From: Pelagibacteraceae bacterium AG-464-P07
GTDB taxonomy: Bacteria > Pseudomonadota > Alphaproteobacteria > Pelagibacterales > Pelagibacteraceae
Length of the DNA: 64,000 bases
Assembly (NCBI GenBank): GCA_003211695.1
Contig: QCSA01000002.1
Span: 62,001-126,000 of the forward strand
Direction of reading: 5' to 3'
The notes below the pieces were generated by a model. It was not told the DNA's origin and did not search any database. It saw only the letters and a list, made by a program, of their open reading frames with translations. Positions within the stretch are counted from its first letter, which is position 1. Each line of letters begins with the position of its first letter. The position numbers were made by a program, and so were the translations under genes. Below, in pieces: positions 1 through 64,000 of this stretch.

Positions 1-2
1 CA

Positions 3-659
3 GATATTATTGATATCAAAAATATTAAAGATTTATCGGGTATCAAAGTATCAAGTAAGAGTCTAAAAATTGGTGCAACAACTAAACATGCTGAAGTTGC
101 AGCTTCTAAAGAAGTAAAAAAAGCTATTAGTTCTTTAGCTCATTTAGCTGATGGTATTGGAGATCCTCAAGTTAGAAATCGTGGAACGATAGGGGGATCG
201 ATTGCAAATAATGATCCCGCAGCTGACTATCCAGCAGCTTGTTTGGCCTTAAATGCAATAATTCACACAAGCGATAGAAAAATTGTTTCTGATAAATTTT
301 TTAAAGGTATGTTTGAAACTGCTTTAAAAAAAGGTGAATTAATACAAGCAGTAGAATTTCAAGTTCCAGATAAATCTTGCTATGTAAAATTTCCTAATCC
401 TGCATCTAGATATGCAATAGTTGGAGTTTATGTTGCAAAGTATAAAAAAGAAGTAAATGTTGCAGTTACTGGAGTTGAATCTGCTGTTTTTCGATGTAAA
501 AAAATTGAAAGTGCTTTAAAATCTAACTTTTCAAGCTCAGCCATAGACGGTGTAAAAATTAGTTCATCAGGTTTTAACTCTGATATTCACGCATCATCTG
601 ATTATCGGGCACATCTAATAAAAGTTCTAGCTAAAAAAGCAGTTGCTGGCTGCAAATAA
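3..659 (+). CDS. FAD-binding (medium) subunit of CO dehydrogenase/xanthine dehydrogenase-type molybdoenzyme, 5' truncated by window edge
   Basis: Frame is open from base 3; contains GDPQVRNRGTIGGSIANNDPAADYPAA typical of CoxM/XdhB FAD-binding subunits. Confidence 0.9.
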   Translation, partial: DIIDIKNIKDLSGIKVSSKSLKIGATTKHAEVAASKEVKKAISSLAHLADGIGDPQVRNRGTIGGSIANNDPAADYPAACLALNAIIHTSDRKIVSDKFFKGMFETALKKGELIQAVEFQVPDKSCYVKFPNPASRYAIVGVYVAKYKKEVNVAVTGVESAVFRCKKIESALKSNFSSSAIDGVKISSSGFNSDIHASSDYRAHLIKVLAKKAVAGCK

Positions 660-699
660 GCTCTTTTAAAATCATTCACTTTTAATTTAAGATACATCA

Positions 700-1029
700 A
701 TGAAAAATTCATTTGATGAGAAAATCTTGGAAGAAGCTCAAGACTGGCTATCAGCCAAAAGAAATGTGATTTTAGCAACCGTAACTCAAACATGGGGTTC
801 ATCCCCAAGACCAGTTGGAAGTCGAATGATTGTTAACGATAAAGGTGATTTTTCAGGCTCTGTATCAGGAGGATGTGTAGAAACGGCGGTTGTTCGCGAA
901 TGTTTAAGTTTATTAAAAGACAAAAAAGCACATAAAAAAATAGAATTTAAAGTTTCAAATGAAAGCGCTTGGGAAATTGGTTTAGCTTGTGGTGGAGAGA
1001 TTGCAATCTTTTTAGAACAAATTAATTAA
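700..1029 (+). CDS. XdhC/CoxI family protein, N-terminal domain only
   Basis: VTQTWGSSPRPVGSRMIV...GSVSGGCVE motif of XdhC_CoxI domain; stops after ~109 aa. Confidence 0.85.
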   Translation: MKNSFDEKILEEAQDWLSAKRNVILATVTQTWGSSPRPVGSRMIVNDKGDFSGSVSGGCVETAVVRECLSLLKDKKAHKKIEFKVSNESAWEIGLACGGEIAIFLEQIN

Positions 1030-1039
1030 ATAAAATATT

Positions 1040-1183
1040 ATGAGTACATTCGTAGCTAGTCATAAAAAATACATAAAATGGTGGAAAAAAAAATTGAATG
1101 TATCTGATTATGGCCTTTTATGGATTTCCTTTATTAAAGGATTGATAATTGGATTATTGATTTATCATTTTTTTATTAAGTAA
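1040..1183 (+). CDS. 47-aa putative single-pass membrane microprotein
   Basis: ATG-TAA ORF MSTFVASHKKYIKWWKKKLNVSDYGLLWISFIKGLIIGLLIYHFFIK; its stop overlaps the next start (TAATG). Confidence 0.5.
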   Translation: MSTFVASHKKYIKWWKKKLNVSDYGLLWISFIKGLIIGLLIYHFFIK

Positions 1184-1863
1184 TGAAAAAGCAGTTACTT
1201 AAAGAAATTATTGAAAAAAAAGAAAAAAAGATTGAGTTCGCTATTATTACTGATCTTCAGAATGGAGAAAGTTGTATTTTTGAAAAAAATAAACCAATAG
1301 ATAGAAATTTTGAGAAATATAAAGATAAAATTGATTTACACTTTAGTAATAAAAAAGACGGAATAATAGAAGGAACAAACATCTTTGTAGAGACTTATAT
1401 ACGTCCGATAAAAGTAATTATAGTTGGAGCAGTTCATATAGCTCAATATTTAGTTAATTTCGCTAAAAGTTTAAATTTTGAAATTTCCATTATTGATCCA
1501 AGAGGTTATTTTGCAACAGAGAAAAGATTTCCAAATATAAAAATAATAAATAAGTGGCCTAAAGAAGCATTTGAGGATATTGAAACTAATCAAAACTCAG
1601 CTTTAATAGCATTAACTCATGATCCGAAAATAGATGATCCAGCTCTTCAACATGCAATAAAAAAAAATTTTTTTTATATAGGAGCATTAGGAAGCAAAAA
1701 AACTCACGAAAACCGTTGTAAAAGATTAAAAGAAGCAGGATTTAAAGATGAAGAAATTAAAAGAATTTTTGGACCTATCGGAATAAAACTTGGAGGACGT
1801 TCAGCTCCAGAAATTGCTTTATCAATTATTGCTCAATTAGTTGCCGAAGCATATAAAAAATAA
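1183..1863 (+). CDS. XdhC family protein with C-terminal Rossmann domain
   Basis: KVIIVGAVHIAQYL...IDPRGYFATEKRFP...ALGSKKTHENR...GPIGIKLGGRSAPEIALSI. Confidence 0.85.
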   Translation: MKKQLLKEIIEKKEKKIEFAIITDLQNGESCIFEKNKPIDRNFEKYKDKIDLHFSNKKDGIIEGTNIFVETYIRPIKVIIVGAVHIAQYLVNFAKSLNFEISIIDPRGYFATEKRFPNIKIINKWPKEAFEDIETNQNSALIALTHDPKIDDPALQHAIKKNFFYIGALGSKKTHENRCKRLKEAGFKDEEIKRIFGPIGIKLGGRSAPEIALSIIAQLVAEAYKK

Positions 1864-2442
1864 ATGATATCCTCAATTTTATTAGCCGCAGGTCAATCTA
1901 AAAGAATGGATGGAGACAATAAATTAATAAAGAAATATAAGAAAAAATATTTAATTAACCATATTTTAGGAACTTTGATAAAAAGCAAGATTGATAAAAT
2001 AATTGTTGTTTTGGGTTTCCAAAGTTCAAAAGTTAAACAATTAATAATTAAAAATAAAAAAATTATTTTTGTTTATAATAAAAATTATAAGTCTGGTATG
2101 GCAAGTTCAATTAAAACTGGTTTAAAAAGAATCTCTAAAAGAAGTATAGGATTTTTGATTGTTCATGCTGACATGCCTCTAATTTCAAAGAAAATTATAA
2201 ATTCTCTTTGTTGTGCAATAAAGAGCAATAATAAAGAAATGGTTGCACCAATCTATAAAAGAAAAATGGGAAATCCAATCGGTTTTAAAAGTTCAATGAA
2301 TAGAACACTTAGTAAAACTAAAGGAGATTCAGGAGCAAAAAAAATGATTAAGAGAAATAAAAAAAAGCTTAGTTTGATTAGGGTTAATTCTAAAGCAATT
2401 TTTAAAGATTTTAATACACAAAGAGATTTTTCACTTAATTGA
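1864..2442 (+). CDS. MobA-like NTP transferase (MocA-type molybdenum cofactor nucleotidyltransferase)
   Basis: LLAAGQSKRMDGDNKL, HADMPLI motifs; position in Mo-hydroxylase maturation cluster. Confidence 0.8.
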   Translation: MISSILLAAGQSKRMDGDNKLIKKYKKKYLINHILGTLIKSKIDKIIVVLGFQSSKVKQLIIKNKKIIFVYNKNYKSGMASSIKTGLKRISKRSIGFLIVHADMPLISKKIINSLCCAIKSNNKEMVAPIYKRKMGNPIGFKSSMNRTLSKTKGDSGAKKMIKRNKKKLSLIRVNSKAIFKDFNTQRDFSLN

Positions 2443-2451
2443 GTTTATTAT

Positions 2452-2721
2452 TTAACCACCCGCAATAGGTGGAATAATAGCTATTTTTTGTTCTTTTGAG
2501 ATTAAATAGTCGTCATGAACAATATTATTATCTTCTGAACAAAAAGCTGATGATTTCACAATTTGACAAAAATTAGTATTTCCATTGTGTTTTTTATCTA
2601 TGAATTTAATTAATTCATTTCTCAAGTCTTTTATATGGCTGTTATTTTTTAAATCCAATTCAATACTATTTTCAGAACTAAAATCTTTACTTGCTCCATA
2701 TAGTTCAATTTTAATTTTCAT
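2452..2721 (-). CDS. MoaD/ThiS family sulfur carrier protein
   Basis: Small beta-grasp-like protein ending in IIPPIAGG (C-terminal diglycine). Confidence 0.75.
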   Translation of the reverse strand: MKIKIELYGASKDFSSENSIELDLKNNSHIKDLRNELIKFIDKKHNGNTNFCQIVKSSAFCSEDNNIVHDDYLISKEQKIAIIPPIAGG

Positions 2722-2805
2722 AAAATATATTTTTAAGTTTATAGCTTTGCTTAATTTTATATTGAGATATCATGTAATAAAAGTTTAAAATTAAAAAAAA
2801 TATTT

Positions 2806-3639
2806 GTGAAAAATATACTATCTTTAGAAGAAATTAATCAATTTAAAGCTGATGGAGCAATTGTTCTTAGAAATAAATTTGATATTCATTGGATAGAAAA
2901 ACTAAAAATAGGAATTGCTAAAGACATAAAATCTCCAAGTCCTAGATTTAAATCTCATACAACAAAAAATGATATTCCAGCTTATTTAGAAGATTATTGG
3001 ACATGGGATTTAGTACCCGAATTTAAAGATTTTGTGTTTAATTCTCCAACCGCAAAGATAGCTGCTGAATTATTAGGTGCAAAAAAAATCCATTTGATAA
3101 TGGATAACTGGTTTTTAAGAGAAGCAGGCTCAAAATCTTCAACTCCATTTCATCACGATATATCTTATTTTGATGTTGATGGAACCATGTGTGTTTTGTG
3201 GTTACCGTTAGAGCCTACAGGCCAGGACGAAGGAGTTGCCTGGGTAAAGGGTTCACACTTATGGAACAAAATCTTTTTAAGGGTTCTTTTTAAAGATGGC
3301 CACAAAGTGGAAGGTAAAGAATGTATTATTAATGGAAAAAAATATGAAAATCCCCCGGATATTTTATCAAATAAAAATAAATATGAATTTTTAAAATGGG
3401 ATTGTGAATTAGGCGATTGTGTTATGTTTGATATGCGTACACTTCACGGCACATTTAGTTCATCAATACCTAGAAAAACACTAAGCCGTTATACCTTAAG
3501 AGTAGCCAAAGAAAATACTAAAATTGACTACGTAGGAGACTGGACTAGTTATTCATATCGTAAAGCGATGCAAGATGCTGGCTATAAAAATGGAGATAAC
3601 CTAGGTGGCAATATGTTCCCTCAACTTTGGCCGAGGTAA
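2806..3639 (+). CDS. phytanoyl-CoA dioxygenase (PhyH) family protein
   Basis: PFHHD...W.PLEPTGQDEGVAWVKGSH...; H-x-D iron ligand motif; GTG start. Confidence 0.8.
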   Translation: MKNILSLEEINQFKADGAIVLRNKFDIHWIEKLKIGIAKDIKSPSPRFKSHTTKNDIPAYLEDYWTWDLVPEFKDFVFNSPTAKIAAELLGAKKIHLIMDNWFLREAGSKSSTPFHHDISYFDVDGTMCVLWLPLEPTGQDEGVAWVKGSHLWNKIFLRVLFKDGHKVEGKECIINGKKYENPPDILSNKNKYEFLKWDCELGDCVMFDMRTLHGTFSSSIPRKTLSRYTLRVAKENTKIDYVGDWTSYSYRKAMQDAGYKNGDNLGGNMFPQLWPR

Positions 3640-3710
3640 TTAATTAGCTAATACAGGTGCTAAAATTATTATCGACCAATAAAAAACAAGAATAAATATA
3701 AATAGAGTTT

Positions 3711-3917
3711 TCAAATTTTTTCCTCATTTACATCACAGTTCAGTTTGTTTATTTTTTCATCAAAAGGTTTCAGGTTGGCTTTATTTACTAGCCAAACAAA
3801 TGACTTTTCATATGTATTATCACTGCCCAGAGGAGTACAACGTTTACCTACTTTGACCATATGATTTGAACATGCGGTTAACAACAATGCCGAAAGAATA
3901 AATATAATTTTTTTCAT
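3711..3917 (-). CDS. small putative lipoprotein
   Basis: MKKIIFILSALLLTACSNH lipobox. Confidence 0.6.
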   Translation of the reverse strand: MKKIIFILSALLLTACSNHMVKVGKRCTPLGSDNTYEKSFVWLVNKANLKPFDEKINKLNCDVNEEKI

Positions 3918-4005
3918 GATAACTAGTTAAATGTAAATTTGGATAATTGATTGTTTTAATCTTGTCTTAATTAAGATTTTTACTACTAAAAAGAGATTGG
4001 CTTAA

Positions 4006-4082
4006 TGGTGGACTGTCTGGGATTCGAACCCAGGACCCATCGCTTAAGAGGCGATTGCTCTAACCAGCTGAGCTAACAGTCC
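4006..4082 (-). tRNA. tRNA-Lys(CTT), CCA encoded
   Basis: Reverse strand folds as cloverleaf: acceptor GGACTGT/ACAGTCC, loop CTCTTAA, TTCGAAT T-loop, ends ACCA. Confidence 0.95.
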
Positions 4083-4157
4083 GTTACATAGTATATAGGT
4101 ATTATAATGGTTTAAAAATATCTTAATCCATTCTAAATTAGATTTTTTTTACTTATT

Positions 4158-4412
4158 ATGATTATTTCACCCTGTCTAAGCATTTGTAAAACAGATCCCG
4201 TAACAGGCTATTGCTATGGATGCGCTAGAACGAATGAAGAAAAAAAAATTTGGAAAGTTGAAAAAACTACTGAAGAATGGAAAAAAAATAATCTTAACGA
4301 AATTACTAAAAGAATGTCGGGTTGGCAACTAGATAGTTTCAAAGAATCTTACGAATACAAAATCAAGAACGGGATTTCTTTATTTAAGAAAACTTCAATT
4401 AAAGAAAAATAA
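4158..4412 (+). CDS. DUF1289 family protein
   Basis: SPCLSICKTDPVTGYCYGCARTNEE cysteine pattern. Confidence 0.8.
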   Translation: MIISPCLSICKTDPVTGYCYGCARTNEEKKIWKVEKTTEEWKKNNLNEITKRMSGWQLDSFKESYEYKIKNGISLFKKTSIKEK

Positions 4413-4438
4413 TTAAATAAAATCCATGTCATTTTTTT

Positions 4439-5479
4439 ATGAAATTTAAAAAACTTGGAAATACTGATTTAGAGGTTAGCTTGATTTGTATCGGTACTAT
4501 GACATGGGGAAAACAAAATAATCAAACAGAAGCCTTTGAACAAATGGATTATGCCATAGGTCAAGGTATAAATTTTTTTGACACAGCTGAAATGTACGCT
4601 GTTCCATGTACCGAAGAAACTTTTGGAAAAACTGAAACGATTATTGGAAATTGGTTCAAAGAACGAAGTAACCGTAAAAAAGTGATTTTAGCAACCAAAG
4701 TTTCAGGACCAGGTCTTCCATGGATACGTGGAGGTGGCCTTCAATATACCAAAGAAAATATTTCAGCCGCTCTTGAAGGAAGTCTAAAGAGATTGCAAAC
4801 AGACTATATCGATCTTTACCAACTACATTGGCCTGAAAGAGATACCAATTATTTTGGAAAATTAGGTTACAAACATCAAGATAAAGAAAAAGAATGGAAC
4901 AGCATCAAATCTATTTTAAATGTATTAAAACAATTTGTCGATCAAGGTAAGGTTCGTTACATAGGCCTTTCCAACGAATCTGCATGGGGACTTTCCAAGT
5001 TTTTAGAACTATCTAAATTGCAGGATTTACCTAGAGTTATGTCAGTTCAAAATCCTTACAACTTGTTAAATAGAACCTATGAAGTTGGCCTTGCAGAAAT
5101 TTCTATTCGAGAACAGTCTGGGTTGTTGGCTTACTCTCCTTTAGCATCAGGAGTGTTAACTGGAAAATATAGAAATGACCAAAAACCAAAAGGTTCCCGA
5201 TTACAATTGTTTGGAGATTATTTTCCAAGATATTTTAATAATTTATCGCTATTAGCTGTGGAAGAATATTTCAAAGTTGCAAAAAAAAATAAAATTTCTC
5301 TCGCTCAATTATCCTTGGCATTTGTTAATAAACAACCCTTTGTGACAAGCAACATAATAGGAGCAACAACAATGAAACAACTTAAAGAAGATATAGAAAG
5401 CATTAATATCGAATTGAGCTCTGAAATTATTGATGAAATTAATTTAGTTCACAAAAACAACCCAAACCCAGCACCTTAA
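4439..5479 (+). CDS. aldo/keto reductase
   Basis: LGNTDLEVSLICIGTMTWG, DTAEMY, GLSNESAWG motifs. Confidence 0.9.
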   Translation: MKFKKLGNTDLEVSLICIGTMTWGKQNNQTEAFEQMDYAIGQGINFFDTAEMYAVPCTEETFGKTETIIGNWFKERSNRKKVILATKVSGPGLPWIRGGGLQYTKENISAALEGSLKRLQTDYIDLYQLHWPERDTNYFGKLGYKHQDKEKEWNSIKSILNVLKQFVDQGKVRYIGLSNESAWGLSKFLELSKLQDLPRVMSVQNPYNLLNRTYEVGLAEISIREQSGLLAYSPLASGVLTGKYRNDQKPKGSRLQLFGDYFPRYFNNLSLLAVEEYFKVAKKNKISLAQLSLAFVNKQPFVTSNIIGATTMKQLKEDIESINIELSSEIIDEINLVHKNNPNPAP

Positions 5480-5485
5480 ACTAAT

Positions 5486-5677
5486 TTATAAAAAAAACCA
5501 TAAAATCAAAGCTACTATTGTTAGTATAATTATTAAAATACGAATACCGCTTAAATAATTGGACATTTGATAAGACTTAGAAATGTCTTTTTTTTTCCCT
5601 GCACCCCATCTAATAACTAGGTAAAATACAAGTAGTAGAACAAGTATGACAAAAAGAATTCCAGGTTTTTCTAGCAT
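5486..5677 (-). CDS. small two-TM membrane protein, unknown function
   Basis: 63-aa ORF with two hydrophobic segments. Confidence 0.5.
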   Translation of the reverse strand: MLEKPGILFVILVLLLVFYLVIRWGAGKKKDISKSYQMSNYLSGIRILIIILTIVALILWFFL

Positions 5678-5758
5678 TTATAAATTTTATAAATTAATTT
5701 TCATTTAATTAAAATTTTAACTTTACAAATAGATTGTTATTTTTCATAATTAGCTTTG

Positions 5759-7150
5759 ATGAAAAAATTTCTAGTTACTGTATTTCTAAGTTTACTGTTT
5801 TGCAATATAGCGCAGGCACAAAGTTCATTACCTGAGTGTGGAGGAAGTCCTTATGAAGTTAAAAAATTCTCTTTAACGGGAGGAGGCCTCGCAACAAAAG
5901 CAAAAATGTTAGCCAAATGGAGAAATTGCCATGGTACTTTGATTAATAAAGATGGTTCCAAGTACGCTGGTGAATTTCAGGGTGGAAAATATTCAGGACA
6001 AGGAACTTTCACATGGGGAGACGGAGAGTTTGCTGGAGATAAATACGTTGGAGAATTTTTAAAAGGTAAACGGAGTGGACTAGGAACCTACACTTTTTCC
6101 AATGGAGATATAGATCACGGTATCTGGACAAAAGGCAAATTGATCGAACGTATTGGCATAGGTGAAAAAAAAGCTAAGAAAGAAAAAACTAAAGTAGCTA
6201 AGAAAGAAAAAACTAAAGTAGCTAAGAAAGAACCAGCGAAAACAGAAAGTTCATTATATGAGTGTGAAGGAAGTCCTTTTGAAGTCAAAACGTTTAACTT
6301 TTCGGGAATGAAGATGTTCGCTAAATGGAGAAATTGTCATGGCACTTTGTTTGGTAAAGATGGCAGTAAATATATTGGCGAATTTCAGGGCGGAAAATTT
6401 TCAGGACAAGGAACCTACACATATAGCGATGGAGCAATATATGAAGGAGGTTTTAAAAGAGGTAAATCAGACGGATACGGAACCTACAAATTTACTAATG
6501 GAGATTTGTACGCTGGCGAATTTAAATCAGATTCATTTCATGGACAAGGAACTTTTACGAACCGTCTTGGAGGAAAATATGAAGGAGAATTTGCACAAGG
6601 TGTATACAACGGACAGGGAACCTTTACATTTCCAGACGGAAGACAAAATAGTGGGAGATGGATAAATGGCCTGTTAGATGGAGAAGTAAGTATTTTTTTA
6701 GAAGATGGTGGTAAGTACTTTGGATTATATAAATATGGCGAAAGAAATGGGCAAGGATCTTGGACAAGAGCTGACGGATCAATGGAAGAAGGAATCTGGA
6801 AAAATGGTGAACTAATTATTCGAAACGGAGAAGCATCCTTTACCTATGACGATGGAGGAACCTATTACGGAGGATGGGTAGACAATAAGCGTGATGGCGA
6901 AGGAACTATGAATTTTACTGCAGCTTCATCAGAAAACAAAAAAGAAAAAAGAGGATTATTTGTTAAATATGTTGGAGGATGGTCACATGATAAAATAGAA
7001 GGACACGGAACAATGGAATATGCCAATGGAAGAATATACGTTGGTGAATGGAAAAAAGGCAAACGACACGGTCCAGGAACTCTGTCATATCCTGATGGGG
7101 GAATCAGGAAAGGAATTTGGTCAGTTAACAAATTAAAAAAACAACAATAG
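5759..7150 (+). CDS. secreted MORN-repeat protein
   Basis: Signal peptide MKKFLVTVFLSLLFCNIAQA; many YxGxxxxGxxxGxG repeats; ATG at 5759 preferred over TTG at 5756. Confidence 0.85.
   Translation: MKKFLVTVFLSLLFCNIAQAQSSLPECGGSPYEVKKFSLTGGGLATKAKMLAKWRNCHGTLINKDGSKYAGEFQGGKYSGQGTFTWGDGEFAGDKYVGEFLKGKRSGLGTYTFSNGDIDHGIWTKGKLIERIGIGEKKAKKEKTKVAKKEKTKVAKKEPAKTESSLYECEGSPFEVKTFNFSGMKMFAKWRNCHGTLFGKDGSKYIGEFQGGKFSGQGTYTYSDGAIYEGGFKRGKSDGYGTYKFTNGDLYAGEFKSDSFHGQGTFTNRLGGKYEGEFAQGVYNGQGTFTFPDGRQNSGRWINGLLDGEVSIFLEDGGKYFGLYKYGERNGQGSWTRADGSMEEGIWKNGELIIRNGEASFTYDDGGTYYGGWVDNKRDGEGTMNFTAASSENKKEKRGLFVKYVGGWSHDKIEGHGTMEYANGRIYVGEWKKGKRHGPGTLSYPDGGIRKGIWSVNKLKKQQ
6173..6232 (+). repeat. 2.5-copy 24-bp tandem repeat (gctaagaaagaaaaaactaaagta) in linker of the MORN protein
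   Basis: Perfect copies at 6173-6196 and 6197-6220 plus a half copy. Confidence 0.95.
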
Positions 7151-7240
7151 GAAATTCTCCTCTAAATCATTTAATTAAAGCTACTTTTATCGAGAAATAA
7201 CGATCTTGTCACAGTGTAGTCACACTGATAAATTTTTCCA

Positions 7241-8026
7241 ATGAAAGAATTATCTAATATTATTGTTCAGTCATCAAACAAAGGTATTTCCCGTATTAAA
7301 CTCAATGAACCTAGCACTTATAATGCTCTATCTTTAAATACACTCAAATCATTAATAAAAAACTTTAAAAATTTTAATAATGATGAAAAAACAAAAGTAA
7401 TTATTATTGAAGGATCTGGAAAAGGTTTTAGTGGAGGACATGACTTAAAAGAAATCAATTCTTTAAAAGGAAAAGCCAGTTATCAGAAGTTATTTAATTT
7501 ATGTTCTGAGTTAATGATGAATATAGTACAAAATAGCAAACCCGTTATTGCCAAGGTTCATGGGGCCGCTTTTGCTGCTGGATGCCAACTAGTTGCAACG
7601 TGTGATTTGGCTTTAAGTAGCAACGATGCAATTTTTGCCACTCCAGGTGTTAATATTGGGCTTTTTTGTAGTACTCCCATGGTTGCGTTAAGTAGAAATG
7701 TGAACAGAAAAAAAACCATGAAAATGCTTTTAACTGGAGAACCAATTTCTGCTAAATATGCAAAAGAAATTGGTCTTATCAATGATTATTTTGAATATTC
7801 AAGACTAGAAGAAGAAGTTTTAAAATTAGCAGAGAATATTTCTTTTAAGTCCACAAAAATTGTCAAAATAGGTAAAAAAACTTTTTATAAACAATTAGAA
7901 ATGCCATTAGATGAAGCTTACAAATATACAAGCAAAGTGATGTGTGAAAATATGATGGCGATAGATGCCCAAGAAGGTATTTCGGCTTTTTTAGAAAAAA
8001 GAATCCCTAATTGGAAAAATAAATAA
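7241..8026 (+). CDS. enoyl-CoA hydratase/isomerase family protein
   Basis: GSGKGFSGGHDLKE, KVHGAAFAAGCQLVATCDLALS. Confidence 0.9.
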   Translation: MKELSNIIVQSSNKGISRIKLNEPSTYNALSLNTLKSLIKNFKNFNNDEKTKVIIIEGSGKGFSGGHDLKEINSLKGKASYQKLFNLCSELMMNIVQNSKPVIAKVHGAAFAAGCQLVATCDLALSSNDAIFATPGVNIGLFCSTPMVALSRNVNRKKTMKMLLTGEPISAKYAKEIGLINDYFEYSRLEEEVLKLAENISFKSTKIVKIGKKTFYKQLEMPLDEAYKYTSKVMCENMMAIDAQEGISAFLEKRIPNWKNK

Positions 8027-8512
8027 ATGGCCCAATCAGCAAATAATGAACAATTAATTAAACAGATTCTTATTTCTGCAAAAACAATTGCAATGGTTGG
8101 CGTAAGCTCAATTAAAAACGAAGAACCTTCTGACAATATTAGAAGAAGACCTTCAATTATTGTTATGAAATATCTCCAAGAATTTGGTTATCGAGTGATA
8201 CCAGTAAATCCTTCTTCGGTAGGAAAAAAAATATATGGAGAAACTATAGTTGCAAAATTAGAAGATATTACTATTCCGATAGACGTAGTTAATGTTTTTC
8301 GTCCATCAAAAGAAACGCCCATGATTACTAAACAAGCAGCTAAGATTGGAGCAAAAGTTCTTTGGCTACAATTTGGTATTCAAAATCAGGAAGCTCAACA
8401 AATTGCTAAGTCGGCAAATATTAAATACATCTCAAACAGATGTATAAAACAAGAGTACCAAAAATTCTTTCTAAAAATTAACCCAGTTTTTCCGGCTCTT
8501 CTAAATGATTAA
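8027..8512 (+). CDS. CoA-binding domain protein (YccU-like)
   Basis: KTIAMVGVSS...RRPSIIVMKYLQEFGYRVIPVNP...VVNVFRPS; abuts preceding ECH gene. Confidence 0.85.
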   Translation: MAQSANNEQLIKQILISAKTIAMVGVSSIKNEEPSDNIRRRPSIIVMKYLQEFGYRVIPVNPSSVGKKIYGETIVAKLEDITIPIDVVNVFRPSKETPMITKQAAKIGAKVLWLQFGIQNQEAQQIAKSANIKYISNRCIKQEYQKFFLKINPVFPALLND

Positions 8513-8538
8513 AAAAATTAAATTAATTTAATTTTTTT
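8511..8538. terminator. perfect 28-bp A/T palindrome at a convergent gene junction, possible bidirectional terminator
   Basis: AAAAAAATTAAATT/AATTTAATTTTTTT is its own reverse complement; lies between two convergent stop codons. Confidence 0.55.
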
Positions 8539-9121
8539 ATATAGCTTCCTCTTTAATCAATTCTTGAAGCTGAGGAATCATTATTTCTGCAGACTTTATA
8601 GAAGGATATATTTTTTGAGCAGCCTGATAACTTTTGATGGCTTTCTCATAATTTTTTAATTTAATCTGTACTAAACCCTGTCCAGACAGAGCACCAAAAT
8701 GTCTGCTTTCACGTTTAAGAACTTCATCTATATCATTTAATGAATCCAGATATTTACCCATCAAGTAAAGTACTGTTGCACGTTTATTCCATCCTTCAGC
8801 CCAACCGGGTTCAGATTCTACAATTGTTGAAAAAATTTTATAAGCTGAATCTAGTTCGCCCCTAGACATTAATTCTGAACCAATTGCTAATGAAGTAGTT
8901 AACTTCTCTTGGCTTGGATGTGTAGACCAAATATTCCAAATCTTCTTTTCTATTTTAAAAGCTATGGAGAAATCATTGCTTTTTTTAAGCTGATCAAAAA
9001 GTTGGTTTAGTTTACCATTCCTTTCAGTGGATTCTGCAAATACATTTCCAAAAGATATCAAAACTAGAAACAAATACAGAGATAGTTTTTTCATTATTTT
9101 AATTTTGCTAAAGAAAAACAT
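8537..9121 (-). CDS. TPR-repeat protein with signal peptide
   Basis: MKKLSLYLFLVLISFGNVFA leader (internal Met likely the true start) and TPR-like helices. Confidence 0.7.
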   Translation of the reverse strand: MFFFSKIKIMKKLSLYLFLVLISFGNVFAESTERNGKLNQLFDQLKKSNDFSIAFKIEKKIWNIWSTHPSQEKLTTSLAIGSELMSRGELDSAYKIFSTIVESEPGWAEGWNKRATVLYLMGKYLDSLNDIDEVLKRESRHFGALSGQGLVQIKLKNYEKAIKSYQAAQKIYPSIKSAEIMIPQLQELIKEEAI

Positions 9122-9246
9122 TAACCTTTTTTAATTACATTATAATTAATTACAAATATCACAATCTCATTACACTCAATAAGATTTTAATGAAAACCTT
9201 GATTGTAATAAAAGTAAAAAGTATTATAAATCAATACGAATTGAAA

Positions 9247-9323
9247 GGCGGGGTAGCTCAGTTGGTTAGAGCACAGGACTCATAAGCCTGGGGTCGGCGG
9301 TTCGAATCCGCCCCCCGCTACCA
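9247..9323 (+). tRNA. tRNA with CAT anticodon (elongator Met likely; Ile2 not excluded), CCA encoded
   Basis: GGCGGGG...CTCATAA...TTCGAAT...CCCCGCTACCA cloverleaf. Confidence 0.93.
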
Positions 9324-9336
9324 TTTGCTTGACATA

Positions 9337-10056
9337 TTAAAATAAATTTTCCAATTCATGATATTCAACTATATTCATATATTCTTTAAAGTTTTTTAAA
9401 TAATCATAAAATTTTAGTTTTGAAAAATCTTTAATATCAAGATTTAATTTTTTTTTATTTTTTCTTTTCAAAATTATTCCTATTCCCATATCAGCATAAC
9501 AAGTATACGTGTCAACATGATCCAAGGTTCTAAATTCCACGATTGCTTTCCATACATTGCCGTTCCAATCTAATTTTGGACGTGGAACAGCCTGATCAAA
9601 AACATTATTTGGTAAACAATCATGAATGAAAATTACTCCATTTTGATTTAATGATTTTAATGAATTAACAATATCCTTTTTTACTTGCTGATAAACATGT
9701 AGACCATCTATGAAAATACAATCAAATGTTTCTTTATTTTTTAAAAAAAAATCATCACTTGTTTTTCTGATTGTTCCCCCCGAATAAGGATCTACACCAA
9801 CCTTTTTTTCACAATTTATATAGTCAAATAACACATTATCGAAACAACCAATTTCTAGGTAGGATTTATAATTTTTTCTATTTATTGTGTCCTGTACTAC
9901 CTTATTTCTATCTGGCTTATTTGAAAAATTTAATCCAATCTTACCCATGTCTTTCTCACCAAAAAGTTTATGGAGAATAAAATTCATCTTTAAAACATTC
10001 TTGCTTCCCTCAAGCCTAAGAATCTTTCTTTGAAAAAAATTTTTAATTTGAAACAT
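9337..10056 (-). CDS. class I SAM-dependent methyltransferase
   Basis: YLEIGCFDN...GVDPYSGG...FDCIFIDGLHVYQQVKKDI. Confidence 0.75.
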   Translation of the reverse strand: MFQIKNFFQRKILRLEGSKNVLKMNFILHKLFGEKDMGKIGLNFSNKPDRNKVVQDTINRKNYKSYLEIGCFDNVLFDYINCEKKVGVDPYSGGTIRKTSDDFFLKNKETFDCIFIDGLHVYQQVKKDIVNSLKSLNQNGVIFIHDCLPNNVFDQAVPRPKLDWNGNVWKAIVEFRTLDHVDTYTCYADMGIGIILKRKNKKKLNLDIKDFSKLKFYDYLKNFKEYMNIVEYHELENLF

Positions 10057-10083
10057 GAATAAATAAATCTATTTATAAATTGT

Positions 10084-10620
10084 TTACAATCCTTTATGTT
10101 TTATTTTGAAGTTTTGAAAGCTACCTAGCAATCTATCCTTTTTTGACACAATTAATTTTGTTTTAGGCCATTTAGCGTTGATATCTTTGTCATTAAAATA
10201 AATTCCATCTTCAAATTTAGGGTCGTAATAATCTGATAGTTTGTAATAAATTACATTCATTTTTTCTATTGAAAAATATGCATGTGCAAAACCTCTAGGT
10301 ACATATAAAGATTTACAGTTATTTTCTGACAAGATTATAGAAAAAGTTTCCCCAAAAGTGCTTGAATTACTTCTAAGATCAATTACCCAATCTAAAATTT
10401 TTCCTTTGATAACTATAACTAGTTTAGATTGTTGATTCTTATATTGAAAATGAAACCCTCTTAAAACATTTTTTTTAGAAATAGTTGCATACTCAAATAT
10501 AAAATTATCCCAATTAATTATTTTTTTATTGTATATCTCTCTTAAACTACCTCTTGTGTCAGAATGTTTTTTGTGAGAAATAATCCTAAGATCTTTAAAA
10601 CCAGTATTAATAATTTTCAT
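10084..10620 (-). CDS. rfbC: dTDP-4-dehydrorhamnose 3,5-epimerase
   Basis: DTRGSLREIY, VLRGFHFQ, YVPRGFAHAY motifs. Confidence 0.9.
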   Translation of the reverse strand: MKIINTGFKDLRIISHKKHSDTRGSLREIYNKKIINWDNFIFEYATISKKNVLRGFHFQYKNQQSKLVIVIKGKILDWVIDLRSNSSTFGETFSIILSENNCKSLYVPRGFAHAYFSIEKMNVIYYKLSDYYDPKFEDGIYFNDKDINAKWPKTKLIVSKKDRLLGSFQNFKIKHKGL

Positions 10621-10631
10621 ATTTTTAGTAT

Positions 10632-11498
10632 TTAAATAATTTTTTTTAAATAATCAGAATAATCACATTTGCCATAGGAACTAATTATTTTTAAGATTTG
10701 TTTTTTTGAAATCCATTTATTTTGATAAGAAATTTCTTCAATACACGCAATTTTCAATCCCTGCCTTTCTTCTATTGCAGATATATATTGTGAAGCACTA
10801 AATAAATTTTTAGCACTTCCAGTATCTAGCCAAGCACTACCTCTTCCTAAAAATACAGACTTTAATGATCCATTTTTTAAATAAATCTTCAATAAATCAA
10901 TAATTTCAAGTTCGTTTCTTTTCGAAGGTTTTAAAGTTTTTGCAAAATTAGCAACTTTATGATTAAAGAAATACAAACCAGTGATAGCTAAATTTGATTT
11001 GGATCTAGGTGGTTTTTCAACAATCTTTTTAATTTTATTTTTTTTATCAATTTCTATTATTCCGTACTCGGAAGGGTTATTTACAGTATACGTAAATATT
11101 GTAGCACCTTTATTACTATGTAAAGCTTTTTTAAGCCTGTTAGTAAATCCTAGGCCATAAAAAAAATTATCACCTAAAATTAGAACAACATTATCTTTTC
11201 CGATAAATTTTTCACCAATAATAAATGCATCTGGCAAACCTCTTGGCTTATCTTGTTCTAAAAATGTAATTCTTATACCGAGTTGAGACCCGTCTCCTAG
11301 TAATTTTTCAAAATTAGATTTTTCACCTTTATTTGTTATGATTAAAATATCTTTAATGTTAGAAAGCATTAAAACTGACAATGGATAATAAACTAAAGGT
11401 TTGTCGTAAAGAGGTAACAATTGTTTATTAACCGCTTTTGTAAGAGAACCGAGTCTTGTCCCGTAACCTCCTGCTAATATAATTCCTTTTTTAATCAT
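10632..11498 (-). CDS. rfbA: glucose-1-phosphate thymidylyltransferase
   Basis: GIILAGGYGTRLGSLTKAVNKQLLPLYDKPLVYYPLS; GDNFFYG; SAWLDTG. Confidence 0.95.
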   Translation of the reverse strand: MIKKGIILAGGYGTRLGSLTKAVNKQLLPLYDKPLVYYPLSVLMLSNIKDILIITNKGEKSNFEKLLGDGSQLGIRITFLEQDKPRGLPDAFIIGEKFIGKDNVVLILGDNFFYGLGFTNRLKKALHSNKGATIFTYTVNNPSEYGIIEIDKKNKIKKIVEKPPRSKSNLAITGLYFFNHKVANFAKTLKPSKRNELEIIDLLKIYLKNGSLKSVFLGRGSAWLDTGSAKNLFSASQYISAIEERQGLKIACIEEISYQNKWISKKQILKIISSYGKCDYSDYLKKII

Positions 11499-12525
11499 TA
11501 ATTAAACCTAATCTTTTATCAAATTTTCTTCTTTGTTTAGAATTATAAAATTTAGGATTTTCTAAATACCATTTTATTGTTTTAATTAAAGCTTTATTAA
11601 AACTATATAGCTGATTCCAACCCAATTTTTCTTTAATTTTATTACTATTCAAGGCATATCTGAAATCATGTCCAGGTCTATCTTTAACAAACTCGATTTT
11701 TATTTTGTGTTTTTTTTTATCAAAGTTAGATTTATAAATTTTGATAATTTTTTTAACTAATTTCAAATTATTAGCTATAAATCCTGTGCCTATGTTATAA
11801 CTTTCACCAATTTTTCCTTTCTTAAATAGGCTGATCAAAGCGCGACAATGATCCTCAACATAAATCCATTCTCTTTGGTTTTTGCCCTTTCCATAAATTG
11901 GGATATTCTTATTTATAATAATATTGAATATAGTTTTAGGTATAAACTTTTCAGGAAATTGATTTGGTCCAAAATTATTACAGCAATTTGAAATGATTAT
12001 TGGTAAATTGTATGTTCTAACATAAGAATTGATTAGATGATCGGCACTAGCTTTTGAGGCAGAGTAAGGGGAGCTGGGTTGATATTTGTCTCCTTCTTTA
12101 GATTTCTTCAATCCTTTTATGTCCCCATAAACTTCATCGGTAGAAACATGGATCATTTTAAAATTCTTCTGAATTTTTATATATTCTTTTATACATTCCA
12201 AAATATTATAAACTCCTATTATATTTGATCTCACAAAATTTAGAGGATTATTTATAGAGCGATCTACATGTGTTTCGGCAGCCAAATTAAATAGAACATT
12301 TGGCTTGTGTTTTTTTAAGATCATGTTTAACATTTTTTTGTTACAGATATCAGATTTATAAAATTTATACTTAATTTTTTTTTTTATATTTTGTAAATTG
12401 TAAATATTTGATGCATAGCTTATTTTGTCGATATTAATTACAAAAAAGTTATTTTTTAGAAGTAACTTGATTAAATTACTTCCAATAAATCCTAATCCTC
12501 CTGTGACAATAGCCTTTTTTTGCAT
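11491..12525 (-). CDS. rfbB: dTDP-glucose 4,6-dehydratase
   Basis: TGGLGFIGSN, AAETHVDRSI, HVSTDEVYGD, YSASKASAD motifs; 8-bp overlap with rfbA. Confidence 0.95.
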   Translation of the reverse strand: MQKKAIVTGGLGFIGSNLIKLLLKNNFFVINIDKISYASNIYNLQNIKKKIKYKFYKSDICNKKMLNMILKKHKPNVLFNLAAETHVDRSINNPLNFVRSNIIGVYNILECIKEYIKIQKNFKMIHVSTDEVYGDIKGLKKSKEGDKYQPSSPYSASKASADHLINSYVRTYNLPIIISNCCNNFGPNQFPEKFIPKTIFNIIINKNIPIYGKGKNQREWIYVEDHCRALISLFKKGKIGESYNIGTGFIANNLKLVKKIIKIYKSNFDKKKHKIKIEFVKDRPGHDFRYALNSNKIKEKLGWNQLYSFNKALIKTIKWYLENPKFYNSKQRRKFDKRLGLIND

Positions 12526-12600
12526 TAAGATTTTTTACAGTAATGAAAAAAAAAAGTATACATTTTTTCTTAATAAATTTTCTGATAAACATTATCATAA

Positions 12601-13509
12601 ATGAACAATATCCATAATTTAACAATCATTATTCTTACTTATAGAACCGAAGAAAAGATTTTAGCGGATTGTCTAAATTCAATTGATCCGCAAGCCAATA
12701 TATTGATTGTAGAAAATTCTAATAATAATGCATTTAAAAAAAAACTTGAAAATAAATACCCAGATTTAAATGTTATATTAAGCGGCAGAAATTTAGGTTA
12801 TGGAGCTGGAAATAATTTTGGTTTGTCAAAAGTTAAAACTAAATATGCTTTAGTTTTAAATCCAGATGTAATTCTAGAAAAAGATTTTTTTAAAGAAATT
12901 AATAAATATCTAGATCAAAAAATAAATTTTCATATTATAGGCATTAAATATAAAGATGATATTATATGGAAGACCTCAGGTTCATTTAGTGAATTTGATA
13001 AAAAAATAAAATTAAAAACTGAAACAAAATTATATTATGATTCACTTGAAGTAGTAGATTGGGTTATTGGAAATACTATGCTAATTAATTTAGAAAAATT
13101 TGAGACGAGAAAACTATTTGACGAAAATATTTTTTTTTATTTTGAAGAATTTGATTTTTGTAGAAGAGTTAAAAATAATCAAGGAAACATATATTCAAGT
13201 AAAAACTTGTTTGCTAAACATCTTGGGAAGAAAGGATCTACAAATCCAGATTATATTTTAGAATTTGAAATGTTAAGAAATTGGCACTGGATGTGGTCGC
13301 TATTTTATTACCACAGAAAATATTATGGATATTTATATGCTGTATATAAAAATTACGGAAAGCTTTTTAGATATATATTTAATATGATTTTGTTTACAAT
13401 ATTATTTAATAAACAGAAAAGAGTGATTTATTATGCTAGAACATTCGGTTTAATAAATGCAATGATAGGAAAAAAATCTTGGTATCGTGTTGGATCTCTA
13501 TTTCAGTGA
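12601..13509 (+). CDS. glycosyltransferase family 2
   Basis: LTIIILTYRTEEK...NLGYGAGNNFG...LNPDVIL. Confidence 0.85.
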   Translation: MNNIHNLTIIILTYRTEEKILADCLNSIDPQANILIVENSNNNAFKKKLENKYPDLNVILSGRNLGYGAGNNFGLSKVKTKYALVLNPDVILEKDFFKEINKYLDQKINFHIIGIKYKDDIIWKTSGSFSEFDKKIKLKTETKLYYDSLEVVDWVIGNTMLINLEKFETRKLFDENIFFYFEEFDFCRRVKNNQGNIYSSKNLFAKHLGKKGSTNPDYILEFEMLRNWHWMWSLFYYHRKYYGYLYAVYKNYGKLFRYIFNMILFTILFNKQKRVIYYARTFGLINAMIGKKSWYRVGSLFQ

Positions 13510-14030
13510 CCAGGAAAGTTAATTAAACTTTCATTAAAGTATGATTTTTTTTTTAGTTTGTCTTGACCACCCAAATCAAACAAGTTTATAACAAATATTA
13601 ATCCTGAAACCTTACCACCAGATAATTCAATAAGTTCAGCTGCTGCTTTTGAAGTACCTCCTGTTGCAATTAAGTCATCAATTATTAAAACTTTTTCATT
13701 TTTGTTAATAGAATCTTTATGAATTTCAAGTGTTGCGGTGCCATATTCAAGTTTAAAATTCACTGAATACTTGTCTGCTGGTAGCTTGTTCTCTTTTCTT
13801 AATAAGATTAAAGGTTTGTTGAGAATATAAGAAACGGTAGAAGCAAATATGAAACCTCGTGATTCAATTGCAGCAATTTTATCAAAATTAATTTTTTTTG
13901 AAATTGCTACAATTTTATCAATGCAACTTTTAAATGCATTTTCGTCTTTAATTAAGGTTGTAATATCTCTAAATAATATACCTTTTTTGGGATAATCTGG
14001 AATTGACCTAATATATTTTTTTAAATCCAT
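13503..14030 (-). CDS. apt: adenine phosphoribosyltransferase
   Basis: IPDYPKKGILFRDITTL; ESRGFIFA; VLIIDDLIATGGT. Confidence 0.95.
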   Translation of the reverse strand: MDLKKYIRSIPDYPKKGILFRDITTLIKDENAFKSCIDKIVAISKKINFDKIAAIESRGFIFASTVSYILNKPLILLRKENKLPADKYSVNFKLEYGTATLEIHKDSINKNEKVLIIDDLIATGGTSKAAAELIELSGGKVSGLIFVINLFDLGGQDKLKKKSYFNESLINFPGH

Positions 14031-14079
14031 TTTTTTTATTCAAATTAAAAAAAAAACATCATAATAATAAATTATTAAA

Positions 14080-14955
14080 ATGACAAATTCAAAATTAGCA
14101 ATAATTGGTGGTAGTGGTCTTTATGAAATTGAAGGATTGAAAAATCCTAAATGGAAAAAAGTTAAAACCCCGTGGGGAGATCCATCAGATAAAATATTAA
14201 ATTTTAAGTACAATGGTAAGGAAGTATGTTTTTTGCCTAGACACGCTAGAGGTCATAAAATTTCGCCAACAAATATTAATTTTAGAGCCAATATTGATGC
14301 ATTAAAACAATTAGGCGTTACAGATATTGTTTCTGTTTCAGCTGTAGGTTCTCTTAAAGAAAATTTAGATCCAGGAACTTTTGTTTTAATAGATCAATTT
14401 ATTGATAGAACATTTTCAAGAACAAAAACATTTTTTGATGAAGAAATAGTTGCTCATGTTTCTATGGCACATCCGACTAGTGTTGGTTTAGCAAATGCAT
14501 GTGAAAATGCTTTAAAACAATTAAAAATTAAATACCAAAAAGGTGGGACATATATAGTTATGGAAGGTCCTCAATTTTCTAGCCTTGCAGAGTCTAGTTT
14601 ATATCGAAGTTGGAACGCTGATGTAATAGGAATGACAAACATGCCCGAAGCTAAATTAGCTAGAGAGGCAGAAATTAGATACACGACCGTAGCTATGGTA
14701 ACAGATTTTGATTGCTGGCATCCAGACCATGAAAATGTTGAAGTTCAAATGATAATTAAGACCTTAATGGACAATGCAGAAAAGGCAAAAAATATGATTA
14801 AGATAGTTATAGAAAATTTTGAAAGCGAAGTAAAAAAAAATGATCCTGCTAACAATTGTTTGGATACCGCTATTATTACCAATCCAAAATTAATGACTAA
14901 AAAAACCAAGAAAAAATTAAAAAATATAGCTGGAAGAGTACTTTTTAAAAAATAA
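14080..14955 (+). CDS. mtnP: S-methyl-5'-thioadenosine phosphorylase
   Basis: AIIGGSGLYEIEGL, FLPRHARGHKISPTNINFRANI, MEGPQFSSLAES, GMTNMPEAKLAREAE. Confidence 0.95.
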   Translation: MTNSKLAIIGGSGLYEIEGLKNPKWKKVKTPWGDPSDKILNFKYNGKEVCFLPRHARGHKISPTNINFRANIDALKQLGVTDIVSVSAVGSLKENLDPGTFVLIDQFIDRTFSRTKTFFDEEIVAHVSMAHPTSVGLANACENALKQLKIKYQKGGTYIVMEGPQFSSLAESSLYRSWNADVIGMTNMPEAKLAREAEIRYTTVAMVTDFDCWHPDHENVEVQMIIKTLMDNAEKAKNMIKIVIENFESEVKKNDPANNCLDTAIITNPKLMTKKTKKKLKNIAGRVLFKK

Positions 14956-16031
14956 TGCAAATAAATGGCAAAGCATTTAGAACAATTTGGTTTGATGAAA
15001 AAGATCAAGCAGTAAAAATTATTGACCAAACTAAACTTCCTCATAAATTTGAAGTAAAAAATCTTAACACAGTTAAAGACGCTATAAACGCTATCAAAAC
15101 CATGGAGGTGAGGGGAGCACCTCTTATAGGAGCTACAGCAGCTTATGGAATAGTTTTAGCCATTATGGAAAATAATGATCCTAAATTTATTAAAACAAAC
15201 TGTGAAAATTTAATTAAATCTAGACCCACTGCAATAAATTTAAAATGGGCAGTGAATAGAATGCTAAAAAAATTATCAGGTGTAAACAATAATGAAGTTT
15301 TAAAAATCGCTTTAGAAGAAGCAAAATTAATTTGTGAAGAAGATGTAAAATTTTGTGAAAATATTGGACTTAATGGATTAAAAATTATTGAAGAAATTTA
15401 TAATAAAAAGAAAGACATAGTAAATATTTTAACTCATTGTAACGCTGGTTGGCTTGCAACAATCGATTGGGGTACTGCAACTTCTCCAATTTATCACGCA
15501 CATAGAAAAGGTGTTAAAGTTCATGTTTGGGTTGATGAAACAAGGCCAAGAAATCAAGGAGCTTTCCTTACATCTTATGAATTAAACGAAGAAGGCGTAC
15601 CTAATACAATTATTGCTGACAATACCGGCGGAATATTAATGCAAAGAGGTGAAGTTGATATTTGTATAGTTGGTACTGATAGAACTATTGCTACAGGAGA
15701 TGTTGCAAATAAAATTGGAACTTATTTAAAAGCACTAGCTGCAAAAGATAACAACGTTCCTTTTTATGTAGCTTTACCAAGTTCTACAATTGATTGGGAG
15801 ACTACGGATTTAAAAAATATTCCAATTGAAGAAAGAAATTCAGAGGAACTATCTCATGCTGAAGGGTTAGATGAAAATAATGAGCTTAAAAGAATTCGAA
15901 TTTATCCACAAAAAAGCAAAGCAATGAATCTAGCTTTTGATGTTACTCCTGCCAAATATGTTACAGGACTAATTACTGAAAAAGGTGTTTGTGAAGCATC
16001 TGCAGATGGTTTAAAGAAGCTATTTAAATGA
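14955..16031 (+). CDS. mtnA: S-methyl-5-thioribose-1-phosphate isomerase
   Basis: VRGAPLIGATAAYG, THCNAGWLAT, DETRPRNQGAFLT; start overlaps mtnP stop. Confidence 0.95.
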   Translation: MQINGKAFRTIWFDEKDQAVKIIDQTKLPHKFEVKNLNTVKDAINAIKTMEVRGAPLIGATAAYGIVLAIMENNDPKFIKTNCENLIKSRPTAINLKWAVNRMLKKLSGVNNNEVLKIALEEAKLICEEDVKFCENIGLNGLKIIEEIYNKKKDIVNILTHCNAGWLATIDWGTATSPIYHAHRKGVKVHVWVDETRPRNQGAFLTSYELNEEGVPNTIIADNTGGILMQRGEVDICIVGTDRTIATGDVANKIGTYLKALAAKDNNVPFYVALPSSTIDWETTDLKNIPIEERNSEELSHAEGLDENNELKRIRIYPQKSKAMNLAFDVTPAKYVTGLITEKGVCEASADGLKKLFK

Positions 16032-16366
16032 GCACAATAACTTCTTATTTATTTTTAGTTTTAGCTGTAGCTCTAGGAACTGCATCAAATAGTTTTGCAA
16101 AAAGTGCAGAAGGATTTACGTTATGGATACCTAGCATCATTACAGCAATTACTATTGTCTTATGTATGTATTCCTTATCTCATGTTATGAAGGTTATACC
16201 TGTCGGTGTTACCTATGCTTCTTTTGCTGGTTTAACTATTATTGCTACAGCAGTTGTTGGAGTTTTTAAATTTAATCAGATACTTAATCTTTATACTTTA
16301 ATAGGTTTGGGATTAATTATTATAGGAGTTTTAATGGTTAATCTAATGGGTAAAACTAGTATTTAA
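16028..16366 (+). CDS. SMR-family small multidrug/polyamine-type transporter
   Basis: Four-TM ~112-aa EmrE-like protein; ATGA overlap with mtnA. Confidence 0.85.
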   Translation: MSTITSYLFLVLAVALGTASNSFAKSAEGFTLWIPSIITAITIVLCMYSLSHVMKVIPVGVTYASFAGLTIIATAVVGVFKFNQILNLYTLIGLGLIIIGVLMVNLMGKTSI

Positions 16367-16371
16367 AAAAA

Positions 16372-18408
16372 TTATCTCAAGGAAGCTGCTATATTACCAC
16401 CATCAACAGTAAGAACTGCTCCAGTAGTTTTTTTGGAAGTAGCTAAATGAAAAAATGCTTTAGCTACATCTTCTGCTTTGACTTCATCTAGCAATAAATT
16501 TCCTCGCATATAATTATTAGTAGATACTGATCTTGCTTTAGCTCTAGTCTTAATCATTCTATCAGTCATTAAACCACTTCTTATTCTATCTGCATTTACT
16601 CCATTAGATCTAATTCCATAAGAACCATAATCGACCGCATATTGTTTGCATAAACTAAGTAAAGCTGATTTTGGTAATCCATATGGTCCAAAATTTTTTC
16701 CAGGGTTTACTGATTGTTTTGAAATATTAAAAAGCAAACAGCCATTGATATTTTGTTTTTTCATTATTTTAATAGCTTCAGAGGCACAATTTTGATGAGA
16801 AAAAAAATTATCCTCAAAACTTTGTCGTAATATATTATCGTCTACTTCGCCTATGGCTCCATTAGTTGCTGTTCCTGCGTTTGAAATTAAGATATCTACT
16901 CCTCCATATTTTTCACAAATTTGATTAAAAGCTTTTTTAACGCTTTTTTTACTTCTCACATCGCAATGAATACAAAGGTCTTTAATTTTAGATTGTAAAT
17001 CTATTAATCTTTCTAGATTATAATCAAGCAGAACAACCTCAGCGCCATAACTTTTAAACATTTTATAAGTTTCAAAACCTATAGTTCCAGTGCTTCCAGT
17101 TATAACAACAACATTACCTTCAAGAAGTTTTTTCTTTTTTTTAATTTTTGCTTGTTCTAAAGACCAATATTCAACATCAAAAAGATCCTTCTCTGGTATA
17201 AATTTGTATTTCGAAGTTTCTTCAACTGAGGCAATTACCTTAGCATTGGTTTCGGCTAGATCAGCAGCAATTTTTGCAGACTTCAAATCTTTTCCAATAC
17301 TAAACATACCCACATTTTGAACAAAAATCACTCTTGGAGAAGTATCCAACATAACCTTTTTTTCTTTAACTTTATTTTTGTTTTTATTGAAATAATTGAT
17401 ATATTTTTTTCTATAGTTCTTAATAGCTTTGCTTACCGTTAGTTTAAAATCATTTACCGAAGAATTTTTCTTTGGAGTTATTATTAAAGGAAATGGTTTA
17501 ACTCTAATGACATGGTCGGGAGTTGCGGTGCCTTTCGATGAATATGACCTGACATTTTTTCCATTCATAAAATATTTAATGTAATTATTTAATTTATAAT
17601 TAACTATGAATTTTTGATCTGGATTGTTATCAGATAAAAGACCTCTAATTATTGGAGCAATTTCGTTAGGATTAAATTTAGTTGAGAATTTATTAATTTG
17701 TTTAATTTTTTTAGCTTTTAATTTTTTTACTGCTCTTTCAGCTTGAGAGACATATTTTATCATTAAATCATAAGCCTCCTTGGCGTTATCGCCAAAAGTG
17801 AATATTCCGTGGTTCATTAATATTAAACAGTTGGTGTTAGGATTTTTAGAATAAATTTCGTTTACTTTTTTAGCTAACTTAAACCCTGGCATGATGTATG
17901 GAACTGCGCAAACTCTATTACCAAATATTTTATTGCAAAAATTTAACCCCTTTGGTCTGTTAGTTACGTTTAGGATCGCATTGGCATGAGTATGATCTAC
18001 AAATTTAAATGGTAAAAAAGCATGTAAAAATGTTTCAACAGAGGGATTGGGAGATTTAATGTTGATAAGGTTTCTTTTTTGGTAACTAACCATATCCTCA
18101 TCAGATAAATATTTCTTTTTTTTAAGATTAAGTAATGGTTCTAATTTTACAGCAGGTAATCCTTCAGGCTCTATATCGGCCATATCCCAGCCACTACCTT
18201 TTACACACAAAACTTCATAGTTTTTTCCGTCTATATCTTTGATTCTTGTTTTTACGGAAGTATTTCCCCCTCCATGCAATACTAATTCTTTATTTTTTCC
18301 CAATAATCGGCTGGTATATACCCTCAAAGCAATATCTTTGGAAAATCCAAGATTTTTATATTTTTTTACGAATTTTTTTGCTTCGGTATTTGACCAATCG
18401 TTTTTCAA
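16372..18408 (-). CDS. bifunctional class II aldolase / short-chain dehydrogenase fusion (RhaD-SDR type)
   Basis: N-terminal aldolase domain (LVLHGGGNTSVK, DHTHANAILNVTN, LMNHGIFTFG); C-terminal SDR (VVITGSTGTIGFETYKMF, ISNAGTA, YGLPKSALLSL). Confidence 0.9.
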   Translation of the reverse strand: MKNDWSNTEAKKFVKKYKNLGFSKDIALRVYTSRLLGKNKELVLHGGGNTSVKTRIKDIDGKNYEVLCVKGSGWDMADIEPEGLPAVKLEPLLNLKKKKYLSDEDMVSYQKRNLINIKSPNPSVETFLHAFLPFKFVDHTHANAILNVTNRPKGLNFCNKIFGNRVCAVPYIMPGFKLAKKVNEIYSKNPNTNCLILMNHGIFTFGDNAKEAYDLMIKYVSQAERAVKKLKAKKIKQINKFSTKFNPNEIAPIIRGLLSDNNPDQKFIVNYKLNNYIKYFMNGKNVRSYSSKGTATPDHVIRVKPFPLIITPKKNSSVNDFKLTVSKAIKNYRKKYINYFNKNKNKVKEKKVMLDTSPRVIFVQNVGMFSIGKDLKSAKIAADLAETNAKVIASVEETSKYKFIPEKDLFDVEYWSLEQAKIKKKKKLLEGNVVVITGSTGTIGFETYKMFKSYGAEVVLLDYNLERLIDLQSKIKDLCIHCDVRSKKSVKKAFNQICEKYGGVDILISNAGTATNGAIGEVDDNILRQSFEDNFFSHQNCASEAIKIMKKQNINGCLLFNISKQSVNPGKNFGPYGLPKSALLSLCKQYAVDYGSYGIRSNGVNADRIRSGLMTDRMIKTRAKARSVSTNNYMRGNLLLDEVKAEDVAKAFFHLATSKKTTGAVLTVDGGNIAASLR

Positions 18409-18514
18409 AATTAACTCCGTGAGAAATATTTATAGCAGTTTTTTATTTGAAAGAAGCAAAAAATTTGATTACTTTTAAATATCGATTCGAAGTTTAAAAA
18501 AAGGGCAATTTTAT

Positions 18515-19558
18515 ATGGTGAAAGTTGGTGAACATATCGCATTGGATTTTGTGGGTATAAAACATGATTATACTCCTAAGTTTTTTGGTAAAATAATATA
18601 CAAAATTGCGAAAGCTGCAAAAGTAGAAATACTTAATATTTCTCAGCATAAATTTAAACCACAAGGATTTACTTTAGTTGCACTGTTGGCAGAAAGTCAC
18701 ATGAGTTTTCACACTTTTCCAGAAAAAAATATAATAAGTTTCGATTTTTTTACCTGTGCAAAAATTTCTCCTTCTGTAGCTTTAGACATACTTAAAAAAG
18801 AAATTAAACACAAAAGAATAATAGTTAGAAAATTTGATAGAAGTACCGTAGGTCTTTATGATGATATTTATAGCACACCTGGTCAAAAAAAATATTATGT
18901 TGTTAACAAAGTTCTTGAGGATTTTGTTTCCAAAGTTGGTCAACATATAGAAATTTTAGAATTAGAAGAATTTGGAAAATCTTTATTTATAGATAATGAA
19001 CTTCAGGTTGCTGAAAAAGATGAACATATCTACAGTGGACAGTTTGTAGATTCTGCTATGAGTTTAAATTCCAAAAATTCGAATGCAGCAATAATTGGAG
19101 GAGGAGATGGAGGTGTAGCAAGAGAATGTTTGTCTAAAAGATTTAACTTTGTTGATTGGTTTGAATTAGATCCAGAAGTAGTATCTGTATGTACTAAACA
19201 TCTTTCCAAAATCGGTAGAAAAGTAAAAGAAAGTAATACTGTAAAATGTGTATGGGGGGATGCTTTTGAAAGCATAAATTCTATAGAGGATTCAAAATAT
19301 GATAAGATTTTCGTTGACCTTAATGACGATCAATATTGTATTAATCTTGCAGCAAAAAATATGAACAATCTAAAAAGAATTTTAAAGCCAGGTGGGGTTA
19401 TAACAGCACAGGTTGGAAGCAAAGATAAAAAACATAAACAAGTAGATAATTGGCTTAAGGTTCTATCTAAAAATTTTGGAAATTCCAAACTTGATGGAGT
19501 ATTCATTCCTAGTTTCGACTGTAACTGGAATTTTGCATCGTCTATCCTTAAATCTTAA
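18515..19558 (+). CDS. S-adenosylmethionine decarboxylase - spermidine synthase fusion
   Basis: N-terminal ESHMSFHTFPE pyruvoyl cleavage motif; C-terminal aminopropyltransferase (GQFVDSAM, IIGGGDGGVARE, VDLNDDQ). Confidence 0.93.
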   Translation: MVKVGEHIALDFVGIKHDYTPKFFGKIIYKIAKAAKVEILNISQHKFKPQGFTLVALLAESHMSFHTFPEKNIISFDFFTCAKISPSVALDILKKEIKHKRIIVRKFDRSTVGLYDDIYSTPGQKKYYVVNKVLEDFVSKVGQHIEILELEEFGKSLFIDNELQVAEKDEHIYSGQFVDSAMSLNSKNSNAAIIGGGDGGVARECLSKRFNFVDWFELDPEVVSVCTKHLSKIGRKVKESNTVKCVWGDAFESINSIEDSKYDKIFVDLNDDQYCINLAAKNMNNLKRILKPGGVITAQVGSKDKKHKQVDNWLKVLSKNFGNSKLDGVFIPSFDCNWNFASSILKS

Positions 19559-19641
19559 TTAAATTTAAGCTGTTTGTAAGTAGTTTTATTGATCCTGGTT
19601 GAGATACTTACAGAAGAAGTTTATTATTGTGTGAAATCAAT

Positions 19642-20406
19642 ATGACCAACGCGTTACAAATTAAAAATTTAAAAAAATCTTTTGGTAATTTAGAAGTTAT
19701 TAAAGATCTTTCGCTAACAGCAAAAAAGGGCGAAGTTATATGCATTATTGGAACAAGTGGATCAGGGAAGAGTACCCTATTACGGTGCGTTAATCTTTTA
19801 GAAACCCCTGATTCAGGAGAAGTATATGTGAATGGTGAGTTAATAAAAATGAAAAAAGATAAAAACGGAAAATTAATACCTGTTGAACAAAATCAAGTTG
19901 ATAGAATCAGATCCAAATTAAGCATGGTGTTTCAAGACTTTAATTTATGGTCTCATATGACTGTTCTTCAAAATGTGATAGAGGCACCTATTCATGTTCA
20001 AAACATTGACAAGAATATAGCTAGAAAAAATGGATATCAATTGTTAGAAAAAGTTGGAATAGCAGAAAAAGCAGATCAGTACCCATCTAATCTTTCTGGT
20101 GGTCAGCAACAAAGAGCAGCTATAGCACGAGCATTAGCTATGAATCCTGATGTTATGTTATTTGATGAACCAACTTCCTCGCTTGATCCTGAACTTGTTG
20201 GTGAAGTTTTGAAAGTAATGCAAACACTTGCGGAAGAGGGCCGTACCATGATTATCGTAACTCACGAAATGGGGTTTGCCAAAGGTGTCTCTTCTAAAGT
20301 TATTTTTCTTGATCAAGGGCGTATAGAAGAAGAAGAAACTCCTGATAAATTCTTTAATAATCCACAATCATTAAGATTGAAGCGATTTTTAGCGGCCAAT
20401 TTATAA
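19642..20406 (+). CDS. polar amino-acid ABC transporter ATP-binding protein
   Basis: Walker [38 protein letters not shown] 19642 preferred over TTG 19627. Confidence 0.92.
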
Positions 20407-20491
20407 GTATAAATAGGGTATGACGATATATATTTATGTTATATCCTAGTTTTAAAAAAAACATATATGGAGGGGGGAGTAGAATAAAATA

Positions 20492-21325
20492 ATGAAAAAA
20501 TATTTTTTAACACTTATTGCCTTTTTATTGATGACTATCTCTGCTGCGTACGCTGGAGACTGGTCTAAAATTAAAATAGGTACAGAAGGAGCATATCCAC
20601 CTTGGAATGGAACAAATGCTGCTGGAGAGCTTGAAGGTGCAGAAATAGATTTAGTACGTGATCTTTGTGCAAGAATGAATGCTGAATGTGAACTTGTTGC
20701 ACAAGATTGGGATGGTATTATCCCAGCTCTGCAAAATGGAAAATATGATGCAATCATGGCCGGAATGTCAATTACAGAAGAAAGAATGCAAGTAATTAAC
20801 TTTTCACAAGGTTATGCTAATGAGCCAGCATCTTTTTCAGTATTAAAATCATCTTCACTTGCAGCTTTAGGGCACTCAGGCAAGGTAAACATGGACGCTT
20901 TAGATGGTAAATCTAAGAAATTACTTAACTCACTTAAGAAAACTTTAAAAGGAGCTACTGTTGGTGTTCAAGGTTCCACGACGCATGAAAATTTTGTCAA
21001 ACAAGTTTTGGGTGACTCGGTTACAATGAAATCATATGATACGCAAGAAAATCTCGAGCTAGATTTAAGCGTGGGTAGAATTGATGCAGCATTATCTGAT
21101 CAAGGTTCTATGGAAAAATTCATGGAGTCCGATAAAGGAAAAAAAATAGTATTTATTGGACCAGGTCTTGGAGGAGGCCCATTTGGTGGAGGAGTTGGAG
21201 TTGGTTTACGAAAAAATGATACTGATCTCTTAAAAATGTTTAACAAAGCTATCGATGGGGCTAGAGCCGATGGTACGCTTGCTGAACATTTTACTAAATG
21301 GTTTGGCAAAGATATTTCAATGTAA
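20492..21325 (+). CDS. polar amino-acid ABC transporter substrate-binding protein
   Basis: Signal peptide and Lys/Arg/Orn-binding fold motifs (IGTEGAYPPWNG, DWDGIIPALQNGKYDAIMAGMSITEER). Confidence 0.92.
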   Translation: MKKYFLTLIAFLLMTISAAYAGDWSKIKIGTEGAYPPWNGTNAAGELEGAEIDLVRDLCARMNAECELVAQDWDGIIPALQNGKYDAIMAGMSITEERMQVINFSQGYANEPASFSVLKSSSLAALGHSGKVNMDALDGKSKKLLNSLKKTLKGATVGVQGSTTHENFVKQVLGDSVTMKSYDTQENLELDLSVGRIDAALSDQGSMEKFMESDKGKKIVFIGPGLGGGPFGGGVGVGLRKNDTDLLKMFNKAIDGARADGTLAEHFTKWFGKDISM

Positions 21326-21360
21326 TTGTTTGTTAGTTATAACAATTAATAACAATAAAG

Positions 21361-21397
21361 AAGAGCGGCCATTACATGTGGCTGCTCTTTTTTTTTG
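21361..21397 (+). terminator. intrinsic terminator/attenuator between substrate-binding protein and permease genes
   Basis: AAGAGCGGCC-attacatgt-GGCTGCTCTT hairpin (one G-U) followed by T-run. Confidence 0.85.
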
Positions 21398-21409
21398 GGA
21401 GTATAGCTT

Positions 21410-22117
21410 ATGGATTTAGAATTATTAGTTTTAGGAGACGAAGGTTGGGGCGATGAGATGCTTCGGGCAGCTTTAGTAACTCTGATGGTAAGTCTTACGG
21501 CAATGGGCATAGGTTTATTCATTTCTATTTTTGGCACACTGTCAAAATTATCAAATAAATTCTATGTAAGATTGATTGCGGATGTATACACAACTATTGT
21601 AAGAGGCATTCCAGAATTGCTTGTAATTTACTTATTATTTTTTGGTGGCAGCAATGCTGTCATGAGCGTAGCAAAATTATTTGGCTATCATGGCTATATA
21701 GAACTTAATGCTTTTGTTATTGGAGCCATTGCTATTGGTGCTATATCAGGAGCTTACTCCACAGAGGTCATTAGGGGAGCTTTTTTAGCTGTTCCACGAG
21801 GCCAGATTGATGCAGCAAAGTCGGTTGGAATGAATAAGTTTGTTATATTTGCTAGAATTCTAATCCCGCAAGTTTTGCGGTACGCGCTGCCAGGTTTAGG
21901 TAATGTTTGGCAACTGACGCTTAAAGACACAGCTCTGATAATGGTTACGGGATTAGTTGAAATTATGAGACAAGCGCATATTGCTTCTGGTTCCACATAC
22001 TCACCGTTTACATTTTATATAACTGCCGCATTACTTTACTTAATTTTAACAACTGCTTCTAATACAATTTTCAATAGTGCTGAGAACTGGGCAAACAAAG
22101 GTGTGAGAAGGGCATAG
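21410..22117 (+). CDS. polar amino-acid ABC transporter permease (HisQ/OccQ type)
   Basis: VRGIPELLVIYLLFFGG...GAFLAVPRGQIDAAKSVGM EAA loop. Confidence 0.92.
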   Translation: MDLELLVLGDEGWGDEMLRAALVTLMVSLTAMGIGLFISIFGTLSKLSNKFYVRLIADVYTTIVRGIPELLVIYLLFFGGSNAVMSVAKLFGYHGYIELNAFVIGAIAIGAISGAYSTEVIRGAFLAVPRGQIDAAKSVGMNKFVIFARILIPQVLRYALPGLGNVWQLTLKDTALIMVTGLVEIMRQAHIASGSTYSPFTFYITAALLYLILTTASNTIFNSAENWANKGVRRA

Positions 22118-22119
22118 TT

Positions 22120-22809
22120 ATGAATTATGAGTTAATGATAGAAACTTTCCCTAAACTATTAGTAGGTTTAAACATAACTATTCAACTCGTTTCAATCTCT
22201 TTATTTGTTGGTTTTTGTTTTGCAATAGGTTTAGCATTATTAAGACTATCCAATAATCTGTTTTTGAATTTTTTTGCAAAAACATATGTTTTTTATTTCA
22301 GAGGAACCCCTCTTCTCGTTCAAATCTTTTTAATCTATTATGGGATTGCACAATTTGAATTTATCAGAGAAAGTTTTGTATGGTCTTTTTTTAAGGAACC
22401 TTATTGGTGCGCTATACTTGCCTTAACTCTAAATACCTGCGCCTATAGTTCAGAAATTATTAGGGGAGGTATACAGTCAGTCTCCTTTGGACAGATTGAA
22501 TCAGCAAAATCAACAGGTATGAGCGGGTTTTTGCTTTATAGAAGAATAATATTACCCATCGCTTTTCGGCAAGCACTGCCAGCCTATGGCAATGAAATGA
22601 TTTTGATGGTCAAGGCGACTTCATTAGTGAGCACAATAACAATAATGGATATAACAGGAATTGCCAGACTAATAATAGCCAAAACTTTCTCTCCAGTTGA
22701 AATTTTTATAGTAGCTGGTTTAATTTATTTGACAATTAATTTTATTGTTACACGGCTAGTTAATTTCTGCGAAATAAAATTAACTCCTTACTTGCGACGT
22801 GCCAATTAA
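22120..22809 (+). CDS. polar amino-acid ABC transporter permease (HisM/OccM type)
   Basis: FRGTPLLVQIFLIYYG...IRGGIQSVSFGQIESAKSTGM. Confidence 0.92.
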   Translation: MNYELMIETFPKLLVGLNITIQLVSISLFVGFCFAIGLALLRLSNNLFLNFFAKTYVFYFRGTPLLVQIFLIYYGIAQFEFIRESFVWSFFKEPYWCAILALTLNTCAYSSEIIRGGIQSVSFGQIESAKSTGMSGFLLYRRIILPIAFRQALPAYGNEMILMVKATSLVSTITIMDITGIARLIIAKTFSPVEIFIVAGLIYLTINFIVTRLVNFCEIKLTPYLRRAN

Positions 22810-22892
22810 TTTTAGGAATCAAGTGACAAAAAAAAATAAACTATTTAAATTAATGATCAAGTTAACACAAACTATTCAAAATAATCTAAGAT

Positions 22893-24122
22893 ATGAGTAA
22901 AATAGCGGTCATCGGAGCAGGCATCATTGGAGTCTGTATTGCTCATTTTTTAAGAAAGAATGGACATGAAGTAATATTGTATGATCAGAATGAACCTGGA
23001 ACTCAAACATCTTTTGGAAGCGCAGGACTTTTTGCGAATCGTGAGTGTGTTACCGCTAATTCACCTAAGTTGTGGAAGAATTTGCCAGCTATGTTGCTTA
23101 GCAAAAACGGTCCGTTAGTTATTGATTGGCTTTATGTTTTTACACATTTGCCGTGGATATTTAGATTTTTAAGGAATTGTACTACAGCAAGAGTCGAACA
23201 CATTGCAAAATCTCTAAGCTCTTTTTCATCCCATGCTAAATTTGCATATGAGGAAATTTTTAATGAAGTAGATGTATCTAAATATATTGTACACAAGGAA
23301 CCAATTTATCTTTATGAATCAAAGGAGTTATTCGAAAAAGATCAGTATGCCTTAAATTTAAGAAAAAAATATAATGTTCACTTTGATATAATCAATAAAG
23401 AGGACATTGCAAAAATGGAACCATCTATAGAGCCTATATATTATAAAGGAATAGTTTTTAAAGGTGAGAGGTTTACAAAATCTCCTATACAAATAACTAA
23501 AAAAATTTTTGATAATTTCATAAGAAACGGAGGTCATTTCGTTTTAAAAAAGATTGATTCAATTTTTAGAAAGGGTGATTCACTTTTTCTCAAATGTGAT
23601 GAACAAGAACATTATGTTGATAAAATTGTTGTTGCAGCGGGTGTATGGTCTAATATTTTAGCACGAACCATTGGTGACAATTTTCCTCTTGATACCGAAC
23701 GCGGATATCACATTATATTTGAAAATAACAGCAACTTGCTTGCACACAGTGTGGGCTGGGCTAAAACGGGTTTTTATATGACACCAATGGATGATGGAAT
23801 TAGAGCAGCTGGCACAGTTGAAATTGCAGGTTTAAAAAAATCAATGAATAAAAATATGTTAACTATGATTGAAGCAACTGCTCGGAGCATTCTACCACAA
23901 TTAGGAAAAGTTAAAAGTCAATGGATGGGATTTAGACCGACTCTCCCTGATTCATTACCAGTGATTGGTGAGTCACAAAAATGTAAAAATGTTTACTATG
24001 CTTTTGGTCACCAACATTTAGGACTTTCGTTGGCTGCAGTGACTGGTAAAATGATATGCTCATTAATCGAAAATAAACCTACCAACATTAACATAGAAGC
24101 ATTAAGTCCTTATCGATTTTAA
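22893..24122 (+). CDS. FAD-dependent D-amino acid dehydrogenase-like oxidoreductase (DadA family)
   Basis: IAVIGAGIIGVCIAHFLRKNGHEV; TSFGSAGL; MGFRPTLPDSLPVIG; FGHQHLGL. Confidence 0.88.
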   Translation: MSKIAVIGAGIIGVCIAHFLRKNGHEVILYDQNEPGTQTSFGSAGLFANRECVTANSPKLWKNLPAMLLSKNGPLVIDWLYVFTHLPWIFRFLRNCTTARVEHIAKSLSSFSSHAKFAYEEIFNEVDVSKYIVHKEPIYLYESKELFEKDQYALNLRKKYNVHFDIINKEDIAKMEPSIEPIYYKGIVFKGERFTKSPIQITKKIFDNFIRNGGHFVLKKIDSIFRKGDSLFLKCDEQEHYVDKIVVAAGVWSNILARTIGDNFPLDTERGYHIIFENNSNLLAHSVGWAKTGFYMTPMDDGIRAAGTVEIAGLKKSMNKNMLTMIEATARSILPQLGKVKSQWMGFRPTLPDSLPVIGESQKCKNVYYAFGHQHLGLSLAAVTGKMICSLIENKPTNINIEALSPYRF

Positions 24123-24149
24123 AGAAAAAATTCCTAGTTTAAATGTAGA

Positions 24150-24539
24150 TTAATATTGAGTATATTGCTTAACTTCTTTTATATTTGAACCTAAGATTTT
24201 ATTGATTTCTGATTTAGTTTTTGCTCTTTTATCATTTGTAAAATACACATCTCTTGATAGCTGAATAAATTTGTCTTTAAAATCTGAATTTTTTTCACAT
24301 AATCTAATTTCATCTTCAATTTTCCATAGCTTTTCATTTGTTTCTTTTAAGTTTTTATAGAGAATTTCTATTTCTTTTGAGAAAATAATGTTTTTATTTT
24401 TTGTTTCATTTAAAGTTTCATATTCTTTTTTAACTTCATTTAATGAAACAAGATCATTAATTTTATTTAATTTTATTTCCAAAATGCTAAGTTTATCCAA
24501 GAGTTCGCCTGCAGATATTTCAGCTAGAATTTTGCTCAT
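24150..24539 (-). CDS. DUF6165-like hypothetical protein
   Basis: AEISAGELLDKLSILEIKLNKI...KLWKIEDEIR. Confidence 0.6.
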   Translation of the reverse strand: MSKILAEISAGELLDKLSILEIKLNKINDLVSLNEVKKEYETLNETKNKNIIFSKEIEILYKNLKETNEKLWKIEDEIRLCEKNSDFKDKFIQLSRDVYFTNDKRAKTKSEINKILGSNIKEVKQYTQY

Positions 24540-24577
24540 TTTGTAATTATAGGTGATATAACATTATCTTATAAATT

Positions 24578-25507
24578 TTGATGTCTAATATATTAATCAT
24601 AAAACATGGCTCATTAGGAGATATAGCTCAGATTAGTGGTGCGATTCAAGACATAAAAGAAAATCATTCTGAAGATAAAGTATTTATGCTTACAACATCT
24701 CCTTATGAAGAATTATTTCTCAAATGTCCATATATTGATGAAGTTTATATTGATCAAAGATTTTCACGGTTAAATTTATTTTATTTATTAAAATTGAAAC
24801 AAATGATATCCAAACTTGGATTAAAAAAAATATACGATCTACAAAACTCATCACGAACATCATTTTACAGAAAATTTTTATTCAATAAAATAAAATGGTC
24901 TAGCACTGAAACTACACTATCTTCAGGAACTGAAAAAAATGATTTTGACAATGACCCAGTATTAGAGAGGTTTGATTTTCAATTAACCAATTCTAACATA
25001 ATTACTAAACATACACTAAAGCCTAATTTTTCTTGGGCCTGTGAGAATATAGGTGATTTGAAAAAAAAATATGATTTAAAAAAATATATTTTGTTATTTC
25101 CTTTCTGTTCAATAAATTTACCGCATAAAAAATGGCCATATTACAATGATTTAATTTTACTCATTAATAAAAATAATCCAGAATTTGAACTGGTTGTTGC
25201 GCCAGGTCCTAATGAAATTGAAGAATCGAAAAAATTAAATGCTCGAGTAATACTTAAAGATAATAAAGCATTAACTGTAACTCAGTTAGCTGGTTTAATA
25301 GATAAGGCTCAGTTTATTATTTCAAATGATACAGGTCCTGCTCACATGGCAGCCCATCTAGGGGCAAAAGGCGTAACTTTGTTTGGGTATCATACAACAC
25401 CAAAAAAAGTAAGCATAGAAACAAATAAATTTAAAGCAATCATTAAAAACAATTTAAAAGAACTATCGGCTGAAGAAGTCTATTCTAATATTTCCAAAGA
25501 ATTATAA
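24578..25507 (+). CDS. glycosyltransferase family 9 (heptosyltransferase-like)
   Basis: ILIIKHGSLGDIAQISGAI; FIISNDTGPAHMAAHLGAKGVTLFG. Confidence 0.88.
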   Translation: MMSNILIIKHGSLGDIAQISGAIQDIKENHSEDKVFMLTTSPYEELFLKCPYIDEVYIDQRFSRLNLFYLLKLKQMISKLGLKKIYDLQNSSRTSFYRKFLFNKIKWSSTETTLSSGTEKNDFDNDPVLERFDFQLTNSNIITKHTLKPNFSWACENIGDLKKKYDLKKYILLFPFCSINLPHKKWPYYNDLILLINKNNPEFELVVAPGPNEIEESKKLNARVILKDNKALTVTQLAGLIDKAQFIISNDTGPAHMAAHLGAKGVTLFGYHTTPKKVSIETNKFKAIIKNNLKELSAEEVYSNISKEL

Positions 25508-26605
25508 TTAGTTTAAAAGCTCAATATATTCTTTAATAATCTTACTCCATTCAAATTGCTTTGAAAATTCTTTGGCATTTTTCCCAAATTTTAAATATCT
25601 ATCTTCTTCAAATATGTTTTTTATGCTTTGATAAATTGAATCAAGATCATTTCCGTTGCAAATTAAGCCAGTTTTATTGTGAATTATTGCATCTGACGCT
25701 CCGCCATCTTTACCACCGATAGAGGGAACTCCATGTTGTCCAGCTTCAATAAAAGCTATCCCAAATCCTTCTACTGATTTTTTATAAATAATTGATGGCA
25801 TAACAAATAAGTGAGATTTTTTTATTAAAGCTGATTTAAGATCAGGACTTATATTATTTATAAAAATAACAATATTTTCTAATTTTAATTCCTGGACTAG
25901 TTTTTTTAAATTTTTTTCTTCATCTCCACTTCCTATACAAACATATTTTATTTTAGGAAATTTTTCCTTAAGATTTCTAATTGCCATAATTGTTTTGTCA
26001 TGGCCTTTCCTCTTAACAAATCTAGCTACTGTAATTAAACATGGAAATGAATCTTTGAATACATTTTCGGCCGCTTTTATATTATTTTCATCAGGTTCTT
26101 CATAAAAACTTATTCCAGGGTGAATAACTTTAATTTTATTTTCATCAATTCCATTATTTACTGCTAATCCTTTTGTAAAATTTGAATTGGATATTATAAA
26201 ATTCGCTTTTGATATACATTTGATCATTCTTTTATTTATACTTGAATTTATAGGGTGATTTATTTCTTTTGAGTGAATTAAACAAAGTATCTTCTTATTT
26301 AATAAATATTTTTCATTTAAATATTCTAGACTTTTCCAATGATCAGCAATCAAGGCTTTAATAGATGAATTTTCTTTTAAATAATTATTTACTAAATTAG
26401 CTTTTCTGAATTTTCTAAATAATTTTATTCCAGATACTCTTGTAATATCGTACCGAAACTTTTTATCGTGGGTGTCAGAATTTTTATGTTTTTCTGCGAA
26501 AATTTTAACAGGGCCATAGTTTAATAAAGCAACGGATAATCCTCCCATTAATACTTGCATTCCACCTAATTCGGGCGGGAAATTCCTGGTGTTAACCAAA
26601 AACAT
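25508..26605 (-). CDS. glycosyltransferase family 4
   Basis: NTRNFPPELGGMQVL; GRKGHDKTI-like; VEGFGIAFIEAGQHGVPSIGGKDGG. Confidence 0.88.
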   Translation of the reverse strand: MFLVNTRNFPPELGGMQVLMGGLSVALLNYGPVKIFAEKHKNSDTHDKKFRYDITRVSGIKLFRKFRKANLVNNYLKENSSIKALIADHWKSLEYLNEKYLLNKKILCLIHSKEINHPINSSINKRMIKCISKANFIISNSNFTKGLAVNNGIDENKIKVIHPGISFYEEPDENNIKAAENVFKDSFPCLITVARFVKRKGHDKTIMAIRNLKEKFPKIKYVCIGSGDEEKNLKKLVQELKLENIVIFINNISPDLKSALIKKSHLFVMPSIIYKKSVEGFGIAFIEAGQHGVPSIGGKDGGASDAIIHNKTGLICNGNDLDSIYQSIKNIFEEDRYLKFGKNAKEFSKQFEWSKIIKEYIELLN

Positions 26606-27159
26606 TAATTAAACCATTTTATACCACAACCCATACTCGGAGTTTGTTTGGCGGGACCTTTTTCTGAAGTTGCTATTAACTTCATAGCAATTCTTAGTTC
26701 ACTATCTCCTGTATTAACAGGCTTATGATTTTTTAATTCTCTAATTCTACCTCTGTATTGCAGTTCTAGATTGTTATTGTAACCAAAAAAATCTGGTGTA
26801 CATACTGCGCCGTAATCTTTAGCTACTTTTTGTGATTCATCAATTAGATAAGGAAATGAAAAATTATGCAGTTTTGAAAAAGATATCATTTTTTCAAAAG
26901 AATCTTCAGGATAATTTTTTACATCATTAGACATTATAGCGGCAGATTTTATACCTTGGCTTTCAAGAAATTTTACATCTTGAACAATTTCTTTGATTAC
27001 AGCTTTTACGTATGGACAATGATTGCAAATAAACATAATTAAAGTACCGTTTTCTCCACTTACTTCATTTAGAGATACTTTTTTATTTTCAATAGATAAC
27101 AAATTAAAACCTTTTGCTTTTTCTCCAAAATTACAGATAGGTGTTTTTGTTAATGTCAT
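26605..27159 (-). CDS. thioredoxin-like/redoxin family protein
   Basis: MFICNHCPYVKAVI; VCTPDFFGY. Confidence 0.8.
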   Translation of the reverse strand: MTLTKTPICNFGEKAKGFNLLSIENKKVSLNEVSGENGTLIMFICNHCPYVKAVIKEIVQDVKFLESQGIKSAAIMSNDVKNYPEDSFEKMISFSKLHNFSFPYLIDESQKVAKDYGAVCTPDFFGYNNNLELQYRGRIRELKNHKPVNTGDSELRIAMKLIATSEKGPAKQTPSMGCGIKWFN

Positions 27160-27164
27160 TTTAA

Positions 27165-28034
27165 TTATTTTCTTAATCGTTTTATTAAACTAGAGGTATC
27201 CCAGCGTTCGCCACCCATTTTTTGAATATCACCATAGTATTTATCTACAATTTCAGTTACTGGCAACAATGAATTATTTTTTTTAGCTTCTTCTAAAGCA
27301 AACTTCAAATCTTTTCTCATCCAATTAACAGCAAATCCAAAATCAAATTTATCTTCAATCATAGTTTTGTATCTATTCTCCATTTGCCAGGATTGAGCTG
27401 CTCCTTTTGAAATAACCTCAATCACTTCTTCCATATTTAAACCAGCTTTAATTCCAAAATTTATTCCCTCTGATAAACCTTGAACTAATCCAGCTATGCA
27501 AATTTGATTTACCATTTTTGCAAGTTGTCCACTCCCAGCTTTACCAAGCAATTTCATTTTTTTACTATAACAGTCAATAATTGGACTTGCTTTGTCGTAA
27601 TCTTTTTTATCACCGCCAATCATTACAGTTAGTGCGCCATTTTCAGCTCCTGCTTGGCCTCCCGAAACTGGAGCATCTAAAAAACCAAAGTTATTTTTTA
27701 TTGCATAATCATAAATTTCTTTGGCGATAGTAGCGGAAGCAGTTGTGTTATCTACGTAAATGGATCCTTTTTTTATTGATTTAAATATTCCATTTTCTCC
27801 AAAAGTTACCTCTTTTAAATCATTATCGTTTCCAACACATGTAAATATAAAATCAGAATCTCTTGATGCTTCAGCAGGAGTTTCTGCCATTTTACCTGAG
27901 TAAGTTTTAAGCCATTTCTCAGCTTTAGATTTAGTTCTATTAAATACAGTTACATTATGGCCTGCCTTTGATATATATCCAGCCATAGGATATCCCATTA
28001 CACCAAGACCTATAAAAGAAACTTTACAACTCAT
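27165..28034 (-). CDS. 3-hydroxyisobutyrate dehydrogenase family NAD(P)-dependent oxidoreductase
   Basis: FIGLGVMGYPMAGYISKAGHNVTVFNR; DAPVSGGQAGAENGALTVMIGG. Confidence 0.9.
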   Translation of the reverse strand: MSCKVSFIGLGVMGYPMAGYISKAGHNVTVFNRTKSKAEKWLKTYSGKMAETPAEASRDSDFIFTCVGNDNDLKEVTFGENGIFKSIKKGSIYVDNTTASATIAKEIYDYAIKNNFGFLDAPVSGGQAGAENGALTVMIGGDKKDYDKASPIIDCYSKKMKLLGKAGSGQLAKMVNQICIAGLVQGLSEGINFGIKAGLNMEEVIEVISKGAAQSWQMENRYKTMIEDKFDFGFAVNWMRKDLKFALEEAKKNNSLLPVTEIVDKYYGDIQKMGGERWDTSSLIKRLRK

Positions 28035-28042
28035 AATTAATT

Positions 28043-29272
28043 ATGATTATAAATATTATTAGATCAAATTTCAAAATAATTTTTTTTGGCTTTGTTTTCA
28101 CTTTTTTTTCATGTGTTGGACAGAGTTTTTTTATAGGGCTATTTAATTCCAATATTAGAGAAGAATTAAATATTTCTCATGGAGAATTTGGAACCATTTA
28201 TGGAATTGCCACATTATGTAGTAGCTTAACATTAATTTGGTTAGGAAAAAAAATTGATGATTTAAAGTTAATTAATTATTCTTTTTTAGTTGTAATTTTT
28301 TTAAGCTTTGCAGCGCTTTTTTTTTCGTTTGTTAAGGGAATAATTGTTTTAGCTTTAGGAATATTTTTTTTAAGATTATCAGGCCAAGGGTTAATGGCCC
28401 ATACTGCTTCAGTTGGGATTAGCAGATATTTTAATCAAAGTAGGGGCAAAGCATTGAGCTGTGTTTGGATTGGCATGTCTCTTGGAGAGTTTTTACTACC
28501 TGTAATGATAGTTTACTTTTTGTCATTTTTATATTGGAGAAATGTATGGCAAGGAATTGCAGTTATAATTTTATTAATCTTACCAATGTTTACTTATCTT
28601 ACCATTAAACACATAAATAAATTTTCTAGAGAAAATAATAATGGAGATCATACAAGCAAAAATATTGATACAGTCAAAAGTTGGACCAGGAGAGAAGTAT
28701 TAAAAGATTTAAAGTTTTATTCAATTTTGCCAGCTATGTTAGCATCATCATTTATAATTACTGGTATAGTTATTAATCAAACATTTATTATAGAATCCAA
28801 GGATTGGGGAAAATTTGCAATTGCTAAATCATTTATGATTTATTCATTACTAACTGTAGTTACTTTATTCCTTTCAGGATTTTTGGTGGATAAATTCACT
28901 AGCAGAAAAATTTTTCCACTACTAAATATTCCATTGCTTCTAAGTTTAGCGGTATTAGCTATTTTTGATCATCCTTATTCTGCTTTTGTTTTTATGGGAT
29001 TTATGGGTATTTCAAACGGATTAACAAATGTTTTGATGTCTTCTTTCTGGGCCGAAATTTATGGTGTAAATTATCTTGGATCTATTAAAGCTTTAACAGG
29101 ATCCTTGATGGTTTTTTCAACAGCCTTGGCCACAGCAGTGTTCGGGACTTTGATTGATTTAGGTTATTCCATTGAAAATATTGCTTTTTTGTGTGCTATT
29201 TATACAGCTATGTCAATTTTTATTGTTATAATTTTTCAGAATTCTTACAAACCAACTTTAATTAAAAAATAA
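28043..29272 (+). CDS. MFS transporter
   Basis: ~12 hydrophobic segments; GLFNSNIREELNISHGEFG. Confidence 0.85.
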   Translation: MIINIIRSNFKIIFFGFVFTFFSCVGQSFFIGLFNSNIREELNISHGEFGTIYGIATLCSSLTLIWLGKKIDDLKLINYSFLVVIFLSFAALFFSFVKGIIVLALGIFFLRLSGQGLMAHTASVGISRYFNQSRGKALSCVWIGMSLGEFLLPVMIVYFLSFLYWRNVWQGIAVIILLILPMFTYLTIKHINKFSRENNNGDHTSKNIDTVKSWTRREVLKDLKFYSILPAMLASSFIITGIVINQTFIIESKDWGKFAIAKSFMIYSLLTVVTLFLSGFLVDKFTSRKIFPLLNIPLLLSLAVLAIFDHPYSAFVFMGFMGISNGLTNVLMSSFWAEIYGVNYLGSIKALTGSLMVFSTALATAVFGTLIDLGYSIENIAFLCAIYTAMSIFIVIIFQNSYKPTLIKK

Positions 29273-29313
29273 ACCTTGATTTTTTAGTGTCCATTTTATA
29301 TTAGTTCTGGCTC

Positions 29314-29835
29314 ATGGCTAGAATAACTGTTGAAGATTGTATTGATAAGGTTGAAGGTCCTTACGATTTAGTTTTGATTGCTAAAGAAAGAGCAGTGCAG
29401 TTAAATTCTGGTGAACAGCCAAAAGTTGATCCCAAAAATGATAAAAATACAGTTATTGCATTAAAAGAGATTGCGGAAAATAAAGTTTCAGTAAAAGAGC
29501 TAAAGGAATTGGCAATTAATAAGCTAAGAAAACATATTGAACAAGATACAAATGCTTCAGACCAGGATGAATCGGAAGGAGATGATTTTGCAAATATTTA
29601 TAAAGGAGAAGTTTCAAAAAGCGGGATTCCTATTTTGCCATCTAAAAGAGCTAGAAAAACTCCTGAAAAAGTAGAAATTTTTAAAGAAAAAAAGGAAACA
29701 CCTCAGAAAGAAATACTTGAGAATGAAAGTTTACCTAAGGATAATGAAATTTCATTAGAAGAATTAGCAAATCAAGAAAAAATAGCAGAAGGTCCGAATG
29801 AATTAGATAATTCAGAAACTTCTGATAATAATTAA
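29314..29835 (+). CDS. rpoZ: RNA polymerase omega subunit with long charged C-terminal extension
   Basis: MARITVEDCIDKVEGPYDLVLIAKERAVQLNSG...VIALKEIA. Confidence 0.9.
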   Translation: MARITVEDCIDKVEGPYDLVLIAKERAVQLNSGEQPKVDPKNDKNTVIALKEIAENKVSVKELKELAINKLRKHIEQDTNASDQDESEGDDFANIYKGEVSKSGIPILPSKRARKTPEKVEIFKEKKETPQKEILENESLPKDNEISLEELANQEKIAEGPNELDNSETSDNN

Positions 29836-29876
29836 AATAAAATTAAATTAGATAATTTTTTTTAATACTCATTAAA

Positions 29877-30863
29877 ATGATTAAAAAAGTTTCCGTAGCA
29901 CCCATGATGGATTGCACAGATCGTCATGATAGATATTTTTTAAGATCTATTAGCAAGAATGTAATGCTGTACACGGACATGATTGTGTCAGAAGCCATTA
30001 AAAGAGGAGATAAAAAAAAATTACTATCATTTAATCTTAAAGAAAAACCCTTGGCACTACAAATTGGTGGATCTTCGCCTAAAATTTTAGCAGAAGTAGC
30101 TAAAATAGGAGAAGATTTTGGTTATGATGAAATTAATTTAAACTTAGGTTGTCCCAGCAAAAAAGTTCAAAAAAACAAATTTGGAGCTTGTTTAATGAAA
30201 GAACCTAATCTTGTTGGCGAATGTATAAATGAGATGAGAAACTCATGTACAATTCCAATCTCGGCTAAAACTAGAATAGGATATAATGAGATTGAAGACT
30301 ACGATTTTTTTAAATCTTTTATTGATATAATTAAAAAAGCTGGATCAAATATTTTTATTATCCATGCTAGAAGAGCGATATTAGAAAAACTTTCGCCAAA
30401 ACAAAATCTTAATGTTCCCCCATTAAATTATAATTTTGTTTATGAACTTAAAAAAGATTTTTACCAAGATAGTATTATTTTGAATGGAGGAGTAAGTTCA
30501 ACTGATCAGATAAAAGAACATTTAAAGTATGTAGATGGAGTAATGATTGGACGTGCTGTATATCATTCTCCTTATTTTTTAGCTGATGTTGAAAGAGATA
30601 TTTTTAGTAACAATAATGTGCCTACAAGAACCGAAGTTATGGAACAAATGATAACTTATATAAAAGAAGAAATAAAAAAAGGAACTAGACTTAATCAAAT
30701 CATGAGACACACCGTTGGTTTATTTCATGGACAAAAAGGTTCAAGTTATTGGAAAAGATATTTAAGTGAGAATATGTGTATTAGAGAAGCCGATCTACAA
30801 AAAGTTAATCATATTATGGATCATATCAAAAATAATAACTTTACCGCTTCTTTGGGTAAATAA
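29877..30863 (+). CDS. dusA: tRNA-dihydrouridine synthase A
   Basis: VAPMMDCTDRHDRYFLR; NLNLGCPSKKVQKNKFGACLM; HARRAIL; GGVSS. Confidence 0.93.
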   Translation: MIKKVSVAPMMDCTDRHDRYFLRSISKNVMLYTDMIVSEAIKRGDKKKLLSFNLKEKPLALQIGGSSPKILAEVAKIGEDFGYDEINLNLGCPSKKVQKNKFGACLMKEPNLVGECINEMRNSCTIPISAKTRIGYNEIEDYDFFKSFIDIIKKAGSNIFIIHARRAILEKLSPKQNLNVPPLNYNFVYELKKDFYQDSIILNGGVSSTDQIKEHLKYVDGVMIGRAVYHSPYFLADVERDIFSNNNVPTRTEVMEQMITYIKEEIKKGTRLNQIMRHTVGLFHGQKGSSYWKRYLSENMCIREADLQKVNHIMDHIKNNNFTASLGK

Positions 30864-30864
30864 G

Positions 30865-31698
30865 TTGTTAGAGACACTAGATCAAAATCAAATTATATTT
30901 TTTGCCACTGTTATGGCTTTAACAGCAATTCCCGTTGGTTTTATTGCTGGATTATTTGGAGTTGGTGGAGGATTAATAACGGTGCCTGTACTTTTTTATA
31001 TTTTTAATTCTATGGAATTAGATAGATCATTTATCATGCATTTAGCCGTTGGTACTTCTTTTGCAATTATAATTCCTACCTCATTTATTTCGACTATGAC
31101 TCATATGAAATTTAAAGCAGTGGATTTTGATATTGTCAAAAGTTTTGGAGCTTTTGTAGTAATTGGAATTATCATAGGAACTATTTTTGCTGTAATTTTA
31201 AAGACTGCGTATTTAATTCTCTTCTTTTCAGTTTTAACAATGTTGTTTGCTTTTTATTTTTTGACCTCTAAAGAAAAGACAAACAGTGTACAACGTAAAA
31301 TGAATTTGATTTATAAGGTTATTTTGGGTTTTTTATCTGGCTTTTTTATTGCTCCTATGGGAATAGGTGGAGGCTCAATTAATGTTCCTATATTGAAAAT
31401 ATTTGGATACTCAATCAATAAAGCTATTGGAAGCTCTGCAGCCATAGGTTTCTTAGTTTCTACAATAGGAGCTTTGTGTTTTGTTATTTCAGGAAAGTAT
31501 CTTAATATTGAAGCACCACTAAGTTTTGGATTTGTTAATATTCCAGCATTCTTAATTTTTATACCCATTACAATGCTAATGGCTAAGATTGGAGCTATAG
31601 CAGTCCATAAAATCAATAGACGAATTATTAACAGACTATTTGGTGTTTTTCTTTTAGTAGTATCTTCTAGTTTGTTTCTTGAATATTTGAAATTTTAA
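30865..31698 (+). CDS. TauE/SafE (TSUP) family membrane transporter
   Basis: PVGFIAGLFGVGGGLITVPVL repeated as GFFIAPMGIGGGSINVPIL; TTG at 30865 proposed as start. Confidence 0.85.
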   Translation: MLETLDQNQIIFFATVMALTAIPVGFIAGLFGVGGGLITVPVLFYIFNSMELDRSFIMHLAVGTSFAIIIPTSFISTMTHMKFKAVDFDIVKSFGAFVVIGIIIGTIFAVILKTAYLILFFSVLTMLFAFYFLTSKEKTNSVQRKMNLIYKVILGFLSGFFIAPMGIGGGSINVPILKIFGYSINKAIGSSAAIGFLVSTIGALCFVISGKYLNIEAPLSFGFVNIPAFLIFIPITMLMAKIGAIAVHKINRRIINRLFGVFLLVVSSSLFLEYLKF

Positions 31699-31728
31699 TA
31701 ATACTTTTAAAAATAATTTTTTAAGAAT

Positions 31729-33189
31729 TTATATTTTTTGATCGTATTCACCAACTTTTCTGGTTGTTTTTAGCAAGTCATCAATAAAATTAAATATAGC
31801 TTTCATCTCAACTATTGACTGAACACTCTCTGTTACTATTACCAATGAAGGTTTGTTAGATGAAGCTCTAATAAGTCCCCAAGAACCGTCTTCCAAAGTA
31901 AACCTAATACCATTAACAGTTAAAATTTCACTTATAAATTTATCTGTTATTTTAGTTTTTCTCTCGAACAGCTCTTTGAACTTTTTTATCATGGTACCTA
32001 CAACTTTATATTTTTCTTCATCACTACAATAGGGTGCCATAGTAGGACTTTGATATGTTGTAGGTAATTCGTTCATCAAATCTGATATTTTTTTTGGTTG
32101 ATTTTTATCAAGTAATTTACATACTTGGATAGCTGATAATATTCCATCATCATAACCCAACCCAATAGGTCTATTAAAAAAAAAATGCCCACTTTTTTCA
32201 AAACCAGCTAGAGACTTTTCTTCTTTTACTTTCCTTTTTATATATGAATGTCCTGTCTTCCAGTAAATTGTTTTACAAGAATTTTTTATAAGTACCTCAT
32301 CAGTTTTAAATAATCCAGTAGATTTAACATCCACTATAAATTTAGAATTTTTATGTTCAATAGATAAATTTCTTGCAATAAGAAGGCCAATTTTATCAGA
32401 GAATATTTCGTTACCATTTTCATCAACCACACCAACTCTGTCACCATCTCCATCAAAAGCAAAACCTATATTAGCTTGATTTTTTTTAACACAATCACTT
32501 AATGCACGAAGCATTTTTAAATCTTCTGGATTGGGGTTATATTTTGGAAAGTTATAATCAAGATTACAATCAAGTTCTATTACATCACAACCGATATTTC
32601 TTATTATTGTTGGAACAAAAATGCCAGCTGTTCCATTTCCACAGGCGACAACCACTTTAATTTTATTTTTAATTTTTTCTTTTGAGAGATGTTGTATGTA
32701 AATTTCTTTGAAACCATGAATTTTTTTATAAGATCCTTTACCTTCAACAAAATTATTATTTAAAACTATTTCTTTTAAATCTTTCATTTCTTCTGAAGAG
32801 TGAGTTAAGCCTTTATCAATCCCCATTTTTATTCCCGTCCATCCATTTTCATTATGACTCGCTGTGACCATTGCAACCGAATCCGCATTTAGCTCAAATT
32901 GGGAAAAATATGTCATTGGAGACAAGGATAAGCCAATGTCTTCTACATTACATCCAGTTGAAATTAATCCTTCGATCAATTTTTTTTTAACTTCTTCGCT
33001 ATACGATCTGTAGTCATGACCTACAATTACTCTAGGATTTTCTTTTCTAGTTTTTGTTTTTACCTGCGTACCAAATCCTCTACCAACACTTGCAATTCCT
33101 TCTCCATTTATATCTTTGGGGTATAGCCACCTTGCGTCGTATTCTCTAAACCCTAGAGGATTTATGTGGATAAGTGTTGACTTGTTCAT
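31729..33189 (-). CDS. phosphomannomutase/phosphoglucomutase
   Basis: FREYDARW; VTASHNENGWTG; FDGDGDRVG. Confidence 0.92.
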   Translation of the reverse strand: MNKSTLIHINPLGFREYDARWLYPKDINGEGIASVGRGFGTQVKTKTRKENPRVIVGHDYRSYSEEVKKKLIEGLISTGCNVEDIGLSLSPMTYFSQFELNADSVAMVTASHNENGWTGIKMGIDKGLTHSSEEMKDLKEIVLNNNFVEGKGSYKKIHGFKEIYIQHLSKEKIKNKIKVVVACGNGTAGIFVPTIIRNIGCDVIELDCNLDYNFPKYNPNPEDLKMLRALSDCVKKNQANIGFAFDGDGDRVGVVDENGNEIFSDKIGLLIARNLSIEHKNSKFIVDVKSTGLFKTDEVLIKNSCKTIYWKTGHSYIKRKVKEEKSLAGFEKSGHFFFNRPIGLGYDDGILSAIQVCKLLDKNQPKKISDLMNELPTTYQSPTMAPYCSDEEKYKVVGTMIKKFKELFERKTKITDKFISEILTVNGIRFTLEDGSWGLIRASSNKPSLVIVTESVQSIVEMKAIFNFIDDLLKTTRKVGEYDQKI

Positions 33190-33249
33190 TTTTTCTTATG
33201 TAATATTTTCAATAATTTTACAGTATAATTTTATCTTGATTTATTTTTG

Positions 33250-33271
33250 TTAATGTTCTATTAATGTTCTA
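33250..33271. repeat. 11-bp tandem direct repeat TTAATGTTCTA x2 upstream of nrdA
   Basis: Exact adjacent copies 33250-33260 and 33261-33271. Confidence 0.9.
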
Positions 33272-33281
33272 TTGATTTAGC

Positions 33282-33328
33282 AATTTATATAGTATATTTA
33301 GGTATTATACATACAACATATAGTTGAT
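33282..33328 (+). promoter_or_regulatory. putative tandem NrdR boxes upstream of nrdAB
   Basis: aatttATATAGTatat and acaacATATAGTtgat; shared core repeated exactly 31 bp apart; upstream of ribonucleotide reductase. Confidence 0.5.
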
Positions 33329-33361
33329 TTTACATAAAGACTTAACAATATTGTTATTTTT

Positions 33362-35281
33362 ATGAATAAAAACCTGTCTTTGGCAATAGAGAAAGCTGTC
33401 CGTAATTTCCCATCAAAACATGAAATTAAAGATCTTGATAAAAGACCGGATCTTTTTTCATTAACACAAGAAACTGAGTTATTTCAAAATGATAAGGGTA
33501 TAACTGTAACAATAGATAGATCCAAAGATTCTAACTTAACTAATTTTGGTAAAGCAACTTTAAGTGATAGGTATTTAGGACTTAACGAATCCTTCCAAGA
33601 TTTATTTGCAAGAGTCGCTAGCACATATGCTGACAACAACTTACATGGACAAAAAATTTATAACTACATCAGTGATTTATGGTTTATGCCAGCAACTCCA
33701 ATTTTATCAAACGGCGGCACGACAAGAGGATTGCCCATTTCTTGTTTTTTAAACGAAGCTGGAGATAGTCTTGAAGGAATACTTGATCTATGGAGTGAAA
33801 ATGTTTGGTTAGCTGCTAAAGGTGGTGGCATAGGTAGTTATTGGGGCAATCTCCGATCTATTGGAGAAAAAATTGGAAAAGTTGGTAAAACTTCTGGAAT
33901 TATTCCATTTATAAAGGTGATGGATTCTTTAACGATGGCAATTAGCCAAGGATCTTTAAGGAGAGGTTCGGCAGCCTGTTATTTACCAATCGACCATCCA
34001 GAAATTGAAGAGTTTATTGAGATGAGAAGACCGACCGGAGGTGATCCAAATAGAAAATCACTAAATTTACATCACGGCATTTTGGTAAGTGACGCCTTTA
34101 TGCGTGCAGTAGAAACTGATGATCAGTGGGCTCTAAAGAGTCCAAAAAATGGAATTATTCATACAACTGTTTCTGCAAGAAATTTATGGATAAGATTGTT
34201 AACAGCTAGAATTGAAACTGGTGAACCATATATTATTTTTATAGATACAGTTAACAGGTTAATTCCACAACACCACAAACTAGCTGGATTAAATATAAAA
34301 ACTTCTAATTTATGTAGCGAAATTACTTTACCAACTGGAATTGATAAGGACGGAAAAGATAGAACAGCAGTTTGTTGTTTATCTTCGCTCAATTTAGAAA
34401 AATATGATGAGTGGAAGGATGATGAAAATTTTATCAAAGATGTGATGAGATTTCTAGATAACGTCCTGACCGACTTTATTGAAAAAGCGCCTAATTCATT
34501 TAAAGATGCTAAGTATTCAGCTATGAGAGAAAGAAGTGTAGGTCTTGGAGTAATGGGTTTGCATTCTTATTTTCAGAAAAATATGATTCCATTGGAGACT
34601 GTAATGAGCAAAGTTTGGAACAACAAAATATTTAAAAATATCAAGGAAAAAGTTGATGATGCATCAAAAATCCTTGCAGAAGAAAAAGGCCCTTGCCCAG
34701 ATGCAGCAGAATATGGTTTTAATGAGAGATTTTCTAATAAAACAGCGATTGCCCCAACAGCATCAATTTCAATAATTTGTGGGGGAACATCGCCAGGTGT
34801 TGAGCCTATTGTTGCAAATAGTTATACGCACAAAACTCTTTCGGGGTCTTACAATGTAAGAAATAGATATTTAGAAAAAATACTAGAAAAATATGACAAA
34901 AATAATGATGAAATTTGGTCTAGCATTACTACCAACCAAGGATCAGTATCACATTTAGATTTTTTAACCAATCTTGAGAAAGATGTATTCAAAACAGCGT
35001 TTGAGCTTGATCAGAAATGGATTGTTGAATTGGGTGCTGATCGTACGCCCTACATTTCTCAGGCACAATCGATTAATATTTTTTTACCAGCTGACGTTAA
35101 TAAAAAAGAACTTCATCAAATACATTTTCAAGCATGGAAAAAAGGATTAAAAAGCCTATATTATTGTAGATCAAAATCTATTCAAAGAGCAGAAAATGTT
35201 AATGGTGAATTGTTAGAAATTTACTCAAAAAATGAATCAGGTGAAGAAATAGATTATGACGAGTGTTTATCATGTCAGTAG
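33362..35281 (+). CDS. nrdA: ribonucleoside-diphosphate reductase alpha subunit, no recognisable ATP-cone
   Basis: PATPILSNGGT, LAAKGGGIG, NLCSEITLP, PTASISIICGGTSPGVEP; C-terminal CLSCQ. Confidence 0.92.
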   Translation: MNKNLSLAIEKAVRNFPSKHEIKDLDKRPDLFSLTQETELFQNDKGITVTIDRSKDSNLTNFGKATLSDRYLGLNESFQDLFARVASTYADNNLHGQKIYNYISDLWFMPATPILSNGGTTRGLPISCFLNEAGDSLEGILDLWSENVWLAAKGGGIGSYWGNLRSIGEKIGKVGKTSGIIPFIKVMDSLTMAISQGSLRRGSAACYLPIDHPEIEEFIEMRRPTGGDPNRKSLNLHHGILVSDAFMRAVETDDQWALKSPKNGIIHTTVSARNLWIRLLTARIETGEPYIIFIDTVNRLIPQHHKLAGLNIKTSNLCSEITLPTGIDKDGKDRTAVCCLSSLNLEKYDEWKDDENFIKDVMRFLDNVLTDFIEKAPNSFKDAKYSAMRERSVGLGVMGLHSYFQKNMIPLETVMSKVWNNKIFKNIKEKVDDASKILAEEKGPCPDAAEYGFNERFSNKTAIAPTASISIICGGTSPGVEPIVANSYTHKTLSGSYNVRNRYLEKILEKYDKNNDEIWSSITTNQGSVSHLDFLTNLEKDVFKTAFELDQKWIVELGADRTPYISQAQSINIFLPADVNKKELHQIHFQAWKKGLKSLYYCRSKSIQRAENVNGELLEIYSKNESGEEIDYDECLSCQ

Positions 35282-36276
35282 CAAAATTATCAAAAGAAAC
35301 AATAACACCTAATAAAAAAGGACTACTTGTTGGAAATCCTGTTTATAAACCATTCAGATATCCTTGGTGTTATGATGCATGGTTAACTCAACAACGTATT
35401 CATTGGTTACCAGAAGAGGTCCCTTTGGGTGACGACGTTCGAGATTGGCAAAAAAACTTAAATCAATCTGAGAAGAATTTATTAACACAAATTTTTAGAT
35501 TTTTTACCCAAGCAGATGTTGAGGTTAATAATTGCTATATCAGGCATTACATGAATGTTTTTAAACCTACTGAAGTTCTAATGATGATGTCTGCTTTTGC
35601 ATCCATGGAGACAATTCATATAGCTGCTTATTCACATTTATTAGATACCATAGGGATGCCGGAAGCTGAGTATTCTGCTTTTTTAAAATATAAACAAATG
35701 AAAGATAAATATGATTATATGCAGAGTTTTGATATTAAGTCGAATCACAACATTGCAAAAACAATCGCTGTATTTAGTGCATTTACCGAAGGCTTACAAT
35801 TATTTGCAAGTTTTGCAATCTTACTAAACTTTCCAAGACAAAATAAAATGAAAGGCATGGGTCAAATTGTTACTTGGTCAGCAAGAGATGAAACTTTACA
35901 TTGTAACTCAATGATAAGATTGTTTAATGAATTTGTAAAAGAAAACCCAGAAATTTGGAATGATAAATTAAAAAAAGAAATCTATGAAGCTTGTCGTATA
36001 ATTATATCTCATGAAGATGCATTTATTGATTTAGCTTTTGAGATGGGACCAATAAATGGACTTACACCTAAAGAAATCAAACAATATATTAGATGGATTG
36101 GAAATAGAAGATTAATACAATTAGGATTAAAACCAATCTATGATGTAGATAAAAATCCTCTCACATGGCTTGATACAATGCTTAATGCAGTTGAACACAT
36201 GAATTTTTTTGAGGGAAGATCTACCGAGTATTCAAGAGCATCTACAAAAGGTACTTGGGCCGAAGCTTTTTCCTAA
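35272..36276 (+). CDS. nrdB: ribonucleoside-diphosphate reductase beta subunit
   Basis: ASMETIHIAAYSH; FTEGLQLFASF; WSARDETLHC; ATG overlaps nrdA end by 10 nt. Confidence 0.92.
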   Translation: MSVAKLSKETITPNKKGLLVGNPVYKPFRYPWCYDAWLTQQRIHWLPEEVPLGDDVRDWQKNLNQSEKNLLTQIFRFFTQADVEVNNCYIRHYMNVFKPTEVLMMMSAFASMETIHIAAYSHLLDTIGMPEAEYSAFLKYKQMKDKYDYMQSFDIKSNHNIAKTIAVFSAFTEGLQLFASFAILLNFPRQNKMKGMGQIVTWSARDETLHCNSMIRLFNEFVKENPEIWNDKLKKEIYEACRIIISHEDAFIDLAFEMGPINGLTPKEIKQYIRWIGNRRLIQLGLKPIYDVDKNPLTWLDTMLNAVEHMNFFEGRSTEYSRASTKGTWAEAFS

Positions 36277-36284
36277 TTAACAAA

Positions 36285-37409
36285 TTATCTTTGATTTAAA
36301 AGTACCACTTTTCTATGATCACTTCCTTTGTATTTTGAAAGTGGCCTAATCAATTTGTTAGAGGCATATTGCTCTATAATATGTGCTGACCATCCAGTAA
36401 TTCTTGCAATAACAAATATAGGAGTAAAAAAATCTGTATCAAAACCCATTAAATGATAAGTGGGCCCAGTTGGAAAATCCAAATTAGGATGAATATTTTT
36501 TTTCTCAATCATTTCTTTTTCTATAATTTCACTAATTTTATATAAATTTTTATCTTTTTTAAGTTTAGAAACTTTCAAAAAATATTTTTTCATAGTTGGA
36601 ACTCTAGAGTCTCCACTTTTATAAACTCTGTGGCCAAAACCCATTACTACTTGTTTTTTATTTAAATTATCAATTAACCAACTTTTTGCTTTGTTTGGTG
36701 TTTTAATTTTTTTCATCATATTCATGACTTCTTCGTTAGCTCCACCATGCAACGGTCCCTTCAAACTAGCAATAGCTCCTGTTATTGCGCTATAAATATC
36801 AGACAAGCTGCTAGTAATTGTTCTTGCCGTAAATGTAGAAACGTTGAAACTATGTTCAGCATATAAAATTAGAGAAACATCAAATGCTTTTACAATCTCT
36901 TTTTGTGGAATTTTACCAAAACACATGTAAAAAAAATTTTCAGAAAATGATAACTCTTTTTTAGGTTTTATTATCTTTTTACCTTTTCTGATTCTAAAAA
37001 AAGCTGCAATAGCAGTTGGAGTTTTAGCAAAAATTTTCATTATTTTTCTCATATTTGCCTTTGGAGAATTATCGGATGTATCCTTATCTTCTAAACCCAT
37101 GACACTAACGATAGTTCTTGAAACATCCATTGGATGAGCTTTTTTTGGTATGTGTTTTATTATTTCTCTCATATTTGTTGTGATATTTCTATTTTCTTTT
37201 TCTTCTTTCTTGAATTTATTAAGTTGAATACCGTTTGGTAGATTTCCATTAAGTATTAGATAAGCAACTTCTTCGAAACTACACATTTCACATAAATCTT
37301 GGACAGCATAACCTCTATAAGTAAGAGAGTTAATTTCGGGCATTACTTGTGAAATTGTTGTTTCATCAACAACAATACCTAGCAAACCTTTTTTAATTTC
37401 ATCAGTCAT
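36285..37409 (-). CDS. prpC: 2-methylcitrate synthase/citrate synthase II
   Basis: GLLGIVVDETTISQV...LTYRGYAVQDL; GPLHGGANEEV; GFGHRVYK; neighbour of PrpD. Confidence 0.88.
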   Translation of the reverse strand: MTDEIKKGLLGIVVDETTISQVMPEINSLTYRGYAVQDLCEMCSFEEVAYLILNGNLPNGIQLNKFKKEEKENRNITTNMREIIKHIPKKAHPMDVSRTIVSVMGLEDKDTSDNSPKANMRKIMKIFAKTPTAIAAFFRIRKGKKIIKPKKELSFSENFFYMCFGKIPQKEIVKAFDVSLILYAEHSFNVSTFTARTITSSLSDIYSAITGAIASLKGPLHGGANEEVMNMMKKIKTPNKAKSWLIDNLNKKQVVMGFGHRVYKSGDSRVPTMKKYFLKVSKLKKDKNLYKISEIIEKEMIEKKNIHPNLDFPTGPTYHLMGFDTDFFTPIFVIARITGWSAHIIEQYASNKLIRPLSKYKGSDHRKVVLLNQR

Positions 37410-37499
37410 TGTTCATTTATGACAGTCGTTATAACAGATATTGATAATTTTTATCAAAATTATCTCTTTTTTCCGTTACTATTTTTTTAACAAAATACA

Positions 37500-39002
37500 T
37501 TAAAAAATACCTTTTTTATTATTATTTTTTAATTTTCTTTCATCAACTTCAATATTTAGTTTGTGCAACTCACCAGACTTAATTTTTTTTAAATTTTGAA
37601 CATCTTTCAAAAATCTATTACTTTCACTAATTCTAACAATTCCGTTAGTTAAGATTAAAAATTTTTCAATATAATTTACCCTTTTAAATGGATGAGAACC
37701 ATATGTATGTGCGTTTGCCCTCTCTAAAGATTCAATTATTTTTTTTCCATCTTTCATTTTTAAAACTACTTTTGCTCCAAAGGATTTTTTTTTGGGATCA
37801 GGATGATGATATTTTTTTGTCCAAACTTTATTTTCGTGAGTTTCTATTTTATGCCATAACTCAACAGTAGATTTTTGGTGAGATCTTTTTTTATTATAGG
37901 ATTTTATATGGTGCCATTTTCCATCTTTTAAGGCTACAGCAAATATATACATGATCGAGTGATCAAGTGTTTCTCGACTTGCATTGGGGTCATATTTTTG
38001 AGGATCATTTGCTCCAGTGCCAATTACATTGTGGGTATGATGGCTTGTGTAAATATCTATTTTTTTTATTTTTGAAAAATCATCGATCTTTTTATTTAGC
38101 TTAATAGCTATATCTATCAAAGCTTGTGCCTGATATTCAGCTGAGTGTTCTTTTGTGTAAGTTTCTAAAATTGCTTTCTTTTGCTCATTTTTGTTTGGTA
38201 GTGGAATTAAGTATCTTGCTTTTTCTCCATCTAATATTTGAGCAATAATGCTATCTTCTCCTTCATAAATAGGACTTGGGGCATCTTCACCTCTCATCAC
38301 TCTATCTATTGCTTCGATCGCAAGTTTCCCAGCATGCGCTGGTGCAAAAGCTTTCCAACTTGATATTGTCCCTTTCCTCGACTGTCTTGTTGATATTGTT
38401 GTGTGTAAAGTCTGTTGTATGCCTTGATATATAATTTCAGTATTTAGCTTTAATAATGAGCCTAATCCAGCAGCTATGCTTGGTCCCAAATGTGCAATAT
38501 GATCAATTTTATGTTTATGTAAACATATGCCTTTTACTAAATTAACTTGAATTTCATAAGCTGAAATTATTCCTCTTAAAAGATTAAAACCATTTAAACT
38601 TTTTTGTTGAGCAACAGCTAATATAGGAGGAATATTATCACCGGGATGACTGTAATCGGCTGCTAAAAAAGTATCATGAAAATCTAATTCTCTAACTGCT
38701 GTTCCATTAGCCCATGCTGACCATTCACAATTGAACTTTTTTTTTGAAGATATTCCAAAAATTGAAGCACCATTTTTTCTTGGATGCTTCATCGCCATTT
38801 GCCTAGCTGTAATTACAGGCTTTCTGTTTAAAGATGCTATAGCAACAGAGGCATTATCAATTAATCTATTGATAACCATTTCTATTGCTGACTCATTTAG
38901 TGGAGCTTTGTCAGATGCAACTTCAGCTAATTTCCATGCTAATTGATTTTGCTTTTTTAGCTTAATCTTTGATGGATATACTTTTACAATAAATTTTTTC
39001 AA
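37500..39002 (-). CDS. prpD: MmgE/PrpD family protein, probable 2-methylcitrate dehydratase
   Basis: [53 protein letters not shown]. Confidence 0.9.
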
Positions 39003-39014
39003 TTTTTTTTTTGA

Positions 39015-39614
39015 CTAATTAAAGAGTATAATTATAGCCGTAATAATTAGTAAAACAGCCAAAAAATATTCTATGATTTTTTTTATTTTGGCATTTTTTA
39101 TAAGTATTTTTATCGAAGAACCAAATAAAGCCCATAAACAAATTGACGGAAAACATATAAAGGGAGCTGTTAAAGCAACAAAAGTGGTTGCTAAATAAAA
39201 GTTTTCATTTACAGGAAAAAAAGCTGTTGAAGCGGTTAATGCAACAACCCAGGCTTTTGGGTTCATAAATTGAAAAAGCGCAGCTTCATATAACTTTAGA
39301 GGCCTGCCTGATTCTTTTTTATGTTCGGAAAAGGATCCAATAATTTTCCAACCTAAATAAAGCAGGTAAAAAAAACATAGCCATTTCAAATAATTTTGAA
39401 CTAATGGATATTTTTGAAATAAATTTCCTAAACCAAAGCAAACAAGAGTGATTTGAATAACATGACCAAAAGGAATACCAATTAAATGTGGAATAGTTTT
39501 TTTAAAACCAAATTTAATTCCAGAGGCGGTAAGCATTGCATTGTTAGGTCCTGGAGTCACAAACATTACAAAATAATAACTTATTAAAGCAAAAAATAGT
39601 TTTAACTCAATCAT
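39015..39614 (-). CDS. LysE/RhtB family amino-acid exporter
   Basis: TPGPNNAMLTASGIKFGFKKTIPHLIGIPFG. Confidence 0.88.
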   Translation of the reverse strand: MIELKLFFALISYYFVMFVTPGPNNAMLTASGIKFGFKKTIPHLIGIPFGHVIQITLVCFGLGNLFQKYPLVQNYLKWLCFFYLLYLGWKIIGSFSEHKKESGRPLKLYEAALFQFMNPKAWVVALTASTAFFPVNENFYLATTFVALTAPFICFPSICLWALFGSSIKILIKNAKIKKIIEYFLAVLLIITAIIILFN

Positions 39615-40299
39615 TAATATATTTTTGAATTATTTCTTCCAATCCAACAAAATTTTTAATTAAATGATCATAATGAATTTGATCTGGTTTTTTTTCCGTA
39701 TAACCATTTTCGATTAATATAAAAGGAATTTTAGCTGCTTTTGCGGCAGTAGAATCTGTTTCACTATCTCCAATCATAATACTTTTTTTCAAATTTCCAC
39801 CAATAATTTCGATAGTATTTATTAGATGTCTAGGATCGGGTTTATTGTAATTAAATGTATTACCACCAGCTATGTAGTCAAAAAAATCATAAAATTTATT
39901 TTTTTTTAAAAGATCTATTGATAAATGTTCTTGCTTATTGGTGCATACAGCCATTGAAATAGAATTTTTCTTGCACCAGTTTAAAAAGCCCAATACTCCC
40001 ACCCTTGGTTTGCTTTTGTTATAAATATTTTGACTATAATAATTTATAAATTCTTTTGTCATTTCTTCATTTTCATTTTTGTTTGTTTTTTTAATTTTTC
40101 CAGTTCTTTCAGCTATTTCATGTATTGATTTTTTAATCATTGCTTTTGCTCCTCGACCTGCTAATTTTTTAATGTCGTCTAATTTTTTTTCTACATAACC
40201 AAATTTTTTCATTACGTGATTGTGGGCATTCATTAAATCAGGTGCCGTATCTACTAATGTACCATCTAGATCAAATAAAATTGTTAGTTTTTGACTCAT
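39607..40299 (-). CDS. HAD hydrolase, phosphoglycolate phosphatase-like
   Basis: LFDLDGTLVDTAPDLMNAHNHVM; CTNKQEH; KPDPRHL; MIGDSETD. Confidence 0.88.
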   Translation of the reverse strand: MSQKLTILFDLDGTLVDTAPDLMNAHNHVMKKFGYVEKKLDDIKKLAGRGAKAMIKKSIHEIAERTGKIKKTNKNENEEMTKEFINYYSQNIYNKSKPRVGVLGFLNWCKKNSISMAVCTNKQEHLSIDLLKKNKFYDFFDYIAGGNTFNYNKPDPRHLINTIEIIGGNLKKSIMIGDSETDSTAAKAAKIPFILIENGYTEKKPDQIHYDHLIKNFVGLEEIIQKYIND

Positions 40300-40370
40300 T
40301 TTAAAAAGTATTAATAAGAAATATTTTGTGAGTTATTATAATTAATTTAGTATTGTAAAGATAATTTTTC

Positions 40371-41009
40371 ATGAATTCAAAAAATAAAAAAAATCTTGCA
40401 TTACAAGAAAAACAAAAGCAAAACAGTATTCGTAATAAATTTATGGCAAATGGAGTAACTTTGGTTGCTCCCGATACAATTTTTTTATCAGCAAATACAA
40501 AGATTGGAAAAAATGTTGTAATCAATCCTTACGTAGTAATTGGTTCAAACGTAAAAATTGGAAATAATGTGGAAATTTTGTCATTCACACACATTGAAAG
40601 TGCAAAAATTGAAAATAACGTAAAAGTAGGGCCCTTTTCTAGAATTAGACCTGGAACAGTTTTATCCAAAGGGTCAAGAGTCGGCAATTTTGTAGAAATT
40701 AAGAATAGCAAAGTTGGGGCCGAAACAAAGATAAACCATTTGTCTTATGTTGGTGATGCAATAATAGGTAAGTCTGCAAACATAGGAGCTGGAACAATAA
40801 CTTGTAATTATGATGGTAAAAGAAAATACAGAACAAAAATTCATAATGAAGCTTTTATCGGTTCCAATTCTTCATTGGTGGCACCCGTGACAATTGGAAA
40901 ACAATCTGTTGTAGGAGCTGGTTCTGTGATAACAAAAAATGTTAGGAAAAGATCCTTAGCCTTAACAAGAGCTAAACAAATTGAGAAAAAAAATTATAAA
41001 AAAAATTAA
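40371..41009 (+). CDS. stand-alone GlmU C-terminal (left-handed beta-helix acetyltransferase) domain
   Basis: Linker helix LALQEKQKQNSIRNKFMANGVTLVAPDTIFLS then hexapeptide repeats, RPGTVL, NHLSYVGDA, GAGTITCNYDG. Confidence 0.88.
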   Translation: MNSKNKKNLALQEKQKQNSIRNKFMANGVTLVAPDTIFLSANTKIGKNVVINPYVVIGSNVKIGNNVEILSFTHIESAKIENNVKVGPFSRIRPGTVLSKGSRVGNFVEIKNSKVGAETKINHLSYVGDAIIGKSANIGAGTITCNYDGKRKYRTKIHNEAFIGSNSSLVAPVTIGKQSVVGAGSVITKNVRKRSLALTRAKQIEKKNYKKN

Positions 41010-41012
41010 TTT

Positions 41013-42830
41013 ATGTGTGGAATAATTGGAATTGCTAGTACCAAACCTGTATCTGGGAATATAATTGAAGCATTAAAAAAACTTGAATACAGAGGATACG
41101 ACTCTGCAGGTCTATCAACCATAGATAATAATGAAATAAATGAAAAAAAATGTTCCGGACGAGTTGATAATCTTGAAAAAATTTTATTTGAAAATCCATC
41201 AAAAGGTAATTTGGGTATTGGTCATGTTAGATGGGCAACACACGGCATTCCTAATAAAATCAATGCTCATCCACACTCATCAGAGGTTGTATCTGTTGTG
41301 CATAATGGAATAATTGAAAATTCAAATTCAATAAAAAATGATTTAATAAAAAAAAATTACCTATTTAAATCACAAACAGACACAGAAGTAATCACTCTGC
41401 TTCTAACAAATTATTTAAAAAATTATGACATCTTAGACTCAGTTCATAAAACTCTAGAAATGCTTGAAGGAAGTTTTGCTCTTGGAATTATTTTTAAAAA
41501 TTTTAAAGATATTGTTGTAGGTGCCAGGAGAGGAAGCCCTTTGGCAGTTGGGTATGGTCATGAAGAAAATTATATTGGTTCTGACTCTTATGCTCTTAAA
41601 TCAATGACAAATAAAATTTCTTATTTGGACGATGGAGAAATTTGTATTTTAACTAGAGACAAAGTCGAGTTTTACAATTCAGAAAAAAATAAAATTAATA
41701 AAGAAATATTAACTTTATCAAATGATGAAAATAAAACCACCAAAGGTGATTTTAAAGATTTTATGTCTAAAGAAATTAATGAGCAATCGGTAACATCAAA
41801 AACTTGTTTAAAAGAATATATAGATTATTTAAGAAAAGATATTAATTTTTATAATTTTCCTATTAATCCAAATGAAGTAAATAAAATTACACTTATAGGA
41901 TGTGGCACAGCTTATCATTCATGTTTAATAGCAAAATATTTATTTGAAGACCTTACTTCAATTACAGTTGAGGCTGATATTGCATCTGAATTTAGATATA
42001 GAAAAGTTAAGTTTAAAAAAAATAATTTTTATGTTTTTGTTTCACAATCGGGTGAAACAGCAGATACTTTTGCAGCCTTAGACTTATGTAAAAAAAATAA
42101 AGCAAACACATGTGCAATAGTGAATGTTGTAGAAAGTTCGATTGCCAGAACCGCTGATTTTGTTCTTCCAATTCATGCTGGTCCAGAAATTGGAGTTGCG
42201 TCAACAAAAGCTTTTATTGGTCAAATGTTGGTTTTGTATTTGTTATCTTTGAAAATCTCTAAAGTTAGAAATGAAATAACAGATCAAAATTATACAAAAA
42301 GTATAAATGATCTTAATAATTTACCATCATTAATTAAAGAAGTATTAGCAAAAGGAGATGAAATACAAATCATAGCAAAAGATTTTGTTGACTCAAAAGG
42401 AACCATGTTTTTAGGTCGAGGTTTTTCTTATCCAATAGCTTTGGAAGGTGCTTTAAAATTAAAGGAACTTTCATATATTCATGCCGAAGGTTATCCAGCA
42501 GGAGAAATGAAACATGGACCGTTAGCATTAATAGAAGATGGTTTACCAGTTGTGGTTTTGGCTCCAAAAGACAAATATTTTGAAAAAACAATTTCAAATA
42601 TGCAAGAAGTTATTGCTAGAGGTGGTAAAGTGTTTTTGTTTACTGATGATGACAATGAAATTATAAGCGAAAATATTAGATATAAATTTAATATTCCGAA
42701 CAGCAATGACCACATAAAACCTTTTCTTTTAACTTTACCGTTACAAATGTTGGCTTATTATGTTGCTTCGTTCAAAAACTGCGATATAGACAAACCTAGA
42801 AACCTAGCAAAATCGGTCACAGTAGAATAA
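41013..42830 (+). CDS. glmS: glucosamine-6-phosphate synthase (isomerizing)
   Basis: MCGIIGIAS; LEYRGYDSAG; two SIS domains; C-terminal NLAKSVTVE. Confidence 0.97.
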   Translation: MCGIIGIASTKPVSGNIIEALKKLEYRGYDSAGLSTIDNNEINEKKCSGRVDNLEKILFENPSKGNLGIGHVRWATHGIPNKINAHPHSSEVVSVVHNGIIENSNSIKNDLIKKNYLFKSQTDTEVITLLLTNYLKNYDILDSVHKTLEMLEGSFALGIIFKNFKDIVVGARRGSPLAVGYGHEENYIGSDSYALKSMTNKISYLDDGEICILTRDKVEFYNSEKNKINKEILTLSNDENKTTKGDFKDFMSKEINEQSVTSKTCLKEYIDYLRKDINFYNFPINPNEVNKITLIGCGTAYHSCLIAKYLFEDLTSITVEADIASEFRYRKVKFKKNNFYVFVSQSGETADTFAALDLCKKNKANTCAIVNVVESSIARTADFVLPIHAGPEIGVASTKAFIGQMLVLYLLSLKISKVRNEITDQNYTKSINDLNNLPSLIKEVLAKGDEIQIIAKDFVDSKGTMFLGRGFSYPIALEGALKLKELSYIHAEGYPAGEMKHGPLALIEDGLPVVVLAPKDKYFEKTISNMQEVIARGGKVFLFTDDDNEIISENIRYKFNIPNSNDHIKPFLLTLPLQMLAYYVASFKNCDIDKPRNLAKSVTVE

Positions 42831-42855
42831 GCTTTCGAGCTTAACTGATCTTGGT
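42828..42855 (+). terminator. possible weak terminator after glmS
   Basis: TAAGCT-ttcg-AGCTTA hairpin (TTCG loop) overlapping the stop codon, T-run begins ~10 nt after stem. Confidence 0.4.
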
Positions 42856-42888
42856 TTTTTTACTAAATTATCTTATATATACTCAAGG

Positions 42889-44274
42889 TTGAAAATGAAA
42901 AAATGGAAAATAGATAGTTGGAAAAATTATCCAGCAAAACATATTCCGGAATATCCGGATAAAAAAGAACTAAATATGGTTCTTGGGAAAATTAAAAGTT
43001 TTCCTCCTTTGGTATTTGCTGGTGAAACAAGACATTTAAAAGAACAATTAGCAAATGTTGTAGATGGAAAGGCTTTCTTACTTCAATGTGGAGATTGTGC
43101 TGAAAGTTTTGCTGAATTTCATCCTGATAATATTAGAGATACTTTTAAAGTAATTTTGCAGATGTCATTAGTTCTTACTTATTCTGCATCATTACCAGTT
43201 GTTAAGCTAGGAAGAATTGCGGGACAATTTTCAAAACCTAGAAGTGCACCAACGGAAAAAAAAGATGGTACAGAGTTGCTTAGTTACTTAGGTGACAATA
43301 TTAATGGTATAGAATTTAATGAAAGATCAAGAGAACCCGATCCTAAAAGGTTATTTAAAGCTTATTCTCAATCAGCATCTACCTTAAACCTTATAAGGGC
43401 ATTTTCTCATGGTGGTTTTGCAGATTTAAAAATGGTTCATACTTGGAACTTAGGATTTATAAAAAAAAGTCCGCAAGCAAAAAAATTTAAAGAACTTGAA
43501 GATTTAATTGCAGATGCATTAGCTTTTATGGAAGCATGTGGAATTAATTCTGATTTCAATAGAAGATTAAAAACGGTGAATTTTTGGACTTCTCATGAAG
43601 CACTGTTACTACCTTTTGAAGAGTCTATGACAAGAGTAGACTCTACCACGGGAGAATATCATGATACTTCTGCTCATTTTGTATGGATTGGCGATAGAAC
43701 AAGACAACTTAATGGAGGACATGTTGAATTTTGTAGAGGAATCGAAAATCCAATTGGAATAAAATGTGGCCCTACATCTAAGCCAGATGAAATTATGAGA
43801 ATTTGTAATGTAATAAATCCAGAAAATGAAAAAGGAAAGATTACATTAATTTCAAGATTTGGGCATGATAATGTAGGAAAGTTTTTGCCTAAATTAATTA
43901 GAGCTGTTAAAAAAGAAGGGTTAAATGTTGTTTGGTCATGTGACCCAATGCATGGTAACACGATTAAGTCAGCTACTGGATTTAAAACCAGACCTTTTAA
44001 TAACGTTGTTAAGGAAGTAAAAAATTTTTTTTCTGCTCATCAAGCCGAAGGAAGTTTTGCTGGAGGTCTTCATATAGAGATGACTGGTCAAAATGTTACA
44101 GAATGTACAGGTGGTGCTCAAAAGATATCAGATCAGGATTTATCCCACAGATATCATACTCATTGCGATCCCAGATTAAATGCAAGCCAAGCACTTGAAT
44201 TGGCATTTTTGATTTCAGATGAAATTAAAAAAAATTCTCAATATTCTAAGAATATTGCTCAAGCAGCATCTTAA
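42889..44274 (+). CDS. class II 3-deoxy-D-arabino-heptulosonate 7-phosphate synthase
   Basis: LLQCGDCAESFAEF; AGQFSKPRS; CDPMHGNT; GGLHIEMTGQNVTECTGG. Confidence 0.95.
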   Translation: MKMKKWKIDSWKNYPAKHIPEYPDKKELNMVLGKIKSFPPLVFAGETRHLKEQLANVVDGKAFLLQCGDCAESFAEFHPDNIRDTFKVILQMSLVLTYSASLPVVKLGRIAGQFSKPRSAPTEKKDGTELLSYLGDNINGIEFNERSREPDPKRLFKAYSQSASTLNLIRAFSHGGFADLKMVHTWNLGFIKKSPQAKKFKELEDLIADALAFMEACGINSDFNRRLKTVNFWTSHEALLLPFEESMTRVDSTTGEYHDTSAHFVWIGDRTRQLNGGHVEFCRGIENPIGIKCGPTSKPDEIMRICNVINPENEKGKITLISRFGHDNVGKFLPKLIRAVKKEGLNVVWSCDPMHGNTIKSATGFKTRPFNNVVKEVKNFFSAHQAEGSFAGGLHIEMTGQNVTECTGGAQKISDQDLSHRYHTHCDPRLNASQALELAFLISDEIKKNSQYSKNIAQAAS

Positions 44275-44304
44275 TTACTGCATTTAAATTTTTAAGATTA
44301 TAAA

Positions 44305-45660
44305 ATGAAAGAACTCAAAATATTTAATTCTTTAACAAAAAAAAAGGAAAATTTTATTCCAATCAGCAAAGATAGAATAGGAATGTATGTATGTGGACCT
44401 ACAGTTTATGACTACCCGCATATTGGTAATGCTAGGCCATTGGTTGTGTTTGATGTTTTATACCGTTTACTAAAAAAAATTTTTGGAAATAAAAAGGTTA
44501 CTTATGTGCGCAATATAACAGATATTGATGATAAAATTATCGAGTCATCAAAAAAAAATAATAAAAGTATTGGAGAGTTAAGCAAAACTATTACGACCAG
44601 CTTTCATGAAGACTGTAAATATTTAAATTGTTTGAAACCAAGTTTTGAACCTAAAGCCACTGAGCATATTAAAGAAATGGTAGGCATGGTTGAGAATTTA
44701 ATAAAAAATAAACATGCTTACGAAAATGAAAAACATGTTTATTTTTCTGTTTCTTCTTTCAAAGAATATGGAAAATTGTCAAATAAAAATTCAGAAGAGT
44801 TGGTTGCAGGATCTAGGGTTGAAGTTTCTAAATATAAAAAGGATCCACTTGATTTTGTTCTTTGGAAGCCTTCAGAGACAGATGATCCTGGTTGGGACTC
44901 TCCATGGGGCAGAGGCCGACCTGGTTGGCATTTAGAATGCTCTGTTATGAGTGAAAAATTTTTGGGTAAAAAATTTGATATTCATGGCGGAGGTTTAGAT
45001 CTCATTTTTCCTCACCACGAAAATGAAATTGCACAATCATGTAGTGCCAACAAGACAGATAATTTTGCAAATTATTGGGTACACAATGGTTTTGTTACTT
45101 TTGATAAGGAAAAGATGTCCAAATCCATTGGAAACATTGTAGGGATTCATAAGCTGAGAGACAATATAAATGGTCAAGTTGTAAGACTGGCACTTTTAAG
45201 TTCACATTACAAACAACCATTAGATTGGAACGAAAAATTAATAATAGAAAGTCAAAACACATTAAATAAATGGTATACCCAATTTGAAAAAACAGATTCA
45301 GTAGAATTTCAAGAAGATATATTAAATCCACTACTAGAAGATCTAAATACACCAGAATATATATCAAAACTGCATTCGTTTTACGAAGAAGCATCTAAAG
45401 GAAATAAATCTTCAAAAGTTAAATTTCTATCTGCTTGTAAGTTAATTGGTTTACTTGAAGAAGATAAAGAGTCCTGGGAAAGCTTTAAAAAATCTAAAGC
45501 CCATGTTGATGAAAACTTTATTAAACAAAAAATTAAAGATAGAAATAAAGCTAGAAAAGAAGGAAATTATAAATTGGCAGATACCATAAGAAATGAATTG
45601 GAAAAGAATGGAGTTATAATTGAAGATAAGCAAGATCAAACAAATTGGAAATATAAATGA
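44305..45660 (+). CDS. cysS: cysteinyl-tRNA synthetase
   Basis: MYVCGPTVYDYPHIGNARP; NITDIDDKII; GWHLECSVMS; KMSKSIGN. Confidence 0.97.
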   Translation: MKELKIFNSLTKKKENFIPISKDRIGMYVCGPTVYDYPHIGNARPLVVFDVLYRLLKKIFGNKKVTYVRNITDIDDKIIESSKKNNKSIGELSKTITTSFHEDCKYLNCLKPSFEPKATEHIKEMVGMVENLIKNKHAYENEKHVYFSVSSFKEYGKLSNKNSEELVAGSRVEVSKYKKDPLDFVLWKPSETDDPGWDSPWGRGRPGWHLECSVMSEKFLGKKFDIHGGGLDLIFPHHENEIAQSCSANKTDNFANYWVHNGFVTFDKEKMSKSIGNIVGIHKLRDNINGQVVRLALLSSHYKQPLDWNEKLIIESQNTLNKWYTQFEKTDSVEFQEDILNPLLEDLNTPEYISKLHSFYEEASKGNKSSKVKFLSACKLIGLLEEDKESWESFKKSKAHVDENFIKQKIKDRNKARKEGNYKLADTIRNELEKNGVIIEDKQDQTNWKYK

Positions 45661-47258
45661 GCAAAGAAAAAATATATATTTTTGATACTACACTTAGAGA
45701 TGGTGCGCAAACCGAGGGTGTCAACTTTTCTATTGATGATAAAATTAAGATTGCCAAGACATTATCAGGACTTGGAGTTGACTATTTGGAAGGTGGATGG
45801 CCAGGAGCTAACACTTTGGATACAACTTTTTTTAACAATCCACCTAAATTAACAAATACAACTTTAACTGCTTTTGGTATGACAAAAAGATCTGGAAGAA
45901 GTGCGGAAAATGATCCTGGGCTTTCTGCCTTGTTAAATTCAAAAGCCCCTGCAATTTGTTTGGTAGGAAAATCATGGGATTTTCATGTTAATGTAGCCCT
46001 AGGCATTACTAACGAAGAAAATTTAGAAAATATTAAAGAATCAGCAAAATTATTCGTTAAAAATAAAAAAGAATTTATGTTTGATGCGGAGCATTTTTTT
46101 GATGGATATAAACGTAATAAGGAGTATGCGTTATCGTGTATTAAAACAGCCTACGATGAGGGAGCAAGATGGATTGTTCTTTGTGATACTAATGGTGGAA
46201 CATTACCACATGAATTAGGTGAAATCGTTTCAAAAGTGGGTAAAGAAATTCCAGGAAAAAATCTTGGAATACATGCTCACAATGATACAGAAAATGCAGT
46301 CGCAAATTCTTTAACAGCAGTTTTGGCTGGCGTACGTCAAGTTCAAGGCACAATTAATGGACTAGGAGAAAGATGTGGAAATGCAAATTTAATATCTTTA
46401 ATTCCAACTATCGTATTGAAAAAAACATTTTCTGATCATTTTGAAATAAATATAAATGAAAATAAAATCAAAACTCTGACAGAATGTTCAAGATTGTTGG
46501 ATGAAATATTGAATAGAAAATCCAACAGAAGAGCTGCTTACGTAGGACCTTCTGCATTTGCTCATAAAGGAGGACTTCATGTTTCTGCAGTTTCCAAAGA
46601 CCCTAAAACATATGAACACATAGATCCGAGTTTAGTTGGAAATATAAGAAATATTATTGTTTCTGATCAAGCTGGCAAATCAAATATAATGTCGAGACTA
46701 AGCAAATATGGAATTAAAATTGATAAAAATGATCCTAAAATTCAAAATTTACTTAATGAAGTTAAGGAACGAGAATTTGTTGGTTATTCATACGATGGTG
46801 CTGACGCTTCATTTGAATTATTAGCAAGGCGACTTTTAGGAGAAATACCAAAATATTTAACAATTTCAAAATATGATGTGTCAGTTAAAAAAGAATCGAA
46901 AGATAAAATAAATTCTTTTGCAAAAGCTCACATTTTAGTTGATGGTCAAGAAGTTGTTTGTGAAGGATCAGGAAATGGCCCAGTTAATGCGCTAGATAAT
47001 GCAATAAGAACAAATGTCGATAAAGTTGGAAAATATTCTAAATATCTAAAAGATTTGAAATTAATAGATTACAAAGTAAGAATTTTAAATACCGGAACTA
47101 ACGCAACAACAAGAGTTTCTATAGAAAGCACGGATTCATCAGGCAAAAGTTGGTTTACAATAGGAGTATCGGCAAATATTATTGAAGCCTCGTTCAAAGC
47201 GCTAATTGATAGTTTGGATTATAAACTGTACAAAGAAAAAGCTCCTGCCAATAATTAA
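45657..47258 (+). CDS. cimA: citramalate synthase
   Basis: IFDTTLRDGAQTEGVNFSIDDKI; GWPGAN; GIHAHNDTENAVANSL; NGLGERCGN. Confidence 0.93.
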   Translation: MSKEKIYIFDTTLRDGAQTEGVNFSIDDKIKIAKTLSGLGVDYLEGGWPGANTLDTTFFNNPPKLTNTTLTAFGMTKRSGRSAENDPGLSALLNSKAPAICLVGKSWDFHVNVALGITNEENLENIKESAKLFVKNKKEFMFDAEHFFDGYKRNKEYALSCIKTAYDEGARWIVLCDTNGGTLPHELGEIVSKVGKEIPGKNLGIHAHNDTENAVANSLTAVLAGVRQVQGTINGLGERCGNANLISLIPTIVLKKTFSDHFEININENKIKTLTECSRLLDEILNRKSNRRAAYVGPSAFAHKGGLHVSAVSKDPKTYEHIDPSLVGNIRNIIVSDQAGKSNIMSRLSKYGIKIDKNDPKIQNLLNEVKEREFVGYSYDGADASFELLARRLLGEIPKYLTISKYDVSVKKESKDKINSFAKAHILVDGQEVVCEGSGNGPVNALDNAIRTNVDKVGKYSKYLKDLKLIDYKVRILNTGTNATTRVSIESTDSSGKSWFTIGVSANIIEASFKALIDSLDYKLYKEKAPANN

Positions 47259-47974
47259 TGAGTTTTTCAAATGTTCACTTTATATTATTTAAACCTCAAT
47301 TGGCAGAAAATATAGGAGCTTGTGCAAGAGCATTAAAAAATTTCAATTTTACTAAATTAAAATTGGTTTCTCCAAAAATTAGCTTTCCAAATGAAAAGGT
47401 TTTTGCAACTAGCGTTGGAGCTAAAGATATAATTAATTCAAGCAAAATATACAGTAATTTTGAGGACGCTATTAAAAATACAAATTGTGTAATAGCAACA
47501 TCTTCTAGAATAAGAAAAAAAAATTATAAATATCTTTCAATAAATGAATTAAAAAAAATTGATTTCAACAAAAAAATAGCAGTTATTTTTGGTCCCGAGG
47601 CATCAGGATTAACAAATAATGAACTGAGCTATGCAAATTATGTGATTAAATTACCAACAAATAATAAATTTCAATCATTAAATTTATCTCATTGCGTAAT
47701 TTTGCTTTGTTATGAAATATTTAAAATTCTAAATAAAAAAGTTCATAAATTCAACTCAAGATATAACAACAAACTGATCAACAAAAAAGATCTAAATAAG
47801 TTTGTTAATTTTTTAGTCAATTCATTAGATCAGATTGGATTTTTGCAGCCAGATCACAAGCGCAACAGTATGATAAAAAATATACGCACAATTTTTCATA
47901 AAATGAATTTATCAGATAAAGAAATGCGAATTTTATTAGGGATAATTGGTTCTTTAAAAGATAGAAAAGGTTGA
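47258..47974 (+). CDS. TrmH/TrmJ-family RNA methyltransferase
   Basis: FILFKPQLAENIGACARALKNF; IFGPEASGLTNNEL. Confidence 0.9.
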   Translation: MSFSNVHFILFKPQLAENIGACARALKNFNFTKLKLVSPKISFPNEKVFATSVGAKDIINSSKIYSNFEDAIKNTNCVIATSSRIRKKNYKYLSINELKKIDFNKKIAVIFGPEASGLTNNELSYANYVIKLPTNNKFQSLNLSHCVILLCYEIFKILNKKVHKFNSRYNNKLINKKDLNKFVNFLVNSLDQIGFLQPDHKRNSMIKNIRTIFHKMNLSDKEMRILLGIIGSLKDRKG

Positions 47975-48016
47975 TTGACAAACTAGAGGTAGTGACTATA
48001 AATCTTCAAATTAAAA

Positions 48017-48634
48017 ATGACAAAAAGACTTAATTCAAAACATAAAGTTGATAGAAGACTAAAAGTTAATTTATGGGGAAGACCTAAAAGTCCATTTAAT
48101 TCAAGAAATACTCCTCCAGGTCAACATGGAAATAAGAGGCATTCTAGGCCATCAGATTATGGAGTTCAGCTACAAGCTAAGCAAAGATTAAAATCCTATT
48201 ATGGAAACATAAACGAGAGACAATTTAGAAATTGTTATAGGAAAGCTATAAAGAAAAGGGGTGATACCGTAGAAAATTTGGTTGGATTATTAGAAAAGAG
48301 ACTTGATATAATTGTATACAGAGCAAAGTTTGCTTTAACAGTTTTTTCATCAAGACAATTAATAAATCATGGTCACATCAAAGTAAATGGAAAAAAAGTT
48401 AATATACCGAGTTACCTACTTAAAGAGGAAGACACAATAGAATTGAAGGAAAAATCAAAACAACTAGCGACAGTAGACGTTTCACTTGCTAGTAAAGAAA
48501 GGGATGTTCCAGAGTATTTGGAATTAGATGAAAAGCAAAAAAAGATCAAGTTTGTAAGAACGCCAAAATTTGCTGAAGTTCCTTATCCAGTTTTGATGGA
48601 ACCAAATTTAGTAATAGAATATTACTCTAGATAA
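48017..48634 (+). CDS. rpsD: 30S ribosomal protein S4
   Basis: PPGQHG; S4 RNA-binding domain [21 protein letters not shown]. Confidence 0.97.
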
Positions 48635-48672
48635 TTAATTAATTTGAAACAAATAGTCTTAATGTGAATTAA

Positions 48673-49008
48673 TTATTTTTTTTTGTAGTTTATCGATTTT
48701 TCAGAAAGTTTTTTTTGAAATTCACCAGACTCATACATTTCTTTTACTATATCGCTACCACCTAAAAATTCTCCTTTAAGGTAAAGTTGAGGTATCGTAG
48801 GCCAATCACTAAATTCTTTTATCCCTTGTCTCAATTCTTCATTTTCCAGAATATTGATACTTTTAAAATTCACCTGTAATATTTTTAACATATTTGAGAT
48901 TGCCATTGAAAAACCGCATTGAGGAGCATCCGGTGTACCTTTCATAAACAAACATACATCATTCTGTCCAATCTCATTTTTAATTAAATTATTTATAGCT
49001 TCATTCAT
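48673..49008 (-). CDS. grxD: monothiol glutaredoxin
   Basis: VCLFMKGTPDAPQCGFS; WPTIPQLYLKGEFLGGSDI. Confidence 0.95.
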   Translation of the reverse strand: MNEAINNLIKNEIGQNDVCLFMKGTPDAPQCGFSMAISNMLKILQVNFKSINILENEELRQGIKEFSDWPTIPQLYLKGEFLGGSDIVKEMYESGEFQKKLSEKSINYKKK

Positions 49009-49241
49009 TAGTCTTTTTCTTTTGTTTTTATTGCCAAGGCATGTAGTTCATTCCCCATTTTACCTTTTAAAGCATTATAAACTATTTTGTGTTGTTCTAT
49101 TTTACTTTTGCCTTTAAATAAAGATGAAATTATTGTTGCGGAGTAATGATTACCATCTCCTGCTAAATCCTGAATATCTATTATAGCGTCAGGAATAGCC
49201 TTTTTCACTAGATTTTCAATTTCAATTAAATTCATGGCCAT
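49008..49241 (-). CDS. BolA family protein
   Basis: DGNHYSATIISSLFKGKSKIEQHKIVYNAL; 1-bp overlap with grxD. Confidence 0.92.
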   Translation of the reverse strand: MAMNLIEIENLVKKAIPDAIIDIQDLAGDGNHYSATIISSLFKGKSKIEQHKIVYNALKGKMGNELHALAIKTKEKD

Positions 49242-49262
49242 AATTATTCAATTTTGCACATT

Positions 49263-50555
49263 TCAGTTAAAAACTCTATTAAAAATTAAATCAATATTTT
49301 TTGTGTGATAGTTTAAATCAAAAATGCTTTCTAATTTTTTATTATCAAAATACCCATAAATTTTTTTGTCACTCTTCAAACTATCCAATAGAGAAATATT
49401 TTTATTCTGAGCGTTCACTGAATGCTTTTGCACTACTTTATATGAGTATTCTCTTGAAAGACCTTTTTTTGTCAATTCAAGCATTACTCCTTGTGAAAAA
49501 ATTAACCCCATAGTTAAATTTAAATTGCTTAACATTTTTTTTGGATAAACATTCATATTCTTTAAAATATTTTTTAGCCTGAAAAGTGCAAAATCTAATG
49601 TAATATTAGAATCTGGCCCAATATTTCTCTCAACACTGGAATGTGAAATATCTCTTTCATGCCATAAAGTGATGTTTTCTAAAGCAGGAATAACATAACT
49701 TCTTACCAATCTAGAAAGTCCAGTAAGATTTTCACTTAAAATTGGATTTGTTTTATGAGGCATAGCAGAGGAACCTTTTTGATTTTTTGAGAAAAATTCT
49801 TGAACTTCTTGTACTTCAGTCCTTTGCAAGTGCCTTATTTCGGTAGCTATTTTTTCAACAGATCCTGCAATTATTCCCAAAATAGAAAAATAATAAGCAT
49901 ATCTGTCCCTAGGTATAATTTGAGAAGAAATAGGTTCATTTTTTAATTTTAATTTTTTGGCAACATACTTTTCAATTCTAGGATCTACATTAGCAAAAGT
50001 TCCAACAGCACCCGAAATAGCGCATGTTGAAATCTCAGTAATTGCTTGAATTAATCGTTTTCGATTTCTTTTAAACTCTTCATAAAAATTTGCTAGCTTT
50101 AAACCAAATGTAATCGGTTCAGCGTGTATTCCATGACTCCTTCCAATACAAATAGTAAACTTATGTTTGTTTGCCTGTTTTTTTAAGACTTTTAAAATTT
50201 CATCGATATCATTTAATAAAATTTTTCCCGATTGAACTAATTGAATATTGAAACAAGTATCCAAAACATCAGAAGAAGTCATTCCTTGATGTAAAAATTT
50301 ACCCTTTGAACCAACTTGTTCTGTTATTGAAGTTAGAAAAGCAATTATTTCGTGCTTAACTTTATCTTCAATTTTATGTATTCTTTTAACATTAATCTTA
50401 GCTTTAGATCTTATTGTTTTTGCAACACCCTTAGGAATTGAACCAATCTTTTCCATTCCTTCTGCAGCAGCCAATTCAATATCAAGCCAAATTCTAAATC
50501 TATTTTTTTCTTCCCAAATATTGGTTAATTCTTTTCTGGAGTATCTTTTAATCAT
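49263..50555 (-). CDS. purB: adenylosuccinate lyase
   Basis: GMTSSDVLDT; GRSHGIHAEP; SSAMPHKTNPILSEN. Confidence 0.96.
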   Translation of the reverse strand: MIKRYSRKELTNIWEEKNRFRIWLDIELAAAEGMEKIGSIPKGVAKTIRSKAKINVKRIHKIEDKVKHEIIAFLTSITEQVGSKGKFLHQGMTSSDVLDTCFNIQLVQSGKILLNDIDEILKVLKKQANKHKFTICIGRSHGIHAEPITFGLKLANFYEEFKRNRKRLIQAITEISTCAISGAVGTFANVDPRIEKYVAKKLKLKNEPISSQIIPRDRYAYYFSILGIIAGSVEKIATEIRHLQRTEVQEVQEFFSKNQKGSSAMPHKTNPILSENLTGLSRLVRSYVIPALENITLWHERDISHSSVERNIGPDSNITLDFALFRLKNILKNMNVYPKKMLSNLNLTMGLIFSQGVMLELTKKGLSREYSYKVVQKHSVNAQNKNISLLDSLKSDKKIYGYFDNKKLESIFDLNYHTKNIDLIFNRVFN

Positions 50556-51328
50556 GATAAGTAGGGAGGTTGAGTAAAGTTTTTATCTGATTTTGTAAAT
50601 ATTTCAAACCCCTTATCTGTTACACCTACAGTATGTTCAAATTGTGCTGATAAAGTTTTATCTTTTGTAACTGCTGTCCATCCATCATTAAGGATTTTAA
50701 TTTCATACTTTCCTTCATTTATCATTGGCTCAATGGTGAAAATCATTCCACATTCTAAACTTATTCCCGAATTTTTTTTTCCATAATGTAGTACATTTGG
50801 TGGTTTATGGAAAATTGTTCCTATTCCATGACCACAAAAATCCCTTACTACAGAGAATCCTTTTGATTCAACATAATCTTGAATTGTTGCTCCAATGTCA
50901 CCCAATTTTGTTCCAGGTTTAATTATTGATATTGCTCTCATCATTGATTCATAAGTCGTTGATATAAGATTTTTACTTTTAACAGAAACATCTCCAATAC
51001 AAAACATTCTACCCGTGTCACCATGATGCTCATCTACGAATGCGGTAACATCAACATTCATAATATCTCCATCTTTGAGTACTTTTTCAGATGGTATTCC
51101 ATGACACACGATATGATTTGTTGAAGTACAACATGATTTTGGAAAACCTTTGTAATAAAGTGGGGCAGAATTTCCACCATGATCTTTTATATATTCATAA
51201 CATATTTTATCTAAAAAATTTGTAGTTACACCAGGCTTAATAAATGATGTAAGTTCATCAAGAGTTCTTGCAGCAAGTTTCCCTGCAATATGCATTTTTT
51301 CAAATAATTCAGAATCATTTTTTTTCAT
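50552..51328 (-). CDS. map: type I methionine aminopeptidase
   Basis: GFPKSCCTSTNHIVCHGIPSEKVLKDGDIMNVDVTAFVDEHHGDTGRMF; GHGIGTIFH. Confidence 0.96.
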   Translation of the reverse strand: MKKNDSELFEKMHIAGKLAARTLDELTSFIKPGVTTNFLDKICYEYIKDHGGNSAPLYYKGFPKSCCTSTNHIVCHGIPSEKVLKDGDIMNVDVTAFVDEHHGDTGRMFCIGDVSVKSKNLISTTYESMMRAISIIKPGTKLGDIGATIQDYVESKGFSVVRDFCGHGIGTIFHKPPNVLHYGKKNSGISLECGMIFTIEPMINEGKYEIKILNDGWTAVTKDKTLSAQFEHTVGVTDKGFEIFTKSDKNFTQPPYLS

Positions 51329-51334
51329 TTGTAA

Positions 51335-52027
51335 CTATAATATTTTAACAGGTTCATTTACTTTTATCTCTTGAGGACTCAATTTACAATTATAGCAGAG
51401 TATTTTTACACCTTTTTTTTTAGCCTCAATAAAAGCCCTTTTGTATTCAATATCAATTTTATCAGCAATTTTAAACTGGTAACAATTTTCCCTTTGAATT
51501 AAATATAAAATATAACTTTCGTACCTTTTTTTTTTAGCTTCAAGTAATTTTATTAAATGCTTGGTGCCTCTCGATGTAATAGCATCCGGAAATTCTGCGA
51601 CATTTTCTTTTGTTGAAAGTGTAACATTTTTAACCTCCAAAAAAACTTTTCTGTCATGTTTTTTAAGCAGAAAATCAAATCGGGTATTTGCATCATAAAC
51701 GGCTTCTGTTTTAATATTTTCGAATTTAGAAAATTCTTTAATCGTTTTATTATTTAATGCTTCAAGAACAATTTTATTGGCAAAAATTGTGTTTACTCCA
51801 ACCAAGCTATCTTTGACCTTAATTAATTCTAAAGTGAATTTAAGTTTACGTTTTGGATTGTTAGATTGTGAAATCCATATTTTATTATTTTTATCTAGCA
51901 AACCTAACATGGAACCAGAGTTAGGACAGTGAGCAGTAATTATTTGGTTATTTACTTTAACATCTACGAAAAACCTTTTATATCTTTTGATTAAAGTTCC
52001 AACTAATAAATTATCTGTAAATTTCAT
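51335..52027 (-). CDS. sfsA: SfsA family protein
   Basis: VGTLIKRYKRFFVDV; AHCPNSGSMLGL; FLEVKNVTL; FPDAITSRGTKHL. Confidence 0.93.
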   Translation of the reverse strand: MKFTDNLLVGTLIKRYKRFFVDVKVNNQIITAHCPNSGSMLGLLDKNNKIWISQSNNPKRKLKFTLELIKVKDSLVGVNTIFANKIVLEALNNKTIKEFSKFENIKTEAVYDANTRFDFLLKKHDRKVFLEVKNVTLSTKENVAEFPDAITSRGTKHLIKLLEAKKKRYESYILYLIQRENCYQFKIADKIDIEYKRAFIEAKKKGVKILCYNCKLSPQEIKVNEPVKIL

Positions 52028-52053
52028 AAAAAAAATATAATATTAATTTCAAG

Positions 52054-52809
52054 ATGAATAACAAATTAAATAAGACAACTTCAGCAATAATCATAATTGG
52101 AAACGAAATATTATCTGGAAGAACCCAAGAAGTTAATCTTTCATATCTTTCAATCTGGCTTAACAAGTTGGGAGTAAGGGTAGAGGAAGTCAGAATTATT
52201 CCCGATATAGAAAATAAGATTGTTAATTGTGTTAATGAATTAAGGAGAAAATTTAATTATGTTTTTACAACTGGAGGAATTGGACCGACTCATGACGATA
52301 TAACAGCTAAGTCAATATCAAAGTCATTTAATTTAAATTACGAAATGCATCAGGAGGCTTTCAATATTTTAGAAAAATATTATAAACCTGGAGAATTTAA
52401 TGAAGGAAGACAGAGAATGGCCATGATGCCTTCAAAAGCAAATTTAATTTATAATCCCACAAGCGGAGCTCCCGGTTTTTCTGTTGAAAATGTTTTTTGT
52501 TTACCAGGAGTACCTTCAATTCTCCAATCAATGCTAGATGGTCTAAAAAATAAAATCTCTGGGGGAAAACCAATATTAAGCAAAACCATTAATTTAAGAA
52601 CCGTTGAAAGTGAAATTGCTAAACCACTAAAAGAAGTTCAAGAAAATAATATAGATGTTGAAATAGGTAGCTATCCCTTTTTTAAATCAGGTAAAGTTGG
52701 AGTCGCAATAGTTTTAAGGTCTGAAGATGAGTCTAAAATTAGCATTTGCAACAATCAGATTTTAAAAATTATTAATAGCAAAAAAATTAAGTTAATCGAT
52801 AAAAATTAA
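52054..52809 (+). CDS. molybdopterin-binding domain protein (CinA N-terminal-like)
   Basis: AIIIIGNEILSGRTQEVN; TGGIGPTHDDITA; LPGVPSI. Confidence 0.9.
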   Translation: MNNKLNKTTSAIIIIGNEILSGRTQEVNLSYLSIWLNKLGVRVEEVRIIPDIENKIVNCVNELRRKFNYVFTTGGIGPTHDDITAKSISKSFNLNYEMHQEAFNILEKYYKPGEFNEGRQRMAMMPSKANLIYNPTSGAPGFSVENVFCLPGVPSILQSMLDGLKNKISGGKPILSKTINLRTVESEIAKPLKEVQENNIDVEIGSYPFFKSGKVGVAIVLRSEDESKISICNNQILKIINSKKIKLIDKN

Positions 52810-52812
52810 TCA

Positions 52813-53220
52813 ATGTTATATTTTGCATACGGTAGTAATTTAAACCATGAACGAATGAAAAAAAGATGTAAGGATTCATATTTTATAAAAACTATAAGTT
52901 TGAAAGATTATTCACTTACATTTAGAAGTAAATATAGGACTGCAGATATAGAGAGAGAGAGAAATTCAAAAGTATGGGGTGCCCTGTATAGAATTTCAGA
53001 ATCCGACGAGAAGCAACTTGATTTTTATGAAGATTATCCTATCCTTTATAAAAAAATGTATTTTAATTATTTTAGTAAAAAAATAATGACATATATAATG
53101 CCAAAAAAAACTCCATTTAGATATCCAGCTACAAAATATCTTAATGTTATCAAACAAGGTTATCAAGATTGTAAACTTGATAAAAAATATCTAAATAAAG
53201 CATTAAAGTCTTTTTGTTGA
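52813..53220 (+). CDS. gamma-glutamylcyclotransferase-like protein
   Basis: LYFAYGSNLNHERMKKRC; VWGALYRISESDEKQLDFYE. Confidence 0.88.
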   Translation: MLYFAYGSNLNHERMKKRCKDSYFIKTISLKDYSLTFRSKYRTADIERERNSKVWGALYRISESDEKQLDFYEDYPILYKKMYFNYFSKKIMTYIMPKKTPFRYPATKYLNVIKQGYQDCKLDKKYLNKALKSFC

Positions 53221-53265
53221 AATTGTTAGATACACAAAAATTAGTAGACACTTGTTTGGATTTAA

Positions 53266-54459
53266 TCAAATAAAATTTTTTAAAAATATTTTATCTAATT
53301 GTGATAAAAAAATATCTTTAGAAAAATGTTTATCAAATGCAATCAATCCATTTTTTCTTATTTTATTCCATAAACTTTTACTATTATATAATCTCAGAAT
53401 ATGCTTAACAAATTGATCTTCATTTTTCGCAGTTAAACAATCATTTAAGTGCTTTAATCTCATACATTCAGCGGCAACTTCATTTATTACACTTGGGATA
53501 CCGTGTGATAGGTAATTACATACCTTACCATTAATGCCTTTACCAAAATTTAGTGGAGCGATTGCAACTCGACACTCATTTAACACATTATAAACATCTT
53601 TTACATAACCCACAACATGCACATTTTGAAATTCTAACAATTTAATAATTTCACTAGAAAACCCCGTACCTATTGCAAAGGTTTCTTTAGAAAACCCCGA
53701 ACCTACAATTTTTAGATTGATTTTCGAATTATAATTTAAAATTTTTGGAAAAATATTTTTAATAAAATATATCATCGCAATTTTGTTTGGAGGATGAAAC
53801 ATTGTTCCTATAAACACAATGTCTTTTCTACTTTCAAATTTTTTTTTAGTAACATTTTTTTTATGAGCAATAGTTAACTCATAAGAATTTATATTGTATT
53901 TTTTTAAAATTTTTTTTTCTACTGGACTTACAACGGTTGTTACATCAGAAAGTGAGCAAAACTTTAATTCTTCTTTTTTAATTTTATTTATTTTAAATTT
54001 TTTTTTAATTCTTTTAATATTAAAAATTGAAGAAAAAAATTTTTGTTTTAAAAATTTTCTTTTCCCCCAAACTGATTGACTATCAAGCCTTAAGAAATGC
54101 AAATCAACAGTGTGAAACCATAGTTTAGCATTTTGGCAATATTTCTTACAAATATTAAAATAGTTCGTTGCCACAGAATGTCTATTGATAATGACAAGAT
54201 CAAAAAGAGATCCATAATTTTTTAAAAAAATTTCTACCGAAATAATCTTTGGTCTGCACAAAACTTTCACGCCAAGTTTTAAAAGATTCTTAGTATATGG
54301 ATTTTTATTTATTTGATATGAAAAATTTTCAACAGTAGGTAAAAATTGAACGGCATAATTTTTATTTGTTAAATATATAATTTTATTCATTAAATCAATT
54401 GAACCTGCGTCTCTTGTTGGATCTGGTGTGACTTCGTCTAAAATTAAAATATTTTTCAT
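53266..54459 (-). CDS. glycosyltransferase (GT4/Glyco_trans_1 type)
   Basis: FIGTMFHPPNKIAMIYFIKNIFPKI; VGYVKDVYNVLNECRVAIAPLNFGKGINGKV. Confidence 0.85.
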   Translation of the reverse strand: MKNILILDEVTPDPTRDAGSIDLMNKIIYLTNKNYAVQFLPTVENFSYQINKNPYTKNLLKLGVKVLCRPKIISVEIFLKNYGSLFDLVIINRHSVATNYFNICKKYCQNAKLWFHTVDLHFLRLDSQSVWGKRKFLKQKFFSSIFNIKRIKKKFKINKIKKEELKFCSLSDVTTVVSPVEKKILKKYNINSYELTIAHKKNVTKKKFESRKDIVFIGTMFHPPNKIAMIYFIKNIFPKILNYNSKINLKIVGSGFSKETFAIGTGFSSEIIKLLEFQNVHVVGYVKDVYNVLNECRVAIAPLNFGKGINGKVCNYLSHGIPSVINEVAAECMRLKHLNDCLTAKNEDQFVKHILRLYNSKSLWNKIRKNGLIAFDKHFSKDIFLSQLDKIFLKNFI

Positions 54460-54632
54460 GATTTATATAGTTATTTTATAATTAATCTATATAAATTGTT
54501 TTTGGTGTTGTGTCTAAAAATAAAATTGATCTAGATATTAGCAGTGGTAAACCAAAAATTTGGTTAATAACTCAATCTAAATTTTCGGAAAATAAAGAGA
54601 TAAATTTATGCTATACTATTTGTTTCTAATCA

Positions 54633-54818
54633 ATGAAAACAATTCTACAGTATAATACCTGGGGTGAATTGAATGATTATCTGTCTGAACTGACAAACTC
54701 AGGAAAACAAAAGCAAGCCGGGGATATTTTTGAAAATCTATGTAAATATTATTTATTAACTGCGCCACATTACAGAAGTAAACCAAAAAATGTTTGGTTA
54801 TTAAAAGAGATAAATTAA
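54633..54818 (+). pseudogene. truncated N-terminal fragment of restriction-enzyme/helicase-like protein (type ISP/III-like)
   Basis: MKTILQYNTWGELNDYLSELTNSGKQKQAGDIFENLCKYYLLTAPHYRSKPKNVWLLKEIN resembles the nuclease-like N-terminus of large restriction-helicase proteins, then stops; recognition from memory only. Confidence 0.5.
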
Positions 54819-54883
54819 AAAAATTTTACTTATTAGACTTGTTCAATTATAAATATTGCGTAAATACAAGCAAACAAAGGAAT

Positions 54884-54969
54884 GCCCTCGTGGTGAAATT
54901 GGTAGACACAAAGGACTTAAAATCCTTGCCCATTTGGGAGTGCCGGTTCGAGTCCGGCCGAGGGCACCA
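54884..54969 (+). tRNA. tRNA-Leu(TAA), CCA encoded
   Basis: Class II tRNA: GCCCTCG/CGAGGGC acceptor, CTTAAAA loop, long variable arm, ACCA end. Confidence 0.96.
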
Positions 54970-55022
54970 AAAATATGAAAAATGATTCTGTAGATGCAAA
55001 GGACACCAACAATAGCCTTTAA

Positions 55023-57305
55023 TTAATTTAATTTATTCAAAGATAAATATTTATTATATAATTTTGCAATATTTGGAACAGTGATATTACAAGTTCTTAG
55101 CTTGTCTTCATCTTTCATAATACTATCAGTTAGACCATCAATTTCAATTTTACCATCTTTCATAATGATAAGTCTTTCTGCATAATTCCATGCTAGGTGA
55201 ATATCATGAGTTATTAATATAATTGTTTTACCTTGTTTTTTAAGTTCTTCTATAATTTTCATTAATTTAGTTATTTCATTTTCATCCAAAGTATTTGTTG
55301 GTTCATCAAAAATAATTACATTAGGGTCAATTGCAAGTATAGATGCAATTGTTAATTTTCTTAAATTTTCAGGAGATAAATTAATAGGATTTTGATTTAA
55401 TTCTAAACCAAATCTTTCACTTTCAAATAAAGTTATTTTATCAATTTGATCTTTTTTAAATTTAAGTTGCTTGGGACCAAATGCTAATTCTTCTCTCACT
55501 GTTGTTGAAAGAATTTGATATGATGGTTCTTGAAATATATATCCTATTTTTATGTTTTTATCTTTAATTACTTTACCTTTTGTAGGTTTTAACGCATAGC
55601 TAAGTACTAAGCTTAATGTCGACTTTCCCGAACCGTTTGCTCCTAGTATTGCAGTTAATTCATTTTTTTTAAAATTTAAATTTATATTATTTAAAACATT
55701 ATTTTTTTTGTCATATGAAAAACAAAGGTTTTCTGTTTGAATAATGTTTTGATTAAGATTTTCACTCTTTTCTCTTTTAGGCAAAATATAATCTTTAATA
55801 TTACTGTTTTTAGATATTAGCTCTTTTAAATTATTTAAATAATATTCAATATTATATAAATTTTTATTAGATGAAAATTTGAAACCTAATTCTACTAATA
55901 ACGGAACTCTTCTTCCTGATTCCTTTAAAATCTTTATAAAATCTCTATCATTTTTATCTATTAATTTTATCGTTTTATCTTTTACTAAATATATTTTATC
56001 AAATTCAAGAGGATTTAAATTTTGTTCCGATAGCAATGTTGATTGATCCGAGCTAATTTGATTTATGGATTCAATTACCTCTTCTCTTCCTATAGGATCC
56101 AATTGTCCAGTAACTTCATCAAAAATAAGTAATTCTGGCTCGGCAATTAAAGCAGATGCAATCGCAACTCTTTGTTGTTGGCCACCTGACAAAGATAAAG
56201 TTTTTCTCTGTAAAAAAGTTTCATCTAAACCCACTAATTTTAGAATCTTTAATTTTTGTTCGTTCCATTTTAATTTATCAATTTTTGACCTTAAAAGACT
56301 TAATTCTAATTCATCATTTATTCTTATTCCAACAAGACCATGTGCGGCACTTGGAAAAACTATTCTTACTATTTGAGATAATTCTCCAAGAGTTAAATCT
56401 TCTGTATTATTTCCAAATATATTAATTGTACCGGTATGTTGACCAATAGTTCTTGAAAATAATCCTCGAGATAAAATTAAAGTACTACTTTTTCCTGATC
56501 CATTTTCTCCAATTAACATTATTTTTTCACCTTTATTAAACTGTAAATTTATATTTTTAAGAACAAAATCATTATCAGATACATCTTTACTTAAATCATA
56601 TGTTGTTGAGGCTTTTAATATTTCAAATTTATTACTATTTTTTGTATTGATAAAAGATTGAGATGTTGAAGTTCCTCCAAGATTATCTACAGCTAAACTT
56701 TGTTGGTTAATATGACCAATTAATCTAAATATCATAGGAACAGGTATTAATCTTAAACCTTGGATTTTATCTAAAACTGAACCTTCCCATTTTATGCCTC
56801 TGATAGACATTGATTGCATTAATGTAGTGAATTCCATATTAAGTAAATCTATATATCTTAGAACAATCATTAAATATATTTGACCTTTGTGAGGAAGTTT
56901 TAATGATTTTGAAGTATCAAATAAATCTTCCAAAGAAGTGACAGAAATATAGGCAATTGCGAAAAGTATCATAAAAAATAATCTTAATCCTAATATGGCA
57001 CCCGTCTCTAGTCCTCCTTCTGTAAGAGTTAATGGACCAACAACAAAAATAGTTTTTCCTGAATGGTGAATAAAAATATTTCCTATAAAGCTTAATGTTC
57101 CTGCTACAGTGCAAGTTATCAAACCTAATTTATGATATGTTCTTCCTGATAAATATATAATTGTTATAATGGTGCCGGATACAGCAACTCCTAACCAATT
57201 ATAAGTAAAAAAAGTACTTGCTAAACTTAATACAACAAAGAAAATAAATCTTGGAAGGGGGGCTAATACCCCCATCCCAAATCTATTTTTTTGATCTAAA
57301 CCCAT
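55023..57305 (-). CDS. fused ECF transporter energising module: EcfT-like membrane domain followed by two EcfA-like ATPase domains
   Basis: N-terminal multi-TM domain, then NBD1 ([24 protein letters not shown]) and NBD2 (GANGSGKSTL, VIIFDE, ITHD). Confidence 0.9.
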   Translation of the reverse strand: MGLDQKNRFGMGVLAPLPRFIFFVVLSLASTFFTYNWLGVAVSGTIITIIYLSGRTYHKLGLITCTVAGTLSFIGNIFIHHSGKTIFVVGPLTLTEGGLETGAILGLRLFFMILFAIAYISVTSLEDLFDTSKSLKLPHKGQIYLMIVLRYIDLLNMEFTTLMQSMSIRGIKWEGSVLDKIQGLRLIPVPMIFRLIGHINQQSLAVDNLGGTSTSQSFINTKNSNKFEILKASTTYDLSKDVSDNDFVLKNINLQFNKGEKIMLIGENGSGKSSTLILSRGLFSRTIGQHTGTINIFGNNTEDLTLGELSQIVRIVFPSAAHGLVGIRINDELELSLLRSKIDKLKWNEQKLKILKLVGLDETFLQRKTLSLSGGQQQRVAIASALIAEPELLIFDEVTGQLDPIGREEVIESINQISSDQSTLLSEQNLNPLEFDKIYLVKDKTIKLIDKNDRDFIKILKESGRRVPLLVELGFKFSSNKNLYNIEYYLNNLKELISKNSNIKDYILPKREKSENLNQNIIQTENLCFSYDKKNNVLNNINLNFKKNELTAILGANGSGKSTLSLVLSYALKPTKGKVIKDKNIKIGYIFQEPSYQILSTTVREELAFGPKQLKFKKDQIDKITLFESERFGLELNQNPINLSPENLRKLTIASILAIDPNVIIFDEPTNTLDENEITKLMKIIEELKKQGKTIILITHDIHLAWNYAERLIIMKDGKIEIDGLTDSIMKDEDKLRTCNITVPNIAKLYNKYLSLNKLN

Positions 57306-57326
57306 TCATTATAGTTTTTATAAAAC

Positions 57327-58070
57327 TTAATAGGTTGATAGACCTCTTTTTTTCATTTCGCCTGTTAAAGAGAATAAGACACCAAGTCCAAGTATACTTG
57401 CCACTATGTCTCCCATAGCCCAACCAGGGAAAACTATTGTCCAAGCTGATGCACCCATTTCACCAATGCTGGCCCAAACATAAGCTCCCATTGCTGCACT
57501 TACTACACTGGCTATTACCACTGCTATTACTGCCTTGAATACGTTTTCATTAAGTTTAAATGCTGAACTAGTTGTTTGTGCTAAAATATACCAACCAACT
57601 ACACATATTAAACCAGCAATTACTCTTCCCCAAATTCCTAAAGATGGAGCAAGGTAATAACCTGCTACCATTGCAACAATTATAGTTACCGCAACTAAAA
57701 CAGTGCTTTTAACTAAATCTGCACTTTTAGCTTGGCCACTAGACAAGTCTATTTTCATCCATCTAAACAAATAATAAAGTAATAAAGTATTTGCGAAAAA
57801 AGCAGGAATTGGATTTTGACCAATATTGATAGCGATTGGATTACCTGCCAAAGCGCCACCTATAAAAGTTCCTATAGCGGCTGCTGCCCATCCGTATGGT
57901 CCAAACCAAATAGCTCCTGTTACCATAAATATACATGGCAACCAAAAGAAGCTTGCCCCAGCTGCTCCTGGAATTGATAAAAGCATTGAGCATAGATAAG
58001 CAGAAGCAACTATAGCGGCTGCCCAAATAGCTGATGCTACAAAAATTCCTGTTCCAGATTTTGTACTCAT
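57327..58070 (-). CDS. putative ECF transporter S component (multi-TM protein)
   Basis: ~6-7 hydrophobic segments, GWAAAAIGTFIGGALAGNP; directly upstream of the fused T-A-A gene. Confidence 0.65.
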   Translation of the reverse strand: MSTKSGTGIFVASAIWAAAIVASAYLCSMLLSIPGAAGASFFWLPCIFMVTGAIWFGPYGWAAAAIGTFIGGALAGNPIAINIGQNPIPAFFANTLLLYYLFRWMKIDLSSGQAKSADLVKSTVLVAVTIIVAMVAGYYLAPSLGIWGRVIAGLICVVGWYILAQTTSSAFKLNENVFKAVIAVVIASVVSAAMGAYVWASIGEMGASAWTIVFPGWAMGDIVASILGLGVLFSLTGEMKKRGLSTY

Positions 58071-58166
58071 ATTTTTACCTCCCCAAGTGATTCTTTAAAG
58101 GTGAACACTATGCACATTATTAAAAGTATATAAAGAAAGTAATTTGATTCTTAAATTTATTTAAAT

Positions 58167-58910
58167 TTATTTTTTATCTAAGATTTTTTTTAATTCTCGT
58201 AATGGTGGAGTTGCTTCTAACATACCTTTTTCTAGTAAATCCCAGTAAATTCCAGAAGGTCGACTTTTATTCCTGTTTGTGGATAACTTTTGTTTATTGG
58301 TAATTATCCAATCAACTATTATATCAGTTTCGCTTGGTTCAAGTTCAAAATTAACTACTTGTACTTCATGGACCACTGCAACGATGGGTGTATTCTCATC
58401 AACAATTTTTAAATCAGCAAACATTCCCCATTCAAGATCAAAAAAACCATGTCCCTTTCCGAATCTAACTCCATTCTTTGATACCGCAGAAGCACCAGTT
58501 AACATTAAATCTATTTTTCCTAAATTTTTAATTTCCTTTAGGGAGATACTTTTACCAAAATGCTCTAAACCATCCAAGGTACTTGCAAAAACTTCATTTC
58601 CTTTATTTACCATATTTTTTGTGATTAAAATTAATCCCCTATAGATTCCATATGTTGAAACAATTATATCTTTTTCATCTTTAATTGCTTGTTCCCTTAT
58701 TGTTGTTAGGCAATTATCAGGGGTAATGAATAATAACTTTGACTCCTTGTATTCTTCACTTTTAATAATTTGATCATGAGCTTTTATACTATCTTTAAAA
58801 TCAGGAATATATTCTTCAAAATTCAAATGAAACCTTGAGTCTGGTAAAGCAACATTTTTTAGCCTTTGCCACACTTTTAAACGTACTTGCTGTTTGTCTT
58901 TTTTATCCAT
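58167..58910 (-). CDS. 5-formyltetrahydrofolate cyclo-ligase-like paralog (COG0212 family)
   Basis: VRLKVWQRL N-terminus; NGVRFGKGHGFFDLEWGM matches the 5-FCL G(K)GxGYYD-type motif. Confidence 0.78.
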   Translation of the reverse strand: MDKKDKQQVRLKVWQRLKNVALPDSRFHLNFEEYIPDFKDSIKAHDQIIKSEEYKESKLLFITPDNCLTTIREQAIKDEKDIIVSTYGIYRGLILITKNMVNKGNEVFASTLDGLEHFGKSISLKEIKNLGKIDLMLTGASAVSKNGVRFGKGHGFFDLEWGMFADLKIVDENTPIVAVVHEVQVVNFELEPSETDIIVDWIITNKQKLSTNRNKSRPSGIYWDLLEKGMLEATPPLRELKKILDKK

Positions 58911-58988
58911 AAATTTGTATATTATAAAAATATTAAATATAACTCTATAATATTTTTTGTTACTAATTATAACCGAAAGGAATTAAAC

Positions 58989-59609
58989 ATGAAAAATCTC
59001 ATTTATTTTTTAACACTTTTTTTATTTTTTTCTCCAGTTATTGCTAAAGAATTTCGAATTGATTTTAATGAAGAAGGAATGAAGCTCTTCAAGAAAAAAG
59101 GCTTTGGTAAAAAAACTATTTATACCAATGCCAAAGATGATAATGGCTATTATGTAAAAGCTGTGTCGGAATCAGGCGCAACAGGAATTGGTATCGAAAT
59201 TGACAACAAAGAGCTTTTAAAAGAAATGCCTTTTTTAAATGTTACATTTAAAATTGAAAAAGATTTTACAAATATTGATCAAACGACTAAAGATGGTCAC
59301 GATTGGGCCGCAAGAGTGATGATTGGACATGGTAAAAAAATTGGTTCTAAATTACTGAGTTTGTCCCATTCATCATTTTTGGACGAAGGGTTTCTTCAAC
59401 AAAGTCCATGGACAAAAGGCAGTCGCGATTATGTTATCTCGAACGATAAGAGCGGCGAATGGCATACACGTAAAGTTAATGTAAAAGAATTGCTTGAAAA
59501 AACCCATAATATTTCTTTTACTAATTTTCTTGCTATATTTTCAGATTCTAACAACTCAAAACAAAAAATTGTTGCATATTACCGAGATATATATTTTAGC
59601 GATAACTAA
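58989..59609 (+). CDS. DUF3047-like secreted protein
   Basis: Signal peptide MKNLIYFLTLFLFFSPVIAKEF; DWAARVMI; YYRDIYFSD; ATG 58989 with upstream AAAGGA. Confidence 0.65.
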   Translation: MKNLIYFLTLFLFFSPVIAKEFRIDFNEEGMKLFKKKGFGKKTIYTNAKDDNGYYVKAVSESGATGIGIEIDNKELLKEMPFLNVTFKIEKDFTNIDQTTKDGHDWAARVMIGHGKKIGSKLLSLSHSSFLDEGFLQQSPWTKGSRDYVISNDKSGEWHTRKVNVKELLEKTHNISFTNFLAIFSDSNNSKQKIVAYYRDIYFSDN

Positions 59610-59611
59610 AG

Positions 59612-59632
59612 CGAGTCCAGCCGAGAGCACCA
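59612..59632 (+). repeat. degenerate copy of the 3' end of tRNA-Leu (att-like direct repeat of 54949-54969)
   Basis: CGAGTCCaGCCGAGaGCACCA vs CGAGTCCgGCCGAGgGCACCA, 19/21 identical, both differences G>A. Confidence 0.9.
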
Positions 59633-59639
59633 TTATGAT

Positions 59640-60416
59640 ATGAAAAATATAAAACTTCATTTTGTTTTTGATGCAAATGGTAAATTAAGTAAAAAAAGAT
59701 TAAAATTATTAAAAAAATTCAAAAATTACTCACCTCAAAAAGCAGATTTGATTACTGTCCTTGGTGGAGATGGATTTATGCTTCAAACATTAAAAAAATT
59801 AGGAAGGTTTAATAAACCGTTTTATGGAATGAATATGGGAACCTATGGCTTTTTAATGAACAAATTTAAAACCAAAAAATTTGCTCAAAATATTGCCAAA
59901 TCTAAACTAGTAACTATTTCTGCTTTACAAATGATTGCAAAAACTAAAAATAATATTATGAAAAAAGCTATAGCAATAAACGAAATTTCTATGCTCAGAC
60001 AGAGTAAACAAACTGCATCACTGCAAATAAAAAATGGAAAAAGACTAATTATGAAAAAACTAACCTCTGATGGAGTACTAGTATCCACTCCTGCTGGGAG
60101 CACGGGTTATAATCTTTCTGTTCATGGCCCCATCTTGTCGTTAAACTCAAAAAAATTAGCAATTACACCTATTAGTCCATTTCGACCAAGAAGATGGAAA
60201 GGAAGCGTAGTATCAGATAGGTCAGTCATAAAGATAAATAATTTGAATATTAACAAAAGACCAGTCAGTGTTGTGGCTGACAACGTTGAATTTAGAAATA
60301 TAAAAAAAGTAAAAATCTATATTAATCGTAAAATCAAATTTAACTTACTTTATGATCCGAAAAATAGCCTTAATAAGAAAATTAAAATAGAACAAGTAAG
60401 AAAAGAAATAAAGTAG
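59640..60416 (+). CDS. nadK: NAD kinase
   Basis: LITVLGGDGFMLQTLK; GMNMGTYGFLMN; DGVLVSTPAGSTGYNLSVHGPIL. Confidence 0.93.
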   Translation: MKNIKLHFVFDANGKLSKKRLKLLKKFKNYSPQKADLITVLGGDGFMLQTLKKLGRFNKPFYGMNMGTYGFLMNKFKTKKFAQNIAKSKLVTISALQMIAKTKNNIMKKAIAINEISMLRQSKQTASLQIKNGKRLIMKKLTSDGVLVSTPAGSTGYNLSVHGPILSLNSKKLAITPISPFRPRRWKGSVVSDRSVIKINNLNINKRPVSVVADNVEFRNIKKVKIYINRKIKFNLLYDPKNSLNKKIKIEQVRKEIK

Positions 60417-60427
60417 AAGTATAATCT

Positions 60428-62854
60428 ATGGAAAAAATAAAATCTCACGCAAAAATTGCAATAATAGGTGGTGGGATTTTAGGCGTTAGCTTATTATATC
60501 ATCTTACCAAAGAAGGCTGGAAAGACTTGGTATTAATTGAAAAAGGAGAACTTACTTCTGGTTCTACTTGGCATGCCGCAGGCCAATGTCCACACATGGT
60601 AGGAAGTTATAATTTGGCTAAAGTTCATTTACATTCTACGAATCTTTACAAAAGTCTAGAAAAAGAAACTGGTCAGGCCACTGGATGGCACGGATGCGGT
60701 AGTTTAAGATTGGCTTACAAACAAGAAGATCTTGATTGGTTTTTTTATGTAAAAGGAATTTTAGATAATGTGGGATCACCTGCGGAGATAATTTCTACTA
60801 ATGAAATTTCAAAAATACATCCTTTTATAAAATTAGATGGAATTATTGGAGGCTTCCATACACCAGAAGACGGGCATACAGATCCAACAAGTACGACAAA
60901 TGCAATGGCCAAAGGAGCTAGAAATGGTGGAGCAAAAATATATCGAAACAATCGTGTCATTGACATTAAAGCACGCCCATCGGGAGAATGGGAAATTATA
61001 ACTGAGAGTGGCAATATTGTTTGCGAACATGTTGTTAATGCTGCGGGTAGCTTTTGTTCAGAAGTTAGCCAAATGGTAGGAATAAAAAATATACCAAGTA
61101 TCAATATGATTCATCATTATCTGGTTACTGAAGAGCATCCTGAAATTAAAAAATTAACAAAAGAACTACCTGTTGTAAGAGACCCAATTTCTTCCTGTTA
61201 TCTCCGCCAAGAAGGAAAAGGTTTATTAATTGGAATTTACGAAAAAAACTCAAAATGCTGGGCTTTAGATGGAATGGATTGGAAGTTTGATATGGAATTA
61301 TTGGAACCAGAACTTGATAGACTTGAAGAACATTTAAATAAGGGGATGGATAGAATTCCTCAGTTTAAAGATGTAGGGATTAAAAAAATAATTTGTGGTC
61401 CAATTACCCATACCCCGGATGATAATTTTTTTGCTGGACCAGCTCCTGGATTAAAAAATTTCTGGATGTTCTGTGCTGCAAGTATAGGCATAGCCCAAGG
61501 TGGAGGTGCTGGGAAATATCTTGCCCAATGGATAACTTACGGTGATGCAGATATAAATATGCTGGAGTTTGAACCAAGAAGATACCTAAGCTGGATAAAT
61601 AAAGATTATGCTATTGAGAAATGTAAGGATCAATATAGAAGAATGTATGTAACCGCCTTACCAAATGAAAGTATTGAGGTTGGAAGACCGATAAAAAAAA
61701 CACCTATTTATAAAAAATTGAAAGATTTGGGAGCTATTTACCTAGATTCATATGGTTGGGAAAAACCCTGCTGGTTCGCAAAACCTGGAATGAGAGAAGA
61801 GTACAGTTTTAAACGGTCTAATGCTTTTACTTATGTTCAAAAGGAATGTGAAAATGTTCAAAATAATGTTGGTGTTTTAGATTTAAGTACTTTTGCAAAA
61901 TATGAAATTTCTGGAAAAAATAGCGAATCTTTTTTAGATCGTTTATGTGCAAACAGGATTCCAAAAAAAGAAGGAAGCATTATTCTTACCCATATGCTTA
62001 ATGAAAAAGGACGCATTCAAACGGAATTAACAATAACGCGTTTTCCAAATAACGTTTTTTATGTTCTTTCTTCTACGGCTTCTGAAATTAGAGATTTTGA
62101 TTGGTTTAATCTTCATCTTAAAAAAGGAGAGTATGTAAGTATTAAAAATGTTACCCAGGATTATGGAGTGCTTGTTCTAGTAGGACCAAATTCGAGAAAA
62201 GTATTGTCTCAATTAACTTCTCAAAATTTACATAATAATGATTTTCCTTGGCTTAAAGGTAAAGAAATTTTAATTAACAAAATTCCAGTGAGAGCACTTA
62301 GAGTAAATTATGTTGGCGAATTAGGTTGGGAACTCCATCATTCTATGGATCAAATGGAAACATTATATGATTCAATCTATGAAGTAGGCAAGAAGGAAAA
62401 TATAATTAATTTTGGAACTTATGCAGTAAATTCTTTAAGAATGGAAAAAGCATACAGGGGTTGGGGCAGTGAACTTACTGGTGAAATTAGTTTAGTTGAA
62501 GCTGGCATGAGTCGTTTTTTTAATTTGAAGAAAAAAAATAATTTTATTGGGGCCAAAGCCCTTCAAAATAAATCTCAATCCGGAGTTGATATTAAAATTG
62601 TTTACTTGGAAGTTGATGTGGACAATGCTGATGCGAGAGGTAATGAGCCTGTTTACCATAACAATAAAGTGGTGGGAGTGGTTACTTCAGGAGGGTATGG
62701 ATTCAGGACCAAAAAAAGTCTAGCATTCGCTTACGTAAAATCTGATTTAGCTACTGGTGTAAACTTAGAAATTGAAATTCAAGGTCAAAGAAGAAAAACA
62801 AAAATACTCGATAAAGTTGTCTATGATCCGGACAATCAAAAATTAAGGGCCTAA
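60428..62854 (+). CDS. FAD-dependent dimethylglycine/sarcosine dehydrogenase-like protein (DAO + GcvT domains)
   Basis: IAIIGGGILGVSLLYHLTKEGW; GSTWHAAGQ; C-terminal GcvT-like domain (GVLDLSTFAKYEI, YVGELGWELH). Confidence 0.9.
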   Translation: MEKIKSHAKIAIIGGGILGVSLLYHLTKEGWKDLVLIEKGELTSGSTWHAAGQCPHMVGSYNLAKVHLHSTNLYKSLEKETGQATGWHGCGSLRLAYKQEDLDWFFYVKGILDNVGSPAEIISTNEISKIHPFIKLDGIIGGFHTPEDGHTDPTSTTNAMAKGARNGGAKIYRNNRVIDIKARPSGEWEIITESGNIVCEHVVNAAGSFCSEVSQMVGIKNIPSINMIHHYLVTEEHPEIKKLTKELPVVRDPISSCYLRQEGKGLLIGIYEKNSKCWALDGMDWKFDMELLEPELDRLEEHLNKGMDRIPQFKDVGIKKIICGPITHTPDDNFFAGPAPGLKNFWMFCAASIGIAQGGGAGKYLAQWITYGDADINMLEFEPRRYLSWINKDYAIEKCKDQYRRMYVTALPNESIEVGRPIKKTPIYKKLKDLGAIYLDSYGWEKPCWFAKPGMREEYSFKRSNAFTYVQKECENVQNNVGVLDLSTFAKYEISGKNSESFLDRLCANRIPKKEGSIILTHMLNEKGRIQTELTITRFPNNVFYVLSSTASEIRDFDWFNLHLKKGEYVSIKNVTQDYGVLVLVGPNSRKVLSQLTSQNLHNNDFPWLKGKEILINKIPVRALRVNYVGELGWELHHSMDQMETLYDSIYEVGKKENIINFGTYAVNSLRMEKAYRGWGSELTGEISLVEAGMSRFFNLKKKNNFIGAKALQNKSQSGVDIKIVYLEVDVDNADARGNEPVYHNNKVVGVVTSGGYGFRTKKSLAFAYVKSDLATGVNLEIEIQGQRRKTKILDKVVYDPDNQKLRA

Positions 62855-62915
62855 ACGATTTTATCTAGACAACTAAAATGAAATAAAGCATATTCTGAAT
62901 TTCAAAGGGAGATTC

Positions 62916-64000
62916 ATGGCAACAAGAACAAATACGCCTCCAAAACCTCATCTGGGATTTGGCACAAGAATTAGAAAGTCTCCATATTTTGAATCTACTT
63001 TAAAATGGGGCTGCAAAGAATATACCACTTATAATCACATGTATTTTCCTGTTTATTATAATACTCCCGAAGAGGATTTTTGGAGTTTAGTTAATGATGT
63101 TACACTTTGGGATGTTGCTGTAGAACGACAAGTAGAAATTAAAGGACCGGATGCAGCAAAATTTACACAACTATTAACGCCGAGAAATTTATCAAACTGT
63201 CAAGTTGATCAGTGTAAATATGTTTTAAATACAAATTACCAAGGTGGAATTCTTAGTGATCCAATATTGTTAAAATTGGCAGAAGATCATTGGTGGTATT
63301 CGATTTCGGATAGCGATCTTTTGCTTTGGGCCATGGGTGTTGCTGGAAAAAACAAATATGATATTGAACTTAGGGAACCTGATGTATCTCCATTGCAAGT
63401 TCAGGGACCAAAATCAAGAGATTTGATGAATGGTTTATTTGGATCATGGATTAATGATCTTAAATACTACTGGTTTAAACAAACGGATTTAGATGGAATA
63501 CCAGTAGTTGTTTCAAGAACTGGTTGGAGTGGTGAGATTGGTTATGAAGTTTACCTTCGAGATGCAAAGCGTGGTACAGATTTATACGAAAAGATTATGG
63601 CAGCGGGCAAACAGTATAAAATTGCTCCTACTGGACCATCACAAATCAGGAGGGTAGAGGCTGGAATTTTTTCATATTTTCAAGATATGCGAGTGACAGA
63701 CAATCCTTTTGAAATAGGCATGGACAGATTAGTTGATCTTGAAATGGAGATAGATTTTGTTGGTAAAGAAGCACTTAAGAAAATTAAAAAAGAAGGAATT
63801 AAAAGAAAATTGGTGGGCATAGAAATTCTTGGAGATCCTATAAGCAAAGTTGTTCCACCACAGTATACACCCGGGTACTTTGTGCCTGATCATTGGCCTG
63901 TATTTGATGATAAAAAAGAAATTGGCTATGTTACATCAAAGTGTTATTCCCCAAGATTAAAGAAAAATATTGGATATGCTTTTATACCCATTGATTATGT
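62916..64000 (+). CDS. GcvT/DmdA-like aminomethyltransferase family protein, 3' truncated by window edge
   Basis: Frame open from ATG 62916 to window end; GTRIRKSPYFESTLKWGCKEYTTYNHMYFPVYY, WDVAVERQVEIKGPDA, LQVQGPKSRDLM, RTGWSGEIGYEVYL. Confidence 0.85.
   Translation, partial: MATRTNTPPKPHLGFGTRIRKSPYFESTLKWGCKEYTTYNHMYFPVYYNTPEEDFWSLVNDVTLWDVAVERQVEIKGPDAAKFTQLLTPRNLSNCQVDQCKYVLNTNYQGGILSDPILLKLAEDHWWYSISDSDLLLWAMGVAGKNKYDIELREPDVSPLQVQGPKSRDLMNGLFGSWINDLKYYWFKQTDLDGIPVVVSRTGWSGEIGYEVYLRDAKRGTDLYEKIMAAGKQYKIAPTGPSQIRRVEAGIFSYFQDMRVTDNPFEIGMDRLVDLEMEIDFVGKEALKKIKKEGIKRKLVGIEILGDPISKVVPPQYTPGYFVPDHWPVFDDKKEIGYVTSKCYSPRLKKNIGYAFIPIDY

What the first reader, a model, noticed from the sequence alone, without database searches (positions are those of the whole stretch)
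54949..59648. Island scar: tRNA-Leu 3' end duplicated 4.66 kb downstream, apparently separating nadK from the tRNA
The tRNA-Leu 3' end CGAGTCCGGCCGAGGGCACCA (54949-54969) recurs as CGAGTCCAGCCGAGAGCACCA (59612-59632), with two mismatches. Similarity resumes a few bases later with ATATGAAAAAT at 54973-54983 and 59638-59648; the second copy contains the start codon of nadK. An intact tRNA, a cargo segment and a degenerate 3'-end repeat is the classic arrangement left by a tRNA-targeting integrase. The cargo holds the fused ECF transporter operon, a 5-FCL paralog and a DUF3047-like gene, with no integrase left. The simplest inference is that nadK once followed tRNA-Leu directly. The repeat now forms the nadK 5' leader.
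Basis: partly seen in the sequence, partly recalled or inferred. Interest (0 to 1): 0.76.

Follow-up and report, generated by a model that had tools for sequence, protein, structure and literature searches.

The report
Phage-scarred tRNA-Leu gene island
In a SAR11-type ocean bacterium, a leucine tRNA gene that phages use as a docking site has been broken and rebuilt from both ends, leaving tRNA fragments as scars around a swappable set of genes that includes a nutrient-uptake cassette; it is a new example of a known kind of hotspot, with an unusually readable history.

Summary
The tRNA-Leu(UAA) 3' end (54949-54969) recurs at 59612-59632 with 19 of 21 bases identical, just before nadK, and nowhere else in the window. 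The key prediction also holds: at 77 other nadK places in Pelagibacteraceae the tRNA 3' end lies within 60 bp of nadK, including the closest nadK relative (82% protein identity). The full-length ECF gene occurs in 2 of 197 family genomes.

The single-island reading is too simple. (1) A second fossil exists: the tRNA 5' end, decayed, at 53208-53239, exactly where close relatives carry the tRNA. The ancestral tRNA was split; the intact copy lies inside the variable region. (2) DUF3047 sits between tRNA-Leu and nadK without the ECF genes in four relatives and is discordant with its neighbours. (3) The ECF/5-FCL cassette is a separate module: at another locus in SCGC AAA288-N07, behind a T7-like prophage attR in tRNA-Leu(UAA), and beside tRNA-Leu(GAG) with its own 3' scar.

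Best reading: a tRNA-Leu attachment hotspot filled stepwise by phage-associated integration, holding integrase-less, CIME-like cargo. Mobilisation is inferred, not shown. Side finding: many phages with this site carry a tRNA-Leu(UAA) interrupted by a group I intron.

The parts
52813..53220 (+). GGACT-family (gamma-glutamylcyclotransferase-like) gene; left anchor of the empty site. Its stop codon lies inside the tRNA 5' end in G004 and G126:C104
   Evidence: PF06094; junction sequences; distances
53208..53239 (+). Decayed 5' end of the ancestral tRNA-Leu(UAA); left fossil
   Evidence: 21 of 30 bases, next best place in 64 kb has 18; same place as the tRNA in relatives, same TGA stop; shuffle p about 0.003
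53266..54459 (-). Glycosyltransferase (group 1) gene, upstream cargo
   Evidence: PF13692; absent between GGACT gene and tRNA in G004 and G126:C104
54633..54818 (+). Small ORF of 61 codons, no family above cut-off; may not be a gene
54884..54969 (+). Intact tRNA-Leu(UAA), the attachment gene, rebuilt copy
55023..57305 (-). Fused ECF transporter protein: T component (CbiQ) plus two ATPase domains
   Evidence: PF02361 and two PF00005 stretches; TIGR04520 just below cut-off
57327..58070 (-). Membrane protein, probable S component of the ECF transporter (inferred from position; no family match)
   Evidence: 95-96% identical in G001 and L123
58167..58910 (-). 5-formyltetrahydrofolate cyclo-ligase paralog
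   Evidence: PF01812; far below the NCBIfam cut-off for the enzyme proper
58989..59609 (+). DUF3047 gene; independent insert between tRNA-Leu and nadK
   Evidence: PF11249; present without the ECF genes in G004, G042, G019, G006; discordant identity
59612..59632 (+). 3'-end scar of tRNA-Leu, starting inside the T-loop; right fossil, now in the nadK leader
   Evidence: 19 of 21 bases
59640..60416 (+). nadK (NAD kinase); right anchor of the empty site
   Evidence: PF20143, PF01513

Best explanation
The segment 53208-59632 is a stepwise-built island at a phage attachment hotspot. Shown: the ancestral order was GGACT gene, tRNA-Leu(UAA), nadK, with almost no spacing. Shown: temperate T7-like phages have integrated in this tRNA, and other phages carry its 5' half or a whole copy next to or without an integrase. 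Inferred: elements that supply a new promoter and tRNA 5' half leave the old 5' half upstream as a relic, and elements that supply the 3' part leave the old 3' end downstream. The window bears one decayed fossil of each kind, with a rebuilt intact tRNA between them. Inferred: the cargo pieces (glycosyltransferase, ECF/5-FCL cassette, DUF3047) arrived in separate events and have no integrase of their own, like cis-mobilizable (CIME-type) modules that can move only when a phage or other element integrates beside them in the same tRNA. The prophage-attR-ECF junction in L092 is the arrangement expected of such accretion.
For: Empty site in many relatives and in the closest nadK relative. 3' scar and 5' relic. 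Prophage junctions at this tRNA: L081 next to nadK and L092 next to the ECF gene. Phage 5'-half attP candidates beside integrases, also in the cultured pelagiphage HTVC105P. Fresh 5' halves in eight host genomes, all ended in the anticodon loop, and fresh 56-bp 3' copies in G156 and G082. DUF3047 85-88% identical in G004, G006, G042 where nadK is 70-75%. The cassette sits beside tRNA-Leu(GAG) with a T-loop-truncated 3' scar in L123, and G003 keeps tRNA, cassette ends and scar.
Against: No integrase in the segment. 17 of 20 other cargo-bearing loci show no convincing 3' copy. The cassette also occurs away from any tRNA in G001. No scar separates the cassette from DUF3047 in the window. DUF3047 and the glycosyltransferase were not found in viral contigs. 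The 5' relic is short and decayed. No circular form or transfer was seen.
Confidence: 0.62

Rival explanations
1. Phages made the old tRNA scars, but today's cargo is exchanged by homologous recombination between conserved anchors (GGACT gene, tRNA-Leu, nadK), as in replacement-type flexible islands.
For: Cargo is variable on both sides of the tRNA; most loci lack 3' relics; the cassette exists at a locus without tRNA.
Against: The L092 prophage joint and fresh tRNA halves show ongoing integration; the cassette occupies two different tRNA-Leu genes whose flanks are not homologous.
Confidence: 0.25
2. One reading: one tRNA-targeting island inserted at 54949-59632 and lost its integrase.
For: Intact tRNA, 21-bp 3' repeat, variable cargo, empty site in relatives.
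Against: 5' relic upstream; DUF3047 present without the ECF genes in four relatives; the cassette is an independent module elsewhere.
Confidence: 0.08
3. One element that carried its own complete tRNA-Leu split the ancestral tRNA in a single event, as described for the prophage uv-Fonsiphage-EPL (PMC6811365), and all of 53240-59611 came with it.
For: It explains both relics and the internal intact tRNA with one event.
Against: DUF3047 beside nadK in G004, G042, G019 and G006 would have to be coincidence or a later loss of the rest; no phage gene remains in the segment.
Confidence: 0.1
4. The 21-bp copy is chance similarity or a conserved tRNA-like leader of nadK.
For: It lies in the nadK leader and is short.
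Against: No match in 100 shuffles; not conserved before nadK in relatives with cargo; longer fresh copies at the same place in G156.
Confidence: 0.02

Closest known systems
Dehalococcoides ssrA genomic islands (PMC3146451)
   Same: Streamlined genome; tandem modules behind one RNA gene; 20-bp 3'-end direct repeats broken in the T-loop; modules without integration genes discussed as CIMEs
   Different: There the gene is ssrA, the integrase a serine recombinase, and repeats lie only on the 3' side; here the tRNA gene has relics on both sides and phages are the likely agents
CIMEs of streptococci (PMC7563491)
   Same: Cargo flanked by att sequences, no recombination genes, found next to elements that share the att
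   Different: CIMEs derive from conjugative elements and move by conjugation; here the neighbour is a T7-like prophage and movement is not shown
T7-like pelagiphages and uv-Fonsiphage-EPL in SAR11 tRNA-Leu (PMC6811365, PMC3861242)
   Same: Integration in a SAR11 tRNA-Leu gene; phage carries its own tRNA-Leu or a 46-bp part of it
   Different: Published site in PMC6811365 is tRNA-Leu(TAG); the segment in the window holds no phage genes
T7-like cyanophage attP sites (PMC8776855)
   Same: attP matches the first half of tRNA-Leu just downstream of the integrase gene, as in HTVC105P and L116-L119, L122
   Different: Cyanobacterial hosts; integration reported as transient

Membership tests
tRNA-associated genomic island | Insertion at a tRNA gene, with an empty site in relatives | tested here: met
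tRNA-associated genomic island | Direct repeat of the tRNA 3' end at the far boundary | tested here: met
   59612-59632, 19 of 21; decayed and truncated at the T-loop
tRNA-associated genomic island | Integrase gene next to the tRNA | tested here: not met
   none in the segment; the genome's only PF00589 hit is on contig 10
tRNA-associated genomic island | Sporadic distribution of the cargo | tested here: met
   full-length ECF protein in 2 of 197 genomes
CIME (cis-mobilizable element) | Flanked by att sites, without recombination or transfer genes | tested here: inconclusive
   intact tRNA and decayed 3' scar flank the cargo, no such genes; whether the scar still works as att is unknown, and no scar bounds the ECF cassette alone
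CIME (cis-mobilizable element) | Found in tandem with an integrated element sharing the att site | tested here: met
   for the ECF cassette in L092: integrase, tRNA-Leu 3' core, ECF gene
CIME (cis-mobilizable element) | Transfer in cis with that element | not testable with these tools
   needs an experiment or reads across circular junctions
Prophage | Phage structural or replication genes in the segment | tested here: not met
   Pfam scan of the segment's main ORFs

The most novel reading that the evidence does not exclude
A small integrase-less nutrient-transport cassette travels between different tRNA-Leu genes (UAA and GAG) of SAR11 bacteria by accretion with temperate T7-like pelagiphages, perhaps through the T-loop sequence GTTCGAGTC that both genes share. 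Phages would then be the vehicle of a modular metabolic island system in one of the most streamlined bacterial groups.
Probability: 0.3. Interest if true: 0.72.

Novelty: new member of a known kind. Interest (0 to 1): 0.5.

Why it matters
SAR11 genomes are streamlined and have few recognised mobile elements, yet they differ in nutrient uptake. This locus ties such variation to a defined phage docking gene and keeps a readable record of successive events. The 5' and 3' tRNA relics are markers for past integrations in genomes that no longer hold an integrase, so the tRNA-Leu-nadK junction can be surveyed across genomes and metagenomes to measure phage-linked gene turnover.

Tried and rejected
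Structure prediction of the candidate S component gave pLDDT 45 and was not used. Five viral-contig scans for tRNA-Leu(GAG) attP got no answer from the machine, so phage use of that tRNA is untested. A relaxed Rfam scan found no riboswitch above cut-off in 52700-60500; a thiamin role for the cassette rests only on the 5-FCL/COG0212 link recalled from memory and a co-expression mention in PMC5874261, so I do not claim it. DUF3047 and the glycosyltransferase were sought in viral contigs without success. My first view that viral contigs with a tRNA 3' end are bare attP fragments was wrong: 20 of 32 hold an intron-split tRNA by ARAGORN's intron mode; my own regular expression for that form matched nothing. 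The loss of the cassette in G003 looks like deletion between 10-bp repeats, not site-specific excision. Zhao et al. 2018 on pelagiphage integration is not held, so overlap with it is unchecked.
Full report
CHECK OF THE OBSERVATION. The window is contig 2 (62001-126000) of a 1.14-Mb, 46-contig assembly, 83% complete with 0.08% contamination. A same-genus relative, G001, corresponds to SCGC AAA288-N07, and the matches are Pelagibacteraceae, so this is a SAR11 genome. tRNA-Leu(TAA) at 54884-54969 is real. Its last 21 bases recur at 59612-59632 with two mismatches; with up to three mismatches allowed there is no third copy and no match in shuffles. The ATATGAAAAAT similarity is at the stated places.

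EMPTY SITE. In 197 sampled family genomes, nadK was found in 155 and the tRNA 3' end in 153. Joining the two lists, 79 nadK places have a tRNA 3' end within 60 bp upstream. Two of these (the window and G156) have a second copy further up, which leaves 77 with tRNA-Leu and nadK side by side. Another 34 have a gap of 75 bp to 4.9 kb; the smallest gaps may only reflect where the protein alignment starts. ARAGORN confirms full tRNA-Leu genes at many of these places. The closest nadK, 82% identical in protein, lies on a 2.8-kb contig of a mildly contaminated assembly (G126:C104) with the order GGACT gene, tRNA-Leu, nadK and nothing between.

THE LEFT FOSSIL. In G126:C104 and in same-genus G004 the GGACT gene runs into the tRNA and takes its stop codon from it (AAG CCC TCG TGG TGA). 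In the window the same gene ends AAG TCT TTT TGT TGA and continues GAAATTGTTAGATACACAAAA, a decayed form of GAAATTGGTAGACACAAAGGA. It matches 21 of the first 30 tRNA bases; the next best place in 64 kb matches 18. In a shuffle test it scores at the floor. The intact tRNA is 1.66 kb further on, behind a glycosyltransferase gene and a small ORF. I infer that the ancestral tRNA stood at about 53208. Its two ends are now relics 6.4 kb apart with a rebuilt tRNA between them.

THE CARGO IS IN LAYERS. DUF3047 lies between tRNA-Leu and nadK, without the ECF genes, in G004, G042, G019 and G006; in G006 a cytidylyltransferase-like gene accompanies it. Its DNA is 85-88% identical to the window's copy in G004, G006 and G042 (79% in G019), while nadK in the same pairs is 70-75% and GGACT, where measured, 68-76%. 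This discordance fits horizontal arrival; stronger selection on DUF3047 is an alternative. The ECF fusion is full-length in only two of 197 genomes. In G001 the cassette (window 55025-58994, 92.7%) lies between a glutamine-amidotransferase-like and an EVE-like gene (both recognised by eye), with no tRNA near; for scale, the acs gene of the two genomes is 86% identical. On contig L123 of another Pelagibacteraceae assembly the cassette (86%) follows a tRNA-Leu(GAG) 3' half, and after an adenosine-deaminase-like gene comes a short tRNA-Leu(GAG) 3'-end scar that starts at the T-loop. G003, 98.4% identical to L123 over 1.3 kb there, has the intact tRNA-Leu(GAG), both ends of the cassette, the same scar and an internal deletion between 10-bp repeats. 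The L123 and G003 scars each differ from the tRNA 3' end by one base, at different positions.

PHAGES AT THE SITE. Of 32 viral contigs holding the tRNA-Leu 3' end, L081 carries phage genes (head-tail adaptor, exonuclease), tRNA-Leu and then the start of nadK: a prophage junction at this site. L092 carries a T7-type terminase, an antirestriction protein, a tyrosine integrase, the tRNA-Leu 3' core and then the ECF gene at 95.7%. Its integrase is 54% identical to that of a deep-Mediterranean T7-like phage. Eight further viral contigs carry the tRNA 5' half without the 3' half; in five of them an integrase-like frame ends shortly before it. The cultured pelagiphage HTVC105P has an unannotated exact 38-bp copy of the 5' half 84 bp after its integrase gene. 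In host genomes ten 5'-half copies in eight genomes lie upstream of the intact tRNA, all ending in the anticodon loop, and G156 and G082 have fresh 56-bp 3' copies downstream. These are the products expected of two kinds of integration, one supplying the 5' part and one the 3' part of the gene. The window holds a decayed example of each.

HOW IT MOST LIKELY WORKS. Shown: the ancestral order, the two relics, phage integration at this tRNA, and the separate distribution of the cargo pieces. Inferred: that phage-type integration made the relics, and that cargo without an integrase was brought, or can be moved, by accretion with phages in the same tRNA. The main rival, homologous replacement between conserved anchors, is not excluded: 17 of 20 other cargo-bearing loci show no convincing 3' copy, and the cassette also occurs away from tRNAs. 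That both 3' scars (window, and L123/G003) start at the T-loop fits an integrase exchanging strands there, but later trimming is possible.

COMPARISON WITH KNOWN SYSTEMS. Dehalococcoides ssrA islands follow the same logic: tandem modules, 20-bp 3'-end repeats broken in the T-loop, and modules without integration genes discussed as CIMEs (PMC3146451). CIMEs are defined in PMC7563491. Integration of T7-like phages into SAR11 tRNA-Leu genes is published (PMC6811365, PMC3861242), and cyanophage attP sites in the tRNA-Leu 5' half have been tested (PMC8776855). Zhao et al. 2018 on pelagiphage integration was not held. I file this as a new member of a known kind; the integrase test fails for the segment as a complete integrative island, and the CIME label is a working analogy.

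SIDE FINDING. ARAGORN's intron mode finds tRNA-Leu(UAA) genes with an intron of about 191-196 bases in 20 of the 32 viral contigs, and Rfam's group I intron model reaches its cut-off in six of 13 contigs tested. A 2014 review states that phage group I introns seen until then were all in protein genes (PMC3984707). I searched only briefly for later reports, so novelty is not claimed. Similar sequence exists in Agrobacterium phage Atu_ph07 and, in part, within the capsid gene of pelagiphage HTVC120P.

Noticed in passing
Viral contigs L064, L066-L070, L073, L076-L078, L081, L082, L084-L088, L091, L093, L094: Phage-borne tRNA-Leu(UAA) genes are interrupted in the anticodon loop by an intron of about 191-196 bases; six of 13 contigs tested reach the Rfam group I intron cut-off. 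A 2014 review knew phage group I introns only in protein genes.
   Followed up: partly
L190 2501-2538 (Pelagibacter phage HTVC105P, record 4685-4722): Unannotated exact 38-bp copy of the tRNA-Leu 5' half 84 bp after the integrase gene: a candidate attP in a cultured phage.
   Followed up: partly
L104, L106, L107, L110, L169, L173, L177, L179: Ten tRNA-Leu 5'-half copies upstream of the intact tRNA in eight host genomes, all cut in the anticodon loop; several are followed by spaced AGTC-type repeats that resemble integrase arm sites.
   Followed up: partly
L123 5333-5384, minus strand: Beyond the tRNA-Leu(GAG) 3' half lies what looks like the 3' half of another tRNA (GTGCAAGTCCTTTCTCGCCCACCA), at the contig end.
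   Followed up: no
L186 6843-6852 compared with L123: G003 has lost nearly the whole ECF cassette by a deletion between 10-bp direct repeats (TATTTGTTGT), leaving both ends.
   Followed up: partly
window 57327-58070: Probable S component without any Pfam or NCBIfam match above cut-off, 95-96% conserved in protein while the cassette's DNA is 86-93% identical; substrate unknown.
   Followed up: partly
window 52813-53220 and relatives: In the empty site the GGACT gene overlaps the tRNA-Leu 5' end and uses a TGA inside the tRNA as its stop codon.
   Followed up: partly
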